Assembly (NCBI RefSeq): GCF_003201565.1
Contig: NZ_QJJP01000014.1
Location: 1-64,000 of the forward strand
Length of the DNA stretch: 64,000 nucleotides
Direction of reading: 5' to 3'
Source: Nitrosomonas sp. Nm84
Lineage (GTDB): Bacteria > Pseudomonadota > Gammaproteobacteria > Burkholderiales > Nitrosomonadaceae
A program made the translations under genes and the position numbers. Below the pieces are notes generated by a model. The model did not search any database. It had not been told where the DNA came from and worked only from the letters and a program-made list of their open reading frames with translations. Positions 1 through 64,000 of the stretch are shown in pieces. Position 1 is the first letter of the stretch. Every line of letters begins with the position of its first letter.

Positions 1-185
1 AACTTCACTTTTTGCCAGTGGCATGCGTGACAAATGCCTTTTAGAAATTTTTCTCTGTGGATACAGCAAAATTTTCGAGGTTGTGCAGAAGTCTTTTCAA
101 TCATTAAGTAAGATACTCAGCTAATAAAGCCTACTAAGATGAACTATACGTGGTGATTTAAACGGTCCATGGATTTCTACAACGA
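1..185. other. Intergenic, window edge
   Basis: No coding region, RNA gene or clear terminator was found. It lies beyond the 3' end of the minus-strand PEP-CTERM gene. Confidence 0.5.
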
Positions 186-1220
186 TTAGTGTTCAAGGTC
201 ATATTGTCTACGATGTATTGTAAATCCAATTAAGCCTAAACCGGCAAGTAACATGATATAAATTTCCGGCTCGGGCACTGGCGGAGGAGTTGTGGGTGTC
301 GATATAACATCACTAATTTGCAATGAACCAGTAAAGAATAGACCAAACACATTATCGTCCAAACTAGGGTTGTGGGTTAATAAATCAACGAAAGCATCAC
401 CTGCCTGTAGAAAAGGGGTGGAATTTACATCATTTCCTTCAGCGAGGTTGTATAGTTCATCGTCGTAACTGGCACCATGCAACAATGGATTTAACGGATT
501 GATAGAATTATCACCTATACCGCCCGCTGTAATTAAGGCGCCATTTGAATCCTCAAACCCTCCGTCATCATTACCTCCAGCGGCACGGGTCAAGTGTCGA
601 GCATCAGTGGAACTGGTTGTTACATCAATAGTGGTGTACTGATCATCCCCAAAACTGAAACTACCTGCTACTGACATGACAGCATCACCGCTGACATATG
701 GTGCAGCAAGCTCCATGTGAATATTCTCACCTGTTGTTGATAGCCCTCCGTCTAAAATGACGCCAGTTTTGCCTATGGTACTGTCGTTCTGATAAGCCAC
801 TACTAGTACTTCACCATCGGTAAATTCATTTTCAGATATTGACCAGTTTTGTATTCCTCCAGCGCTTGATTCAATCGCTGATTTCATGAAACTCGTAACA
901 TCGTATATTCTTGTTTCCGCAATGTTGCTTGAAGACAGCAAAGATCCCGATGCGCTCGACAAGAAAGTGCCATTTAACGTGACATCCCCAGCTATACCGC
1001 TATCCCAAGCATTTGTACTATAAAGATAAGCTCCAAGCACTGTAGATCCGGGAGCTATATCAGTTTGTAAAAACCCACTGTTGGATATTTCGCTACCCCA
1101 AGCATCAATTGACAGAGCGGCATCCACAAAGGAAGCTCGTAGCGACATATTAGCAGATGCCGGGATACTCAAAGATATACCAACCATACCAACAGCGATT
1201 GCAAGCAATTTGTTTTTCAT
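186..1220 (-). CDS. PEP-CTERM sorting-domain exported protein
   Basis: A 344-residue exported protein of unknown function. The start at 1220 is chosen because a GGGAG ribosome site lies just upstream and because it puts a clean signal peptide at the N-terminus (hydrophobic stretch about residues 5-20, likely cleavage after ASA at 23); an open frame continues upstream to 1325 but has neither. The C-terminus carries the PEP-CTERM tripartite signal: VPEP at about 315-318, a hydrophobic segment (LLAGLGLIGF), then a basic HRR cluster. In known systems this signal is cleaved by an exosortase and the protein is exported to the surface or exopolysaccharide layer; no exosortase gene is in this window. 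The mature part is rich in Gly, Ser, Asp and Thr with no enzyme motif I recognise. It is divergent from the tyrosinase gene across a 439 bp gap. Confidence 0.85.
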   Translation of the reverse strand: MKNKLLAIAVGMVGISLSIPASANMSLRASFVDAALSIDAWGSEISNSGFLQTDIAPGSTVLGAYLYSTNAWDSGIAGDVTLNGTFLSSASGSLLSSSNIAETRIYDVTSFMKSAIESSAGGIQNWSISENEFTDGEVLVVAYQNDSTIGKTGVILDGGLSTTGENIHMELAAPYVSGDAVMSVAGSFSFGDDQYTTIDVTTSSTDARHLTRAAGGNDDGGFEDSNGALITAGGIGDNSINPLNPLLHGASYDDELYNLAEGNDVNSTPFLQAGDAFVDLLTHNPSLDDNVFGLFFTGSLQISDVISTPTTPPPVPEPEIYIMLLAGLGLIGFTIHRRQYDLEH

Positions 1221-1659
1221 GAAATACTCCCAATTTATATAAGTTGATGAGCCTATAACCCTGACGACGACTGAGAAACACAATGAAAAACAAATATTTC
1301 TCAAATCTGATTTTGATACTACCATTTTCTCTACCGTGAGCCTACTTCAGCATCGCATTCTAAAGGAAGAAAATAGAAATCCGATCGCGGAACCTAGGCT
1401 CCATCGCGGCATTGACAATCCCAAAGCATTGTGCTTAAGTTCATGCGTGAGGGGAGTAGGCCTCTGCTTCGATCATCACTCGAATTTTGTAAACTGGCGC
1501 GACCTCAAACGTTTCGGTCGGGTCACAAGTCCATACCGGCTTTAGGTTACAACTTACCAATCCACCAACGCAACGGGGAGAACCAAGAGACCATTCTTCA
1601 TGCAATTCTGGCATAAACGGTGCAAATCAATTTCAAAATAAAATTCTCAGGAGAAAAAG
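1221..1659. other. Divergent intergenic region (439 bp)
   Basis: Separates the PEP-CTERM gene from the tyrosinase gene and should hold both promoters, though I could not assign either with confidence. It contains an imperfect 14 bp palindrome at 1389-1402 (GGAACC-TAGG-CTCC, centred on CCTAGG) that could be an operator. Short open frames on the plus strand (1336-1545, 1431-1616) have no ribosome site or recognisable sequence and are not called. Confidence 0.4.
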
Positions 1660-3192
1660 ATGACATCGAAATCTAAAGTATCTCGCCGTGAAGCGCTGAT
1701 TAATCTTGCAAAAATAAGCGCTGGTTTTTCCTTGTTAGGCTTGTTCAGAAACACAGCGCTGGCGCAAACTCCTGCAGACTATCCCACCGACTGCGCCCCT
1801 CCCACACCCAAAGGCGCAGCAACACCGTTTATTCCCGGCAAAATTGCCGTGCTACATCGAAAAAGCGCCTTCCAATTAAGCACGGAAGAAATTGCCAGCC
1901 TGACTTTGGGATTTCAGAAATTACGAGATATGACTATATCTGACCCAAGTAATCCGCTCGGCTGGCTGCTGCAAAGCTATGTGCATTGCTGGTATTGTGG
2001 CGGCGGGACCGACGGTAAAGCAGGTGAGGAAATTCACGGCAGCTGGTGGTTTTTACCGTGGCATCGCTGCTATTTGTATTTTCTGGAGCGCACATTGTCC
2101 AAGCTAGCCAATGATCCCAACTTGCGTTTGCCTTATTGGGACTGGAGCACACAAAGCAAAGCCACGCAGACCTTACCAGGCATTTACGACAACAGCAGCA
2201 GCTCACTCTATGATGCATTGCGCGGCGCCTCTACTGGCGACGTTATACCACCAGATTTTGTTGGTCCGAGAGCAATGTCAATTGTTCTAAACTCAAGCGA
2301 TTTCAGCATGTTTGGCGGCGTCGACGCAACCAAAAACGGTGGTCAAGCTGGACAACTGGAGCGCATACCCCACAACAACGTCCATAACTGGACTGGCACC
2401 GACGGCAATACCGCTCCCAACTACGGATCAGATATGGGAGTATTGGCAACCGCTGCGCGCGATCCGATTTTTTTCTGCCATCATGCTAATGTTGATCGTA
2501 TGTGGCCAAGTTGGCTGGCAGTTAGCAGCGACCATACCAATCCAACCGACAGTAGCTGGTTAAATCACAGTTGGACTTTTTATGATGAAAATGGGGTCTG
2601 GACTTCGATTAAAGTTAGCGATGTGGTAGACAGCAGAAACCTAGGGTACGACTACGACAGCTTGGCTACAGTACCAACAAAAAGTAGCAAAAAAGTCAGT
2701 CAAGCAATCGCTACTTCACCAATACCAGAGCCATTGATCGCCGCACCCAAGCAAGTGCGTACACTGAAAAATGACCCAGTAACTCATCAGGTGGCGTTGC
2801 CGCAAATCCATAAAACATCGCTGATGGCACTATCTGCTGGCGCTGGAGCGAGATACCTATTAGTTATAGACGGGGTAGTGATTGCGCCAGATCGAAGCGT
2901 CAGCGCCAAAGTATATGTTAACTATCCAAAAGCAGACGCTACCACCACCACAGAAATCCCCAATTTTGTTGGCTTAATTTCCAGCGTCGCCAAAGTTAGA
3001 AAGGGCGCAGATCGCGCCGGACAGGATCACAAACCGCAACGTCAAGTATTCGAGATCGACCCCGAATTGGCTGCCATCATAGCGCACGACAACGAAGTAA
3101 AAATTACCATTGTGCCTATCGACAGTCATAGCAAAAAACCAAAAACAATGGAATTTAACTACGGAGAAATCAGCATACAACCACTGAAATAA
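1660..3192 (+). CDS. Plant-type tyrosinase / polyphenol oxidase, Tat-exported
   Basis: A 510-residue type-3 copper oxidase expected to hydroxylate or oxidise phenols to quinones. The N-terminus has a twin-arginine motif (SRRE at 8-11), a hydrophobic stretch and an ALA-type cleavage site near residue 35, so export as a folded copper protein is likely. CuA ligands are H109, H126 (HGSWW) and H135 (PWHR). C113 sits four residues after H109, as in plant catechol oxidases, where the equivalent Cys forms a thioether to a CuA histidine. CuB is seen as H238-x3-H242 and the HH pair at 274-275 in a DPIFFCHHANVDRMW context. About 220 residues follow the copper core, in the position of the plant PPO C-terminal shielding domains. 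The start has an AGGAG-like ribosome site. Copper binding is strongly supported; substrate is unknown. Downstream is a small unknown gene. Confidence 0.88.
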   Translation: MTSKSKVSRREALINLAKISAGFSLLGLFRNTALAQTPADYPTDCAPPTPKGAATPFIPGKIAVLHRKSAFQLSTEEIASLTLGFQKLRDMTISDPSNPLGWLLQSYVHCWYCGGGTDGKAGEEIHGSWWFLPWHRCYLYFLERTLSKLANDPNLRLPYWDWSTQSKATQTLPGIYDNSSSSLYDALRGASTGDVIPPDFVGPRAMSIVLNSSDFSMFGGVDATKNGGQAGQLERIPHNNVHNWTGTDGNTAPNYGSDMGVLATAARDPIFFCHHANVDRMWPSWLAVSSDHTNPTDSSWLNHSWTFYDENGVWTSIKVSDVVDSRNLGYDYDSLATVPTKSSKKVSQAIATSPIPEPLIAAPKQVRTLKNDPVTHQVALPQIHKTSLMALSAGAGARYLLVIDGVVIAPDRSVSAKVYVNYPKADATTTTEIPNFVGLISSVAKVRKGADRAGQDHKPQRQVFEIDPELAAIIAHDNEVKITIVPIDSHSKKPKTMEFNYGEISIQPLK

Positions 3193-3527
3193 ATTTATTG
3201 ATGCAGCGCCTTCTCTATACTCAGGCGTTGATTGGAACAAACCACGGTTTTTTAACATTGAAGCTGTGATTATTTTTACCCAGTTGGTTACTAGAAGTAT
3301 AGAAAGGACGCTCGCTACTCTAAACGGCATCAAAGTACCAAAGTAGTGGTGTAACCCACTGAATCAGAGAAGAGTGCCCGAAATGTAGATTACGACAATG
3401 GGTGTCGATTTGGCAAAAGACGTGTCTTGGATTAATGAAATAAGTCGGGCAATTATTAAGCAAAATTGCTCAGTATCTGTAATAATTTGACTATGAAAAT
3501 AGTTTTTGTAAGGATAAGGATAAGCAT
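3193..3527. other. Intergenic (335 bp) with hairpin and IS scar
   Basis: Just after the tyrosinase stop there is a hairpin at 3204-3230 (CAGCGCCT pairing with AGGCGTTG, one G-T pair) without an immediate T run, so its role as a terminator is doubtful. Further on is a short remnant of an IS110-type transposase start (listed separately). The end of the region carries a purine-rich stretch (AAGGATAAGGA) that serves as ribosome site for the next gene. Confidence 0.4.
3383..3430 (+). mobile_element. Scar of IS110/IS1111-type transposase N-terminus
   Basis: Reading from ATG at 3383 gives M-stop-ITTMGVDLAKDVSW. The stretch TTMGVDLAKDV matches the very conserved first strand of the DEDD nuclease domain that opens IS110/IS1111 family transposases (typical form TTIGVDLAKxVF). 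The second codon is a TAG stop and similarity is lost after about 15 codons, so this is a dead fragment, not a gene. No inverted repeats or target duplications could be recognised. Chance resemblance cannot be excluded because the match is so short. Confidence 0.5.
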
Positions 3528-3872
3528 ATGGCTATTAAAAATTATTCAGATTTGCAAACTGCGCTTAACACCTTCGTTGCTAACGCGGAAGTCGCTTCTG
3601 ATTTAGCGCCTCACCAAGCCTTTTGGAACGACTTGAGCTACCAGCAATTTATTACTGGGGATGTTCCAGGTATGAGCGGGTTTAAAATCTTGATCGTAGG
3701 TAACGCCGCTCAATCGAATATCATTATGGCCCTATCGGGCACTCAAAATGGTCCGTTCGATCCATCAACCGGCACCATCGGTCAAATGCCGCAGCCATCA
3801 CCTCCCTATCCGGATCAGCAAAGTTTAATTGATGATATTGCTGAGTGGATTAACGCAGGTTGTCCAAATTAG
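3528..3872 (+). CDS. Small protein of unknown function, C-terminal WINAGCP motif
   Basis: A 114-residue protein I cannot name. It has no signal peptide or membrane segment. The C-terminus reads DDIAEWINAGCPN; an 'I..W(I)xAGCP' ending after a Pro-rich stretch (PQPSPPYPD) is a recurrent short motif in small bacterial proteins and in the tails of some haem or copper proteins, but here it is not preceded by CXXCH. There is one Cys, at residue 112. The start at 3528 has a good ribosome site (AAGGATAAGGA). It follows the tyrosinase on the same strand, so a partner role such as metal delivery is conceivable, but the gap of 335 bp contains an IS scar and co-transcription is not shown. Confidence 0.7.
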   Translation: MAIKNYSDLQTALNTFVANAEVASDLAPHQAFWNDLSYQQFITGDVPGMSGFKILIVGNAAQSNIIMALSGTQNGPFDPSTGTIGQMPQPSPPYPDQQSLIDDIAEWINAGCPN

Positions 3873-3923
3873 TTCTTTGACCAAAAGTAAATGAGCTGGC
3901 GCAAATAATTAAAGGAAACAATC

Positions 3924-4668
3924 ATGAAAAAGGGAATAAAAATCATAATTGCAGCCGTACTTTGCATTCCAGTAGCGGCAAATGCAGATTGGTCAATCAC
4001 CCAATTACTAGATAACAGCAAGTATCGGGCTAGCGATAGTCTCGCAATCGACATCAATGATTCTGGCCAAATATTAATTTCTTCTAACGAAACATATCTC
4101 ACCGGCGCCAACGGAGCAGGAATAAAAGAATTAGGTACTGATCTATTTGCAACTCACATAAATGATTCAGGGCAAATAGCTTGATTGTTTAATTTCAATC
4201 CGGATCAATATACCCCACATGTATTCCTCACAGGACCTAATGGCAATGGTTTAAAAGATTTAGGTACCTTTGGCGGAACCTACAATGTTGATGTGAGGGG
4301 GCTGAGTAATTCCGGTCAATTGATAGTGGAATCTCTTGCTTGTTCCGATTGCGATAAACATAACTTCATTACTGACGCCAATGGCGTTGGATTAATTGAA
4401 ATAATAAGTCCATCGGGAGATCGGCTGGACAGACTTGTATGTTGTGGATATAAACAATCATGGTCAGATTATCGGAACCGGTGATCATGGAGATATACGG
4501 AATACTGCTTTCTTGCTTTCATATACACCCGATACAATTTTTGATCCTCAGCCAATATTTATTCCCGGACCTCCACCTCCGCCGCCGATTCCTGAGCCTA
4601 CAACTTGGTTAATGCTGCTGGTCGGGTTGGAGTTGATCGGTTTTATGCGAGTAAAGAAAAACACTTAG
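3924..4668 (+). pseudogene. Broken PEP-CTERM protein with HAF-type repeats
   Basis: One ancestral reading frame is split by two lesions. From ATG 3924 the first part has a signal peptide (MKKGIKIIIAAVLCIP, cleavage after ANA) and repeat-like units (DINDSGQI). An in-frame TGA at 4182-4184 interrupts it after GQIA. The same frame continues with further repeats (FLTGPNGNGLKDLGTF, GLSNSGQLI, FITDANGVGL). Between about 4405 and 4437 the frame shifts by one and continues as VVDINNHGQIIGTGD, ending in a Pro-rich linker and a PEP-CTERM tail (PIPEPTTWLMLLVG ... hydrophobic ... RVKKNT). The repeated 'DIN..GQI.G' and 'G.GL.DLGT' units are those of the HAF extracellular repeat family. Either a true pseudogene or two sequencing errors; the lesions are 250 bp apart. 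Confidence 0.8.
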
Positions 4669-4755
4669 TTTGATTAGAACCATCAATTATCACTGGTACG
4701 GTGCTGCGCCAGCAGATAAAGGAATTCCGAGATATCGCATAAACATGGCCGTGAC

Positions 4756-5355
4756 TCAACCGGACAGCTTCCCATTCAACGATTCCAATACGCCGCCGGT
4801 TGCTGTATGGCGAATGCGGGTGATTCCGCCATTACTGATTTTGATGCGATACAGACCAACTGAGGGGGCTTGGATTGTTTCTGCAATCAATGCACGCATC
4901 ACACCGGCATGTGCAACGATCAAAAAATGGCTTCCGCGATAGCGTTCGATAGCTTCTTGATACGCAGAGCTGACGCGCTGGATAAAATCATCGAGCGGTT
5001 CTGCGCCTTGCGGTCGACAATTCATCGGATCTTGCAAAAAAGCTTGATATTCATTCGCCCGACCTATTTTGATGGCATCGTGACTCTGGCCCTCCCAAGA
5101 ACCAAAACCCACTTCCTTAAAACGCGGCTCAACGGTGACATCAATGCCGTGGCGTTCACCCAATGCGTGCGCAAATGCCTGGCAGCGTTGCAGCGGCGAG
5201 GTGATGATGTGGTTCCATGCATGATACTCGCCAACGGCATTCCACATTTGCAACCATCCCTTTTCGGTAAGCGGATCGTCGACGCTGTGACCGCGATAAC
5301 GACGTCCGCCAGCGGGTTCGCCGTGGCGGATTAAATCAATCACAGTTTCTGTCAT
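4756..5355 (-). CDS. Histidine phosphatase family protein (phosphoglycerate mutase-like)
   Basis: A 199-residue cytosolic protein of the histidine phosphatase superfamily. The phosphohistidine motif LIRHGE is at residues 8-13 (H11 catalytic); the second half has the family's second histidine in VAHAGVMRALI (about residues 147-157) and the acidic residue in EVGFGSWEGQ. The length and the FGSWEGQ motif are typical of the CobC/alpha-ribazole phosphatase and broad-specificity phosphatase branch, but there are no cobalamin genes nearby, so the substrate is open. It is convergent with the broken PEP-CTERM gene. Confidence 0.85.
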   Translation of the reverse strand: MTETVIDLIRHGEPAGGRRYRGHSVDDPLTEKGWLQMWNAVGEYHAWNHIITSPLQRCQAFAHALGERHGIDVTVEPRFKEVGFGSWEGQSHDAIKIGRANEYQAFLQDPMNCRPQGAEPLDDFIQRVSSAYQEAIERYRGSHFLIVAHAGVMRALIAETIQAPSVGLYRIKISNGGITRIRHTATGGVLESLNGKLSG

Positions 5356-5519
5356 ATAAAAATTCGGAAGATTGAATTTGAGAGTGCTAGTTTAGCTGAT
5401 CTAACCGGTATGAACAGTGAAATAAGTCAAAAAATCGATTGATTAAAATGAACAAAGAATCCAAATAGCAGATGCAAAATTTCGATTAAGGTACTTTCTG
5501 ATGACTATTTAAAACACAA

Positions 5520-6353
5520 CTAAAAGCGTCCCAATTTCACTTGTGAACCACCGGTTTTCTCGATCACAGCCAACGCTATGTTGACATATTCCGCGTACTC
5601 CAGCGCATCTTCATCGGCGATTGGCGTTGCCAAAACAAAGTCCGCATGCTTGCGCGCTTCGTCTCTCTTGCCCTCGTCGTACAACAATTCAGCGTAAAAA
5701 GCGCGGGTGATGACATCGCGGGGGAAGAGCTCATGCGCCCGTTTAAGGTGCATCAGCGCTTTCTGGTTACTGCCAAAACTGATCGGAAATCCCGGCAGTT
5801 TGTGATACATGCGACCCAGCGCGCGATGCGCACCGGCATTTTCATATTTTTCATCCAGCGCAACGACTTTCAACAACATCTTTTCCATGGGCCGCAGCAT
5901 TCTCAGCGCATTCACTATACCGCTATCTTCGGCCATTTTTCCCATCGCCGCCGCTCTCCAGAACAGTCCACGCACATCATTGGCATTCAGAACCAGCGCC
6001 TGATCGGCAATGGCAATGCATTTTTCGAACTGTTGAACGCGGCGATTTTTGTCGAGTTCGAGCTGCGCCTGCATGAACTCCAGACGGGAAAGCTCGGCGA
6101 TGGCGGCTGATTCCCGTGAATGTCGCGTCAACTCGCGAAACCAGTCGATGGTTTCCATCAGCAGCGGCGTATCAATGGCATACCGCCACACCGCCAGTTC
6201 AATTTTCTGCTTGTTCTCCGGCGTCAGCAAAGTTGCTGAAGCACTTTGCGCAAAAACCGGTACTGTGAAACAAGCAGCTGCAATCGCCCAGCAGGCAGAT
6301 AAGCTCATTCTTCGCCCTAGTTGCTGTATATTCAATTTCATGAAAGTGCTCAT
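5520..6353 (-). CDS. Exported TPR-like protein of unknown function
   Basis: About 277 residues. The start is taken at the ATG at 6353; an ATG at 6341 is equally possible and an upstream TTG at 6371 is less likely. The N-terminus is a signal peptide (RRMSLSACWAIAAACF... with cleavage after FAQ or SASA). The mature protein is helical and built of alanine-rich helices with TPR-like spacing, for example VLNANDVRGLFWRAAAMGK, HRALGRMYHK and AFYAELLYDEGKRDEA. No enzyme motif is present. It is divergent from mfd. It is probably a periplasmic protein-interaction scaffold; I do not recognise a named family. Confidence 0.72.
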   Translation of the reverse strand: MSTFMKLNIQQLGRRMSLSACWAIAAACFTVPVFAQSASATLLTPENKQKIELAVWRYAIDTPLLMETIDWFRELTRHSRESAAIAELSRLEFMQAQLELDKNRRVQQFEKCIAIADQALVLNANDVRGLFWRAAAMGKMAEDSGIVNALRMLRPMEKMLLKVVALDEKYENAGAHRALGRMYHKLPGFPISFGSNQKALMHLKRAHELFPRDVITRAFYAELLYDEGKRDEARKHADFVLATPIADEDALEYAEYVNIALAVIEKTGGSQVKLGRF

Positions 6354-6548
6354 ACTCAATCCATTCAACAAACTAATTCTCGGTTTAATATTCTACGATA
6401 AATACAGTCTTTTTAAGACAATCATCGTTAAAATACTGTGATTTAACGCACATTCAAACCATAAAAAGCATAGCAGCGCAATGCATTCCAATGATTATAA
6501 GTGTGAACCAAGATTTTCATACACACAAAAGACGGCATAAAACTAGCC

Positions 6549-6554
6549 TATAAT
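6549..6554 (+). promoter_or_regulatory. Candidate -10 box upstream of mfd
   Basis: A perfect TATAAT lies about 70 bp before the chosen mfd start. I find no good -35 at the right distance, so this is a weak call. Transcription from here would start near 6561, upstream of both candidate mfd starts. Confidence 0.3.
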
Positions 6555-6626
6555 GTGCGGTTTTGAATCACACCCAGTCTCGCAATGCATCATTGTCCGG
6601 CACTGCAAGATGGATATGCTTATAAC

Positions 6627-9600
6627 ATGCAACAATCGCACACTCTGCCCACACCCGGTACCGTAGCCCGTTACGCTGATTTTGATGGCTCCAGCGACGC
6701 GCTGTTTCTCGCGCAACTGGCGCAACAGGCAAAACCCGTCACCATCATCACCGCGAATGCGCTCGATGCGCAAAGACTGCTGGAAGAAATTCCCTACTTT
6801 GCCCCCGAGCTCAAAACTCATCTATTACCAGATTGGGAAACGCTGCCCTACGATACTTTCTCGCCGCACCATGATCTGGTTTCGGACCGACTCGCGGCGT
6901 TATATCAGGTCATGAATGGTGCGTGTGATGTGCTGATTGCACCGCTAACCACCGCGTTGTATCGCATGCTGCCGCGCGAATATCTCGCGGCGCACACGTT
7001 CTTCCTTAAACAAGGTGAAGTGTTGGACTTGGCGGGGTTGCGCAGCCAACTGACATTGGCGGGCTACTCGCATGTCACGCAGGTTTTTTCGCCGGGTGAA
7101 TACAGCGTGCGCGGCGGTTTGATCGATTTGTTCCCGATGGGCAGCCCACTGCCGTATCGCATCGATTTGATGGACAACGAAATCGACACCATCCGCACAT
7201 TCGACGTGGATACGCAGCGCAGCATTTATCCGGTCAAAGAAATCCGTCTGCTGCCGGCACGCGAATTTCCGCTGGATGAAGCCGGACGCACCTGTTTCCG
7301 CGGTAATTTCCGCGAGAAATTCGAAGGCGACCCCTCCAAAAAACAGATCTACAAAGATATCAGCAAAGGTTTGACGCCCGCCGGTATCGAATATTATCTG
7401 CCATTATTTTTTGAACACACTGCAACGCTGTTTGATTATTTACCGGAAAACACGTTGCTCTGCCTGCATCAGGATGTCCGTCCGATCATCGACGAATTCT
7501 GGTGCGATACCCAATCACGTTATCAACTGTTGCGCGCTGATATCGAGCGGCCGTTGCTGCCACCCAATGATTTGTTCCTATCCAGCGATGTTTTTTTCGG
7601 TCATCTAAAACCGTATGCGCGCATTGAAATTCTGTCCAATGGGCAGGATCTCAAGCTGGCCGCCAACAAATCAACCAGCCCGCTGCCGTCTGTGCAGGTC
7701 AATCGGCATGCGGAAAATCCGCTGGAAAAACTGGTTGCATTTGTCACGCAGTTTTCGCAAGCCGGTGGACGTGTTGTGCTGCTGGCGGAAAGCATGGGAC
7801 GGCGCGAATTGATCGCTGAATACCTGAATCAATATGATTTGCACCCGGATAGTTGCCAGGATTACGCGCAATTTCTGAACAGTTCCCAACATTTCATGCT
7901 CAGCGTTGCGCCGCTGCACACGGGTTTTATTCTGGCGCAGCAACAACTGGCTTTTGTCACCGAGGGCGAACTGTATGCGACGCATGTCCATGGACGGCGT
8001 GAACGCGAATCGCGCAAGACCACATCGACCGACAACATTCTGCGCGACCTGTCGGAAATCAAGCCGGGCGATCCGGTGGTGCATGAGCAGCATGGCATCG
8101 GCCGCTACCTCGGTTTAGTCAGTATGGATGTAGGTGAAGGCGAACCCGGTGAGTTGAGCGAATTTTTATCGCTGGAATACGAAGGCGGCGACAAATTGTA
8201 CGTGCCGGTTTCGCAGCTTTATCTGATCGGCCGCTACAGCGGCGCTGCACCGGAATCCGCGCCATTGCACAAGCTGGGCAGCAGCCAATGGGATAAAGCC
8301 AAACGCAAAGCCATGCAGCAGGTGCGCGACACAGCGGCGGAACTGCTGAATCTGTACGCACAGCGTGCCGCCCGCGAAGGCCATACCTTTGCACTCAGGC
8401 AGCATGATTACGATGCTTTCGCCGAAGGATTCGGTTTTGAAGAAACCGCTGATCAGGCAGCGGCAATCAAGGCGGTGATTGCCGATTTGACATCCGGGAA
8501 ACCCATGGATCGCCTGATATGCGGCGATGTCGGATTCGGCAAAACCGAAGTAGCCTTACGCGCCGCTTTTATTGCGGTGGCCGATGGCAAGCAAGTAGCG
8601 GTGTTGGTTCCCACCACGTTGTTGGCTGAACAGCATTTCCAGAATTTCTCCGACCGCTTTAGCCTGATTGCCGACCAATGGCCGGTCAAAATTGCTGAAT
8701 TGTCGCGTTTCCGCTCCGCCAAGGAGCAAACGCAGGCGCTAGCCGGCCTGGCCAAAGGCGAAATCGACATCATCATCGGCACGCACAAGCTGATTCAGAA
8801 AGATGTCCATTTCAAGAATCTGGGCTTGGTCATCATTGACGAAGAACATCGTTTTGGCGTGCGGCAAAAGGAACAGCTCAAAAAACTGCGCGCCGAAGTG
8901 GATGTGCTGACGCTCACCGCCACGCCGATTCCGCGCACTCTGGCAATGTCGCTGGAAGGTTTGCGCGATTTCTCCATCATTGCCACCGCACCGCAACGCC
9001 GCCTGGCCATCCGCACCTTCGTCAGCAGTTTTTCGCTGGGCATCATTCGCGAAGCCTGTTTGCGCGAGCTGAAACGCGGCGGGCAGATTTACTTCCTGCA
9101 CAATGAAGTCAACACGATTCAGTTAATGTACGAAAAGCTCACCGGACTGCTGCCGGAAGCGCGCATCAATATCGCCCACGGACAAATGCCGGAGCGCGAA
9201 CTGGAGCATGTCATGCGGGATTTTTACCAGCAGCGTTTTAATATTCTGTTATGCACCACCATCATTGAAACCGGTATCGACATTCCCAGCGCAAATACGA
9301 TCATCATGAACAACGCGCATAAATTCGGCTTGGCGCAATTGCACCAGTTGCGTGGCCGGGTAGGACGTTCGCATCATCAGGCTTACGCGTATCTGCTCAC
9401 ACCGCCTGAAGAAGCGCTTGGCGCACAAGCCAAAAAACGCCTGGAAGCAATTCAGGCGATGGAAGAACTCGGTTCCGGGTTTTATCTTGCCATGCACGAC
9501 CTGGAAATCCGCGGTGCCGGCGCGGTGCTGAGCGAATCGCAAAGCGGGGAAATGCAGGAAGTCGGCTTCAGCCTGTACAGCGCCATGCTGGATTCTGCCA

Positions 9601-10091
9601 TCCAATCCTTAAAACAAGGCAAAGAACCCGATATGCAGCACCCATTGGGCGTCGCCACCGAAATCAACCTGCATGTGCCGGCGTTATTACCCGAAGATTA
9701 TTGCCACGACATCCACGAACGCTTGGTGCTGTACAAGCGCATGGCCAATTGCAACGATGACGAACAACTCGACGACATGCAACGCGAACTGATCGACCGC
9801 TTTGGCCTGTTGCCGAATCCGGCACGCGCATTGCTCGATTGCCACCGCCTGCGCATTGCCGCCAAACCGCTCGGCATCACCCGCATCGACGCCAGCACGG
9901 AAAGCATTCTGATTCAATTTATCCCCAATCCACCGGTGAACCCGGCGGAAATCATCAAACTGATTCAAAGCAGCCGTGAATACTCACTCTTCGGCCAGGA
10001 TCGGCTGAAAGTTCAAGTGCAGATTGCAGATGTTAACAAGCGTGTGATGCGGGTTAAGGAGTTGATTCAGAGATTGAGTATCAGTAATTGA
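6627..10091 (+). CDS. mfd: Transcription-repair coupling factor Mfd
   Basis: Mfd removes RNA polymerase stalled at lesions and recruits UvrA. From 6627 the protein has 1154 residues, the usual family length. The ATG at 6585 would add 14 residues; I prefer 6627 because HTLPTPGTVARY is where homologues begin, but neither start has a strong ribosome site. Order of domains: UvrB-like N-terminal modules with the SPGEYSVRGGLIDLFP motif; RNA-polymerase-interaction (CarD-like) domain beginning at DPVVHEQHGIGRYLGL (about residues 480-540); helicase with Walker A GDVGFGKTE (about 631) and DEEH box IIDEEHRFGV (about 737); the second RecA fold with QLRGRVGRS; and the C-terminal TRCF domain. All helicase motifs look intact. 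Confidence 0.97.
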   Translation: MQQSHTLPTPGTVARYADFDGSSDALFLAQLAQQAKPVTIITANALDAQRLLEEIPYFAPELKTHLLPDWETLPYDTFSPHHDLVSDRLAALYQVMNGACDVLIAPLTTALYRMLPREYLAAHTFFLKQGEVLDLAGLRSQLTLAGYSHVTQVFSPGEYSVRGGLIDLFPMGSPLPYRIDLMDNEIDTIRTFDVDTQRSIYPVKEIRLLPAREFPLDEAGRTCFRGNFREKFEGDPSKKQIYKDISKGLTPAGIEYYLPLFFEHTATLFDYLPENTLLCLHQDVRPIIDEFWCDTQSRYQLLRADIERPLLPPNDLFLSSDVFFGHLKPYARIEILSNGQDLKLAANKSTSPLPSVQVNRHAENPLEKLVAFVTQFSQAGGRVVLLAESMGRRELIAEYLNQYDLHPDSCQDYAQFLNSSQHFMLSVAPLHTGFILAQQQLAFVTEGELYATHVHGRRERESRKTTSTDNILRDLSEIKPGDPVVHEQHGIGRYLGLVSMDVGEGEPGELSEFLSLEYEGGDKLYVPVSQLYLIGRYSGAAPESAPLHKLGSSQWDKAKRKAMQQVRDTAAELLNLYAQRAAREGHTFALRQHDYDAFAEGFGFEETADQAAAIKAVIADLTSGKPMDRLICGDVGFGKTEVALRAAFIAVADGKQVAVLVPTTLLAEQHFQNFSDRFSLIADQWPVKIAELSRFRSAKEQTQALAGLAKGEIDIIIGTHKLIQKDVHFKNLGLVIIDEEHRFGVRQKEQLKKLRAEVDVLTLTATPIPRTLAMSLEGLRDFSIIATAPQRRLAIRTFVSSFSLGIIREACLRELKRGGQIYFLHNEVNTIQLMYEKLTGLLPEARINIAHGQMPERELEHVMRDFYQQRFNILLCTTIIETGIDIPSANTIIMNNAHKFGLAQLHQLRGRVGRSHHQAYAYLLTPPEEALGAQAKKRLEAIQAMEELGSGFYLAMHDLEIRGAGAVLSESQSGEMQEVGFSLYSAMLDSAIQSLKQGKEPDMQHPLGVATEINLHVPALLPEDYCHDIHERLVLYKRMANCNDDEQLDDMQRELIDRFGLLPNPARALLDCHRLRIAAKPLGITRIDASTESILIQFIPNPPVNPAEIIKLIQSSREYSLFGQDRLKVQVQIADVNKRVMRVKELIQRLSISN

Positions 10092-10426
10092 GATACCCAT
10101 ATTCCTATTGCTGCAGCGAGGATAAACGGCTATTCGGACTGGTGTTTACACAAAATGATGCTTACACAAAAATTAAATATTAGTATCATCAATTACTTAT
10201 GTGATTGACACTCCATCGGATTTTCCGTATCTTCTTCTCCTGTGAAAAGTACATTTATTTTTCTCGTACTCAAAAATCTCAATAATAAATTTTCTTCTCT
10301 CATTATCAAGGAGGTCAGTTCTATAACAGCCTAGATTCAAAGCTTTTCTTTTATTTCATTACTAAATGAATAATATTAACCTCATTTATTCTTATACCTA
10401 GAATAAAGAAATGAAAAGGATTTGAT
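10092..10426. other. Intergenic (335 bp), AT-rich, leader of secreted haem protein
   Basis: No gene was found. It contains two copies of TTACACAAAA 16 bp apart (10146-10155 and 10162-10171) and, near the next gene, an inverted repeat (10385-10407). AT content rises strongly toward the downstream start. Confidence 0.4.
10385..10407. promoter_or_regulatory. Inverted repeat before the secreted CXXCH gene
   Basis: TTTATTC (10385-10391) and GAATAAA (10401-10407) form a perfect 7 bp inverted repeat with a 9 bp spacer, ending 19 bp before the start codon. A competing pairing, AAATGA with TCATTT, lies just upstream. It could be an operator or a leader hairpin near the ribosome site; function is not known. 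Confidence 0.35.
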
Positions 10427-11845
10427 ATGAAAAACCAGCTAAAACTAATCACGTTATTCTCTTTGACCATCCTTTCACTTATTGGCTTGCCAATACATGC
10501 CAAAACAGAAGCTTATGAATGTGCAGCTGACAAAACATGGTTTACAAACCCTAGTATGCCGACCGAAGTAAAAAAAAGTGCGCCAGATGGACAATCCAAT
10601 TTCTGTGATTTTTATCAGTTTTCCTGGCAGGCTTTCATATACTTAATGTCTCCAAGCGGCAAAGATAGCTCACAAAGAAATTTCCAAGTAACTTCAAATT
10701 ATCCTATTCTAGAGGTTAGCAAAGATAAGAAACCCGTTAATTCGTGCGACGACACCATTACTGAAAATACATTCTTCATAAGTCTGGATAAAGCGCATGG
10801 CTTGCCGGAACGCATCCATCAAGCTGGAGACTCAGCCACAATCTATGATCAACAGGGCGATGTTGTCTACTACGATGTCAAATTCAGTAGAAATATGTGC
10901 AATGTCGCTGATATTAAAACCAGAAACAATTTTCCCTCCGGCACAACCGAGATGAAAACCGCCTGGAAGGTTCTGAAGGATGGAGAAAAAGATAATTACT
11001 TCACCATCGTTACCGATATAGGCACTCAGAAAAATGTTACCTTGGGCATGATTGGCTATCACCTGGCCATTGCAACCACAGATCACCCCGAGTTCGTGTG
11101 GGCGACCTTTGAACAAAAAAATAATGCACCCGATTGTACCAATCCTCAAACCACTCCCGTAAAAGGTTGGTCTTTTACCAGTAACCAATGCGCCGATCTT
11201 TTAAAAAAGAACTCAGTGCTTCCGTTGGAATGTAACTTTAATACTGCCCAATCAAGTACATCAATTAAGGGAAAGCCTACAGAAATTTGCCGCGTATATC
11301 CCTATGGCACTGATCAGGCCGATCCCAATGCACCCGAAAATTTAGGCACTCTCACCAGCCTTAATACCAATGTAGCGGCTTTACTCACTGGTGACATGGC
11401 TGTTTTCAAGAATTACTTTAATGTCGGAGCGTTGTGGGTAAGTGACATCAAAGAAGGCTCCACAATCAGCAATCAGCGTGGTTCTTTGCGCTTGGCAAAT
11501 ACAGTGGCAGAAACGACATTCCAGAATGTCGATCTTAATCCTAAAACTAATCAAGGTTTCATTTCCAACTGCTTTGGGTGTCATGGCTTTGAAGGAACTG
11601 GCTTAACTACAAACAAAAACACCACTTCAGGCGGTCTAAGTCATATTTTTGATGACATAGCAGCCGGCGTGGGAGAATGTCTGGACGTCCAAGCAGGACC
11701 GATAATGGATAATTCAAAAGCAAAAGCTATTTGTGGTGGAACTTCGGGTGCCTGCGAAAACAGTTCCAACATACTGAAATGGAATGGGCAATGGACAACC
11801 ACCGTTCCTGGAAAAATGTCTGTTTGTGGTTGCTGCGGTTCTTGA
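10427..11845 (+). CDS. Secreted protein with single c-type haem motif and Cys-rich tail
   Basis: A 472-residue exported protein. A signal peptide covers about residues 1-25 (ending PIHA). One haem-attachment motif, CFGCH, is at 382-386, inside a short segment followed by a glycine-rich stretch, so a mono-haem periplasmic protein is expected. Near the N-terminus is FCDFYQFSWQAFIYLMSP; a similar 'WQ.F..L' signature occurs in a poorly characterised group of proteobacterial cytochrome-like proteins. The C-terminus ends VCGCCGS, an unusual Cys cluster. The start has an AAAGGA ribosome site. It stands alone between mfd and a convergent amidohydrolase gene. Electron transfer is inferred; partner and substrate are unknown. 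Confidence 0.8.
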   Translation: MKNQLKLITLFSLTILSLIGLPIHAKTEAYECAADKTWFTNPSMPTEVKKSAPDGQSNFCDFYQFSWQAFIYLMSPSGKDSSQRNFQVTSNYPILEVSKDKKPVNSCDDTITENTFFISLDKAHGLPERIHQAGDSATIYDQQGDVVYYDVKFSRNMCNVADIKTRNNFPSGTTEMKTAWKVLKDGEKDNYFTIVTDIGTQKNVTLGMIGYHLAIATTDHPEFVWATFEQKNNAPDCTNPQTTPVKGWSFTSNQCADLLKKNSVLPLECNFNTAQSSTSIKGKPTEICRVYPYGTDQADPNAPENLGTLTSLNTNVAALLTGDMAVFKNYFNVGALWVSDIKEGSTISNQRGSLRLANTVAETTFQNVDLNPKTNQGFISNCFGCHGFEGTGLTTNKNTTSGGLSHIFDDIAAGVGECLDVQAGPIMDNSKAKAICGGTSGACENSSNILKWNGQWTTTVPGKMSVCGCCGS

Positions 11846-11905
11846 TGAAAAAATTCCTTCAGGCTGACTACTCGGCCGCAAGCAACTGAGTTTACGCCAG
11901 CCTGA

Positions 11906-11931
11906 TTGACCTCCGGTCAAACGGAATTTTT
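11906..11931 (+). terminator. Probable Rho-independent terminator of the CXXCH gene
   Basis: TTGACC (11906-11911) pairs with GGTCAA (11915-11920) around a 3-base loop and is followed by ACGGAATTTTTATT. The stem is short, so moderate confidence. Confidence 0.45.
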
Positions 11932-11945
11932 ATTATCGACTTTGA

Positions 11946-11965
11946 CTCGGGAGCAAGCTCCCGAG
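11946..11965 (-). terminator. Palindromic hairpin downstream of the M20 gene
   Basis: A perfect 9 bp stem (CTCGGGAGC / GCTCCCGAG) with a 2-base loop lies 10 bp past the stop of the minus-strand amidohydrolase. There is no clean T run on either side, so it may be a terminator or a 3'-end stabilising hairpin shared by the two convergent genes. Confidence 0.4.
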
Positions 11966-11975
11966 ATTTCTTCCG

Positions 11976-13154
11976 TTAAACAGGCAACTCGTTCTCCACC
12001 AACTTGACCCAATAAGCTGCACCCAGCGCCAAAATCTCATCATTAAAATCATAATTGGGATTATGCAATAGACAGCCACCTTCCGAACTGCCATTGCCGA
12101 TCCAGATATAGCAGCCCGGCTTTTGTTGCAGCATAAAAGCAAAGTCCTCGGCACCCAAGCTGGGGATCGGTGTTGTGTCAACGCCGCTAGTGCCGGCAAC
12201 AGCAGTTGCCGCCCGGATCGCGCTGGCAGTTTCATCCGGACTGTTGACAGTGACCGGATAGCCGGGGTTTTCAGGATTAAAGCGAATGTCGGCGTTGATC
12301 CTGAAACCGTGCGCGACGCTCTGAACAAGATGGCTAATGCCTTGTTCCAGTTGCGCGCGGACGGAATTTTTGAAGCTGCGAAACGTACCTCGTATCACGG
12401 CGGAATCCGGCAGCGCATTCCAGGTGTTGCCGCCGTGAATTTGGGTGATGCTGACCACAGCGGCATCGGTGGGGTCGATCTGTCGGCTAACGATGGTTTG
12501 TAATTGGGTGATCAAATGCGCCGCAGCGACCAGCACATCGTTACCCAAATGCGGCATCGCGGCATGGGTGGCTTGACCGCTGAGATTGATTTCAAAACAA
12601 TCAAACGAGGCCATCATAGGCCCGGTTTTAACCGCGAAATGACCGGCTGGAATATCTGGGAAATTATGCATGCCGAAAACCCGTTGCGCCGGGAATTGTT
12701 CAAACAGGCCTTCGCTGATCATTTGATGAGCGCCCGCCCGGCATTCTTCCGCCGGCTGAAAAATGAAATAAACAGTCCCGTCAAAACGACCATGATTGGC
12801 AAGATAATGGGCTGCTCCGAGCAACATGGCGCAGTGTCCATCGTGACCGCAGGCATGCATTTTCCCGCTGTTGCAGGATGCATGCTCAAACCGGTTTTGC
12901 TCTTGGATATATAGCGCATCCATATCGGCACGCAGGGCAATGCTGTTGGTACTGTTACCGCGACGCAAAATCCCGACAATGCCGGTTCTGGCCAAACCTT
13001 GATGCACTTCGATACCGATTTGTTGCAGTTGCTCAGCAATCAAGCGGGCTGTTGCGGTTTCTTCAAAAGCGGTTTCCGGATATTGGTGTATTTGCCTACG
13101 CCAGCGGTGCATGTCGGCCTGTAGCACCTGAATTTCTGGGATAATGTTCATCAT
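11976..13154 (-). CDS. M20 family amidohydrolase (hippurate/N-acyl amino acid hydrolase-like)
   Basis: A 392-residue metal-dependent amidohydrolase expected to cleave N-acyl amino acids or similar amides in the cytosol. Metal-site motifs are in place: MHACGHDGH (H100, C102, H104), QPAEE at 133-137, a GMHNFPDIPAG segment, and GAEDFAFML near the C-terminus. The Cys in ACGHDGH is typical of the HipO/IAA-amidohydrolase branch rather than of carboxypeptidases. The dimerisation insert (VNLSGQATHAA-like, here INLSGQATHAAMP) is present. Two adjacent ATG codons open the gene; either may be used. It is divergent from yaaA. True substrate cannot be read from sequence. Confidence 0.88.
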   Translation of the reverse strand: MMNIIPEIQVLQADMHRWRRQIHQYPETAFEETATARLIAEQLQQIGIEVHQGLARTGIVGILRRGNSTNSIALRADMDALYIQEQNRFEHASCNSGKMHACGHDGHCAMLLGAAHYLANHGRFDGTVYFIFQPAEECRAGAHQMISEGLFEQFPAQRVFGMHNFPDIPAGHFAVKTGPMMASFDCFEINLSGQATHAAMPHLGNDVLVAAAHLITQLQTIVSRQIDPTDAAVVSITQIHGGNTWNALPDSAVIRGTFRSFKNSVRAQLEQGISHLVQSVAHGFRINADIRFNPENPGYPVTVNSPDETASAIRAATAVAGTSGVDTTPIPSLGAEDFAFMLQQKPGCYIWIGNGSSEGGCLLHNPNYDFNDEILALGAAYWVKLVENELPV

Positions 13155-13300
13155 CAGTCAGCGAGTTATTGGTATCGAACAGCCAGCATACATCATAAAA
13201 CCCGGGGCTCAAATATGGATCAAGGCTATTTGCTCGATCACCAACGATCCTTGTTCAGAGAGTAAATCTGATAGTATTTTTTATTTCAGGATGAAACCAC

Positions 13301-14080
13301 ATGATTATTGTTATTTCACCGGCCAAAACGTTGGACTTTGAAACGCCGCCCATCACGCATGAATATACGCAGCCCGGTTTTCTCGACGATTCCGCCGAAC
13401 TGATCGACGAGCTCCGGAAACTGGAACCGGATCAAGTCGGCAAGCTGATGTCGATCAGCCCCAAACTGGCGGTTCTGAATTCCAATCGCTATTTCACCTG
13501 GGAACGCCCGTTCACGCTCAAAAATGCCAAACAGGCAGTGCTCGCTTTCAAAGGGGATGTCTATATGGGTCTGGATGCAGATACGCTCACTGCGACAGAA
13601 TTGGCTTTTGCGCAGGATCATCTGCGCATTCTGTCCGGATTGTATGGTGTATTACGCCCATTAGACCTGATGCAGGCTTACCGGCTGGAAATGGGTACCC
13701 AATTTAAGAATCCGCGTGGCAATAATCTGTATGAATTCTGGGGGGAGAAAATCACCCAGGCGCTTAATCAGGACCTGCAGAAGCAGAAATCAGACATCCT
13801 GATCAACCTGGCTTCCATTGAATATTTCCAATCTGTTCAACCGAACAAATTAAACGCACGCATCATTACACCGATTTTCAAAGACGAGAAAAACGGTATC
13901 TACAAAATCATCAGTTTCTTCGCCAAGAAAGCCCGTGGCTTGATGAGCCGCTACATTATTCAAAACAAAATTACGAACCCAGAAGGCATCCAGCGCTTTG
14001 ATGTCGTAGGTTATCAGTTTAGTGAAAACGATAGTGGCAAAAATGAATGGATTTTCACCCGTGCGGAATCCAAATCCTGA
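13301..14080 (+). CDS. yaaA: Peroxide stress protein YaaA (DUF328/UPF0246)
   Basis: A 259-residue cytosolic protein matching YaaA across its length. The family opening MIIVISPAKTLDF is exact, and the conserved blocks RPFT, KGDVYMGLDA, LRILSGLYGVLRPLDLMQAYRLEMGT, LINLASIEYF and the C-terminal FFAKKARGLM are all present. In E. coli YaaA lowers free iron during hydrogen peroxide stress and binds DNA. The start at 13301 has an AGGA ribosome site about 10 bases upstream. Confidence 0.95.
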   Translation: MIIVISPAKTLDFETPPITHEYTQPGFLDDSAELIDELRKLEPDQVGKLMSISPKLAVLNSNRYFTWERPFTLKNAKQAVLAFKGDVYMGLDADTLTATELAFAQDHLRILSGLYGVLRPLDLMQAYRLEMGTQFKNPRGNNLYEFWGEKITQALNQDLQKQKSDILINLASIEYFQSVQPNKLNARIITPIFKDEKNGIYKIISFFAKKARGLMSRYIIQNKITNPEGIQRFDVVGYQFSENDSGKNEWIFTRAESKS

Positions 14081-14128
14081 TTCTTCCCGTTCAATCACTT
14101 GATAAATCGCCTTTGACAGCATAATCCA

Positions 14129-14494
14129 ATGAATAAACAAGATCCGACTCAATGGGCAAAAAACTATGTAGCCCTGTCCAACGACCACAATCTTCTACAC
14201 ATCAAACCTTTATTCACCGCCGACGCCACCTACCATTCCGCCTACTTCGGCGAGTACAAAGGCAGTGACGCCATTCATACCATGATGGTCGGCTTCTTCA
14301 ACCGTTTCCCGGATGCTCATTGGGAAGTCACGGAATATCGCGAGATTGAAGATAATGGCGTGGAATTCGCGTTTACCATGACCGGCGCAGATGCTTCTTC
14401 CGGAGAGCGGGTGCAACGGCGCGGACTGGAGCGTATTTACTTTACTTCGAATGGACTGATCCGGCATATTGCGGTTTGCAAGCCGGATGGGTAG
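14129..14494 (+). CDS. SnoaL-like / NTF2-fold protein
   Basis: A 121-residue single-domain protein of the cone-shaped NTF2-like fold: an N-terminal helix (WAKNYVALSNDHNLLHIKPLF), a central ADATYHSAYFGEYKGSDAIHTMMVGFFNRFPDAHWEV segment, and strands ending in LERIYFTSNGLIRHIAV. This pattern is usual for SnoaL-like proteins that bind small molecules or act as isomerases, hydrolases or lipid-binding proteins. It follows yaaA by 48 bp and may share its transcript, although no ribosome site is evident. No specific substrate can be assigned. Confidence 0.78.
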   Translation: MNKQDPTQWAKNYVALSNDHNLLHIKPLFTADATYHSAYFGEYKGSDAIHTMMVGFFNRFPDAHWEVTEYREIEDNGVEFAFTMTGADASSGERVQRRGLERIYFTSNGLIRHIAVCKPDG

Positions 14495-14538
14495 TTTATA
14501 CTTATTAAATGACCATTTATTGTAAGAATTAACTAGGT

Positions 14539-15651
14539 ATGCCACATCTTAAAGTCAAAGTTGTCCGTATTGAGGAAAGCCAACAACATGCTTGTCTTTC
14601 CCCTGCACAGAAAAAATTCAATGGCTTAATTCAGAAGATTGATGCTCAGAAGAAACTACTGGCCACATGGCAAGAAACGATCCCCCAATATCAGCAGAAA
14701 ATTGCCAGCAAACTGATGCCGCTACACGATACATTCCGCGATCATCAAGCCGAGATGGTGATGCTGCTGGATACTTTGTATACAACCCAGAAATTCGCCC
14801 ATAACCAGCAGGACAAAATTGCACATTTGATCACCACCATCAGTGAGACGCTGATCAGCCAACACGGACGTGACGATTTGAAGCCGCTTTATGACTATTA
14901 CAGTGGGCAGAATTATGATGATGCAGCATTGGAAAACAGTGAGATGACTCATGAATTATTGAAATCCATGTTCGAACAGAAATTCGGCGTCGAATTGGAT
15001 GATGAGGAATTTGATTTTTCCGACTTTGAAGGAACATCAGCACGTTTGGCGGAGAAAATGCAGGAGCAGGAACAGCGCACTCGTGAATCCCGCTCCAAAC
15101 GTAAAAAATTCGCCAAGCAATTGGCAGAGGAAGCGCGTAAACAGGAAGAAGATGCTATCGTCAGCAAATCGATTCAGGCGGTTTACCGACAACTAGTGGC
15201 GACACTGCATCCAGACCGCGAACTTGATCCCGCAGAGCGCGAACGTAAAACTGAATTAATGCAGAAAGTAACGGTAGCCTATGGAAAAAGAGATCTGTTA
15301 CAACTTTTGGAATTACAACTGAACGTTGAACAAATTGACCAGAATAAAATTAACAACATTGCCGACGATCGTCTGAAGCATTACAACACCATTTTGCAAA
15401 ATCAATTGGAAGAACTTCAGCAAGAAGTGATGCAAATGGAATTGAGTATCAAAAGGATGACCGGGCTTGCACCCTATGAACACCTATCGCCTAAGCGGTT
15501 GTTTGTTCTATTAAATGAAGACATTCGCAGACTGCAAAATCAAATCAGCCGTATCCAGCATGACTTAATGCTATTCAACGATGTGAAGCAATTCAAATCG
15601 TGGCTCAAAAGCTACCGGATTCCTGCACCTGAGTTTGATCCGTTTTTCTGA
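14539..15651 (+). CDS. Coiled-coil protein with internal J-domain-like HPD segment
   Basis: A 370-residue protein dominated by helix and charge, with coiled coils around residues 25-110, 165-215 and 275-345. At about 211-262 there is a J-domain-like unit: helix II VYRQLVATLHPDRE with the HPD triad at 224-226, followed by a helix (ERERKTELMQKVTVAYGKRD). The HPD loop is the element by which DnaJ proteins stimulate Hsp70 ATPase. It is unusual in that the J-like unit is internal and flanked by long coils, with no G/F region, zinc finger or client domain. It may recruit DnaK to a coiled-coil partner, or be a degenerate J fold. It follows the SnoaL-like gene by 44 bp. Confidence 0.75.
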   Translation: MPHLKVKVVRIEESQQHACLSPAQKKFNGLIQKIDAQKKLLATWQETIPQYQQKIASKLMPLHDTFRDHQAEMVMLLDTLYTTQKFAHNQQDKIAHLITTISETLISQHGRDDLKPLYDYYSGQNYDDAALENSEMTHELLKSMFEQKFGVELDDEEFDFSDFEGTSARLAEKMQEQEQRTRESRSKRKKFAKQLAEEARKQEEDAIVSKSIQAVYRQLVATLHPDRELDPAERERKTELMQKVTVAYGKRDLLQLLELQLNVEQIDQNKINNIADDRLKHYNTILQNQLEELQQEVMQMELSIKRMTGLAPYEHLSPKRLFVLLNEDIRRLQNQISRIQHDLMLFNDVKQFKSWLKSYRIPAPEFDPFF

Positions 15652-15843
15652 TAAATCTATGCAAAAATTACATTTTAATCCGATCTGTTTAACATTCATC
15701 TTGATAGCTTACCGCAATATTCTTGTACATTTCTTCTCAAGCCCTTCAGATTTTATATGCGGTAATCAGAAGCATTGTTTAAATTAGCAGATAACGCTAT
15801 CCTGATAAGCACTATTAATTTTTGTCAAAAAAGAAAGGCCATA

Positions 15844-16503
15844 ATGACACAAGACGAACAAAAACGCGCAGTCGCAACGGCTGCAATCCAGCATATTCCG
15901 TTTGATTGTATTGTTGGGGTAGGCACAGGTTCTACCGCAAATTATTTCATCGATGAGCTGGCTAAAATCAAGCATAAAATTGAAGGCGCAGTCGCGAGTT
16001 CCGATGCAACTGCACAACGCCTCAAAAGTCATGGGATTGAAGTATTTGATCTCAACAATGTCATTGATCTGCCTGTATATGTCGATGGTGCGGATGAGAT
16101 TACCGAACACTTGCACATGATCAAAGGCGGCGGCGGTGCATTAACTCGGGAAAAAATTGTCGCAGCAGTTGCACGAAAATTCATTTGTATTACCGATCAG
16201 AGCAAGCTAGTGAATATTCTTGGCAATTTCCCATTGCCTGTTGAGGTCATTCCAATGGCACGCAGTTATGTTGCGCGAGAGATTGTGTTGCTGGGAGGGC
16301 ATCCGGCTTTACGTCAAGGTTTCGTTACCGATAATGGTAATGTCATTCTGGATGTACATGGTTTACAGATCATGAATCCAGTTGAGCTGGAAGCAAAACT
16401 TAATCAGATCACAGGTGTTGTAACGAGTGGCCTTTTTGCTCGGCGCTCAGCCGACATGTTGCTACTAGGCACTGATAATGACGTAAAGACAGTTACTCTC
16501 TGA
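15844..16503 (+). CDS. rpiA: Ribose-5-phosphate isomerase A
   Basis: 219 residues; interconverts ribose-5-phosphate and ribulose-5-phosphate in the pentose phosphate and Calvin pathways. The start at 15844 is chosen over the open frame from 15775 because it has an AGAAAGG ribosome site and begins as the family does ([15 protein letters not shown]). Conserved blocks [37 protein letters not shown] and the Lys/Glu-containing active-site regions are present. phoU follows 61 bp later on the same strand. Confidence 0.97.
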
Positions 16504-16564
16504 TTTATGAAATAGCTAAAGAACACCGGCACATAACATACTTTCACTCATAAAAAGGCAAACC

Positions 16565-17272
16565 ATGGCTAACAAAGAACATATTTCCAAGCAGTTTGAT
16601 GCTGATCTTGAAGAAGTGCGTACTCGTGTTTTGCAGATGGGTGGCTTTGTTGAAGAACAAATCGAATATGCCATTGAGGCTTTAACCACTGGTAATGAAG
16701 AACTGATCGATCAGGTCATCACACGTGACCACCGCGTCAATGCGATGGAAGTTTCTATTGATGAAATCTGTAATCAGATTATTGCGCGCCGGCAGCCAAC
16801 GGCAAGCGACTTACGTTTGATCATGATGGTTATCAAAACTATCACTGATTTGGAGCGCATCGGTGACGAAGCTGCAAAAATTGCAAGAATGGCAAAGCTA
16901 ATCTATGCGTCAGATCGTATGCACATACCACGCTTTAATGAAATTAAGCACGTAGCGAGTATCGCTATGGATATGCTGCACAAAGCGCTGGATTCCTTTG
17001 CTCGATTAGATTTGAACGCAGCGGCACAAATTGTGCGGCAGGATGAATTTGTCGATGAAGAATTTCGCTCTATCTTGCGCCAATTAATTACATTCATGAT
17101 GGAAGATCCAAGAAAAATCTCCACCTGCCTGGAAATTGTATTTGTCGCCAAAGCAATTGAGCGCATTGGAGATCACGCAAAGAACATGTCTGAATACGTT
17201 GTTTACATGGTAAAAGGCAAAGATGTGCGGCATGTTACGGCTGATCAGATTGAACAGGAAATCAGAGAATAA
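16565..17272 (+). CDS. phoU: Phosphate-specific transport system accessory protein PhoU
   Basis: 235 residues, the normal PhoU length, made of two three-helix repeats that each carry the metal-binding (D/E)xxxD signature (ITDLERIGDEAAKIA and AKAIERIGDHAKNMSEYV). PhoU links phosphate transport by PstSCAB to PhoR/PhoB signalling at the membrane. Here it is not with pst or phoBR genes but behind rpiA, with a ribosome site AAAGGCAAACC before the start. Confidence 0.96.
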   Translation: MANKEHISKQFDADLEEVRTRVLQMGGFVEEQIEYAIEALTTGNEELIDQVITRDHRVNAMEVSIDEICNQIIARRQPTASDLRLIMMVIKTITDLERIGDEAAKIARMAKLIYASDRMHIPRFNEIKHVASIAMDMLHKALDSFARLDLNAAAQIVRQDEFVDEEFRSILRQLITFMMEDPRKISTCLEIVFVAKAIERIGDHAKNMSEYVVYMVKGKDVRHVTADQIEQEIRE

Positions 17273-17330
17273 ACTGATTACCTCCGGACTTACCCACAGA
17301 CTTGCCACCTTATCAAGTAGGATAGTCAGA

Positions 17331-17906
17331 TCATGAACAAGTTGTGATTTTGGCGATACGTGCCCTGCCACTACTACCTAATATGATATTGCGCCCATTA
17401 CCAGCTGCTGCGGGTGCAGCGGGACAGATGGTAATCGTACCGGATTGGAATCCGCCACTGGCAAGCTTCGGAATCCCTTGCCCATCATAAGAAACATAAT
17501 CACTGACATTACCATTCCCAGAAAAACTAAAACCCATTGGCAGCGCAGGTGCTGTAGTAATTACTTGTTCACCGCTACCGACACTTGCGCTATTATCCTG
17601 ATCAACGAATACAACCCAGCCCTGACTCCAATCGCCTGAACTGGCACATGCCGAGCCATCCGAACTTTTGCAAATCGCAACGCGCACATTACGTTTTATG
17701 GCTTCTGATCTAGCCAATGACATATGTGCGAACAGTGTGTTGGTATAACTATTTAAACGAGTATTTGCAGTAAATTGACTAAAGGACGGCACGCCTACAG
17801 ACAGTAGAATGGAAAATACCGATAGTGCGACCAGCAGTTCGATTAATGTTACCCCGTGGCAACTTCGGATGCTTCTGTCGATATTTATTATTTTCAGTTT
17901 AATCAT
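17331..17906 (-). CDS. fimT: GspH/FimT-family type IV minor pseudopilin
   Basis: 191 residues. The prepilin peptidase site is G18 | VTLIELLVALSVF with the conserved Glu five residues after cleavage, followed by the hydrophobic assembly helix. The soluble part has the GspH/FimT pattern (LNSYTNTLFAHMSLARSEAIKRNVRVAICKSSDG). It is the last gene of the minor-pilin operon, 10 bp after pilY1. The symbol is a family-level choice (FimT/FimU cannot be separated here). Minor pilins of this type prime pilus assembly at the inner membrane. Confidence 0.9.
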   Translation of the reverse strand: MIKLKIINIDRSIRSCHGVTLIELLVALSVFSILLSVGVPSFSQFTANTRLNSYTNTLFAHMSLARSEAIKRNVRVAICKSSDGSACASSGDWSQGWVVFVDQDNSASVGSGEQVITTAPALPMGFSFSGNGNVSDYVSYDGQGIPKLASGGFQSGTITICPAAPAAAGNGRNIILGSSGRARIAKITTCS

Positions 17907-17916
17907 TTCGCATTAC

Positions 17917-20900
17917 TTACTGTTGAAGATACCAGTAAGCTCGGCTCTTATAATGAGCGGGAGTAACAATAGGAGAAGGTGATGTACCTTCTAGAGGAGA
18001 ATCGGGACTTGACCCAATCACAAACGGTACAGTGATATTCTGACCAGTCGTAGGATGCGTTATTGTCACCATTCCAGCTACAGGTGATGGCGGCAACCCT
18101 CCTCCTGCTATCGGTACATATCTTGTAGTACCGACAGATCGACCATTCATAAACCCTAGGTTATAAACTCGCGCCAATCCCAGATTCGATCCGCAAACAC
18201 TTGGATCAGTGGGTACCGGTGTATGTGTGCTAAAGGTAACAATACCGAGTACTGCGATTGCTGATGTCACCACTTGCTCTTTATCATGTGTGGTTCCAGC
18301 TGCACCGAACGGCATGTACCATCCTTTTTTTGCCTCTAATTGTGCATCTGTCGGCAAAATCGTACTATCTGGATCTATTGCAAGTAATGAGCTGATACAT
18401 GCCAACGCTAACGATTGGCAATTACCTGTTTCTGACGACCACCAAGTTGCGTCAGATGGCTTATCTTTAATCATAAAAAATGCATTGTCGACACTGGTTG
18501 TGGTCGTATGGCTTAACAACGGATGTTCACGATCACCTGAGCCAATCAAGATAACGTTATAACTGGGTGTCACAACTACTTCAGGAGAAAACATAAACTT
18601 ACGATTCGCCACACCACCAGGGCAACTCGTTGTACTGCATCCCAGTGATGCAATTTTCATTATTGTCCAACTGGAAGGTGCGGAAGAACCAATTGTAATA
18701 CGATAAACATTGCCACCCGTATCGGCTGCATAGGCATATTCTGCCAGCCCAGTGATATTGTTGGATACAACAGTTACATCCCCAACAACACTACGGTCAG
18801 TAGATAATGTGGTGAGTAACGTACCACTATTAGCGTCCAGCACAAAAATTTTGTTTCCTTTAGGCGCAGTACAAGTGTTCAGATCACTTGAACCGCTTCC
18901 GTCCTCACAGGTATCATATCCACCGCCAAAAATAAGCATCGGCAAAGGTGTTGATCCAGAGACATAGCCCGATGATTTCAAGCTAACAGCTGCCGACCAG
19001 GTTTGTCCGATGCTACTCAAACTTGCTAAAGTACATCCTGTATCATTGATTAAATTTGGGCAGCCTTGGCGCCATTTTAAACTTGGGCTAGTGGGGGTGC
19101 TGACATCAAAAGCATAAATCATGCGCCCGCCACGTCGTTGTGTAGCATAAACCCAGACTGTACTGTTACTTTTATAAGCTGTGATACGCCCATCAACGAA
19201 ATAGGGTTTGGCTGTTGAATCACCTACACTTGGTAACGTGATAGCTGGGCTATTATCATAAATACGTTTAAATTGTCCATAGTGCTCCGGGGCAACAAAT
19301 GACCATAGTTCACTACCCGCGGTATAAGTACCGATGCTACTCGACTGATTACCATTGATTGCGTGTAGCATGCCATCACTGGCACCATAAAACACTACCA
19401 CACCTGTACTCCCGCCATAATCAACCGCTACCGGCCGAGAATGCACAATATCCCCATGCACAGACGGTCTCATCTCGGCAATATTGCCATTCGCATTCTC
19501 ATCTTTTATATCTTTACCACGTACCCAATTGATTACATTAGTACGTTCGGTACTATTAGCCACACCCAGTAGAGATTGTGTAATCGAAGTATTAGCATCA
19601 TCAAAATTCGTTAATCCAGTACAACTGGCCGGATCGCAGGTTTTAACAGTACGTGAAGTAGAATTAATTGCACGTAACAGATAGCCCGCCGCACCTTTTT
19701 CCACAATATCAGCATCTGGTGTATTGGATTGTTCGGAATTGGCAATCGCCGTACAAGAACCTTGTGGCGCAAATGACCAATAGTTATCCAGATTAGCTGT
19801 ACCGGGTGTCCAGAAGCTTCGAGCGCATTGTGTAATAAATCCAGTATTTTTATTAATCGCCAGAGCACTATCAGCATCTGCTAGGTTTAACTCGATTTTA
19901 TTGTTCGTCAAACTTGGTTTAAATTGATATTGTTTGAGATTTCCTGCCCAGCGAGGATTGGCGTTGGCATCTGGGCGAAACATACCAACAAATATTTGAT
20001 TGAGATACGTACCCTGCGTGTTAACACTAACAGGGAGACTTGCAGAAGAAAATACACTATTCACGGCTAATATTTCAGCAAATATCTGATTCAACGCATC
20101 TGCAATTTGAGATCCACTATTAACTGAAGAATTTACTGAGAAATACTTGCCTTTACCTTGGTTCGCCATGCTTTTTAGTAATGCAGTAAATCCAAGACCT
20201 TGTCCGGTTGTAATTGGATCCACATCAATAGTGTAAGTTATTATTTTGGTTGAAGCGGTCCTTGCCATGAAGCGCGCCCACTCATCACCTGCTCCGGATT
20301 GTGAACCACTAGGCGAAAGTGCAATCTGTGCGGTATTTCCTCCAGCAGCTGACAATTTTGAATTGGCTGTCGAAGTATCAGCACTGTTATCCTGCACAGC
20401 ACCGTTGCTGATATAAATAACAAAATTCTTCTGACAACCCGAGCTCACCGGATTCTCATAACCACTATCACTGGCTGATGACAAAGCATTTCCACTTAAC
20501 GCATAAACCGCCTTAGATGCTGAAGTCCCTGTTGTATTATCGGTATAATCCCGTTTAGCCTTGTTATGTCCTGCGTATGCACTGGCACCAGAAAAATAGT
20601 AGTAGGCTTCAGCCATAGTCAAACCCAGCTTACCACCATTTGATTTATCTCCGACTTTATCCAAACTATTTACCAAGTTCTGGTAAAGCGATTTATTAGT
20701 ATTATCCATCAGTCGTATTGCGGCACGCACATAGCCACCATCTGGATTGCTATTACCCGACCCTGTTTCAGTGAACATCATCAAGCCAACTCGAAACTTG
20801 TCAACCTTCAGACCACTGAGTACCGTGGCAAGCGCGTTAACCTCATTGGTAAATGCAGTATTCCAATTTGCCGTATTATCTAATACGATCAGTATATTAG

Positions 20901-21024
20901 GGATGTCTGTAGAATTAGGCGGTGTAACCCCAGTAAACAGATCAATATCTTCCGCTACAGAAGCTGTGCTGATAATCGCCAGGATTACAGCACTCAGCAA
21001 ATACTTTTTAAATGACGTTAGCAT
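17917..21024 (-). CDS. pilY1: PilY1/PilC-type pilus tip adhesin
   Basis: About 1035 residues from the ATG at 21024, which has a GGGA ribosome site (an ATG at 21036 is possible). Signal peptide to about residue 24 (ASVA). A von Willebrand A-like domain follows (about 40-330) and then the C-terminal beta-propeller typical of PilY1: GDIVHSRPVAVDYGG, VVFYGASDGMLHAINGN, YVFDV-like FAFDVSTP blades. The metal-binding MIDAS motif of VWA domains (DxSxS) reads D49-N-T-A-N53, so the third and fifth positions are altered. PilY1 proteins sit at the pilus tip, modulate retraction and act in surface sensing. It lies between pilX and the FimT-like gene. Confidence 0.93.
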   Translation of the reverse strand: MLTSFKKYLLSAVILAIISTASVAEDIDLFTGVTPPNSTDIPNILIVLDNTANWNTAFTNEVNALATVLSGLKVDKFRVGLMMFTETGSGNSNPDGGYVRAAIRLMDNTNKSLYQNLVNSLDKVGDKSNGGKLGLTMAEAYYYFSGASAYAGHNKAKRDYTDNTTGTSASKAVYALSGNALSSASDSGYENPVSSGCQKNFVIYISNGAVQDNSADTSTANSKLSAAGGNTAQIALSPSGSQSGAGDEWARFMARTASTKIITYTIDVDPITTGQGLGFTALLKSMANQGKGKYFSVNSSVNSGSQIADALNQIFAEILAVNSVFSSASLPVSVNTQGTYLNQIFVGMFRPDANANPRWAGNLKQYQFKPSLTNNKIELNLADADSALAINKNTGFITQCARSFWTPGTANLDNYWSFAPQGSCTAIANSEQSNTPDADIVEKGAAGYLLRAINSTSRTVKTCDPASCTGLTNFDDANTSITQSLLGVANSTERTNVINWVRGKDIKDENANGNIAEMRPSVHGDIVHSRPVAVDYGGSTGVVVFYGASDGMLHAINGNQSSSIGTYTAGSELWSFVAPEHYGQFKRIYDNSPAITLPSVGDSTAKPYFVDGRITAYKSNSTVWVYATQRRGGRMIYAFDVSTPTSPSLKWRQGCPNLINDTGCTLASLSSIGQTWSAAVSLKSSGYVSGSTPLPMLIFGGGYDTCEDGSGSSDLNTCTAPKGNKIFVLDANSGTLLTTLSTDRSVVGDVTVVSNNITGLAEYAYAADTGGNVYRITIGSSAPSSWTIMKIASLGCSTTSCPGGVANRKFMFSPEVVVTPSYNVILIGSGDREHPLLSHTTTTSVDNAFFMIKDKPSDATWWSSETGNCQSLALACISSLLAIDPDSTILPTDAQLEAKKGWYMPFGAAGTTHDKEQVVTSAIAVLGIVTFSTHTPVPTDPSVCGSNLGLARVYNLGFMNGRSVGTTRYVPIAGGGLPPSPVAGMVTITHPTTGQNITVPFVIGSSPDSPLEGTSPSPIVTPAHYKSRAYWYLQQ

Positions 21025-21045
21025 TGATTTTCCCATCCCGTAGTT

Positions 21046-21552
21046 TCATGAAAAGCATGAAGATAATAAATATTCACTCTGTGTTAACTGCTTATTGATA
21101 CCCTGTTTAGCCACAACTGATGCACCTGTTGCCTGATTCTGTGCTGTCACCTCAATTTCCCATAGAGTCAAGTAATCTGATGAATTGGTTACATTAGAAT
21201 TGACCCCACTCAATGCTGAAAGATCAACAGGGGCTAACGCAGCCTTTACGCATAAAGGCGCTCTAATACTTACAACATAGTCAGTTGTGTTATCTTGATC
21301 AATATCGATATCCACAGTTGTAGGATAGTTTGCTGGATCAATTGCAACAAAATTAATATTTATTGTCTGTTCAATAGCTATATTGGCTGCCGCAATAGCC
21401 TCATTACGAAATTGCATGTTCCCCACTGCCTTCAGGTTTCCACCGCTCAGTGAGAACGCAGATATCATCAGCAAAGTAATAGCAACCAACATAATGAGCC
21501 CAACCACTAAAGTGGCGCCTTTCTGTTTTGAAATAATTTGCTGATATCTCAT
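21046..21552 (-). CDS. pilX: Minor pilin PilX
   Basis: 168 residues. The N-terminus (SKQKG12 | ATLVVGLIMLVAITLLMISAF) is the PilX/GspK-like type III signal lacking the usual Glu at position 5 of the mature protein, then the PilX hallmark segment GGNLKAVGNMQFRNEAIAAANIAIEQTI. The gene overlaps the end of pilW by 4 bp (ATGA), indicating translational coupling. PilX is part of the priming complex that carries PilY1 at the pilus tip. Confidence 0.92.
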   Translation of the reverse strand: MRYQQIISKQKGATLVVGLIMLVAITLLMISAFSLSGGNLKAVGNMQFRNEAIAAANIAIEQTININFVAIDPANYPTTVDIDIDQDNTTDYVVSIRAPLCVKAALAPVDLSALSGVNSNVTNSSDYLTLWEIEVTAQNQATGASVVAKQGINKQLTQSEYLLSSCFS

Positions 21553-22640
21553 GGCTTTTCTCTTCTTCCTGATGGATTCACCAAACGAATATAGCTGCTG
21601 TAGGCATGACGCATAAAGCCATCATTAAAAGGCCCTAACGTAGTTGACCCGAGTTGATAAGTTTTATCCTCAACATAGCCCGTAGAAGCTTCCAGGTTGC
21701 GTGCAAGCACATGTACCTGTACTGCCACCACGTTGGCCCAATCTGTTGCTGTGCAGGATGAACAATCATCGAAGATGTCCGCACTACCATCTACATCAGT
21801 GTCTCGTCCATATTCAAATTTGATACTTTGAATACCTTCTATAAGCGGTTGCGCCGATTGCATCTTTACTTCGCCACCACTTAAATCGAAGTCGGCACGC
21901 ATCAGTGTCGGAATACCATCACCTGTGGATGCAGAATAATTCCGCACGTAAAAAATAGATATAATTAACTTCCGCTTATCAGCAGGTGCCGTGCAATTCT
22001 TTTTATACACTGTCGCAGATCCAGAAGCATCTAGAACAGGAATCGTGGCAGCATTCGCATTATAGATACCAGTAAGACTCGTATCTGAACATGCTTGAGT
22101 CTGAATATACAATTTGTTCGCATTATAGCTCTCACAACTTGCGGCACCCGCGACGCAAGTCGATGCATAGCGAACCACCAACACATCCGAATCCGCTTGT
22201 CGGTTTGTTACAATACTTGAACATTCATCGGGTAACGAAGCGCCTGCCGCGTAGCCCTGCACTGGAACCAAAAACATATTGTTAATGTAAGCAGTATCAA
22301 TACTCCACTCGGAGAATGCAGCACATGGATTGGGAATCGCCGTCGGATTAAGTGGCGTAACAGATGGTAGCGGTGGCGCATAAGTGTCCCAAAAACCCGC
22401 ATGCCATAACTCTTGCTGCAAGAGTTGTATCGTGAATCGACCATTTTCTATCTGTCGATTCATTTTTGCCAATTCAGCATTACTCTTGGATAAGTCAAGA
22501 TATAAAGCAAGCACGCCTGCCATAATCAGCAGTCCCAAGGTAATGGAGATCATTAATTCAATAAGAGAAAATCCACCTTGGTAATCAGCTATGCGATGGC
22601 CTGATTTGACTCTGCTTGGATTTGCCATACGCTTCTTCAT
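21549..22640 (-). CDS. pilW: Minor pilin PilW
   Basis: 363 residues from the ATG at 22640, which overlaps the pilV stop in an ATGA; the open frame upstream to 22688 lies inside pilV and is rejected. The prepilin site is GG23 | FSLIELMISITLGLLIMAGVLALYLDLSKSN, which is the PilW family form. Four conserved Cys in the soluble region (for example CSSIVTNR and the DDCSSCTATDW stretch) are likely disulfides. Functions with PilV, PilX and PilY1 in initiating type IV pili. Confidence 0.93.
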   Translation of the reverse strand: MKKRMANPSRVKSGHRIADYQGGFSLIELMISITLGLLIMAGVLALYLDLSKSNAELAKMNRQIENGRFTIQLLQQELWHAGFWDTYAPPLPSVTPLNPTAIPNPCAAFSEWSIDTAYINNMFLVPVQGYAAGASLPDECSSIVTNRQADSDVLVVRYASTCVAGAASCESYNANKLYIQTQACSDTSLTGIYNANAATIPVLDASGSATVYKKNCTAPADKRKLIISIFYVRNYSASTGDGIPTLMRADFDLSGGEVKMQSAQPLIEGIQSIKFEYGRDTDVDGSADIFDDCSSCTATDWANVVAVQVHVLARNLEASTGYVEDKTYQLGSTTLGPFNDGFMRHAYSSYIRLVNPSGRREKP

Positions 22641-23218
22641 GATGCCAGATTTGCGATACGTACAATTGTGCTCATGGTGCGCCGACACAAATCATTGATG
22701 CAGTTAGTTCCTGAGTCACTGTCATACAAGCCTGTTCCACAATTCGAAGCCGGAGCTGAAATTGGGGTCATACCTTGCCAAACCACAGTAATGATGTATT
22801 GATCGCCCGTTCCAAGATCTTCAACACAACCACGCGCACCTATCATTGCCCCCACATTTGTTGACGACGACGATTGTTCACTGGCGCCTTTTAAAGCATT
22901 ACTCCATTGGCACGCATCAAAACTCTGACCATTACCAGTACATGAAGCAGGTTGACTATCTCCAGCTCCCAGAGAGCTAGCAGCAGTAACGTATGCTGCC
23001 GCATTCGTACGGTTGGTGGATAACCTGTTTGCCATATCCTCGAGCAAAATCAGTGCTTGCGCGCGTTGATAGGATTCAAGTTCGGAGGATTGCAGACGCA
23101 CTTGCAAACCAGCTAATCCCAATAGCCCAATAGCCAGAATAACCATAGTGACCAGTACTTCAATCAACGACACACCACGCATTGAAAATACGGCATTTGA
23201 ATTGAATAAAATTTTCAT
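22637..23218 (-). CDS. pilV: Minor pilin PilV
   Basis: 193 residues. Prepilin site G15 | VSLIEVLVTMVILAIGLLGLAGLQ, followed by LESYQRAQALILLEDMANR, both hallmark PilV segments. The C-terminal part contains several Cys (LCRRTMST, NCINDL). Starts 7 bp after the pilE-like gene and overlaps pilW by 4 bp. Confidence 0.93.
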   Translation of the reverse strand: MKILFNSNAVFSMRGVSLIEVLVTMVILAIGLLGLAGLQVRLQSSELESYQRAQALILLEDMANRLSTNRTNAAAYVTAASSLGAGDSQPASCTGNGQSFDACQWSNALKGASEQSSSSTNVGAMIGARGCVEDLGTGDQYIITVVWQGMTPISAPASNCGTGLYDSDSGTNCINDLCRRTMSTIVRIANLAS

Positions 23219-23225
23219 TTACGGG

Positions 23226-23636
23226 TTACCATTTTTCAGCAGGAGTTTTAACGCCTTCGCTGTTAATCACTAAATTGCCATCACTTGCTTGGGTTCCAGT
23301 TGGTGCAAATGTAAGCGTATAGGAAGGCACTGTTCCAGTTCCAACTACAATTGCATAAGTATATTTGCTACTTACATCGGATGGCAGCGCATAACCACTT
23401 GCCTGCAAAGTTGCCTGACTTGCATAGCTCCGGTTAGTCAGCAAAAACTGTTGTTGCCGATTGGCAATATCCATCATTTCTGCCTGAGCTGCCGTGCGGT
23501 TTGCTCGTATCATATATTGCGTATAAGATGGATAAGCAATAGCTGCCAAAATACCGACAATGGCCACCGTGATCATCAATTCAATCAGTGTGAATCCATT
23601 TTGGTTTAGTTTCTCTATGCCTTGCTTCTTTTTCAT
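23226..23636 (-). CDS. pilE: PilE-type minor pilin, first gene of the operon
   Basis: 136 residues with prepilin site G14 | FTLIELMITVAIVGILAAIAYPSYTQY, then RANRTAAQAEMMDIANRQQQFLLTNRSYA, the usual PilE minor pilin pattern, and a C-terminus without the major pilin disulfide loop. It heads the order pilE-pilV-pilW-pilX-pilY1-fimT. The ribosome site is AAGGGATC. The promoter should lie in the 207 bp shared with the divergent thiO gene; I found no clear sigma-54 motif there. Confidence 0.9.
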   Translation of the reverse strand: MKKKQGIEKLNQNGFTLIELMITVAIVGILAAIAYPSYTQYMIRANRTAAQAEMMDIANRQQQFLLTNRSYASQATLQASGYALPSDVSSKYTYAIVVGTGTVPSYTLTFAPTGTQASDGNLVINSEGVKTPAEKW

Positions 23637-23843
23637 CTATAGGATCCCTTGGAAATTTTTCAATGCTGACCTTACTGCATACATTTAATGAGTTTCAGAA
23701 ATAACGGTTACCATGTCCACCGACTTTAATGTTCCAACACAATTTCATTCTCCTATGCTTCTTGACTCAATGAAGAATGTTATCTGACCGGTGTAGGCTA
23801 CAATCTTTGCTATCGGATAATGAATTAAGGCAATCAATCCATC

Positions 23844-24950
23844 ATGAACCAAGATGTAATCATAGTTGGTGCGGGAATTATTGGGCTTGCAACAGCGGAG
23901 CGTCTTTTATTACAGGGCGCAAAAGTCACAATACTCGAGCGCAATAAAGCTGGACAAGAATCATCCTGGGCAGGTGGCGGTATCTTATCGCCACTTTGCC
24001 CATGGGACTATTCCGACAATGTCACACAACTTGCTAGCTACAGCGCCAAGCAGTTTCCAGATTGGATTTCGGCTTTACAAAAAGCTTCCGGAATTGATTC
24101 GGAATATGAAGCATCCGGTATGTTGGTATTGCCCCCCTACAATAGTGAAATTGCACAACAGTGGTGCTCAATACGGGATACTAAAATAGAACAACGCGCA
24201 GTATCTGATACTCTTTTCATCGAAAATGGTACTAGAACTTATCTTGGCAAAACGCACGATCACGCTTTATTCCTGCCGGATATTGCACAGGTGCGTAACC
24301 CCAGACTATTACATGCACTCATTAAGCGAGTCACACAATTAGGTGGAAAAATCATAGAAGATTGTGCAGTCAATTGTCTTAATATTGTACACCGACAAGT
24401 ACAATCAATCGCTGCATCGTGTGGTGAGTTTGTCGCTGACTACTATATCGTTTGCGCGGGTGCTTGGAGCAGAGAAATATTGGGAGTACACGCACTTAGT
24501 CTGGATATCAAACCAATAAGAGGGCAAATGCTCTTATTCAAGTTCGATACACCACCAGTGCGCACCATTATCGTACAGGATGATTTATATATCATCCCGC
24601 GTCGCGATGGTCACTTACTTATTGGTAGCACACTCGAGGATGTCGGGTTTGATAAACAAACCACGGCATCAGCACGCGATCACTTGTTAAAACATGCACA
24701 AGTTATTCTGCCATCACTTTGTAATATGCCCACAATCCGACATTGGTCAGGATTACGTCCAGCCTCGCCAAATAACACTCCCACGATTGGCAGGCATCCG
24801 ACCATTTACAATCTATTAATTAATAGCGGCCACTTTCGCTATGGCGTAACTATGGCACCAGCCAGCGCTGAGATTCTGGTTAATGAAATAACAAATGTAC
24901 CGCAACCATTTGATATCACTCCATATCAGGCAGGTTGGGATGCCAGTTAG
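23844..24950 (+). CDS. thiO: Glycine oxidase ThiO
   Basis: 368 residues, FAD-dependent amine oxidase of the DAO family. It oxidises glycine to iminoglycine for the thiazole ring of thiamine. FAD-binding VIIVGAGIIGLATAERLL at residues 5-22, the ESSWAGGGILSPL segment that is characteristic of ThiO, GQMLLF and the C-terminal HFRYGVTMAPASAE. No other thiamine gene is near and I saw no TPP riboswitch in its leader. It is convergent with ispH, with 3 bp between the two stops. Confidence 0.93.
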   Translation: MNQDVIIVGAGIIGLATAERLLLQGAKVTILERNKAGQESSWAGGGILSPLCPWDYSDNVTQLASYSAKQFPDWISALQKASGIDSEYEASGMLVLPPYNSEIAQQWCSIRDTKIEQRAVSDTLFIENGTRTYLGKTHDHALFLPDIAQVRNPRLLHALIKRVTQLGGKIIEDCAVNCLNIVHRQVQSIAASCGEFVADYYIVCAGAWSREILGVHALSLDIKPIRGQMLLFKFDTPPVRTIIVQDDLYIIPRRDGHLLIGSTLEDVGFDKQTTASARDHLLKHAQVILPSLCNMPTIRHWSGLRPASPNNTPTIGRHPTIYNLLINSGHFRYGVTMAPASAEILVNEITNVPQPFDITPYQAGWDAS

Positions 24951-24953
24951 CTA

Positions 24954-25898
24954 TCACGCTCTGGGTAATGGAAACACAACCGATTCAACGACACCGCTTA
25001 ATTCTTCTATTAACACATCTTCACCAATTTGCTCAGCTCCGATTTCCTTTAGTCGAGATATAACCTGTTGCACCAGTATTTCCGGGGCTGAAGCGCCAGC
25101 AGTAATACCGATAACTTTCTTCCCATCAAACCACTGCTCTTGCAATTGTTCGGCACGATCCACCATATACGCTTCCACATTGGCATTCCGCGCCACTTCA
25201 CATAATCGGTTAGAATTTGAGCTATTGGGAGAGCCCACCACAATGACCAAATCACATTGATCAACCATTTTTTTAACGGCATCCTGACGATTCTGTGTGG
25301 CATAGCAAATATCATCTTTCTTGGGGCCGGTAATCATGGGAAATCGTCGTTTCAATGCATCGACAATGCGCGCAGCATCGTCGACTGACAACGTCGTTTG
25401 TGTCACATAAGCTAGGTTGGTCTCATCCTGAACTTTTAAGATTTCAACATCCAATTCGGTTTCTACCAGATACATTCCTCTGTCTTCACCTTCAATTTGC
25501 CCCATTGTACCTTCGACTTCCGGATGACCTTGGTGACCGATCATAATAATTTCCTTCCCATCCTTGCGCATCTTGGCTACCTCCACATGAACCTTGGTAA
25601 CCAATGGACAAGTTGCATCGAATACTTTCAATTGGCGATCCGCCGCCTCTCGCCGTACCGCGTGCGATACGCCGTGCGCACTGAAAATTAGAATACTATC
25701 TTGCGGCACTTCATCCAGGCTTTCTACAAAAACAGCTCCCTTCTTTTCTAAATCTTCAACCACAAAACGATTGTGTACAACCTCGTGGCGCACATAAATT
25801 GGGGCCCCATGCATTGTCAGCGCCCGCTCAACAATTTCTATCGCACGATCCACACCGGCACAGAAACCTCTTGGGTTTGAAAGTAATACTTTGATCAT
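24954..25898 (-). CDS. ispH: 4-hydroxy-3-methylbut-2-enyl diphosphate reductase
   Basis: 314 residues, the last enzyme of the MEP isoprenoid pathway, making IPP and DMAPP. The start at 25898 is set by a GGAG ribosome site and the family opening [16 protein letters not shown]; a TTG at 25934 is rejected. The three cluster-binding cysteines are C13, C97 (DATCPLV) and C198 (DDICYATQ), matching the E. coli positions with an offset of one. The [10 protein letters not shown] substrate loop is present. Separated from the upstream DAHP synthase gene by 73 bp. Confidence 0.97.
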
Positions 25899-25971
25899 TT
25901 GTTTATTCTCCAATAATGGATATTCTGTACTCAACTATGCGAATATCATTCATCACAATTTTGGCAATACT

Positions 25972-27090
25972 TTATTCTTTTCGATAACGCTCGGCCAATG
26001 CGACACGTTTCTCATAAGCTTCTCGAGCAATCTGAATATCTTCTAGAAATTGCGGTAATTCTTTCATGAGCAATGCTTGTGGCCCATCGACCAATGCTTT
26101 ACTAGGTGCCGGGTGAAAATCAACCAATACCATATTGGCGCCCGCCGTTACACCTTGGGCGGTCACATGCATAACATCCAGAATACCATCTGGCGAACTT
26201 GCTCGCGTACCTACGGAATGCGAAGGATCGATACAAACTGGCATACGAGTCAGTCGTCTGACAACAGGCACATGCGAAAAATCGACAAAATTACGATGCG
26301 GATCTCCCATATTTGTTTTCATACCGCGCAGCCCGAAAACCACTTTGCGATTTCCTTCCGAGGCCAAATACTCAGCAGCATTCAAAGATTCGTCCAAAGT
26401 TATACCAAAACCACGCTTGATCAGCACTGGGAAATTCTGTTGACGACCGACAATTTTCAGCAACTCGAAATTCTGTGTATTCCTGGTTCCAATTTGTAGC
26501 ATGACACCGGTCGCATTACCTGTTTGATACAAGGCATTGCCTATCTCTTCCAAGTGCGACTCATGCGTAATCTCCATAGCAATCACTTTGATACCGTATT
26601 TTCCCGCCAGATCAAAAACATACGGCAAGCAGGCTTTGCCATGACCTTGAAATGAATAAGGGCTGGTGCGAGGTTTGTATGCACCCATTCGGGTACAAAC
26701 TTGTCCATGTTCACGCAACGCTTTCATCATCATTTCAACATGTTCAATGGTATCGACCGCACATAATCCAGCAAACACATTCAGCGTATCTTGCCCAAAA
26801 CGAACGCCGTTATAATCAAAATATGTCGGTCGATCGTCATTTTCATGCCGCCCTAAAACACGATACTCTTCAGAAACCCGGACAACCCGGTCAACACAAG
26901 GAAGGGAGCTGACATCTTCAATTGATAATACTTTAGTGTTACCAATCAGGTAAATTTCTGTTAGCGTTTGTTCAACACCAACTTCAGTATGTACGCGCGT
27001 CGATATGCCCGAAAAATTGGCCAAATGCGCTAGCAGCTGTTTATATTCCGGACTATCAGGCCGGGTATTTGGAACAAGAATAAGAATCAT
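25972..27090 (-). CDS. 3-deoxy-7-phosphoheptulonate (DAHP) synthase, type I-beta
   Basis: 372 residues. Catalyses the first step of aromatic amino acid synthesis from PEP and erythrose-4-phosphate. An N-terminal ferredoxin-like/ACT-like domain of about 70 residues (MILILVPNTRPDSPEYKQLLAHLANFSG is its start) precedes a TIM barrel with KPRTSPYSFQG, IQIGTRNTQN, LIKRGFG, CIDPSHSVG and VDFHPAPSKALVDG. The extra N-terminal domain is that of the AroA-I-beta subfamily (Thermotoga type), where it mediates feedback control. It lies upstream of ispH on the same strand. Confidence 0.93.
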   Translation of the reverse strand: MILILVPNTRPDSPEYKQLLAHLANFSGISTRVHTEVGVEQTLTEIYLIGNTKVLSIEDVSSLPCVDRVVRVSEEYRVLGRHENDDRPTYFDYNGVRFGQDTLNVFAGLCAVDTIEHVEMMMKALREHGQVCTRMGAYKPRTSPYSFQGHGKACLPYVFDLAGKYGIKVIAMEITHESHLEEIGNALYQTGNATGVMLQIGTRNTQNFELLKIVGRQQNFPVLIKRGFGITLDESLNAAEYLASEGNRKVVFGLRGMKTNMGDPHRNFVDFSHVPVVRRLTRMPVCIDPSHSVGTRASSPDGILDVMHVTAQGVTAGANMVLVDFHPAPSKALVDGPQALLMKELPQFLEDIQIAREAYEKRVALAERYRKE

Positions 27091-27462
27091 AAAATTTTCT
27101 AAAAAAGATAATGCTAATTCATTGGCATAAGATAAGACGGCTCAAGATTCTAACCGAAAAAACTGTCAGTTACTATCATTCTAAAAATATCCGCACCAAC
27201 CAATCTTTTCCAAAATCCTTCATTCCTATAAATATTGCATCAATAAATAACACTCAGCACGATAGCAAGCAACATCATTATCGTTGCATATCATCAGTTT
27301 CTTCTGAAATACTTAGCATGAACCGGTCTTTTTGACACAAAATACCTGCTATTTTAATGTCACACGAATACCCCTGAGACAATTTGCCGCATAGCCATGC
27401 ACTGAAATTTAAGCTAATGTTCCATTGTTAACCACGTCAAGAATTCATTCTCCTCCTTCATT
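27091..27462. other. Divergent intergenic region (372 bp)
   Basis: AT-rich space between the DAHP synthase gene and regB. A possible sigma-70 promoter for regB is listed separately. A plus-strand open frame at 27111-27335 has no ribosome site or coding character and is not called. Confidence 0.4.
27332..27360 (+). promoter_or_regulatory. Candidate sigma-70 promoter for regB
   Basis: TTGACA at 27332-27337, a 17 bp spacer, then TAATGT as a poor -10 at 27355-27360. The -35 is perfect, the -10 weak, which would fit an activated promoter. About 100 bp before the regB start. Confidence 0.3.
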
Positions 27463-28722
27463 ATGCTCAGTGACCTAAGTCAATCACCCCTCAGTAAAAA
27501 TCTGCAACGCTTATTTCTACTTCGAAGTATCGCCATCATCGCCCAATGTCTCACGCTTGGCTTAGTGTACTGGATGATTGAAATAGTAATTCCATGGACT
27601 CAGATGGTCTCAGTGGTTGCATTACTCACGCTATTAAATCTATTGACATGGATACGCCTGCATCGCAAATGGCCGGTATCGCATATAGAATTTTTTTTGC
27701 AACTATTAATTGATGTCTTAGCACTCAGCACACTATTGTATTTTAGCGGTGGATCAACCAATCCATTTATTTCATTGTATTTACTCCCACTGACTATCGC
27801 TGCCGCCACATTACCCTGGCGCTATACATGGGTCATGGCGATTATCACAATCGCTTGCTATACACTATTACTATTTAACTACGTACCCCTACCGCACGAG
27901 CACAGCAATCATCTCATTGAATTCGCACTGCATGTGTCAGGCATGTGGCTAGCATTTGTATTAAGTACCGTAATCATTGCGTGGTTTGTCGTTAAAATGA
28001 GTTCTTCCATCCGCGAACGAGATCAAGATCTTGCCAAAGCGCGAGAACATGCATTACGCAATGAACAAATTATTGCTCTGGGAACACTGGCAGCCGGTGC
28101 CGCACATGAGCTTGGCACACCACTTTCAACCATGGCTGTGGTAACACGGGAATTACAGCAAGAGTACACACATGATAGTGAATTTCAGAATAACATTCGT
28201 ATCCTGCGAGATCAGATTACTCATTGCAAACAGACGCTGACTCAACTACTGGCGAAGGCCGGTCAAACCAGAGCAGAGCATGGTAGCGAGTTACCCGTCG
28301 ATGAATTCCTGCGTCAGATTCTTGATAAATGGAAGCTAATACGTCCTTCTGTAAAATTCACCTATCAAAGCACGGACATACAACCCGTTCCTAAAATTAT
28401 GGATAATCAATTGCTGAGTCAATCAATACTAAATTTGCTTAATAATGCCGCGGATGCTTCTTCAAAATGCATTGAAATCAAAAGCAATTGGGATAATCTG
28501 ATGCTACATCTTGAAATCATCGATGATGGCGAAGGTCTATCCGCAGAAGCCATGCAACGTGCCGGTGAAGCTTTCTTTTCCAGCAAAACACCGGGGCAAG
28601 GCTTTGGAATCGGCCTATTTCTGGCCAATGCAAATATTGAGCGATTTGGTGGCAGTGTCCGCCTGTTTAACCTTGAACAGGGCGGCGCCTGCACACAAGT
28701 CGTTTTGCCATTGATAGAGTAG
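27463..28722 (+). CDS. regB: Redox sensor histidine kinase RegB/PrrB type
   Basis: 419 residues with six predicted membrane helices in the first 180 residues. Two sensory features of RegB are visible: the quinone-binding motif GGSTNPF at 96-102, and a Cys at 255 (ITHCKQTL) at the position of the redox-active Cys after the H-box. The phospho-acceptor is H215 in AAGAAHELGTPLST, the RegB-specific H-box. The ATPase has LLNNAADAS, DDGEG and GQGFGIGLFLA. In other proteobacteria RegB senses the quinone pool and activates respiration, carbon fixation and terminal oxidase genes through RegA. regA follows after 5 bp. The start at 27463 has a weak site CTCCTTC-rich upstream, so it is taken from family length. 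Confidence 0.92.
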   Translation: MLSDLSQSPLSKNLQRLFLLRSIAIIAQCLTLGLVYWMIEIVIPWTQMVSVVALLTLLNLLTWIRLHRKWPVSHIEFFLQLLIDVLALSTLLYFSGGSTNPFISLYLLPLTIAAATLPWRYTWVMAIITIACYTLLLFNYVPLPHEHSNHLIEFALHVSGMWLAFVLSTVIIAWFVVKMSSSIRERDQDLAKAREHALRNEQIIALGTLAAGAAHELGTPLSTMAVVTRELQQEYTHDSEFQNNIRILRDQITHCKQTLTQLLAKAGQTRAEHGSELPVDEFLRQILDKWKLIRPSVKFTYQSTDIQPVPKIMDNQLLSQSILNLLNNAADASSKCIEIKSNWDNLMLHLEIIDDGEGLSAEAMQRAGEAFFSSKTPGQGFGIGLFLANANIERFGGSVRLFNLEQGGACTQVVLPLIE

Positions 28723-28727
28723 ATGTT

Positions 28728-29288
28728 ATGACTGAATCCCCATTAACCGATAACAACGAAAATCCCAGCTTATTCATTGTCGATGACGACACCGTTTTTT
28801 GTGATGTATTGGCAAAAGCCATGAAAAAACGAGGTTTCAGCGTGACATGCGCACATTCGATTGAAGATGCAGTGAATTTAGCCGAAGCTTCCACGCCTGA
28901 ATACGCAATCGTTGATCTAAAATTATCCAGTGAGTCTGGATTGGTTCTGGTCGAGAAACTAAAATCCTTGGATCCTGGTACACGTATTGTCATGTTGACG
29001 GGTTATGCCAGTATCGCTACAGCGGTTGAGGCCATCAAACTGGGTGCTACACACTACCTCGCAAAACCTGTTGATGCCGACGAAATTATGGCTGCCTTTG
29101 AACGTGTCGTTGGTGAATCGGATATACCTATCAGTGTAAACCCCTTATCAGTAGGTCGTCTGGAGTGGGAATATATTCAGCGGATTCTCACAGAAAATGA
29201 CAACAATATATCGGTCACCGCAAGAATATTGAACATGCATCGCCGCACATTGCAACGCAAACTTGCCAAAAGACCGCATCGCGAATAA
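28728..29288 (+). CDS. regA: Response regulator RegA/PrrA type
   Basis: 186 residues: receiver domain (acidic pocket D19-D21, phospho-acceptor D63 in AIVDLKLSSESGL, switch T and K in MLTGYAS and LAKPVDADE) then a Fis-type helix-turn-helix (NNISVTARILNMHRRTLQRKLAKR, about 158-182), the RegA family effector. Coupled to regB by a 5 bp gap. Ends 10 bp from the convergent ribD gene. Confidence 0.94.
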   Translation: MTESPLTDNNENPSLFIVDDDTVFCDVLAKAMKKRGFSVTCAHSIEDAVNLAEASTPEYAIVDLKLSSESGLVLVEKLKSLDPGTRIVMLTGYASIATAVEAIKLGATHYLAKPVDADEIMAAFERVVGESDIPISVNPLSVGRLEWEYIQRILTENDNNISVTARILNMHRRTLQRKLAKRPHRE

Positions 29289-29298
29289 CCAGGCAATC

Positions 29299-30384
29299 TT
29301 ATAACGTTGCAGTTACCCGTATATCTTGCCCGACCATACGTAGATCCTGAATTGCTAGCGTTCTCTTTTGCTGCAGGTCTAATAATTCAGGTAGTCTCAG
29401 CATCCCTTGCGCATCATCACCGAGCAAATGCGGCGCAAGATAAATGATCATCTCATCGACCAATCCCGCGCGAACCAAGGCACCATTCAATCCACGCCCG
29501 GCTTCTACCAATACTTCATTTATTCCAAAATCAGCCAGCATAGTCATCATTTTTCCCAAATCGATTATACCTTCAGCATTGGGCAAAACAAGCACTCGCA
29601 CCCCCATCTTCTCAAGGGCCATTTTTTTCTTCTGATTCTCGCTATCCGCGGTAAAAATCAATACCTCTTCACCCTGCAGCAATTTAGCATCCAGCGAAAT
29701 AACCAAGTGACTGTCCACGATGACTTTCTTGGGCTGACGGAATGTTTGGATATGACGCACTGTTAACTGAGGATTATCGGATTTTACTGTGCCGATACCC
29801 GTCACAATAGCGCATGAGCGTGCCCGCCATCGATGCCCATCCTGCCGTGCCGCTGCACCCGTAATCCATTGACTGGTACCATTATTCAACGCAGTCTTAC
29901 CATCCAGGCTTGCAGCAATCTTTAACCTAACCCATGGCTTTTTACGAAGCATGCGAGAAACAAAGCCCACATTGAGTGCATGCGCCTCCGCATGTAACAA
30001 ACTCACTTGCACTGCAATGCCAGCTTGCTGCAGTAGTGCACAACCGCGCCCAGATACCAACGGATTAGGATCTTCCATGGCTACGATGACTCTGGCAATG
30101 CCTGCCGCAATCAAAGCATTGGCACAAGGCGGTGTATGCCCATAATGACTGCATGGCTCCAGGGTTATATAGGCTGTTGCACCTCGTGCTGCTTTTCCAG
30201 CTGTATGTAATGCATGAATTTCCGCATGCGGTTGTCCTGCCCGTTCATGCCACCCGCTGCCCACAATCTCACCATTGTTGGTGATCACGCAACCCACACG
30301 CGGGTTTGGCGTTGTACTATAGAGCCCCTTCTCAGCTAATCGTAGCGCATAAGACATGAAGGCATAATCGGCGGAAGAAAACAT
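29299..30384 (-). CDS. ribD: Bifunctional riboflavin deaminase-reductase RibD
   Basis: 361 residues; two steps of riboflavin synthesis. The N-terminal deaminase has the zinc site HAE (PHAEIHAL) and EPCSHYGHTPPC. The reductase domain begins at about 150 (RLKIAASLDGKTAL) with ITGAAARQDGHRWRA, GTVKSDNPQLTVR and LVEAGRGLNGAL. nrdR lies upstream after 99 bp. No FMN riboswitch was seen in that gap. Confidence 0.95.
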   Translation of the reverse strand: MFSSADYAFMSYALRLAEKGLYSTTPNPRVGCVITNNGEIVGSGWHERAGQPHAEIHALHTAGKAARGATAYITLEPCSHYGHTPPCANALIAAGIARVIVAMEDPNPLVSGRGCALLQQAGIAVQVSLLHAEAHALNVGFVSRMLRKKPWVRLKIAASLDGKTALNNGTSQWITGAAARQDGHRWRARSCAIVTGIGTVKSDNPQLTVRHIQTFRQPKKVIVDSHLVISLDAKLLQGEEVLIFTADSENQKKKMALEKMGVRVLVLPNAEGIIDLGKMMTMLADFGINEVLVEAGRGLNGALVRAGLVDEMIIYLAPHLLGDDAQGMLRLPELLDLQQKRTLAIQDLRMVGQDIRVTATL

Positions 30385-30483
30385 CTAAAAATTGTTAGCT
30401 ATGATTGAGGATCTATCGGTATGCTAATAAAGCTACATGCAAAAAACTCTTGGACTGATTCCGGATACTTTCTTCAGTTACAT

Positions 30484-30942
30484 TTACTGTTCTGATTTTT
30501 GTACGTCATTGATTGCATTTCGGAAATCATCTACGTCCTGAAAGCTTTTATACACAGATGCAAACCGGATATAGGCCACTTGATCAAGCTTATGCAGTTC
30601 TTGCATCACACTTTCACCAATGCTGCGCGATGAGATTTCTCGTTCTCCCATACTTAAGTATTTTTGCACGATACGATCAATCGCAGCATCGACATAACTG
30701 GTAGGAACCGGACGTTTATGCAGTGCTCGTTTAAACCCCGTCAGTAGTTTATTACGATCAAACTCAGTTCGACTACCATCATGTTTTACAACCTGGGGCA
30801 AACGTAATTCGACAGTTTCATAGGTTGTAAAACGTTTATCACAAGATTGACAACGCCGACGACGGCGTATTTTTTGACCATCCTCGCTCACACGAGAATC
30901 GATCACATTGGTATCATCCGCGTTGCAAAAAGGACACTTCAT
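30484..30942 (-). CDS. nrdR: Transcriptional repressor NrdR
   Basis: 152 residues; represses ribonucleotide reductase genes according to the ATP/dATP level. N-terminal zinc ribbon with CPFC and CQSC pairs, the arginine patch KIRRRRRC, then the ATP-cone ([22 protein letters not shown]). The order glyA-nrdR-ribD on one strand is the common proteobacterial arrangement. Confidence 0.97.
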
Positions 30943-30999
30943 ACCATAACCGACAATAATCAGCTGAACAAATCATTTGAAATCTGTTCACCTTGTGAG

Positions 31000-32247
31000 C
31001 TATCCATACACCGGAAATTTTGCGCACAATCGCTTCGCTTCAGTAGCCACGCGCGATAAAACTGACGCATCTTCAGGCGCAGCCAATACATCGGCTATGA
31101 GATTAGCCAATTGCTCTGCTTCTAGTTCTTTAAAACCTCGCGTGGTTATGGCTGGTGAGCCGACACGAATACCACTAGTAACAAATGGTTTCTGCGGATC
31201 ATTGGGAATGGCATTCTTGTTAACCGTGATATGTGCCAATTCAAGCGATTCCTCTGCCTTTTTACCGGTCAGATTCATTGCACGCAAATCAACCAGAAAC
31301 ATATGACAATCCGTCTGACCTGACACAATCCGCAAACCGCGATTGGTTAGAACTTTCGCCATGACACGAGCATTCTCAATGACTTGCTCTTGATAATCCT
31401 TGAATTCCTGACTAGCAGCTTCCTTAAATGCAACTGCTTTTGCCGCGATTACATGCATTAAAGGACCACCTTGCGTTTGTGGAAAAATAGCGGAATTCAG
31501 CGCTTTCTCATGCTCAGGCTTGGCCATAATAATACCGCCACGTGGACCACGTAGCGTTTTGTGCGTAGTACTCGTCACAAAATCCGCAATGCCTACCGGA
31601 TTGGGATAGAAACCAGCAGCAACCAATCCAGCATAATGGGCCATATCAACAAAAAGGTAAGCCCCCACAGCATCGGCAATTCTGCGAAAACGTTTCCAAT
31701 CGATAACTCGCGCATAAGAAGAAGCACCTGCAACAATCATTTTTGGCTTATGCTCAAGAGCTAATCGCTCAACCTCATCATAATCAAGTACTTCAGTTTC
31801 CGGATGCAAACCATACGAAACTGAATTGAAAATTTTTCCACTCATACTAACGCTGGAGCCGTGCGTTAAGTGACCACCATGCGCTAACGACATGCCCAGC
31901 AAGGTATCGCCAGGCTTCAGTACTGACAGATAAACCGCTGCATTGGCTTGAGAGCCTGAATGTGGCTGCACATTGACGTACTCAGCACCGAAGAGTGCTT
32001 TTAATCGATCAATCGCCAATTGCTCCACCTGATCCGCGTACATGCAGCCACCGTAATAGCGTTTATTCGGATAGCCTTCGGCGTATTTATTGGTTAGAAC
32101 GGAACCCTGCGCCTGCATAACAGCAGGGCTTGCATAGTTCTCCGATGCGATTAATTCGATATATTCTTCTTGACGTTGCACTTCACCTTTAATCGCTTGC
32201 CATACTTCTGGGTCTACATTTTCTATTGTGTGTCTCTGAGAAAACAT
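31000..32247 (-). CDS. glyA: Serine hydroxymethyltransferase
   Basis: 415 residues, converting serine to glycine with transfer of a one-carbon unit to tetrahydrofolate. The start at 32247 ([16 protein letters not shown]) has an AAAGGA ribosome site; upstream extension to 32304 is rejected. PLP-binding lysine in [29 protein letters not shown] and HGGHLTHGS are conserved. First gene of a likely glyA-nrdR-ribD transcript. Confidence 0.97.
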
Positions 32248-32632
32248 GGTGATACCAATCCTTTGAATTTTTTTTGGAAACCGAGAAAATACATATATTA
32301 CCATTACCTGCCGAAGTGCAGATAGTGGATCACAAGACCGTTAAATAAAAAAGAAAAGGATCTTATTCCTCAAGAAGAAAGAATTTATCTTAACTACAGA
32401 TGATCTTAGGAAAATTCCCCGCCACACCAGAAAATTCTCTTTTACTTTCAATAACCTTACTAGCAAACGACGATTCTAAGCAGTTTCAACTAATAATTCA
32501 TCATTGACTTGTTTAAAAGCTTTTAGCACACCCTCGGAAAAAGTATGAATCCTTAATATTATCACTTTTTTCTTCATCTCTTCCCGCACGTAACATCGGC
32601 ATACCTTCCGACCAAGACATCGTAACTATGGA
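32248..32632. other. Intergenic (385 bp) between clpA and glyA
   Basis: AT-rich; it must contain the clpA end and the glyA promoter. I found no convincing hairpin terminator. On the minus strand a 33-codon open frame (32577 to 32476, starting MKKKVIIL and ending LLVETA) has protein-like composition but a poorly spaced ribosome site; it is not called as a gene. Confidence 0.4.
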
Positions 32633-34888
32633 TCAAATGATTGCAGCTTCTTCTTCAAATAACAGTGTTACTTTATCATTACGATCAATATCAACAGTTA
32701 CCTTACCACCATTAACTAGACGTCCAAACAGTAATTCATCTGCTAATGCGCTACGGATAGTATCTTGGATAAGCCGCTCCATAGGACGCGCACCCATCAG
32801 CGGATCAAAGCCATGTTTTGCAAGATATTTACGCAACTCCTCCGTAAATGTCGCTTCCACTTTCTTTTCCTGCAGCTGAGTTTCTAGTTGAATCAAGAAC
32901 TTATCAGTTACTCGCAAAATAATTTCCTGATCTAAAGGAGTAAATGAAATAATTGCATCAAGCCGATTACGAAATTCAGGGGTAAAGAGCCTTTTAATAT
33001 CAACCAATTCGTCACCTGCAGATTTTGATTTCGTAAATCCAATTGAGGACTTAGTAAGGGATTCGGCACCTGCGTTTGTAGTCATAATGATAATAACATT
33101 GCGAAAATCTGCTTTGCGTCCATTATTATCCGTCAGCGTCCCATAATCCATGACTTGCAATAGAATATTAAAAATATCTGTATGCGCTTTCTCAATTTCA
33201 TCCAATAATAAAACTGAATAGGGATGCTTGATTATTGCTTCTGTCAACAATCCGCCCTGATCGTAGCCGACATATCCCGGTGGCGCACCAATCAAACGAG
33301 AGACAGCATGACGCTCCATATACTCAGACATATCGAAACGATGCAAATGAATACCCAGTGCGTAGGCTAGCTGCCTAGCTACTTCGGTTTTACCAACTCC
33401 TGTCGGACCTGAAAAAAGAAAAGAGCCTACTGGTTTACGCGGATTACCCAGCCCACTTCTTGCCATTTTAATCGCTGCGGTCAATGAATTAATCGCATTA
33501 TCTTGCCCAAAAACAATGGCTCTCATGTCACGCTCCAATGTTCTCAGCTTGTTGCGATCATTGGTGGAAATATTTTGCGGAGGAATTCGCGCAATCTTGG
33601 CAACCACGTTTTCAATTTCACCTTTACCAATAACTTTACGTTTTTTCGATTTTGGTAATATACGTTGAGCTGCGCCTGCTTCATCAAGTACATCAATTGC
33701 TTTGTCTGGTAAATGTCTATCGTTAATATAACGTTCTGATAATTCCGCTGCGGAGATCAGCGCACTGGCAGTATATTTAACCTTATGGTGCTGTTCATAG
33801 CGTGATTTCAAACCACGCAAAATGGCAACAGTTTCATCAACACTAGGTTCATTAATTTCTATTTGCTGGAAACGTCGAGATAGCGCATGATCTTTCTCAA
33901 AGATTCCACGATACTCATTGAAAGTCGTGGCGCCTATACATCGTAATTGCCCAGAACTTAGAACAGGCTTTAAAAGATTCGACGCATCCAAAACCCCTCC
34001 CGAAGCAGCACCTGCACCAATTAATGTATGAATCTCATCAATAAACAAAATAGCCGCCGGATTATCGGTCAACTGCTTCAGCAGTGTCTTTAAACGTTGT
34101 TCAAAATCCCCTCGATATTTAGTCCCAGCCAATAAAGCCCCCATATCAAGCGCATAAATTTGATGCTTCAAAAGTAAATCAGGCACATCTGCTTCAACGA
34201 TGCGTTTTGCCAAACCTTCTGCAATCGCAGTTTTTCCCACACCGGCCTCGCCGACCAATAAGGGATTGTTTTTACGACGCCGACATAGCGTTTGTATAAC
34301 TCGTTCGATCTCTTTCTCACGCCCTACCAACGGATCAATCTTATTGATCAATGCCAGATGATTAAGATTTATTGTGTAATTCTCTAGCATTCCTCCAGAG
34401 GAGGATTCGTGCTCACCATCCCCTTCATTTCCAGCTTTAGCATCATTTTCATGTGGTGTTTTTCGAATATTATGTGAAATATAATTAACCACATCTAAGC
34501 GTGTTACTCCCCTTTGATGCAAGAAATAGACCGCATGTGAATCTTTCTCACCAAATATTGATACTAAAACGTTTGCACCAGTAACTTCTTTCTTTCCAGA
34601 TGACTGAACATGCAAAATGGCTCTCTGAATGACACGCTGGAAACCCAATGTTGGTTGCGTATCAACTTCTTCGCTACCATTGATCACGGGTGTATGACGT
34701 GCTATGTGATCCAACAATACTGATCGCAGATCTTCAGTATCCACCAAGCAAGCACTTAATACTTCCGCAGCACTTGCATTATCCAGCATCGCCAGCAGTA
34801 AGTGCTCGACCGTAATGAATTCATAGCGCTTTTGTCTAGACTCTACAAATGCCATATGCAAACTAACTTCTAAATCAGGGGCAATCAT
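32633..34888 (-). CDS. clpA: ATP-dependent Clp protease ATP-binding subunit ClpA
   Basis: 751 residues. Unfolds N-degron and ssrA-tagged proteins for ClpP. N-terminal Clp repeat domain (to about 145), AAA+ module 1 with Walker [10 protein letters not shown] and [11 protein letters not shown]+ module 2 with [11 protein letters not shown] and LLDEIEKA, and the D2-small domain ending [11 protein letters not shown]. The ClpP-docking loop is IGF (SSIGFTKS), a variant of the usual IGL. Preceded by clpS with a 1 bp gap. Confidence 0.97.
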
Positions 34889-34889
34889 C

Positions 34890-35204
34890 TCAATTTTCCT
34901 CCATTACACACCTAAGTGGATGTTGATTTTTTCTCGCAAATGCAACCACCTGCTTAACTTTAGTATTTGCAATATCACTTGTGTACACACCACATACACC
35001 GACTCCTTCTGTATGCACTTTTAACATTATTCTCGTTGCTTCGTCTTGATTCATATAAAAAAATATCTTTAATACTTCAATGACAAATTCCATCGGTGTA
35101 AAGTCATCATTCAGTAATAAGATTTTATACATCGAGGGACTTTTCTCTTTAGCTTTAGTCTTGTCTTCTTTATAAATAGCAGTATCAGAATCTCTTCCCG
35201 CCAT
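34890..35204 (-). CDS. clpS: ClpS adaptor
   Basis: 104 residues; delivers N-end-rule substrates to ClpA. The core [21 protein letters not shown], with the DDFTPMEF substrate pocket, and [16 protein letters not shown] are conserved. A charged N-terminal tail ([13 protein letters not shown]) precedes the core, as required for ClpA engagement. First gene of the clpS-clpA operon. Confidence 0.96.
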
Positions 35205-35358
35205 AATTGCCTTCCTTTCTTACTAATCTCTATCAAAAAACTGGATATTATTTAGTATAAAGTACTTCACTATGGACATATTTGACGATTACGACAATTT
35301 TTTCAAGTATCTTGAGATAATCCCCAATCCTCATGACAAAATAATATGATGTAACCGC

Positions 35359-35387
35359 TTGACTTTAACCCCGGATTTGCGTAAAAC
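35359..35387 (+). promoter_or_regulatory. Candidate promoter of the cold-shock gene
   Basis: TTGACT (35359-35364), 17 bp spacer, TAAAAC (35382-35387). It would give a leader of about 105 bases, in line with the long 5' leaders of cold-shock genes. Confidence 0.45.
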
Positions 35388-35500
35388 GGCATATGGCGTT
35401 TGGCTTCAAGTTCTCTGCGGTACCGGTTTTATCCGTCAATGGTCTTGAAATTCAAATAGTATTAGGGTTTCCGGCCCAGTTTTTAATATAGGAAGTAGAA

Positions 35501-35704
35501 ATGGCAACAGGTACAGTAAAATGGTTTAATGATTCGAAAGGTTTTGGTTTTATTACTCCTGATGATGGTAGTGAAGATTTATTTGCACACTTCTCAGCAA
35601 TCAACATGTCTGGATTTAAAACACTCAAAGAAGGCCAGAAAGTGAGCTTTGATGTCACTCAAGGCCCGAAAGGAAAACAAGCCTCCAATATCCAATCCGC
35701 TTAA
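35501..35704 (+). CDS. Cold-shock domain protein, CspA family
   Basis: 67 residues forming a single cold-shock domain (OB fold) that binds RNA and single-stranded DNA. RNP1 is KGFGFIT and RNP2 is DLFAHFSAI. The start has an AGGAAG ribosome site. It is divergent from clpS-clpA and convergent with icd, an arrangement widespread in Betaproteobacteria. Cold induction is not shown by sequence, and related members are constitutive. Confidence 0.96.
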
Positions 35705-35775
35705 CTGTTTGTTCAGAAAAATTAAAACTGGCGTAGACTTTTGACACAGTAAGATAATAAAGACATATAGCAGTT

Positions 35776-35808
35776 ACCCCCCTGCCATAGTGGCTAGGGG
35801 GTTATTTT
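35776..35808 (+). terminator. Rho-independent terminator of the cold-shock gene
   Basis: ACCCCCCT (35776-35783) pairs with AGGGGGT (35796-35802) across a 12-base loop and is followed by TATTTT. Located about 70 bp after the stop, and between convergent csp and icd. Confidence 0.75.
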
Positions 35809-35845
35809 GCAAATAAAATCATACGGTTGCCTTCACAAGAATCTA

Positions 35846-37096
35846 CTAGTTCATATGGTTTATCATTGAATCGCCAAACATTGAGCAAGAAACCTGCTGA
35901 GCATTTTCCATCTGACGTGCAAAATCATAAGTGACTATCTTCGCCTTTATGGTCGCTTCTATTGCTTTAATAAGCATATCTGCAGCTTCTATCCAGCCCA
36001 GGTGCCGCAGCATCATTTCCGCAGACAAGATAATGGAACCAGGATTAACCTGATCTTTTCCAGCGTATTTTGGTGCCGTACCGTGCGTTGCTTCAAAGAC
36101 TGCAACAGAATCACTCAGATTAGCCCCTGGTGCAATTCCTATTCCGCCCACCTGAGCCGCCAATGCATCAGAAATATAATCACCGTTTAAGTTCAAAGTT
36201 GCCACCACATCATATTCTTCTGGACGTAGCAGAATTTGCTGCAAAAAAGCGTCTGCAATCACATCCTTAATGATAATACCGCCATGCTCTCTTGACAGCT
36301 TCATCCAAGGACCTCCATCCAGTAACTCTGCTCCAAATTCTTTAACAGCCAAAGCATATCCCCATTTCTTGAATGCACCCTCGGTAAACTTCATAATGTT
36401 ACCTTTATGAACCAAAGTAACCGATTCACGCTTATTGTCTATAGCATATTGAATTGCTTTCCTAACAAAGCGCTCTGTACCTTCTTTTGAAACTGGTTTG
36501 ATACCAACACCCGAAGTATTAGGGAAACGTATACTGGCAACTCCCATGTCCTTAATCAGAAAATTAATAACTTTCTTGACGGATTCCGATTCGGCTTCCC
36601 ACTCTATACCCGCATAAATATCCTCAGAATTTTCACGAAAAATCACCATCGCAGTTTTCTCTGGATTCTTTAACGGACTAGGTACACCAGCAAAATAACG
36701 CACAGGACGCAAACAAATATATAAATCGAGTTGTTGGCGAAGCGCCACGTTAATCGAACGAATACCTCCACCAATCGGCGTCGTTAATGGACCTTTAATT
36801 GAGACCACAAACTCTTTTGCTGCTGTTAGTGTTTCTTCCGGTAACCACACGTCAGCCCCATAAATTCGTGTTGATTTCTCACCAGCATAAATTTCCATCC
36901 ATGAGATCTTACGTCGACCGCCATACGCTTTTTCAACTGCCGCATCAACAACTTTCCGCATTACGGGAGTAATATCAACACCAATCCCATCTCCTTCAAT
37001 AAAAGGAATAATGGGATTATCTGGTACGTTTAACGAATTATCATTATTAACCTGAATTTTTTTACCATCAACAGGCACCTTTATATGCTGGTACAT
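35846..37096 (-). CDS. icd: Isocitrate dehydrogenase (NADP), Icd type
   Basis: 416 residues, the same length as the E. coli enzyme. Oxidative decarboxylation of isocitrate in the TCA cycle. The substrate-binding Ser is in [16 protein letters not shown]; other conserved blocks are [42 protein letters not shown] and [15 protein letters not shown]. The coenzyme region looks NADP-type but I did not test the specificity residues individually. Confidence 0.96.
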
Positions 37097-37468
37097 CGCA
37101 TCTCCAAGTATTGGAATATCAAATTATCACTTCATCGACTCTTACTGCTTAATCAGGATAACACACAACATTTACAATTACTTATGCAAGTATACTTATC
37201 ATGCCGCATTTTACGTAGGAGCTATCCTTGTTGACCGTAGATTATCCTAACTATTGGTAGGATAAACTTCATAATCCTTATAGTCTTATTATTATACGAG
37301 TAAACTTGATGCCTTTCTATTGCGATCAATAAACACGCTCATGCTTATTTACCCAACAAGATACCGCAAGTACAATTCTTTACTAATTATTTACATAATC
37401 CAGGCGCATTAAATTCACGAAACTAATACACTACATCATACTAATATAAATAGCTCGCATCATTATTA
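37097..37468. other. Divergent intergenic region (372 bp)
   Basis: Very AT-rich space between icd and the ApgM-like gene. It contains an 8 bp perfect inverted repeat (37242-37265, listed separately). I saw no tRNA or small gene. Confidence 0.4.
37242..37265. promoter_or_regulatory. Inverted repeat, operator-like
   Basis: TTATCCTA (37242-37249) and TAGGATAA (37258-37265) are perfect inverted repeats with an 8 bp spacer, giving a 16 bp centre-to-centre distance, which suits a dimeric regulator. A shorter related element, AGGA-GCTA-TCCT, lies just upstream at about 37217-37228. It sits about 155 bp before icd and 200 bp before the ApgM-like gene. Confidence 0.4.
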
Positions 37469-38503
37469 ATGAATTTAAATCTTCTTATACCTAGCTTATT
37501 TTGGCCCGACGTGTCACAACCAGAAATTTATAGTGATCTATCAATGCCATCCTTGGAAACACTCTTAGCAAAAAGTACTTCTAAGCAGCATGCACCACAA
37601 GAAATGGAAATATGGCTATGCAAAGCGTTTAATATAGCACAACAACAAAACAGTTGGCCTATTGCGCCAATCATGTTACACGTTGATAACCCCGATTTAG
37701 TGAAAACTAATAAAGATTTCTGGATGCGAGCCGATCCAGTGCATCTACGAATCGAACAAAATCACATCATGTTAGCTGATAATCAAGCTTTCAAAATTTC
37801 TAAAGAAGAAGCTGAGCAAATAGTGCAAGATTTAAATCACAATATTGGCACTCACTACAATTTCTCTTTCCTACCGCTACATCCAGATCGTTGGTATATT
37901 CGATTATCCAAAGTACCGGAAATCCAAACACATACACTCAGTCAAGTCACATGCATGAACATCAATGGCTTTTTACCCACAGGTAATGAAAGTATAATTT
38001 GGCATAAAATTTTCAATGAAATTCAGATGCTGCTTTATGAGCATCCAGTTAATCAGGCACGTGAATCTCGTGGGGAATTACCCATCAATAGTGTTTGGTT
38101 CTGGGGAGGGGGAAATATGCCGCAACTGATACAAGCTCCATATACATATATCTGGAGTAACCATGACTTACCGCGTGCATTAGCAACGGCTAGCAAACTA
38201 AACCATTCAAAATTACCTGCTCACGCTGATGAATGGCTACAAAATGGGGCAGCAGGAAATCATCTAATAGTATTAGATGCTTTGCTTGAAAAGGCCAAAT
38301 ACAGAAATGCTTATGGCTGGCGCGAAACTCTGAAGGGTCTGGAGAGAGATTGGTTTTCCCCTCTTTATAAGGCCCTGAGAAAGGGGAAAATTGACCAATT
38401 AACCATCACAACTTCATCTCAGGATTTTGTAATCATACGTTCTAATTTATGGAAATTCTGGCTAGTAACACGCCCGCTTTCCTTTTATCTAGTAAAGCAC
38501 TAA
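37469..38503 (+). CDS. ApgM/RpfE-like phosphoglycerate mutase homologue
   Basis: 344 residues. The family, seen in Betaproteobacteria and Xanthomonadales, is annotated as cofactor-independent phosphoglycerate mutase-like or 'regulatory protein RpfE', and usually sits next to recJ. Visible markers are PLHPDRWYIRL in the middle and SVWFWGGGNMPQ (about residues 209-220). The protein is cytosolic with no signal or membrane segment. The catalytic residues of true alkaline-phosphatase-type mutases are not obvious, so enzymatic activity is doubtful. Here it is followed not by recJ but by an EAL-domain gene. Confidence 0.72.
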   Translation: MNLNLLIPSLFWPDVSQPEIYSDLSMPSLETLLAKSTSKQHAPQEMEIWLCKAFNIAQQQNSWPIAPIMLHVDNPDLVKTNKDFWMRADPVHLRIEQNHIMLADNQAFKISKEEAEQIVQDLNHNIGTHYNFSFLPLHPDRWYIRLSKVPEIQTHTLSQVTCMNINGFLPTGNESIIWHKIFNEIQMLLYEHPVNQARESRGELPINSVWFWGGGNMPQLIQAPYTYIWSNHDLPRALATASKLNHSKLPAHADEWLQNGAAGNHLIVLDALLEKAKYRNAYGWRETLKGLERDWFSPLYKALRKGKIDQLTITTSSQDFVIIRSNLWKFWLVTRPLSFYLVKH

Positions 38504-38591
38504 GTCGATCAAAGCATTTCAACATTATTTTGACCAAGCTGCAGCAGCAGCTTTTATTAAAATTCACAGATATTAAGAACAAGGAACCGTC

Positions 38592-40094
38592 ATGCACAGA
38601 ACCTCTCTATTTAATATTGTCAGGCCATATTTAGCTGCTTGCACTGCATTAATACTTACTATCGCTCTAATAATGAGTACATTCTTCTTCAATGAGCTCG
38701 CATTGCACTGGTCAGCCATGCTATGGATGGCTTTAATATTTGCACTAATCGCAATATTCATCCAAGCGACTCGCGCAGAAAAGAATATCAAAAACTATTC
38801 AGAACAATTATTGGTCACCAAGGAAAGACTTTCAAATGAGATAAAGCATCGACTATGGGCTGAGAAGAAAGCATCAGAACGCGAAATGAAATCATTAATT
38901 ATTGATGAAAATATCCCTGTGATGTTAGCCTACTTCAATGCTGATCTACGTTGTCGTTATCATAATCGAGTCTTTCGCCGATGGCTCGGATTAAAACCCG
39001 ATCAAGTTGATGGGCGACTCTTAATGGAGTTCTCCAGTGAAGAATTTTTTTCTGATATAAAAAACTCTGTTACAGATATTTTAGCGGGAAAAACTATACA
39101 TAACGAACGTACTCTCAAGTCACTCAAAGGATTTCCTTATATTTTCACTGAGCAATATATCCCACATCTTGACAATAAAGGAAAAACAATTGGTTTCTAC
39201 ACAGTGCATACTCCCCGCACACAAGAGAAGAGTCGCGTTTCTTTAAAAAATAAAGTAGAAAACTCAGTTAAACCAGAACCACGTAAAACCAATAGCCTGC
39301 CGGGCAGAGACAATGCAGTCCCTCAAAGTACCCAAACACTCAGTCCAGAAATCACAACAGCATCCGCACGAATCGTGCAAGCAATCGAAGGAGGAGAATT
39401 TAATCTCTACTACCAACAAATCAACTCTGTCAAACCAACCACCACTTCACCATCACATTATGAAATTCTAATTCGTATGAATGAGGAAGAAAACAACCTG
39501 ATGCCACCAGGCTCATTCTTACCCTTTGTCGATCAATTTAAAATGATGCCACAACTGGATCGATGGGTAGTAGGTCATATCGCAAAATGGTTATCGACTC
39601 ATCAAACCAATTCAATATTTTGTCTTAATGTTGCTAAAGATACTTTAAGTGATCATGCTTTTCCTGTTTTCATTCAGGATCAATTACAAAAAATGAGTAT
39701 AGCCGCTTCAAGCCTTTGCTTTGAAATTGAAATCTCGGATGCAGAAGCGAGCATCACAGATACAGTTATTTTTTCACAAAAAATTCATGAATTAGGTTGC
39801 CTGCTTTCACTATGCAGTTTTAACCATGATCCTAGCTCGCTTGCGCTACTTGATAAAGTGAAAGTAAATTACCTAAAAATTGATGGCAGCCTGATTTGCA
39901 ATATTCTTCGCGATGAGGAAGATTTAACGAAAGTGATAGCCATTAATAAACTAGCTCAGAAAACCGGTATCAAAACAATCGCAGAATTAGTGGAAACTGA
40001 CGACATTATTGCAAAGTTACAAGAAGTTGGTGTTGATTATGCACAGGGATTTGGTATTGCCAAGGCCTATCCATTTAGAGATCTCGAATTATAA
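38592..40094 (+). CDS. Membrane PAS-EAL protein with degenerate EAL site
   Basis: 500 residues: two membrane helices (about 13-34 and 42-60), a coil, a PAS domain (about 100-205), a charged linker, and a C-terminal EAL domain (about 257-495). EAL domains hydrolyse cyclic di-GMP. Kept elements: E291-x-L (YEILIR), N346 (CLNVAK), E378/E380 (FEIEIS), K429-ID, E465-LVE, and AQGF at 484-487. Lost: the metal-binding 'DDFG' loop is LCSFNHDPSSL (407-417), so both Asp are absent. It is therefore probably a c-di-GMP-binding or regulatory protein and not a phosphodiesterase. Starts 88 bp after the ApgM-like gene and ends in a strong bidirectional terminator. Confidence 0.88.
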   Translation: MHRTSLFNIVRPYLAACTALILTIALIMSTFFFNELALHWSAMLWMALIFALIAIFIQATRAEKNIKNYSEQLLVTKERLSNEIKHRLWAEKKASEREMKSLIIDENIPVMLAYFNADLRCRYHNRVFRRWLGLKPDQVDGRLLMEFSSEEFFSDIKNSVTDILAGKTIHNERTLKSLKGFPYIFTEQYIPHLDNKGKTIGFYTVHTPRTQEKSRVSLKNKVENSVKPEPRKTNSLPGRDNAVPQSTQTLSPEITTASARIVQAIEGGEFNLYYQQINSVKPTTTSPSHYEILIRMNEEENNLMPPGSFLPFVDQFKMMPQLDRWVVGHIAKWLSTHQTNSIFCLNVAKDTLSDHAFPVFIQDQLQKMSIAASSLCFEIEISDAEASITDTVIFSQKIHELGCLLSLCSFNHDPSSLALLDKVKVNYLKIDGSLICNILRDEEDLTKVIAINKLAQKTGIKTIAELVETDDIIAKLQEVGVDYAQGFGIAKAYPFRDLEL

Positions 40095-40127
40095 CTCTTA
40101 CCCCCTGAAACACCTTGAGCTAAAAAT

Positions 40128-40166
40128 AAAAGGAGCAATATTGAGAAATATTGCTCCTTTTATTCA
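40128..40166. terminator. Strong bidirectional terminator
   Basis: A perfect 15 bp stem (40128-40142 with 40147-40161, arms AAAAGGAGCAATATT and its complement) with a 4-base loop. T-rich tracts on both strands make it work for both the PAS-EAL gene and the convergent pnt operon. Confidence 0.9.
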
Positions 40167-40183
40167 TTAGTACTATTAAAACA

Positions 40184-41563
40184 TCACAGCGCCTTGACCA
40201 TATGCTCAACGACCTTTTTGGCATCCCCAAATATCATCATGGTCTTATCCATATAAAACAAATCATTATCAAGACCTGCATAACCTACCGCCATGCTACG
40301 CTTAACAACCAGCACCGTGCGCGCTTTATACGCATCCAAAATGGGCATGCCATAGATTGGACTACCCGGAACATTTGCCGCAGGATTTACTACGTCATTC
40401 GCACCCAGCACCAACACGACATCGGTATTTGAGAAATCGCTATTAATTTCTTCCATTTCTTGAACTTGCTCGTAAGGAATCTCGGCCTCTGCCAGCAACA
40501 CATTCATGTGTCCGGGCATGCGTCCGGCTACCGGATGAATAGCAAAACGAACATTAACGCCTTTCTTGTGTAACACCTCAGCCAATTCCTTAACAGCATG
40601 CTGCGCTCTTGCAACAGCCAATCCATACCCAGGAACAATAATCACACTGTCTGCATTGCCCATTAAGAAAGCAGCATCCTCAGCACTTCCACTGCGATAC
40701 GTCTTTTGTACTCCGTCATCGGCAGCCGCCGTACCGCCATCACTGCCAAAACCACCGAGTATGACGGATAAAAATGGCCGATTCATAGCCTTACACATAA
40801 TATAGGAAAGAATCGCACCCGAACTGCCTACCAATGATCCAGCGATAATCAGCATCGGATTACCCAGAGAAAAACCAATACCGGCTGCAGCCCAACCGGA
40901 ATAGGAGTTCAACATGGATATTACTACCGGCATATCAGCACCGCCAATAGGAATAATAATCAGGAATCCTAGAATGAAAGCAATCGCAGTCATGGCAATA
41001 AATGCGGTCCAGTTTGTTGTTTCGCTAAAGAAAAACCACAAACCAAATCCAACCATAGCGATTGCCAGCAGTAAATTAACCATATGCTGGCCAGTAAAAA
41101 CGATCGGTGTACCACTCATACGTCCTGACAGTTTCAGAAACGCAATGACCGAACCTGACCATGTCATAGCACCGATAAAAGTACCCAGAAACAACTCCAA
41201 CTTACTGCCTGCAGGCAAGACTTCCGGCAAACCAAATGAAACCGGATTATTAACCGCCGCAATCGCAATAAATACCGCCGCCAAACCAACCAACGAATGC
41301 ATAAATGCGACCAGCTCAGGCATTGCTGTCATCTGCACTCGTTGTGCAACAAGCGCACCAATAATCCCGCCCACTGCGATACAACCTAAAATCAAAGGCC
41401 AGTTCTGAGTAAGCGTCAAGGTTGTGGCAACCGCAATCGCCATACCTACCATACCGAATAAATTGCCACGACGTGCAGATTCAGGCGAGCTTAGACCTTT
41501 TAGTGCCAGTATAAAAAATACTGAAGCCACTAAATATGCAAGTGCTACCATATTTGCTGACAT
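40184..41563 (-). CDS. pntB: NAD(P) transhydrogenase subunit beta
   Basis: 459 residues; membrane part plus NADP-binding domain of the proton-pumping transhydrogenase that makes NADPH from NADH. About nine membrane helices in the first 260 residues, then the dIII domain with VPGYGLAVARAQH, GHMNVLLAEA, VLVLGANDVVNPAA and IYGMPILD. The start codon directly abuts the pntAb stop. Confidence 0.97.
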   Translation of the reverse strand: MSANMVALAYLVASVFFILALKGLSSPESARRGNLFGMVGMAIAVATTLTLTQNWPLILGCIAVGGIIGALVAQRVQMTAMPELVAFMHSLVGLAAVFIAIAAVNNPVSFGLPEVLPAGSKLELFLGTFIGAMTWSGSVIAFLKLSGRMSGTPIVFTGQHMVNLLLAIAMVGFGLWFFFSETTNWTAFIAMTAIAFILGFLIIIPIGGADMPVVISMLNSYSGWAAAGIGFSLGNPMLIIAGSLVGSSGAILSYIMCKAMNRPFLSVILGGFGSDGGTAAADDGVQKTYRSGSAEDAAFLMGNADSVIIVPGYGLAVARAQHAVKELAEVLHKKGVNVRFAIHPVAGRMPGHMNVLLAEAEIPYEQVQEMEEINSDFSNTDVVLVLGANDVVNPAANVPGSPIYGMPILDAYKARTVLVVKRSMAVGYAGLDNDLFYMDKTMMIFGDAKKVVEHMVKAL

Positions 41564-41872
41564 TTACGCGTTTCCTTTTTTGTCTTTTTTCTTGAACATT
41601 TCCAGCATACGTTGACTTACCAGAAATCCACCAAAAACATTAATCGCAGCCAATGTTACAGCAGCAGCACCCAACCACACGCCCCAGTCCGTTTCAGTCG
41701 GCCCAGCCGCCAGCATCGCACCGACTAGAATAATGCCGGAAATAGCATTAGTCACTGACATCAACGGGGTATGCAAAGCAGGTGTCACATTCCATACGAC
41801 ATGATAACCAACAAAAATTGCCAGTACAAAAACTGTTAGATTGATAATAACCGGATCAATTTCACCAATCAT
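41564..41872 (-). CDS. pntAb: NAD(P) transhydrogenase subunit alpha, membrane part
   Basis: 102 residues with three to four membrane helices ([54 protein letters not shown]). The alpha subunit is split into two genes in this organism, as in Rhodospirillum and many others. The start at 41872 has an AAAGGAG ribosome site. Its sequence [18 protein letters not shown] is the conserved proton-channel block. Confidence 0.95.
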
Positions 41873-41956
41873 GATTACTCCTTTAAAATTCGTTAATTGC
41901 ACGCTCTAAGCGTGGCAATTGAATAGAACGATCGTTAGATTCGCTTGAGCCCATCA

Positions 41957-43087
41957 TTATGATGGCTTGCTGATAATTTCTCCGCCCGCACAAACCAACG
42001 TTCCAGCAATAATTTCATCACCGCGATCGATCTTAAGTTCACCACTTTCCGGATCAAGCATCAAGTTGAGAAAGTTCATTAGGTTTCGTGCATACAATGT
42101 ACTGGAATCCGCTGCGACCAATCCTGGAATATTTGCGATACCAATCAGATTCACACCGTGTTTTACCACAGTTTCATTCAACTCTGACAAAGGACAGTTA
42201 CCGCCGGCTTCAACCGCCATATCAACAATCACCGAACCCGGTTTCATTGCACGTACAGTTTCTTCTTTGATCAAAACAGGCGCCGGGCGCCCGGGAATTA
42301 AAGCAGTCGTGATAATAATATCTGCTACGATCGCGCGTTCATGCACCAGCTCGCCTTGACGACGCTTATAGTCATCAGACATTTCCGTTGCATATCCCCC
42401 TGCTGTTTCAGCTTTTGCTTTCTCTTCATCACTCAGAGGTACTTCTACAAACTTAGCCCCCAGACTCTCTACTTGTTCTTTAGCTACTGGCCGAACATCA
42501 AATGCCTCTACCACAGCCCCCAGCCTTTTCGCTGTTGCAATCGCCTGCAAACCCGCAACACCAGCGCCCAGGATCAGAACCCGCGCCGCTTTCACAGTAC
42601 CTGCCGCTGTCATCAACATGGGAAAAAATCTTTGATAAACATCAGCCGCCATAATCACCGCTTTATAACCGGCAATATTCGCTTGTGATGATAGAACATC
42701 CATATTTTGCGCTCGAGAAATACGCGGCAGCTTTTCCATCGCAAATGCAGTCAATCCATACTGAGCTAACGCCTCTATGCCATCCTTCTGGTGCGGTGAC
42801 AGCAGCCCCAGCAACACAGCATCCTTACGCATCATTGCTAATTCGTTGGATTCTGGACCGCGTACCTTGAGTATGATTTGTGATTGTGCATATAACTCAG
42901 CCACATCAGTGACGATAGTCGCACCTGCCTCTTGATATGCTGAATCGGGTATACTGGCGCCTGCGCCGGCTCCTGATTGCACTGAAACTTTATGAACACC
43001 CTTGGCAGTAAATTTTTTCACGGTCTCCGGTGTAGCTGCTACACGCGTTTCTCCACCGCGAATCTCTGCGGGTATGCCTATATGCAT
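41957..43087 (-). CDS. pntAa: NAD(P) transhydrogenase subunit alpha, NAD-binding part
   Basis: 376 residues: the soluble dI domain with an alanine-dehydrogenase-like fold. Rossmann motif GAGVAGLQAIATAKRLGAVVEAFDVR, RQGELVHERAIVADIIITTALIPGRPAP, and MKPGSVIVDMAVEAGGNCPL are conserved. First gene of pntAa-pntAb-pntB. Confidence 0.96.
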   Translation of the reverse strand: MHIGIPAEIRGGETRVAATPETVKKFTAKGVHKVSVQSGAGAGASIPDSAYQEAGATIVTDVAELYAQSQIILKVRGPESNELAMMRKDAVLLGLLSPHQKDGIEALAQYGLTAFAMEKLPRISRAQNMDVLSSQANIAGYKAVIMAADVYQRFFPMLMTAAGTVKAARVLILGAGVAGLQAIATAKRLGAVVEAFDVRPVAKEQVESLGAKFVEVPLSDEEKAKAETAGGYATEMSDDYKRRQGELVHERAIVADIIITTALIPGRPAPVLIKEETVRAMKPGSVIVDMAVEAGGNCPLSELNETVVKHGVNLIGIANIPGLVAADSSTLYARNLMNFLNLMLDPESGELKIDRGDEIIAGTLVCAGGEIISKPS

Positions 43088-43299
43088 TGATGATCTCCCT
43101 TTTCTTACCAGCCTGCTTGCAAATTAAAACAAAAACCGAAATTGTGCTGAATTCTTTTAATGAACTGCGGATTATAAATCAATTTGCACGTAATGCATTA
43201 CTTGGATCAGGAAAAACTTGATATCACTTGATTTTCTGATAGCGCATCCGGGCAAATACGCTAGTCACACAAACCAAAAGCCGGGAACAGTGGAAAAGT

Positions 43300-45288
43300 T
43301 CACTTATCCATCGCGCCGAATTCTCGCTGTAACTGCTGCGTAATCTGCGCCAGCAATACCGGAATCTCTGCCAGCAACAGCTCTGCATCAGGCCAGCTAT
43401 TGTTCAAATTGGCTTGCTCAAGTTGTGCGCATAGATCGGCAAAACTTGAAGCGCCGATTGTTCTGGCAGAGGCCTTTAATTTATGCCCCAAGCGGCCTAA
43501 TTCTGGCAAATCTTTCTTGGCTTGTGCCATATACATTTCGGCCAATACGCCATTGGCGACTTCAATGAATTTAAGTGCAAATTTGCGCACCAATGTTTTA
43601 TTGTCATGAAACATTCGATGCAAAATCGTAACATCCACTGGAGATTGCACCTTTTTCCCCTCAATCTCATTACTTCTACTGCTTTGCGCACCTGGTTTAT
43701 TGAGCAGCCATTTGGCTAAAATCAAATACATCTGAGCAGGATCGATGGGCTTGGGTATAAAATCATCCATGCCTACAGCCAGACACTGATTACGATCTTC
43801 TGTCGTTACATTACCTGTCATCGCAACAATGCGTTGTCCCGCGAACTCCGCCGTTGCCCGAATACGACGCGTAGCTTCAAAACCATCCATCACCGGCAGC
43901 TGTGTATCCATCAATACCAAATCAAATTTTTCAGTGGCTAGCCGCTCCAGCGCTTCTTGTCCGTCATTCGCAATAACTGTCACTGCGCCCACTAAACCCA
44001 ATAGGTCCTGAATTACCAATTGATTAAATGGATTATCCTCAACAATAAGAATGCAGGCCCCCTGTAATTGTGCTTTCGCCGCCTCAAGCCCGTCGGCCTG
44101 ATGAACTAAACTCTCTTTAGCTTCGTCCCTGCGTCCGAAACAAGCAGTGAAATGGAATACACTGCCATGACCCAATTCACTTTCAATCCAGATGCGCCCC
44201 TGCATTAACTCAACCAATTGCCGGCTAATCGCCAACCCCAGACCACTCCCCCCATACTTGCGATGAATAGAGTTCTCAGCCTGATTATATGATTTAAACA
44301 AACGCTCGATTTGTTCAGGATTCAATCCGATGCCCGTATCACAAATGGAGAATTGCAGCTCCACTGAACCGGGTTTAAGCACGCTCGCAATTACCTGAAT
44401 GGCTACCGATCCTTGTTCGGTAAATTTGACTGCGTTACCGGCCAGATTAATGAGTATCTGACCTAAACGAACCGCATCCCCATACAAAAAACAGGGAACC
44501 TCATTGGCAATATCAATCTTAAAACTGAGACCCTTATCACGTGCCAGATAACCTACCAAAGAATCCACCCGCGCCAGACATACACGTACATCAAAGTCTT
44601 CTTTTGACAACTCCAGCTTACCTGCTTCGATACGAGAAAAGTCAAGTACATCGTTAATAATATCCAATAACGATTTAGCTGCATGATTGATCTTTTCCAG
44701 ATAATTACTTTGTGTGTTATCCAACTTGGTCTGCAAGCATAGATGCGACAATCCGATAATGACATTCATCGGAGTTCGAATTTCATGGCTCATCGTGGCA
44801 AGAAATGCGCTTTTGGATTGATTGGCCGACTCCGCAGCCCTACGCGCTATCATCAACTCCGCACTCAACCGGCTACGTTCCGCCGCAGCTGCCAGACGCG
44901 CCATCAACTCACTAGGTTGAAAAGGTTTGGTCAAATAATCCGTAGCACCCGAATTGATACCATGCACGACACTGTCAGTATCTTCTTCAGAAGTCAGCAT
45001 GATTACCGGCAGCAACTTCATCTGCTCAATTTGCCGAATTCTCTTGCATACTTCAAAACCGTTCATACCTGGCATATTCACATCAAGCAACACCACATCG
45101 ACTGGATGAACACTCAATAACTGCAGCGCTTCTTCGCCATCCTTGGCTTCCAGAATGTTGTACTCGGAATGATTCAGTGCTGCGCGCACCAGCATGCGAT
45201 TAGTAGCCATATCATCAACCACAAGAATACTATAGCGCCCATCAGCAGATTGCTTCGATTCCCGGTCGGCTTCATTCAATGCAGGCAT
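43300..45288 (-). CDS. Cytosolic hybrid histidine kinase (REC-HK-REC-Hpt)
   Basis: 662 residues from the ATG at 45288, which has an AAAGGAG ribosome site. No membrane segment. Order: N-terminal receiver ([12 protein letters not shown]; phospho-acceptor Asp in [13 protein letters not shown]), HisKA with [13 protein letters not shown], HATPase ([23 protein letters not shown]), a second receiver ([27 protein letters not shown]), and a C-terminal Hpt ([16 protein letters not shown]). It is the last gene of the chemosensory operon, 80 bp after cheB. With a receiver at each end and its own Hpt it is well placed to accept a phosphate from CheA and run a phosphorelay. No DNA-binding output domain is present. 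Confidence 0.92.
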
Positions 45289-45368
45289 GCGTATGCTCCT
45301 TTCATTTTCGCGCAACCATTCAACTGTTCAACAAACCCAATACAGCACAGGATGAATCTCCACAAGTG

Positions 45369-46433
45369 CTACCGGTCAGTATGTTCATTTCTTACCAGAC
45401 TCAATAAATAGGATGCCATGTCCTGTAACTGCACGACCCGATTCACAGCATTCAGTGCAATGGCGGATCCGGGCATGCCATACACCACAGCACTCGCTTC
45501 ATCTTGTACAATCGTATGCGATCCTGCCTGCCACATTGCCAGCAGCCCCTCTGCGCCATCAGAACCCATTCCGGTCAATAACACACCCACACCTCGATCT
45601 TCACAAGTTTCCGCCACCGATTTGAAGAGCGGCGTAGCCGACGGACAAAAACCATTGACAGCCGGCGCATCGCTTAATCTTGCAATCAAACCATCCTGAT
45701 TGCGTTCGACCAACAAGTGATAGTTGTCCGGTGCAAAATACACCGTATCCGACTGCAATTCTTGCCTATCCGTGGCCAGCCTGACCTGTAGCGAAACATT
45801 CTCTTGCAGCCAAGCAATCAGCCCGCTGACAAATCCCTTGCTGATATGTTGTGCGACCACTATCGGTATCGGAAACTCCCGAGGAAACTCCGCCAATATT
45901 GTCAACAGTGCCTGCGGACCGCCCGTAGAACAGCCAATTGCAACAATCTTATACGGTTTGCTGTGTTGCACCATGGCTGCAGCCCCGGATATGCTCAATC
46001 CGCCCTTGCGCGCATGTCCATAACGGCGCACCACTTTTACTTCCGCCATGGAGCGCACAGTATCGATCATTTCTTTGCGCGCCGCCTCAAAACCGGGGTG
46101 ATTCGGTCCCAACGGCTTTTCCAAAACGGCCAGAGCGCCTTCTTCAATCGCACGGAAGGTGATTTCTAATTCCTCATCATCAATACTGGAGCTAATCACA
46201 ACGATCGGCACCGCATGTATCGACATAATTAAACGCGTTGCCTGGAAACCATCCATGATCGGCATACGAATATCCATCGTCACCAGATCAGGATTCAGTT
46301 CTTGCGTCAACTGCACGGCCTCTCGCCCATCCCTGGCGCGCCCGATAACCTGCATATCAGGTGCGCTCTCAAAAATGGTCTTAAGCAACAGGCTAACTAC
46401 ATCGGAATCTTCTACAATTAGAATCCGTATCAT
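45369..46433 (-). CDS. cheB: Chemoreceptor methylesterase CheB
   Basis: 354 residues: receiver (VEDSDVVSLLL; Asp in LVTMDIRMPIMDG), linker, and methylesterase/deamidase domain with the Ser-His-Asp set in AIGCSTGGPQAL, VAQHISKGF and LTGMGSDGAEG. Removes methyl groups from the adjacent receptor when phosphorylated by CheA. Lies between cheA and the hybrid kinase gene with a 27 bp gap to cheA. Confidence 0.95.
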   Translation of the reverse strand: MIRILIVEDSDVVSLLLKTIFESAPDMQVIGRARDGREAVQLTQELNPDLVTMDIRMPIMDGFQATRLIMSIHAVPIVVISSSIDDEELEITFRAIEEGALAVLEKPLGPNHPGFEAARKEMIDTVRSMAEVKVVRRYGHARKGGLSISGAAAMVQHSKPYKIVAIGCSTGGPQALLTILAEFPREFPIPIVVAQHISKGFVSGLIAWLQENVSLQVRLATDRQELQSDTVYFAPDNYHLLVERNQDGLIARLSDAPAVNGFCPSATPLFKSVAETCEDRGVGVLLTGMGSDGAEGLLAMWQAGSHTIVQDEASAVVYGMPGSAIALNAVNRVVQLQDMASYLLSLVRNEHTDR

Positions 46434-46460
46434 CCAGCTTCCTAATCATTATTCTGATAT

Positions 46461-48791
46461 TCATCCTATTAATTGCTGGATCACATCCAACAACACCTTT
46501 GATTCAAATTGATTCTTAACAATATAAGCATTGGCACCGACTTCAATTCCCCGGCGTTTCTCTACTTCACTACTTAATGAAGACACAATAACAATTGGAA
46601 TATTTCTGAATTTCTCGCTACGCTTAATTCGCTCACTGAGTTCAAAACCATTCATCAGTGGCATTTCAATATCCGTGATGATCAAATCAAAATTCTGCCT
46701 TTGCAATAAATTCCATGCAGCTTTCCCGTTAACCGCCACTGTCACCTGATAGCCACAGGCTTCCAATAGCGTTTTCTCGAAAGTACGGATGGTAATCGAA
46801 TCATCCACCACTAAAATATGCGATGCATGAACTTCTTTCTCCACCGTAGTTTGTTCTTGCACCGAAAGTTGTGCGGCACTGCCTAAGCGTAATGCGGAAA
46901 TCACTAGATCGTCAGGATTCAATACCACAATCACGTCACTACTGCCTACAAAAGTCGCTCCCATAACATTACGAACCGACTTTAAAGGCGGTTTCAAACG
47001 CTTGATAACAATTTCACGCTCACTGATAATTTCCTCAACCAACAGTGCAACGCGTTGCCATCCCTTCGAGATCACAACCAATGGCAATCGCTCCGACATG
47101 CCATAGCGAAATTGCCCGATTTCAAGAACAGCAGACAGATCACGAATTGAAATTGCCTTATTTTCAATCAGGATAGCTTGGCTACCGCCAATTTCGACCA
47201 AGTCATCCTGCCTGATCTCCATCACACGTTCAATCGCAGCAATCGGTATAGCAAATACGCTCCCACTGACACGCACCAACAAGCCACGGTCCGCCGATAA
47301 CGTTAATGGCAGACTGAGAGCAAACGTGGTGCCCTTTCCCTCAACCGTATCTACTGTGATGCGGCCTTTCAAATGACGTATGCTGGTCAAAACGACATCC
47401 AGCCCAACTCCTCGTCCTGAGATATCGGTAACAATCTCCTTGCTGGAAAACCCTGGGCGAAAAATAAGCTGAATGATCTCTGCCTTGCTGAGTACAGCAA
47501 TTTCATGCTGGGTCAGTATTTTTTTTCTAACCGCATACCGTGCCACAGTATCGACATCAATACCCGCTCCATCATCATTAATGGTCATCAAAACCCGATC
47601 ATTTTTCCGATTGACGACAACTGTCAAACGCCCGATTTCAGGCTTGTCTTTGGCACGTCTCTGTTGAGGACTTTCTATACCGTGATCGATAGCATTACGC
47701 AGCAAATGTATCAATGGATCCTTGATGCCTTCCAATATCGGGCGATCCATTTCGATGTCACCGCCGATGATCTCAAAATTGACTTTCTTTTCCAGTTCGT
47801 GCGCAACATCTCGCACCAATCTCGCCATTGGCTGTAACTGCGTCGCAACAGGCACCAGGTACAACGCACGCACCTGGTCCTGCAATCGAAAAAAAGTCAA
47901 ACCGGCGCGATTATTACCATCGCGCATTTGCTTATATAGTTGCTGAGTATCCGTTCTGAAGCGATTAAGAACGGCTGTCATGGTTTCCAGCGAATCATGC
48001 TCCTGGCCAGCATGTACAACCGCATTCGCTTTCCTGATTGTCTCTAGATACTGTAACCAGTCACGGTAAAAAGACTGTGATTCGTCAAATAAGCGCTTAA
48101 TGGCATCCAGGTGTTCTTCCATCTCAATCTTGGAAATCAGCAAATCCTCCACGAGGGCGGAAAACTGATCCAATTTATGCAATGAAACCCGTATCGTTTC
48201 GGTATTCTCATCGACAACTCTGGATTCTACGATCGATGTCGATAGCGGATTCGAAGCAATCGCCAGTACCGGAATTGCCTGCTCAAGTTGTTTGATTGAT
48301 TCGATAGAAGCTTCTGGACCAACGCTGATTTTTTCCTCTACAGCATGCGCAAGCTCGGATTTAGACTTGGACTCCGGTTGGGCCGCCGACTGACCATTCA
48401 ACAAATCCAGTAGATCCTGAATGTCAAAGCCCGGTGGCTGATTGGATTCCAATGCCGTCATGATCAGCTTCATGCGATCCAGACCCAACAAACACCGGTC
48501 AATAGATTCCGAGCTAACCGCCATTTCCTCCCGGCGAAATTTACTGAATAGCGTTTCCAGGCTATGCGCAATACTGGCGATATCTTTCGCATCGATGCCA
48601 CGTGCTGCGCCTTTGATATTATGCGCGGCGCGAAAAATACCATCCAGACACTCCTCGCGTTGCACGCCGGAGATCCCCTTCTCCAATTCAAGCAAACCCT
48701 CGGTGATGAGTTGCGATTGCTCACCCAGTTCAACCTTGAACATCAGCATCAACTGACGCATTATTTCAGGATCGAGTTTCATTACCACCAT
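46461..48791 (-). CDS. cheA: CheA-type kinase with C-terminal receiver (CheA-REC)
   Basis: 776 residues. Hpt domain with phospho-acceptor H57 (RAAHNIKGAARG), a linker with no clear P2, a dimerisation helix pair (about 205-300), the CheA-specific ATPase (LIHLLRNAIDHGIES; GRGVGLDVV), a CheW-like regulatory domain (VSGSVFAIPIAAIERV), and a C-terminal receiver (LVVDDSITIRTFEK; LIITDIEMPLMNG). A GGGAG ribosome site supports the start at 48791. The fused receiver, without a free cheY in the operon, is the WspE/FrzE-like arrangement. Confidence 0.94.
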   Translation of the reverse strand: MVVMKLDPEIMRQLMLMFKVELGEQSQLITEGLLELEKGISGVQREECLDGIFRAAHNIKGAARGIDAKDIASIAHSLETLFSKFRREEMAVSSESIDRCLLGLDRMKLIMTALESNQPPGFDIQDLLDLLNGQSAAQPESKSKSELAHAVEEKISVGPEASIESIKQLEQAIPVLAIASNPLSTSIVESRVVDENTETIRVSLHKLDQFSALVEDLLISKIEMEEHLDAIKRLFDESQSFYRDWLQYLETIRKANAVVHAGQEHDSLETMTAVLNRFRTDTQQLYKQMRDGNNRAGLTFFRLQDQVRALYLVPVATQLQPMARLVRDVAHELEKKVNFEIIGGDIEMDRPILEGIKDPLIHLLRNAIDHGIESPQQRRAKDKPEIGRLTVVVNRKNDRVLMTINDDGAGIDVDTVARYAVRKKILTQHEIAVLSKAEIIQLIFRPGFSSKEIVTDISGRGVGLDVVLTSIRHLKGRITVDTVEGKGTTFALSLPLTLSADRGLLVRVSGSVFAIPIAAIERVMEIRQDDLVEIGGSQAILIENKAISIRDLSAVLEIGQFRYGMSERLPLVVISKGWQRVALLVEEIISEREIVIKRLKPPLKSVRNVMGATFVGSSDVIVVLNPDDLVISALRLGSAAQLSVQEQTTVEKEVHASHILVVDDSITIRTFEKTLLEACGYQVTVAVNGKAAWNLLQRQNFDLIITDIEMPLMNGFELSERIKRSEKFRNIPIVIVSSLSSEVEKRRGIEVGANAYIVKNQFESKVLLDVIQQLIG

Positions 48792-48874
48792 GAATCTCCC
48801 AATGCAGAGTCATTTCCGGAAAACTTTCAGCGCTTGCGTTTGCCTCGGGAATTCGTAATGCACCCACTAGCAGG

Positions 48875-51016
48875 CTATGTTTTGTAAATACTGACACACT
48901 CTTTCAATCTTTCAGCCACCTTGCCCATATTGGCTGCTGCGTCCTTGGTCTGTTGCGTGCTGGACACAAACTGTGAAGTCACCTTGTTGATTTCATTCAT
49001 GGATGTAGAAACCTGATCAATACCAACCACTCCCTGCTGTACCGCCGCAACAATCTGCTTACTGGCACGCACCGTTTCATCAATCACTTCACTCAACTGC
49101 TTCATCATTTCACCACTTTTCTCAACCAGGACGACACCGGCATCGACTCGCTTGTTACCTTCTTCTGTCGCCATCACGGCCCGATCCGTCGCGCGCCGAA
49201 TATCTTGCAGTATTTTTTGTACCTGTGCTGTTGACTGCTGCGATTGTATGGCCAGTTCTTTCACCTCTGCAGCAACCACCGCAAATCCCTTGCCTGCTTC
49301 ACCGGCCTTAGCCGCTTCAATGGATGCATTCAGTGCCAGCATCTTGGATTGCTGAGCGATATTGGATACCACATTGGTGATTTCACCAATTTGCTGTGTC
49401 TGTTCCGATAATGCCAAAATAGTATGCGCAATATTTTCCACACGCTCACGAATCACTTCCATGCCGGCTACCGCCTGTTCCAGTATCTGTTGTCCTTGCA
49501 CACCTTCTCGCCGCACGCGCTCCGCCACTTCACCCAACTGTTTTGTCTTGACCAGATTTTGTGCCGAGGTTGAACGTACTTCCTCCAATGTCACGGTAAT
49601 TTCACCAACTGCCGCAGCCTGCTGGGAAGCACCGGCTGCCTGAGTATTAACAGTCGACTGTATCTGTCCCAGCGCAACCAACAAAGTATCATTTGCTTCA
49701 CCGATCTGATGAGTAATGCCCGTCAGACTCTCAACCATTGCATTTAAACTGCCTCCAATCACACTCAGTTCATTGCTACCCTCCGCATCAACACGCCGGC
49801 GCAAATCACCATTGGCTACTTTACTGATAAATTCACTATACCCTTTGACGCGGTTTTTATAATCAACATTGGTACTCACTTGCTGAGTAATATCCGTCGC
49901 AATCATGACCACCTTAATCACTCGCCCTATTTCATCCTTGACCGGCGCATAAACACCCTGTGTCCAGATTTCACCATCCGACTTGGTAATTCTCCTGAAT
50001 GCATCACTCTGATTCTGGCCATTTTTCAAATCCACCCAGAACTGATTATAGGCATGGGATTTTGCATAACCGGATTCCACAAACATTCTATGATGTTTGC
50101 CGACAATCTCTTCTTTCTGATATTCCAATAGTTGCAGGAAGTTTTGATTCACAGTCAGTACATAGCCATCCGGATCAAACTCAATATAAGCATAGGAAGC
50201 ATCAATAGCAGCCAATATCCCTTTCATATTTTGCCGCTCGATTTCCTGCTCGGTAATATCGTAACGCACCCCAATATATTTTTTTGGCTTGCCATTGCGA
50301 CCAAGAATAGGCGCAATCACTGCATCGACATAGTAGGGAGTGCCATCTTTTGCCCTATTTTTAATCATGCCACGGAAAATTTTGCCATGACCAATCGTAT
50401 TCCACACTTGCTTGAAGGTGGCCTTCGGCATATCTGGATGACGGGTAATATTGTGCGAGCTGCCGATTAGTTCTTCTCGACTGTATTTGGATACTCGCAC
50501 AAACTTCTCATTGATATCAGTAATATGCCCGCTCAGGTCGGCGTAGGAAACAATACTGGTTATATTGAGAATATCCGTCAGCACTTTGTACTCAGTTTCT
50601 TGTGTCAATCGCTTTACTGTGTCACTGGTAACATCTCTGGCTATCAGCATGATCCTGACTGGCTTGCCAGTCTTGTCCTGAATCACGTTATAGCAAGCTT
50701 GCAGCCAGATTTCATTTTCTTTCTTGTTCAGCCACTTGCAATCTTCAGTCGCGCTATCCCCTTGTTGAATGGATTCCCAGATAGCTTGATAGCCGGCACC
50801 GTTGATATGAGCCGGATCAAGAAAGACATGATAGTGCTTACCTTTGATCTCCTCCAAAGTATAGCCTGTCAACTCCAAGAAATTGGAATTAGCCGTAATG
50901 ATCATGCCATCAAGATTCAGATCGAGGATACAGTGCAACCTATTCAATGCCTCAACTTGACTTTGATAGTCGACAAGCGTTTCATCTGCTGCTTTTGTAT
51001 CAGTTTTTTGTTTCAT
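48875..51016 (-). CDS. Soluble triple-PAS methyl-accepting chemotaxis protein
   Basis: 713 residues from the ATG at 51016 (GGGG upstream; a TTG at 51031 is rejected). Three PAS/PAC units in tandem (about 20-135, 145-260 and 265-385), each with the 'G.xxY..xx' PAS and PAC signatures (RDVT, YDIT, TDIT). No membrane helix is visible, so the receptor is cytosolic. A short HAMP-like segment (ISKVANGDLRRRV) precedes a full signalling hairpin whose tip reads QQSKMLALNASIEAAKAGEAGKGFAVVAAEVKEL (written in pieces: QQSKMLALNAS; IEAAKAGEAGKGFAV). PAS domains of this kind often bind haem or flavin; the cofactor here is unknown. No CheR-tethering pentapeptide is at the C-terminus. Confidence 0.92.
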   Translation of the reverse strand: MKQKTDTKAADETLVDYQSQVEALNRLHCILDLNLDGMIITANSNFLELTGYTLEEIKGKHYHVFLDPAHINGAGYQAIWESIQQGDSATEDCKWLNKKENEIWLQACYNVIQDKTGKPVRIMLIARDVTSDTVKRLTQETEYKVLTDILNITSIVSYADLSGHITDINEKFVRVSKYSREELIGSSHNITRHPDMPKATFKQVWNTIGHGKIFRGMIKNRAKDGTPYYVDAVIAPILGRNGKPKKYIGVRYDITEQEIERQNMKGILAAIDASYAYIEFDPDGYVLTVNQNFLQLLEYQKEEIVGKHHRMFVESGYAKSHAYNQFWVDLKNGQNQSDAFRRITKSDGEIWTQGVYAPVKDEIGRVIKVVMIATDITQQVSTNVDYKNRVKGYSEFISKVANGDLRRRVDAEGSNELSVIGGSLNAMVESLTGITHQIGEANDTLLVALGQIQSTVNTQAAGASQQAAAVGEITVTLEEVRSTSAQNLVKTKQLGEVAERVRREGVQGQQILEQAVAGMEVIRERVENIAHTILALSEQTQQIGEITNVVSNIAQQSKMLALNASIEAAKAGEAGKGFAVVAAEVKELAIQSQQSTAQVQKILQDIRRATDRAVMATEEGNKRVDAGVVLVEKSGEMMKQLSEVIDETVRASKQIVAAVQQGVVGIDQVSTSMNEINKVTSQFVSSTQQTKDAAANMGKVAERLKECVSIYKT

Positions 51017-51062
51017 CCCCGATATCCCCAAAAATATGACGTACTCAACTCAAGATAATCAG

Positions 51063-51824
51063 CTAACCAACTGATTCATTAATTATTAATGCCGGATTAG
51101 TAAAGATTGCACTGATATTCAATATCACCACTTTGCCTTGATGAATACCACGTATCAATTCATTATCATCCAGTGACGGTGCTAAATGCGCCGGCGCAAA
51201 TTCATCATTGTCATCAATCCCATCCGCTATCAATCCGACTTTCAACTTGCCTTCCCTCACGACAATAATCCAGCATTTCTCTTGCTGCTCATCATGCTGG
51301 ATATGAAAAACTTTCCTTAAATCAAGAACCGTAAGTAATTCACCGCGATAATTGACGATACCGGCAATAAACAAAGGCGTACAGGGTACGCGAGATACTT
51401 TGGTTGCCGGCAGAATCTCTTTCATACTCGCATAAGGCACACCATACAAAGCCGCTTTACCCAATCTGAAACGTATATATTGCTCACTGGCTTCGCGGGT
51501 CTGCTGTTGCGCCTGCTGCGAAAAAATTTTCGCACGTGCGCGCATGATCTGCTGCGCTTCATCGGATTGTGGCATCAATGACCATGCGCTGATTTTAGAC
51601 TGGATGTGACCGGCGACCATCATATCGGCAACCGACTCTTGTGGAGATACTGACAGCGCTGGTGTCATCTGCTCATCGACAAGCACTTGCAATGGCAGCG
51701 GTGTTTCAGCAAAACCAAGCGCCCGATCTAATTTGGTCGAAGTTGGCAAAACCGGCTTACTGATACTGGCAGCGATGCGCTTAGTACTCTTCCGCTTGTC
51801 CTTTTCAGGTTTCTTAGCCGCCAT
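51063..51824 (-). CDS. CheW-domain protein with N-terminal extension (ParP/WspD-like)
   Basis: 253 residues. The first 110 are basic then Pro/Gln-rich (KKPEKDKRKSTKRIAAS; later AQQIMRARAKIFSQQAQQQ), and the C-terminal 140 form a CheW domain (YIRFRLGKAALYGVPYASMKEIL; IVNYRGELLTVLDLRKVF; GLIADGI). The start codon shares one base with the stop of the ParA-like gene (TAATG), so the two are translationally coupled. This matches ParP of Vibrio, whose CheW-like domain joins the array and whose N-terminal part binds the ParA-like ParC. A plain array coupling role (WspB/WspD) is the alternative. Confidence 0.85.
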   Translation of the reverse strand: MAAKKPEKDKRKSTKRIAASISKPVLPTSTKLDRALGFAETPLPLQVLVDEQMTPALSVSPQESVADMMVAGHIQSKISAWSLMPQSDEAQQIMRARAKIFSQQAQQQTREASEQYIRFRLGKAALYGVPYASMKEILPATKVSRVPCTPLFIAGIVNYRGELLTVLDLRKVFHIQHDEQQEKCWIIVVREGKLKVGLIADGIDDNDEFAPAHLAPSLDDNELIRGIHQGKVVILNISAIFTNPALIINESVG

Positions 51825-52570
51825 TACTTACCATCCCATTTGCTCGATGTAGTCTTTTGCCGATCGGTGAATGATCGCATACTCAATAACTCCATCACTT
51901 CTATCGTGAGTGCATCGATTTCGTGTCTGGCCGTCCGATCATGCCATTCACCCACCCACAAACCTCTTGCCAGCACATCGCTATAAGCCACGCGGAAACT
52001 CAGATGAGAATGTAACTGAGGCAATGCTAGTTCGCCTTGTACGGCATCACTGAGCTCCTTCGCCGAACGAGTTTGCTTGCGATAACGATTCCAGAGAATA
52101 TGCGCATCCACTTGATAATGATTCCGCCTCGCCTCGTCGATCGTCGTATGCAAATCAGACAGTGCCCAGATTTCTGCAGCACTTCCTCCCAGCGGCAATA
52201 AACAGAGATCGCTCATGACCAGAATGGCCCGGGTTATCTCGGCGACGCGCGGTGGACCATCAATGATAATAAACGCTTGCGTTTGACTGAGTTCTCTGGC
52301 TTTATCAACCAGCTCGTGATGATTTAATGCGGTAGTGACCAACAGATTACCCAACCGATCATTTTGCTCTCTAATCAATCCCCAGGCGGCACTGGTACCC
52401 TGAGGTAAATCGCAATCGATCAATGCAACCGCCGATTGCTGTGATAATGCCGCCGCAAGATTGGTCGCCACCGTCGAGCGCCCGGCACCTCCCTTTAACT
52501 GCACAACACCAATGATCTTGGATCCAACGCCTGATTCTTGATGAATCGCCAACATTTCAGCCTGCTTCAC
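51824..52570 (-). CDS. ParA-family ATPase in chemosensory operon (ParC/PpfA-like)
   Basis: 248 residues with a deviant Walker A (VQLKGGAGRSTVATNLAAAL, about 22-41; second Lys position replaced by Arg in GGAGRS), Walker A' DCDLPQGTS and Walker B IIIDGPPR. This is the orphan ParA subgroup that positions cargo other than plasmids. Its place between cheR and a CheW-extension gene, with a one-base overlap to the latter, points to positioning of a chemosensory array, as for ParC in Vibrio and PpfA for the cytosolic cluster in Rhodobacter. The GKT/S lysine is replaced by GRST; the family's signature lysine (KGG) is present. Confidence 0.88.
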   Translation of the reverse strand: MKQAEMLAIHQESGVGSKIIGVVQLKGGAGRSTVATNLAAALSQQSAVALIDCDLPQGTSAAWGLIREQNDRLGNLLVTTALNHHELVDKARELSQTQAFIIIDGPPRVAEITRAILVMSDLCLLPLGGSAAEIWALSDLHTTIDEARRNHYQVDAHILWNRYRKQTRSAKELSDAVQGELALPQLHSHLSFRVAYSDVLARGLWVGEWHDRTARHEIDALTIEVMELLSMRSFTDRQKTTSSKWDGK

Positions 52571-52590
52571 TGAATTGCTTGCCGATATAA

Positions 52591-54111
52591 TTACCGCCTA
52601 TTAGATATCGTATTGGCATAAATACTCATCTCATCCTGAATGATTTCAACAAAGCGTGCATAAGTCATTCCTGGTGCATTGTGCACTTCATGTTGCGAAG
52701 ATGCACGTTTTGCATGCGTCAGTGCATGTGTCAAACATTTCAAACCCGCTGCTCTATCCCCCTGATGTATCAGCAGTAACCCTAACTGATAGTGCGCTTC
52801 AGAGAACGCATGATCCAGAAAAATGGCCTTGCGGAAAGCGCTTTCCGCATCGGCAAATTGTCCGCTCTCGATCAGGATAGTGCCCTGCAACAAATACGTA
52901 AGCTTTTCAGTCGGATCGAGTGTAAGACTTCCCTCGCAGGTTTGCAATGCTTCAGACACGTGCCCCAGGTTGGCCAGTGCTTTGGATTTAGCCTGCAATA
53001 ATTCAGCAGATTTTCCCTGTAGTTTAATCATCTCATCAATAACAAGCAGTGCATCATACCAACGCTCAGTTCGTAAGAGATCTCTAATGAGGGTAATATC
53101 CCCAAAACTCTTTTTGGTCTTGCGCACTGATTTCGGTGGTATTTTTTCTACGTTACTCAGTTCCTCGATGATCTCCGGCGGAACGATCGTATCGGCATTA
53201 CTCGCTGCTAATGCTGGTAACTCAGGCTGAGCGTCTGATTTACGTGTGAAATAGGAGGTCGCGTCTCGTTGAATATACTCAAGATCATCCGGCGCATTCG
53301 TAAAATCGGCGGGGCCTAAAAATAACAAGCCATCCGACACCAGGCATTGTGCAAACCGATTCATGATGCGCCGTATCATGTTCGGTTCCAGGTAAATAAA
53401 AACATTGCGACACAAAATAATATCGGTTACATGGGTGTCTGACTGCGCTGCAGGAAAAATATCTTCCGCCAAATTAAGATAAGCGAACTTTACCTGCTGG
53501 CAAATATCACTGCGTAATTGATAGTCCCCAGAACTTTTCGCAAAATACCTTTGCATGATGAATTCAGGTGTTGCGCGCAACGACCACGCTTTGTAACACC
53601 CTTGAACGGCATCCGCCAGAACCTCCCGATTAATATCAGTTGCCAGGAATTGCAATTTCCAGCGCTGGATATCCGGCAGCATCTCATGCAGCATAATCAC
53701 TATGCTGTAAATCTCCTGACCATTTGCACAACCCGCGCTCCACACGCGTAACGAATAATCCTCAAGCAGTCGTTTGCGGACGATCAACTCAGGCAGCAAT
53801 TCATCACGCAGCAGCGACATTTGTTCGGTATGGCGAAAAAAATAACTTTCTCCAATTGTTATTCGGGTCAGCAGAAACTCAAGTTCCGGCGCTGGATTGT
53901 TGTTTTGTCTCAGCTGCTGCAACAACACCCCGATATCTTCATAACCAAAGTAACTACAAGCTTCTGCAAGCGCGCTACGCAGTACCGGCATTTGGTGATC
54001 CCGCAACACGATACCGGTTCGATGGATAATCAGATGATATAAAGATTCTTCACAAGTCGAGAGAAAAATTACTGGATGATGAGGAGTAAATTCCATCTCT
54101 TTGTGAAACAT
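52591..54111 (-). CDS. cheR: CheR methyltransferase fused to TPR domain (WspC-like)
   Basis: 506 residues. The CheR N-terminal helical domain and SAM-binding domain cover about 15-285 (TRITIGESYFFRH; WSAGCANGQEIYSI; FLATDINREVLADA; DIILCRNVFIYL). After a Pro/Ser linker, TPR-like repeats run about 340-480 (LLQAKSKALANLGHVSEAL; LLQGTILIESGQFADAESAFRKAI; AHYQLGLLLIHQGDRAAGL). A CheR-TPR fusion is typical of WspC and other ACF-type pathways. It methylates glutamates of the operon's receptor. An alternative start is M6 (54096). Confidence 0.93.
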   Translation of the reverse strand: MFHKEMEFTPHHPVIFLSTCEESLYHLIIHRTGIVLRDHQMPVLRSALAEACSYFGYEDIGVLLQQLRQNNNPAPELEFLLTRITIGESYFFRHTEQMSLLRDELLPELIVRKRLLEDYSLRVWSAGCANGQEIYSIVIMLHEMLPDIQRWKLQFLATDINREVLADAVQGCYKAWSLRATPEFIMQRYFAKSSGDYQLRSDICQQVKFAYLNLAEDIFPAAQSDTHVTDIILCRNVFIYLEPNMIRRIMNRFAQCLVSDGLLFLGPADFTNAPDDLEYIQRDATSYFTRKSDAQPELPALAASNADTIVPPEIIEELSNVEKIPPKSVRKTKKSFGDITLIRDLLRTERWYDALLVIDEMIKLQGKSAELLQAKSKALANLGHVSEALQTCEGSLTLDPTEKLTYLLQGTILIESGQFADAESAFRKAIFLDHAFSEAHYQLGLLLIHQGDRAAGLKCLTHALTHAKRASSQHEVHNAPGMTYARFVEIIQDEMSIYANTISNRR

Positions 54112-54129
54112 AATGATCAGCTAAAAAAT

Positions 54130-54678
54130 TCAGTTTTCGGGCAAGTGCTTTACTTGCGAGAAAAATGAATCCGCTCGTGTGAAATTGATATTTAAAATAC
54201 GCGGCATATCCAGTAATAAAGTTATTCCTGAATCCAAGCTCAAAGAAGCTTCAAACGGCGCGTTGCCTTCCTTGAATAAATCTCGCATATGAATGGCACT
54301 GGGTTGCATCCCTTCAACCTGCATTACTTCGTCCACGACCAATGCAATTTGAGCGCAACCGTCGCCACATACGACGAGCGGTGTATTCAAGTGATACATT
54401 GCGGGAGATTGCAACCCGAGCCACATGCTCAGATCAACGACAACAAGACTGTTGCCGTGGTAGTTCATCAAACCGACTAGATAATCCGCGCCACCGGGTA
54501 CCGGTTGCAACGCCATTAAAGGTAAAACACATTCAACATATTTAAGTGCAATCGCATAGTGTGTATCCTGCACCCGTACGCGGATGATCTGAAGCATCGC
54601 ATCAGGAGTGTTCCGGTCACCCTCAGATACCGCCGCCGTAGCGTGCTCTATCGGCTGATTATCCATCCCGCCTCTCAT
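54130..54678 (-). CDS. cheW: CheW coupling protein
   Basis: 182 residues; a single CheW domain with a 25-residue lead (IIRVRVQDTHYAIALKYVECVLPL; LVGLMNYHGNSLVVVDLSMWLGL; QIALVVDEVMQVEG). First gene of the operon. Start at 54678, or M5 at 54666 with AGAGG upstream. Ends 18 bp before cheR. Confidence 0.92.
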   Translation of the reverse strand: MRGGMDNQPIEHATAAVSEGDRNTPDAMLQIIRVRVQDTHYAIALKYVECVLPLMALQPVPGGADYLVGLMNYHGNSLVVVDLSMWLGLQSPAMYHLNTPLVVCGDGCAQIALVVDEVMQVEGMQPSAIHMRDLFKEGNAPFEASLSLDSGITLLLDMPRILNINFTRADSFFSQVKHLPEN

Positions 54679-54693
54679 CGGGTTCCGGATTCT

Positions 54694-57600
54694 CTACTTC
54701 ACGTTGTTCAAACAGCGTCCGATCCATTGATTCGTCAACTTCTCCTGTACCGTATTTTGACGTAAACGTGTCGCCAATCCGGAGAAATCCACTTGATCCA
54801 GTGGTTGATCCTGATTAAAACACGAAAACACATACGTGATTTTTCCGGTTTCCGGATCCTGATGCGGTTGCAAGCACTGCGCGCAGATTTCCTTCATCAT
54901 GCATTGCATCGGCGAATTAATCGAGCCGATGGCGAAATGATCGGCTTTCAAATACGGCTTCAGCTGATTATGACGCGCCACGCCGACTGCGGCCATCATG
55001 CGATCTGAACCAATGGCAATAATATGATCGGCATCCGCCAATGCCACTGGCTGCTCGCCCAATTCACCACTGGCATAAGCCACCATGGCCTGCACGATAT
55101 TACCCACATAGCTTTTATCCTGCGGACGTGTGGCCGCAAAACCTGGGGATTCATCACAGCACCACACAACGATATCTGCCGCGGCTTCAATTTCAGCTAC
55201 CTTATAGCGATCCACCATTTTTTTATAGCCGGCAAAATACAGCACTTTTGACCCAGCTGCACGTGCAGCCGCACCAATAGAGAACAATACCGCATTACCT
55301 AAACCGCCACCAACCAATACCACCGTTTCATTCGCTGGAATTTCCGTAGGCGTACCGGTGGGTCCCATCAACACAACCGGCTCTCCCGGTTTCAGCATCG
55401 CACACAGATTGGAAGATCCGCCCATTTCCAGCACAATGAGTGAAACCAGTCCACGTTCAATATCCACCGACGCACCCGTCAGTGCCAAGCCTTCCATCGC
55501 CAACCGCGTATCTCCGGCAATGGTTGCTAGGGCGGCATAATTCTGAAAACGATAAAACTGCCCCGGTTGAAAATGCTCAGCTGCCATTGGCGCATGTACA
55601 ACCACTTCGATAATGTTGGGTGCAAGTCTTTCCACTTTGTAAACCGTTGGCCGCAGTTGATTATTCAGTTCCGCAAAAAATTGCTGCGTCGACTGATCCA
55701 AAGCCGGCTTGACGCGCTCCAGCACACGACTCACTACGGGATAACCTTGCTTGGCACTGGACATCGCTTTTACCACGTTACCGGAATACGATGGATGCAA
55801 ATCACCAAAGAAACTGATGAAACGCCCATCCTGATCATCCTTGTAGCGACTCAGCAATACCATCGGCGTTTCAGGTTTGGGATTGGCGTATGGTGGTCGC
55901 ACCGAATTGCCTGCCTCATCGCAAGCCGCAAAATAACGACCATCGAGCTTAAATTGCTTCTCATCTTCCCGCGCCAATACCGTGTTGGGCTGAGTTCCTG
56001 CAGCAACCAACAAAGCACGTGTCGGTAGCTCAACTTCACCGGCATCCTGCCACTGTCCGGCTTCATCCCGTTTTTGCACCGCAAATTGCACCGATTGCGT
56101 ATGTCCCCATGCATCCACATTGACCCGCACTGGCGTCATGCCTTCAGCAAACCAGATGCCTTCTTCCAGCGCTTTTTCCACTTCTTCGTGGTTCAACGTA
56201 TACGAAGGGCTGTCTGACAGGCGCTTCCGATAGGCAATCGTTGCGCCACCCCAGGATTGCAACAATCCAATGATACGCGGCGCACGTCCTTCCTGTTCGG
56301 CAATCTGACGCTCTGCGCGGATGGCTCGCGCATGGTTGAGAAAATCATCAGCGATGTCTTTTTCTTCCGCATCCCAGGCCTCGCGAACGGCAGCTTCTCC
56401 TCGCACAGCTGTCAGAATTTCATAGCGCTGCAAAAATTTTTCCACTTGTATCGGATAATACGCCAGGGCTTCGGTAGCCGTATCGATCGCCGTTAAACCG
56501 CCACCAATCACCACTACCGGCAAACGTAGCTGCATGTTTGCAATGGAATCACTCTGCGCAGCACCGGTTAATTGCAATGCCATCAGAAAATCAGATGCTG
56601 CACGCACGCCACGCGCCAGCCCATTCGGCAAATCCAGCACAGTAGGACGCCCGGCACCGGCAGCCAGAGCCACATGGTCAAATCCCATGGCAAACGCATC
56701 ATCGGCCGTCAATGTGCCACCAAAGCGCACACCACCAAACAAAGCGAATTCTTCTCTGCGCTCCAATAGCAGACGGATCAGTTTCAAAAAGTTTTTGTTC
56801 CAGCGCACAGTAATCCCGTACTCTGCCACGCCACCAAAACCCCAAGGCATGCGCTGATCCAGACTTTCTTCCAGTGCACTGGCATGTTGAATCGCTTTAA
56901 AGGGTACGCGCTCGCCTTGTTGATTAACCCCCGAAATTTCTTCCGGCAAGGGTTCGATCTTCAGCCCATCAATTCCCACTACCGTGTGACCTTCGTTCAT
57001 CAAGTGATGCGCCAGTGTATAGCCGGCCGGCCCCATCCCCACCACCAGAACCTTGCGACCAGATGCCGGTTTCGGCACCGGGCGACGCAGATTCAATGGA
57101 TTCCAGCGTGTCAGCAGGCTATAAATCTCATATCCCCATGGCAGTGCCAGCACATCCTTCAGCGTCCGTGTTTCTGCCTGAGGAATATCCACAGGGTCCT
57201 GCTTTTGATAAATACAGGATTTCATGCAATCGTTACAAATGCGATGACCCGTGCCGGCACACATCGGATTATCCAGCGTAATCATTGCCAGACTCCCGAC
57301 TGCAACACCTTGCGTTTTGAGTTTGTGAAACTCGGAAATGCGCTCTTCCAATGGACAACCTGCCAACAACGCACCCAGTTCACTTTTCTTGAAGGTAGGC
57401 GGCTCATCCGGCAGCTTGGATTTTTGTATCAAACCTTTTGAACACGAATCCTTACCCTGTTCATGACACCAGATACAGTAATTGGCTTCATCCAGCGCGC
57501 CCATCAGATCAGTGCCTTGATCGGTCAGCGCGAAACCATTGCGTTCGCGCAAATGCCCAAGCCGATGTAGCGGATATCCACCCGACTCATCCGTCTCCAA

Positions 57601-58242
57601 TGACAATAGATGCTGAAAATCGAGCTTGGCAGGCGATTTGAATAAAATTCCTTGATACGTATGCTGCTGTCCGGCCGGCGTTCTCAGCGCCCAGGCAGCA
57701 TAGTGTAACGCTTTGTTCAAGCGCGCTTCATTGTCCGCTTCCGTTTCCATCCACTGCATTACCTTCGTGGCAAAAACCAATTCTGAGAAGGGCTCACAAA
57801 ATTCTGCCGTCAGTTCTTTTTCCAGGGCCAGACCATCGATTTCAGCCAATTCCGCATCACCGACCTTGCTCTTCGCACGACGCTGCACAAATTGCCGCTT
57901 GCAGAAATACAGTGGTGCCAGTTCATGATGCTTTGCGGCCAACTGTTGCACTTCATTCTCAATGTTAAATAACCGAGCAACGAAATCTTCCAGCCAAGGC
58001 GCAATCTCGATCAATAACGCGGAATCATCTTTGGGTAATAATTCATCAGGGTGCGCACGTGCATGTTCCAGCCTTTTATACAGCACTTCATCGCCGGTAC
58101 GGAGAAAATCCATAAATATTTGATCAAGCCTGACCAAACCACTGCGCTGATAAAGATCGGCAATCGTAAAACCAAAATTAAAATTCGATAAAACTGTCAT
58201 TGTTTCCTGCTGAGTGCGTAACGCTGCATCTGAGTTTGTCAT
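54694..58242 (-). CDS. Giant FAD/Fe-S oxidoreductase: GltD-like plus PyrK/FNR-like fusion
   Basis: 1182 residues from the ATG at 58242. (1) An unassigned helical N-terminal region of about 240 residues. (2) Cys clusters at about 254 (YCIWCHEQGKDSC) and 336 (RICNDCMKSC), likely Fe-S ligands. (3) A GltD-like disulfide-reductase fold: FAD motif VLVVGMGPAGYTLAHHL near 397 and NAD(P) motif VVVIGGGLTAIDTATEA near 576. (4) A C-terminal FNR/PyrK-like module from about 867 (FQPGQFYRFQNY; LVGGGLGNAVLF), ending with Cys in MQCMMKEICAQC near 1112, the place of the PyrK [2Fe-2S] site. GltD-PyrK pairs make up electron-bifurcating NfnAB-type enzymes; here both are in one chain. Only 15 bp precede cheW, so co-transcription with the chemosensory operon is possible. 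Substrate is not known. Confidence 0.85.
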   Translation of the reverse strand: MTNSDAALRTQQETMTVLSNFNFGFTIADLYQRSGLVRLDQIFMDFLRTGDEVLYKRLEHARAHPDELLPKDDSALLIEIAPWLEDFVARLFNIENEVQQLAAKHHELAPLYFCKRQFVQRRAKSKVGDAELAEIDGLALEKELTAEFCEPFSELVFATKVMQWMETEADNEARLNKALHYAAWALRTPAGQQHTYQGILFKSPAKLDFQHLLSLETDESGGYPLHRLGHLRERNGFALTDQGTDLMGALDEANYCIWCHEQGKDSCSKGLIQKSKLPDEPPTFKKSELGALLAGCPLEERISEFHKLKTQGVAVGSLAMITLDNPMCAGTGHRICNDCMKSCIYQKQDPVDIPQAETRTLKDVLALPWGYEIYSLLTRWNPLNLRRPVPKPASGRKVLVVGMGPAGYTLAHHLMNEGHTVVGIDGLKIEPLPEEISGVNQQGERVPFKAIQHASALEESLDQRMPWGFGGVAEYGITVRWNKNFLKLIRLLLERREEFALFGGVRFGGTLTADDAFAMGFDHVALAAGAGRPTVLDLPNGLARGVRAASDFLMALQLTGAAQSDSIANMQLRLPVVVIGGGLTAIDTATEALAYYPIQVEKFLQRYEILTAVRGEAAVREAWDAEEKDIADDFLNHARAIRAERQIAEQEGRAPRIIGLLQSWGGATIAYRKRLSDSPSYTLNHEEVEKALEEGIWFAEGMTPVRVNVDAWGHTQSVQFAVQKRDEAGQWQDAGEVELPTRALLVAAGTQPNTVLAREDEKQFKLDGRYFAACDEAGNSVRPPYANPKPETPMVLLSRYKDDQDGRFISFFGDLHPSYSGNVVKAMSSAKQGYPVVSRVLERVKPALDQSTQQFFAELNNQLRPTVYKVERLAPNIIEVVVHAPMAAEHFQPGQFYRFQNYAALATIAGDTRLAMEGLALTGASVDIERGLVSLIVLEMGGSSNLCAMLKPGEPVVLMGPTGTPTEIPANETVVLVGGGLGNAVLFSIGAAARAAGSKVLYFAGYKKMVDRYKVAEIEAAADIVVWCCDESPGFAATRPQDKSYVGNIVQAMVAYASGELGEQPVALADADHIIAIGSDRMMAAVGVARHNQLKPYLKADHFAIGSINSPMQCMMKEICAQCLQPHQDPETGKITYVFSCFNQDQPLDQVDFSGLATRLRQNTVQEKLTNQWIGRCLNNVK

Positions 58243-58332
58243 AATCAATTATTGTATTCTGTTATCCGTGTAATCACTTAACCTAAACGTACTATATTAG
58301 TTGGGTGATAATGTTGAAATCGTTATTTCCTG

Positions 58333-59538
58333 TTACTTCCTATTCTTTTCATAATCGCACAACCATCGGGCAAATTCATCGGCCAGCATGGGCTGTGCAA
58401 TAAAATACCCTTGTATTTCATCGCACCCAAGCTCTGTAACCAATTCGCAATCAGCCTGGTTTTCAATCCCTTCCACCACCACATTCAAGCCAAAAGCTTT
58501 GCCTAATTTTATACTCGACTCGAGAATTACACGAGTCGCCGAATCTTGCGCAGCATTATGTGCAAAAATCCGGTCTATCTTGAGTTCTGTAAAAGGCATA
58601 TATTTAAGCGTTTCCATCGACGCATAGCCGGTACCAAAATCATCTATGGACAACCCGAAACCTTTAAGCCGGATACGCGTCAGAATATCCAGGCTTTGTG
58701 CAAAATCTTTCCCCAGTTTACCTTCGGTAATCTCCAGCGTAACCCGCTCAATCGGCACATTGGAATCCTGCACAGCCTCCTGATAAATCTCCGGCAAATC
58801 AAAGCGATCCAGGTTTGCCATGGAAACATTCACAGAAATTTCCAGATCCAATCCGTTCTGTAGCCAGATATCCAACTGCTGCACGGATTTCTTTAACACA
58901 TTGCGTGTAAAATCATTGATCAAACCATTCTGCTCAATAATGGAAATAAAATTATCAGGAGAAATATAACCATATCTCGCATGATGCCACCGTGCCAAAC
59001 ACTCGACACTGGTGACACGACGGCTGGAAGCGGAAATTTTTGGTTGAAAAAATAGTGTGATCTGATCAGCCATCAAAGCCTGTCGAATCTCCTCCACATC
59101 AAATATTTGTCTTACCTGGGAAGAGTTCGTAGTTTTTTGAATCGGCAAACTCAGTTTTTCCAGTATCGCTGTCAAAGAGCCCATGGTCACCGGCTTAGCC
59201 AATGTGCCAACGACATTCAACCCACGTACAATGGCCAAGCGTTCTATTGCTTTGAGCAAATCCGCCTCAACATCTGAAAATAATACAACTTTTCCACTAT
59301 ATTTCTGATCAGCAATATGACGCAAAAACTCAATGCCATCCATTCCTGGCATTTCAATATCACAAATCAACAAATCGACAACTTCTATTTGAGCAGACAG
59401 TGCAAACAAACCAGCGGCACCATTTTCTGCAACAAGCACTTCATTGACTCCCAATTCTCTAAGCAAATGACTGACAAATTCAAGCATAAATTTGTCATCA
59501 TCAAGTACTAACACACGTAGATTTTTCTTTTTATCCAT
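58333..59538 (-). CDS. REC-EAL response regulator, c-di-GMP phosphodiesterase
   Basis: 401 residues: receiver (VLDDDKFMLEFV; LLICDIEMPGMDG; LAKPVT) at 7-130 and a complete EAL domain (about 148-395). All catalytic elements are seen: E-x-L in VECLARW, NVSMANL, EITEG, IDDFGTGYASM, ELKIDRIF, VVVEGIE and DEIQGYFIAQP. It should hydrolyse c-di-GMP on phosphorylation. It lies 90 bp upstream of the giant flavoprotein gene on the same strand and is a plausible output of nearby kinases, but no link is shown. Confidence 0.93.
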   Translation of the reverse strand: MDKKKNLRVLVLDDDKFMLEFVSHLLRELGVNEVLVAENGAAGLFALSAQIEVVDLLICDIEMPGMDGIEFLRHIADQKYSGKVVLFSDVEADLLKAIERLAIVRGLNVVGTLAKPVTMGSLTAILEKLSLPIQKTTNSSQVRQIFDVEEIRQALMADQITLFFQPKISASSRRVTSVECLARWHHARYGYISPDNFISIIEQNGLINDFTRNVLKKSVQQLDIWLQNGLDLEISVNVSMANLDRFDLPEIYQEAVQDSNVPIERVTLEITEGKLGKDFAQSLDILTRIRLKGFGLSIDDFGTGYASMETLKYMPFTELKIDRIFAHNAAQDSATRVILESSIKLGKAFGLNVVVEGIENQADCELVTELGCDEIQGYFIAQPMLADEFARWLCDYEKNRK

Positions 59539-60199
59539 CCAAAGAATTTAGTTAAGCGCTTACCTAACAACCACTAATTCGTCCAGGAGCATTCAATAAA
59601 TAAATTACTACAGTACGTATTCTTTTCAGAGCCATTTAAAAGTGTATTAATCAATAAGTCGGGATTAATCGGTTCAGCTAAAAATCACTCATGCATGCAT
59701 ACTGATACAGGTCTCTATGATGTTGATCCGCATTGGCTGTTAACGCAACAATCTGACCAATGCACATTAGTTCGAATCATTTGCGTAGTCTCCAATGAGT
59801 ATTTAAATATCCATTAATACACAATCAAAGACTCCTTACGCAGAAAATCCAGCACTTCCTTTCCGTGCTCCACAGCAACTATGATAGCACCTGAGTACTC
59901 CAGCATTTCTTTGGCAACTTGTTGATTCAGCTCATTGTCCTCAACCACTAAAATAGCAAATCCTTTAAGTTCCTCTGATCATTGCGCATTAAATCCATTT
60001 ATTCATCGTATGATTAACTGTTTCCACTATACTTGCAATCCCGTATGCAATAAATCACAACAGATTCTTCTCACAAGTTCACTAACCGCAAGCACCAGCA
60101 CCCTCCGCAGACATCAAACAATCTGTATCGCCGCTACGGTGTTAAAAACAGATACAACATGCGCATTCATCACACCTAAACTACAGCTTGGATTCTTAT
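59539..60199. other. Intergenic (661 bp) with gene relic
   Basis: Space between the REC-EAL gene and cysN. Most of 59630-59990 is a decayed receiver domain on the minus strand (listed separately). The plus-strand open frame 59935-60210 overlaps this relic and cysN and has no coding character. 60000-60199 shows nothing I can assign. Confidence 0.6.
59630..59990 (-). pseudogene. Relic of a hybrid kinase C-terminal receiver domain
   Basis: Reading the minus strand from about 59990: SEELKGFAILVVEDNELNQQ, then VAKEMLEYSGAIIVAVEHGK and EVLDFLRKES, the first half of a hybrid-kinase receiver. A stop and a frame change follow near 59815; traces LMDI and LETTQMIRTN continue in other frames (the MPVMDG loop is lost). 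A further shift gives QIVALTANADQHHRDLY with MSDF, then AEPINPDLLINTLLNG, the usual receiver end (xKPIxPxxL...). At least three frameshifts or stops. The order of motifs is complete, so this is the tail of a once full-length gene, now deleted upstream. Confidence 0.8.
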
Positions 60200-61483
60200 T
60201 CATTCCCTAGCTGCTGCAATCATCCCAGCCGCCACCGTATTGTTACTGCTTTCGTCGATAACGATAAAACATCCGGTTGCGCGATTGCGCTCGTAATCGT
60301 CACAAACCAGCGGCGCCTGTACTTTCAGTTCAATATGCGCGATATCGTTCATTTTCAAAGTATTCACTGTTTCATGGTTCATGGTATTGACATCGACACG
60401 ATAATCGATCCGGCCGATGACGGCTTTCACCATGCGGGTTGACTGTTTGATCAGATACTTCCTGCTGGGATCCAGCGGCTGTTCGGAGAGCCAGCATAAC
60501 ATCGCATCAAATGCTTTAATAACCTGCGGTGAATCCCCCGCTTTCACCAGCATATCACCACGCGAAATGTCTATGTGATCGTCAATTGTCAGCGTGACCG
60601 ATTGCGGGGCGGAAGCTTCGTCAACAGCACCCTCGTAAACCAAAATTTCTTTGATGCGCGAAGTCAATCCTGATGGCAGCAACGTGACGTCGTCGCCAAC
60701 ACGTATTGAACCCGACTCGATACGTCCCATATAACCACGAAAATCATGTAATTCCTTAGTTTGTGGCCGGCACACCCATTGCACAGGAAAACGAAAATCT
60801 TCACGATTGATATCGTCTTCGATCGATACGCTTTCTAATAGATTCATCAACGTGGAGCCTTGGTACCAGTTAAGATGATCACCGCGTTCAACCACCATAT
60901 CCCCATTGAGTGCCGACATCGGAATATAGGTAATATTGCGCAGCTTGAGTTTCTCCGCAAACGTAGCGAAATCCTGACAAATTTTCTCAAAGACTGATTG
61001 CGAGTAATCCACCAGATCCATCTTGTTAACGGCCACCACCAGGTGCGGAATTCCCACCAAACTTGCCAGATAAGCATGACGGCGCGATTGCGTCAGCACG
61101 CCTTTGCGCGCATCGATCAGAATAATCGCCAGATTGGCCGTTGAAGCGCCGGTAACCATATTGCGCGTATATTGCTCATGCCCCGGCGTATCGGCAATAA
61201 TAAATTTGCGCTTGGGCGTAGCGAAATACCGGTAGGCCACATCAATGGTTATGCCTTGTTCGCGCTCGGCTTGCAATCCGTCGGTGAGCAGTGATAGGTC
61301 CACACCTGCCATACCGCGCTTGCGCGTGGTATTGGAAATCGATGTCAGTTGATCTTCAAAAATAGACTTCGAGTCATGCAATAAACGACCGATCAAAGTA
61401 CTTTTACCGTCATCCACACTCCCGGCAGTAATAAAGCGCAATAACCCGGCTTGATCAAACGAAATTTTTTCAATGATCGACAT
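60200..61483 (-). CDS. cysN: Sulfate adenylyltransferase subunit 1 (GTPase)
   Basis: 427 residues; the regulatory GTPase of ATP sulfurylase. EF-Tu-like G motifs: GSVDDGKSTLIGRLLHDS, DTPGHEQYTRNM, VNKMDLVDY, and the two beta-barrel domains. No CysC (APS kinase) extension, consistent with the APS-type reductase of this operon. Last gene, 120 bp after cysD. Confidence 0.96.
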   Translation of the reverse strand: MSIIEKISFDQAGLLRFITAGSVDDGKSTLIGRLLHDSKSIFEDQLTSISNTTRKRGMAGVDLSLLTDGLQAEREQGITIDVAYRYFATPKRKFIIADTPGHEQYTRNMVTGASTANLAIILIDARKGVLTQSRRHAYLASLVGIPHLVVAVNKMDLVDYSQSVFEKICQDFATFAEKLKLRNITYIPMSALNGDMVVERGDHLNWYQGSTLMNLLESVSIEDDINREDFRFPVQWVCRPQTKELHDFRGYMGRIESGSIRVGDDVTLLPSGLTSRIKEILVYEGAVDEASAPQSVTLTIDDHIDISRGDMLVKAGDSPQVIKAFDAMLCWLSEQPLDPSRKYLIKQSTRMVKAVIGRIDYRVDVNTMNHETVNTLKMNDIAHIELKVQAPLVCDDYERNRATGCFIVIDESSNNTVAAGMIAAARE

Positions 61484-61603
61484 TTGGAAACCTTCTGGAA
61501 ATTCTTGTTACCACAGAATATAGAAATAAATGATTAAAAGTTGATTGATCTGCCCGATTGAATGCGATGTTTCTCAGTCAAAACCGCCACAGATGCGCCA
61601 ATG

Positions 61604-62509
61604 CTAGAAATATCCTTCTTTCTTGCGCAATTCCATCGACGCTTCCGATGTTTGATCATCCATGCGCGTAGCGCCGCGCTCAGTAATACGCGTCATCGCT
61701 GTCTCAGCAATGATTTCATCGATACTGGCTGCATTCGACTCCACCGGACAGGTACAACTCATATCGCCCACGGTACGAAAACGCACGGTAATGTGCTCAA
61801 TTTTCTCGCCCGCCTGCGGTTGCACCAACTGTGAAACGGGCAACAAACCGGCTGCACGCCGGATCACATCACGCGTATGGGCGAAATAGATTTGCGGCAC
61901 TTCCAGTTTTTCACGTGCGATATATTCCCAAACGTCCAATTCGGTCCAGTTACTGATCGGAAATACCCGGATATTCTCGCCAGGATGTGTGCGGGTATTA
62001 TAAATATCCCATAATTCCGGGCGTTGATTCTTGGGATCCCACTGACCGAACTCATCGCGGAAAGAAAAAATTCGCTCTTTGGCACGCGCTTTTTCTTCAT
62101 CCCGGCGCGCACCACCGATACACGCGTCGAATTTGAATTCCGCGATGGCATCCAATAGCGTTACCGATTGAAAAGCATTGCGGCTTTGATTCTCCGAGCG
62201 CAGCATCACTCTGCCCTTTTTGATCGAATCCTCCATGCTGCGCACAATCAATCGTTCGCCCAATTCATTGACGCGCCGATCGCGAAACGCGATCACCTCG
62301 GGAAAGTTGTGCTCCGTATCGATATGCATCAATGGAAAAGGAAAACGTCCGGGACGAAACGCTTTTTCAGCCAGACGCAACAAAACAATGGAATCTTTAC
62401 CACCGGAGAACAGCAGAACAGGATTAGCACATTCCGCCGCAACTTCGCGCATGATATGTATCGCTTCACTTTCCAGTGCGTCCAGATGGGTAAAGGCATG
62501 ACTACTCAT
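61604..62509 (-). CDS. cysD: Sulfate adenylyltransferase subunit 2
   Basis: 301 residues, with the PP-loop LFSGGKDSIVLLRLAEKAF, HIDTEHNFPEV and the CIGGARRDEEKARAKERIFSFRD region. Forms APS from sulfate and ATP together with CysN. The C-terminus is the family's VESNAASIDEIIAE and RATRMDDQ...KKEGYF end. Confidence 0.97.
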   Translation of the reverse strand: MSSHAFTHLDALESEAIHIMREVAAECANPVLLFSGGKDSIVLLRLAEKAFRPGRFPFPLMHIDTEHNFPEVIAFRDRRVNELGERLIVRSMEDSIKKGRVMLRSENQSRNAFQSVTLLDAIAEFKFDACIGGARRDEEKARAKERIFSFRDEFGQWDPKNQRPELWDIYNTRTHPGENIRVFPISNWTELDVWEYIAREKLEVPQIYFAHTRDVIRRAAGLLPVSQLVQPQAGEKIEHITVRFRTVGDMSCTCPVESNAASIDEIIAETAMTRITERGATRMDDQTSEASMELRKKEGYF

Positions 62510-62596
62510 TTTCTTCTTCTCAATCTACAAAAAATTAAGCACCCTGCAAACAGGATGCCTGCAAAAAACCACATGCAATACTGTGACCAATCACAC

Positions 62597-63295
62597 CTAT
62601 TTTAATGGAATCACTTTGCCGGTATGCAATCCACACTCCTTGTTTTCCGGCGCTTCCCACCACCAGCGACCGGAGCGAATATCCTCTCCGGGTGTAATCG
62701 CACGAGTGCAAGGTGCGCATCCGATACTCGGGTAAAACTTGTCATGCAGCTTGTTATAGGGCACTTCATACTGCTTGAGATATTCCCAGACTTCTGTGTT
62801 TGACCATTCCAGCAGCGGATTAACCTTTTGCATACGATTGCCCATATCATAGGCAGACACTTTCAAGTCCAATCGGGTAGATCCCTGTTCGTGCCGTATT
62901 CCCGTCACCCACGCGCGCTTACCCTGTAAAGCACGGCGCAACGGCTCCACTTTGCGGATATGGCAGCAGGACTTACGTAATTCAATGCTTTCATAGAAAC
63001 CATTCACGCCATTTTCGGCGACATACGCTTCAACCTGTTTTACATTAGGAAAATAGATACGTAGCGGCGTCTTGTACCGCTCCCGCACTGTCTGCATCAA
63101 ATCATAGGTTTCTTGCGGCAAGCGCCCGGTATCGAGACTAAACATATCAATAGCGAGGTGATACCGATCAATGATGTCTGTCAGCACCATATCTTCAGCC
63201 CCCAGACTGTTGGCAAACGTAACCGGTGCATGATCACGCACGGTTTCGGTCAGCACTGCAACGACCTGATCAACTTTTTGCTGCAGCGCGCTCAT
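62597..63295 (-). CDS. cysH: Adenylylsulfate (APS) reductase
   Basis: 232 residues. Reduces APS to sulfite using thioredoxin. The two Cys pairs C110-C111 (RKSCCHIRK) and C193-x2-C196 (IGCAPCTR), which bind the [4Fe-4S] cluster of APS-type enzymes, are both present; PAPS reductases lack them. The catalytic Cys is C221 in KECGLH. Overlaps the DUF934 gene by 4 bp. Confidence 0.96.
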   Translation of the reverse strand: MSALQQKVDQVVAVLTETVRDHAPVTFANSLGAEDMVLTDIIDRYHLAIDMFSLDTGRLPQETYDLMQTVRERYKTPLRIYFPNVKQVEAYVAENGVNGFYESIELRKSCCHIRKVEPLRRALQGKRAWVTGIRHEQGSTRLDLKVSAYDMGNRMQKVNPLLEWSNTEVWEYLKQYEVPYNKLHDKFYPSIGCAPCTRAITPGEDIRSGRWWWEAPENKECGLHTGKVIPLK

Positions 63296-63822
63296 GTCAT
63301 GTCTGCAGTCGAATTTACCTTGTGCTGTACCCGACGAAATAATGGCAGTTTCTGATCAAAAGAAGCTTGATAAACCTCGGAGAAATCACTCAATCCTTTT
63401 AACGCATCTTCAATGCTACGATCCGGACGCGGCGCAAAGGCATCAAACCCCACGCGCTGCATATAAAATAATTGATCGCGCAAGACATCGCCGATCGCCC
63501 GCAATTCTCCGGTATAACCCAGGCGCGCACGCAAATTATAAGCAATGGAATAACCCCGGCCATCCGAGAATTTCGGGAAATCAACCGCAATCACGGAAAA
63601 TTTGTGCACATCGTCTTTCAAATCCTCCGGACGTTCGGCACTGGCCAACCATACGCCTATGTCATCACGTTGTTGTAATACATCGCGCTGCTGCAACCAA
63701 ACTTGCAATGGCACGATCACTTTGCCTGCCGGAATCGTCACATTGTCTGCTGATTCCTGCTCACTTAAGCGCAGCACAACCCAGTCATCCGCAACAATTG
63801 CTTTATTTTTTATAATCATCAC
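63292..63822 (-). CDS. DUF934 protein, sulfite/sulfate assimilation operon
   Basis: 176 residues, DUF934 family. The conserved RPEDLKDDVHKFSVIAVDFPKFSDGRGYSIAYNLR and GELRAIGDVLRDQLFYMQRVGFDAF blocks are seen. In Betaproteobacteria and Pseudomonas this gene nearly always lies between cysI and cysH; its biochemical function is unknown. The start is 2 bp after the cysI stop and its end overlaps cysH by 4 bp (ATGA), so it is translationally coupled to both. Confidence 0.93.
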   Translation of the reverse strand: MMIIKNKAIVADDWVVLRLSEQESADNVTIPAGKVIVPLQVWLQQRDVLQQRDDIGVWLASAERPEDLKDDVHKFSVIAVDFPKFSDGRGYSIAYNLRARLGYTGELRAIGDVLRDQLFYMQRVGFDAFAPRPDRSIEDALKGLSDFSEVYQASFDQKLPLFRRVQHKVNSTADMT

Positions 63823-63824
63823 AC

Positions 63825-64000
63825 TTAAAACCTTGGAGAATAATAAGGCACTGAATATTCCGCAGGCGCCACCACATGCTTGCCGGTAACTTCTTCTTCC
63901 TCAACCGCGAGATCGGTCGCGTACACGTACTCTTTAAAAGGCCCATGACCAATGCGGCGCACCGTATCAATAAAACGTTCAGCTTCCATACGTTCACGCA
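63825..64000 (-). CDS. cysI: Sulfite reductase hemoprotein CysI, C-terminal end (cut by window)
   Basis: Only the last 58 codons are inside the window, ending at stop 63825-63827. The reading FIDTVRRIGHGPFKEYVYAT then DLAVEEEEVTGK and PYYSPRF is the C-terminus of the nitrite/sulfite reductase-type CysI found with DUF934. The catalytic and sirohaem-binding parts lie beyond the window. A shadow frame at 63803-63997 is not used. Confidence 0.88.
   Translation of the reverse strand, partial: RERMEAERFIDTVRRIGHGPFKEYVYATDLAVEEEEVTGKHVVAPAEYSVPYYSPRF

What the first reader, a model, noticed from the sequence alone, without database searches (positions are those of the whole stretch)
51063..52570. 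ParC/ParP-like array-positioning pair inside a Wsp-like chemosensory operon
Seen: a ParA-like ATPase with deviant Walker A is followed, with a one-base TAATG overlap, by a CheW-domain protein with a 110-residue basic and Gln-rich extension. Known: in Vibrio, ParC (ParA-like) and ParP (CheW-like C-terminal domain) are adjacent and position chemotaxis arrays; PpfA does so for a cytosolic cluster in Rhodobacter. Inference: this operon carries its own array-segregation module, an uncommon addition to a Wsp/ACF-type operon, and the receptor is soluble, so a dedicated positioner for a cytosolic array would be needed.
Basis: partly seen in the sequence, partly recalled or inferred. Interest (0 to 1): 0.68.

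Follow-up and report, generated by a model that had tools for sequence, protein, structure and literature searches.

The report
ParA-like positioner in Wsp-type sensory operon
A few ammonia-oxidising and related bacteria have a ParA-type cargo-positioning ATPase and a matching tail on a CheW adaptor inside a Wsp-like sensory operon, and this ATPase carries an unusual, conserved arginine in place of the usual catalytic lysine.

Summary
A ParA-family ATPase (52570-51824, minus) overlaps by one base a CheW protein with a long N-terminal extension (51824-51063) inside a CheW-CheR/TPR-ParA-CheW-MCP-CheA/REC-CheB operon. Eight such operons were found (6 of 85 Nitrosomonas genomes, two other families); six are complete. 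Six related operons without ParA have only 46-70 residues before the CheW domain, against 99-118 in four measured with ParA. The first half of the tail is constrained and mostly lysine-rich, like published ParA-activating peptides. A ParA/adaptor array-positioning module is the best reading; binding and localisation are inferred. It is not ParC/ParP: different ParA clade, and only the CheW domain aligns with ParP. ParA genes in che operons are already known. In SopA the same K-to-R change impairs the conformational switch. Receptor solubility does not track with ParA. New variant of a known kind; the conserved arginine is its most surprising feature.

The parts
51824..52570 (-). ParA/MinD-family ATPase, 248 aa (GTG start), Arg in place of the P-loop Lys
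   Evidence: Pfam AAA_31 E 4e-15, MipZ 5e-10; NCBIfam ParA_partition 144.5 bits, below its cut-off of 180; orthologues at the same operon position
52472..52495 (-). deviant Walker A box KGGAGRST (residues 26-33); Arg31 codon 52478-52480
   Evidence: sequence; Arg in the 7 chemosensory orthologues where the box is visible
51063..51824 (-). CheW-domain adaptor with N-terminal extension (CheW2, position of WspD), 253 aa
   Evidence: Pfam CheW E 3e-24 at residues 115-242
51585..51824 (-). extension specific to ParA-bearing operons (about residues 1-80)
   Evidence: present in the 7 ParA-adjacent CheW2 proteins that could be read, absent in L061-L064; L065/L068 have a shorter, dissimilar N-terminus
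51777..51824 (-). lysine/arginine-rich N-terminal tip (residues 1-16, net +6), candidate ATPase-activating peptide
   Evidence: analogy to ParA/MinD activators in PMC7993993 (passages)
51705..51734 (-). conserved motif KLDRALGFAE (consensus [LF][DE]xALxFA[EQ]) in the extension
   Evidence: alignment of 7 homologues
51501..51563 (-). Gln-rich segment before the CheW domain, pattern shared with ParA-less operons
51099..51482 (-). CheW (SH3-like) domain
54130..54678 (-). first CheW (position of WspB)
   Evidence: Pfam CheW
52591..54111 (-). CheR-TPR methyltransferase (position of WspC)
   Evidence: Pfam CheR plus TPR
48875..51031 (-). triple-PAS, HAMP, MCP receptor, no predicted membrane segment
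   Evidence: Pfam; hydropathy maximum 1.08
46461..48791 (-). CheA-REC hybrid kinase (position of WspE)
   Evidence: Pfam Hpt, HATPase_c, CheW, Response_reg
45369..46433 (-). CheB methylesterase (position of WspF)
   Evidence: Pfam
43300..45315 (-). REC-HisKA-HATPase-REC-Hpt hybrid kinase, possible output (compare WspH)
   Evidence: Pfam
58333..59538 (-). REC-EAL c-di-GMP phosphodiesterase-like protein, possible output (inferred)
   Evidence: Pfam; a REC-EAL lies beside the L091 operon and REC-HD proteins in or beside L044, L061 and L063

Best explanation
A dedicated array-positioning cassette sits in a Wsp-like (CheR-TPR, CheA-REC, two CheW) chemosensory operon. The second CheW (WspD position) is built into the array through its CheW domain. 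Its N-terminal tail (basic tip plus the [LF][DE]xALxFA[EQ] motif, then a variable linker) binds and regulates the ParA-like ATPase, which links the array to the nucleoid or another intracellular matrix and so spaces it or shares it at division. Shown here: gene order, conservation, one-base overlap, the match between ParA presence and the CheW tail, constraint on tail tip and ATPase, and the conserved Lys-to-Arg change. Inferred: physical binding, nucleoid as matrix, effect on array position, and that the Arg slows or alters the ATP cycle rather than abolishing it.
For: Order CheW1-CheR-ParA-CheW2-MCP-CheA-CheB in six complete operons (window, L009, L044, L045; L091, L092); two more are cut by contig ends (L089 begins inside ParA; G098 breaks inside ParA, L088 and L090) and fit as far as they go. 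A CheA tree puts the 8 ParA-bearing operons on one side of a branch (95/95) from the 6 labelled ParA-less ones. CheW2 has 99-118 residues before the CheW domain in the 4 ParA-bearing proteins measured, 46-52 in L061-L064, 70 in L065/L068. Between window and L009, dN and dS are 0.093/0.646 for the tail's first 45 residues, 0.296/0.24 for residues 46-80, 0.042/0.335 for the CheW domain and 0.062/0.389 for ParA. Short basic N-terminal tips are described for ParA/MinD activators, and noted for TlpT and McdB (PMC7993993, passages). Loss of WspD makes P. aeruginosa WspA polar (PMC8552884, passages), so this CheW position already bears on localisation. [quoted passage not shown]
Against: No interaction or localisation evidence. 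AlphaFold models had mean pLDDT 46 and 34 and were not used. The basic tip is absent by net charge in L045 (0 over residues 1-16) and modest (+2) in L089 and L091; the contrast in identity to the window between tail residues 1-45 and 46-80 is small for L091 (44 and 39%) though clear for L009, L089 and L092. The same substitution in SopA (K120R) impairs the conformational switch and partition (PMC3868542, passage), so this ATPase may not cycle like a normal ParA. Relatives with the same Arg (L046/L042, L072) occur with no CheA, CheW, CheR or receptor gene recognised beside them, so the subfamily's job need not be arrays.
Confidence: 0.58

Rival explanations
1. The ATPase is a static, nucleotide-insensitive or ATP-locked anchor, comparable to atypical ParA-like localisers such as TadZ/CpaE (recalled), rather than a cycling ParA. 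The array is tethered, not moved. (Overlaps with the best reading except for the cycle.)
For: P-loop Lys is Arg in the 7 chemosensory copies where it is visible; SopA K120R is partition-defective through impaired conformational transitions (passage); low dN/dS says that the protein is nevertheless used.
Against: Signature Lys and the DxD[LMV]PQG and DGPP motifs are retained (alignment), as expected for an active ATPase; a basic activator-like tip on the partner argues for stimulated hydrolysis.
Confidence: 0.25
2. PpfA/TlpT-like arrangement: the activator is the soluble receptor's own N-terminus, and the CheW tail has another role.
For: The five Nitrosomonas receptors read have a lysine-rich segment beginning MK[QHK] at or near the N-terminus; in Rhodobacter the receptor TlpT is the PpfA partner (PMC5706961 and PMC7993993, passages).
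Against: Counted from the called starts the net charge of residues 1-20 is only 0, +2, 0, -2 and +3 in these five; the globin-type receptors of L044 and L045 have -2 although their ParA is conserved; the CheW tail, not the receptor type, tracks with ParA.
Confidence: 0.12
3. The ParA has no positioning role; it is a regulatory or accidental operon member (a relative of orphan ParAs recruited for signalling).
For: Orphan relatives with the same Arg outside chemosensory operons.
Against: Same position and linked CheW tail in Nitrosomonas and two other families, low dN/dS.
Confidence: 0.1
4. True ParC/ParP system of the Vibrio type.
For: Same parts list: ParA-like protein next to a CheW-like protein with N-terminal extension and linker.
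Against: Separate ParA clade, no extension homology found, Trp residues conserved in ParP not shared, Wsp-like rather than flagellar operon.
Confidence: 0.03

Closest known systems
Vibrio/gammaproteobacterial ParC-ParP
   Same: ParA-like ATPase beside a CheW-like protein with N-terminal interaction region, linker and C-terminal SH3-like domain (PMC5706961: abstract, introduction, section on the MCP pocket, and passages)
   Different: Different ParA clade; KGGVGKTT in the 8 ParC found in 9 flagellar clusters that I picked; ParP N-terminus (YLDxLL) does not align with this extension; Wsp-like instead of flagellar operon
Rhodobacter PpfA-TlpT
   Same: ParA homologue in a che operon with a soluble receptor; ppfA homologues in che operons of 77 of 206 species (PMC2829493, abstract and passages)
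   Different: PpfA Walker A is KGGVGKT (table in PMC9178275, passage); its partner is the receptor, not CheW; not compared by sequence here
Wsp system (WspH type)
   Same: CheW-CheR/TPR-CheW-CheA/REC-CheB gene set with a receptor, and a hybrid histidine kinase instead of WspR
   Different: ParA and CheW tail present; soluble PAS receptor in place of WspA. Wsp sequences were not compared; the likeness is of gene content and domains, with the Wsp gene roles recalled and partly from PMC8552884 passages
SopA K120R and other P-loop Lys mutants
   Same: same Lys-to-Arg change at the same motif position (SopA box KGGVYKT in the PMC9178275 table)
   Different: laboratory mutant, defective (PMC3868542, passage); here it is the natural, conserved state
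NCBIfam NF047398 'KGGVGR-motif variant AAA ATPase'
   Same: by its name, Arg at the same position, so Arg variants are not unheard of
   Different: only 27.7 bits against a cut-off of 90; not a member

Membership tests
ParC | falls in the clade of ParC genes from flagellar che clusters | tested here: not met
   8 ParC form their own clade at 100/100, away from this protein, in two trees
ParC | intact KGGVGKT Walker A | tested here: not met
   KGGAGRST versus KGGVGKTT in 8 of 8 ParC found
ParP | N-terminal ParC-interaction domain homologous to ParP | tested here: not met
   hhalign aligns only the CheW domain, 18% identity over 98 columns; absence of detectable homology in a short region is weak evidence
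ParP | AIF-domain Trp used for CheA binding (W305 in V. cholerae) | tested here: inconclusive
   Trp conserved in the 8 ParP candidates has no Trp counterpart in the 7 CheW2 (by inspection), but which ParP Trp equals W305 was not established
ParP | CheA with LID domain | not tested
   no LID sequence at hand
PpfA | ParA homologue in a che operon, no ParB | tested here: met
   no ParB among the 10 proteins of the region scanned with Pfam
PpfA | sequence clade with PpfA | not tested
ParA/MinD (deviant Walker A) superfamily | family HMM match and signature Lys | tested here: met
   Pfam and NCBIfam matches, KGG kept
ParA/MinD (deviant Walker A) superfamily | P-loop (catalytic) Lys, KGGXXK[S/T] | tested here: not met
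   Arg; so in 8 of the 46 ParA proteins tallied, all 8 on one branch (96/61) that includes this one
Wsp/ACF-type operon | CheR-TPR, two CheW, CheA-REC, CheB in one operon | tested here: met
   domains and gene order; no class-specific HMM was available
Wsp | WspR (REC-GGDEF) or WspH output and WspA-type membrane receptor | tested here: not met
   receptor without membrane segment; the hybrid kinase is REC-HK-REC-Hpt, only loosely like WspH
ParA/MinD ATPase-activating protein | short N-terminal stretch rich in positive charge on a cargo-binding domain | tested here: met
   net +6 here; +2 to +6 in 6 of 7 homologues, 0 in L045
ParA/MinD ATPase-activating protein | stimulates ATPase activity | not testable with these tools
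   needs biochemistry

The most novel reading that the evidence does not exclude
A ParA subfamily in which Arg has permanently replaced the catalytic P-loop Lys is maintained under purifying selection and was recruited, independently of ParC, to position a Wsp-type array through a tail on the WspD-position CheW, working with an altered (very slow, ATP-locked or hydrolysis-independent) nucleotide cycle.
Probability: 0.25. Interest if true: 0.65.

Novelty: new variant of a known kind. Interest (0 to 1): 0.47.

Why it matters
It looks like an independent assembly of the ParA-plus-CheW-adaptor idea on a Wsp-type array, with natural ParA-less sister operons as controls. It gives a concrete test of whether WspD-position adaptors set array location. 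And the conserved Lys-to-Arg change asks directly whether a ParA can position cargo without the residue thought essential for its ATP cycle.

Tried and rejected
ParC/ParP membership: rejected. The 9 flagellar clusters used for this were picked by me from the CheW list by spacing of CheW and CheA, so 8 of 9 is no estimate of frequency. Structure prediction of both proteins from two-sequence alignments gave mean pLDDT 46 and 34; models not used, no fold search run. A scan of named genomes with the ParA found one locus only. A plasmid search with the CheW2 protein gave 40 records with partial CheW-like hits, none covering 80% of the query; 10 were listed. Idea that a soluble receptor explains the ParA: rejected as a rule. 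Idea that Gln-richness marks the ParA partner: rejected. ParA phylogeny does not settle whether the chemosensory copies are one clade: orphan L042 falls among them at 89/57, and the Arg group itself has 93/93 or 96/61. Paper searches (all nine): ParA/ParP/chemosensory/CheW/positioning (361 papers, 25 listed), PpfA/TlpT (15), KGGVGR with ParA (1, unrelated), Walker A Lys/Arg terms (4), K120R with SopA (1), Wsp with ParA-word-start and others (30, 10 listed), Nitrosomonas with chemotaxis and ParA (8, none on this topic by title), ParA with 'alternative cellular functions' (0), KGGAGR (0). In what these showed me I saw no report of this cassette; papers were seen as listings, passages or single sections, none in full. 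Rows dropped: L040/L041 as duplicates of L044/L045; six K-type rows (L015, L033, L034, L036, L037, L039); L088's ParA fragment and L089's truncated ParA were in no tree. L066 and L067 are not counted as ParA-less because their contigs end just upstream of CheA; their genomes were not among the five with a ParA match at E 1e-28, where at most six candidates per genome were scored.

Full report
What is there. On the minus strand of a Nitrosomonas-type genome (nearest named relative Nitrosomonas sp. GRE_AOB_3, L009, ParA 89% identical) lie CheW1, CheR-TPR, ParA, CheW2, receptor, CheA-REC, CheB and a REC-HK-REC-Hpt kinase, with gaps of -1 to 83 bases between genes. The two genes in the finding are as described, with one shared base between stop and start.

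Is it conserved? Yes. In 85 Nitrosomonas genomes, 6 have this CheA at E <= 1e-100. Gene order was read around all six: window and L009, L088/L090, L089, L091, L092. All six have ParA in the cluster, but in L089 the contig starts inside ParA, and in G098 the contig breaks inside ParA (L088 holds CheW1, CheR and the ParA start; L090 begins in the receptor, so CheW2 is not seen). Two genomes of other families (G203/L044, G405/L045) have the same order, with two receptors, ParA 58-59% and CheW2 36-37% identical. Sampling: of 399 genomes of the order, 5 had a ParA match at E <= 1e-28, namely own, these two, and two without chemosensory neighbours in the stretch held (L046, L047). A class sample of 369 gave only the window's own genome. 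A phylum sample of 299, queried with the L045 ParA, gave own plus two; beside neither ParA (L072, L073) was a CheA, CheW, CheR or CheB hit, only an EAL-domain protein in L072. Families of G405 (18 genomes) and G203 (22) gave only those two. Of 100 genomes of the window's family, 37 had a match at E <= 1e-5, but only own (100%) and G087 (89%) matched over the full length above 35% identity, plus a contig-end fragment in G098 (76% over 30 residues).

Natural controls. Of the 11 genomes of the order with the related CheA at E <= 1e-120, 3 have the ParA beside it. Six others (L061-L065, L068) have the CheW-CheR-CheW-receptor-CheA-CheB order without ParA; in two (L066, L067) the contig ends just upstream of CheA. 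The six have 46-52 (L061-L064) or 70 (L065, L068) residues before the CheW domain, against 99-118 in the four ParA-bearing proteins measured. My ORF caller took the first ATG, GTG or TTG after the in-frame stop, so no longer form with those starts exists; the stop lies 4-12 codons upstream in five and 107 in L063. A CheA tree separates the 8 ParA-bearing operons (95/95) from the six labelled ParA-less ones. This fits one joint gain of ParA and tail, or loss in the others; the root is by midpoint only.

The tail. Seven CheW2 tails share the motif [LF][DE]xALxFA[EQ]; six of the seven also have S-x-x-K-P before it. Net charge over residues 1-16 is +6, +4, +2, +2, +4, +4 and 0 (window, L009, L089, L091, L092, L044, L045). 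Between window and L009, dN/dS is low in the first 45 residues (0.093/0.646), above one in 46-80 (0.296/0.24), and low in the next segment, CheW domain and ParA. The segments are short, so these numbers are rough; the other pairs are mostly saturated in dS. By identity to the window, residues 1-45 against 46-80 are 82/50% (L009), 58/32 (L089), 44/39 (L091) and 58/16 (L092), so the contrast is weak in L091. The Gln-rich part belongs to a segment shared with ParA-less CheW2.

The ATPase. The Walker A box reads KGGAGRST. Arg occupies the P-loop lysine position in window, L009, L088 (fragment), L091, L092, L044 and L045, the 7 chemosensory copies in which it is visible, and in orphans L042/L046 and L072. 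In the 46 proteins tallied, 8 have Arg and 38 Lys (L088's fragment is outside that tally). The 38 include 8 ParC from flagellar clusters. A review table lists KGGVGKT for PpfA and no Arg at this place in its listed members (PMC9178275, passage). In SopA the K120R mutant is defective through impaired conformational transitions (PMC3868542, passage). NCBIfam has a 'KGGVGR-motif variant' family, to which this protein scores far below cut-off, so Arg variants exist elsewhere.

Is it ParC/ParP? In 9 gammaproteobacterial flagellar clusters that I picked, 8 showed a ParC-like gene followed by a ParP-like one (identified here by position and motif, not by name). The window ParA lies outside their clade in both trees. 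The extension does not align with ParP; only the CheW domain does (18% identity, 98 columns). So the system may work like ParC/ParP but is not a member on these tests.

Receptor and output. The window receptor has three PAS domains and no predicted membrane segment, as is true of the four other Nitrosomonas receptors read in full. L044 and L045 each have a protoglobin receptor without, and a second receptor with, membrane segments. ParA-less L061-L064 likewise have one of each. So solubility does not explain the ParA. REC-HD (L044, L061, L063) or REC-EAL (window, L091) proteins lie in or near the operons, pointing to c-di-GMP turnover as an output; this is inference.

Mechanism. Best reading: CheW2 joins the array by its CheW domain and holds the ParA by its N-terminal tail. 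Basic N-terminal tips activating ParA/MinD ATPases are published (PMC7993993, passages), and WspD, the same operon position, affects WspA localisation in P. aeruginosa (PMC8552884, passages). Whether the Arg-bearing ATPase cycles or acts as a static anchor cannot be told from sequence.

Verdict. Real, conserved, rare in the genomes sampled, and a new variant of a known kind. The positioning role is likely but unproven; the conserved P-loop Arg is the part that would surprise a specialist.

Noticed in passing
window 54694-58248 (minus): 1184-aa glutamate-synthase-subunit/hydroxylase-like fusion (NCBIfam PRK06567, below cut-off) lies 15 bases upstream of CheW1 and is also next to CheW1 in L009 and L092; it may share the transcript.
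   Followed up: partly
L046:6832-7479 and L072:9758-10552: Orphan ParA proteins with the same P-loop Arg but no chemosensory gene recognised nearby; their cargo is unknown.
   Followed up: partly
L044:7428-8969, L045:7832-9376, L063:5364-7301: Soluble protoglobin chemoreceptors (Pfam) occupy the slot taken by the triple-PAS receptor in Nitrosomonas, suggesting a sensor slot that swaps domains.
   Followed up: partly
window 50993-51016 and the receptor starts of L009, L089, L091, L092: Nitrosomonas receptors have a short lysine-rich segment at or near the N-terminus (MKQKTDTK here), recalling TlpT; an alternative ParA-binding candidate.
   Followed up: partly
own genome contigs C9, C10, C11, C14: Nine CheW-domain matches in the genome, so several chemosensory systems coexist with this one.
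   Followed up: no
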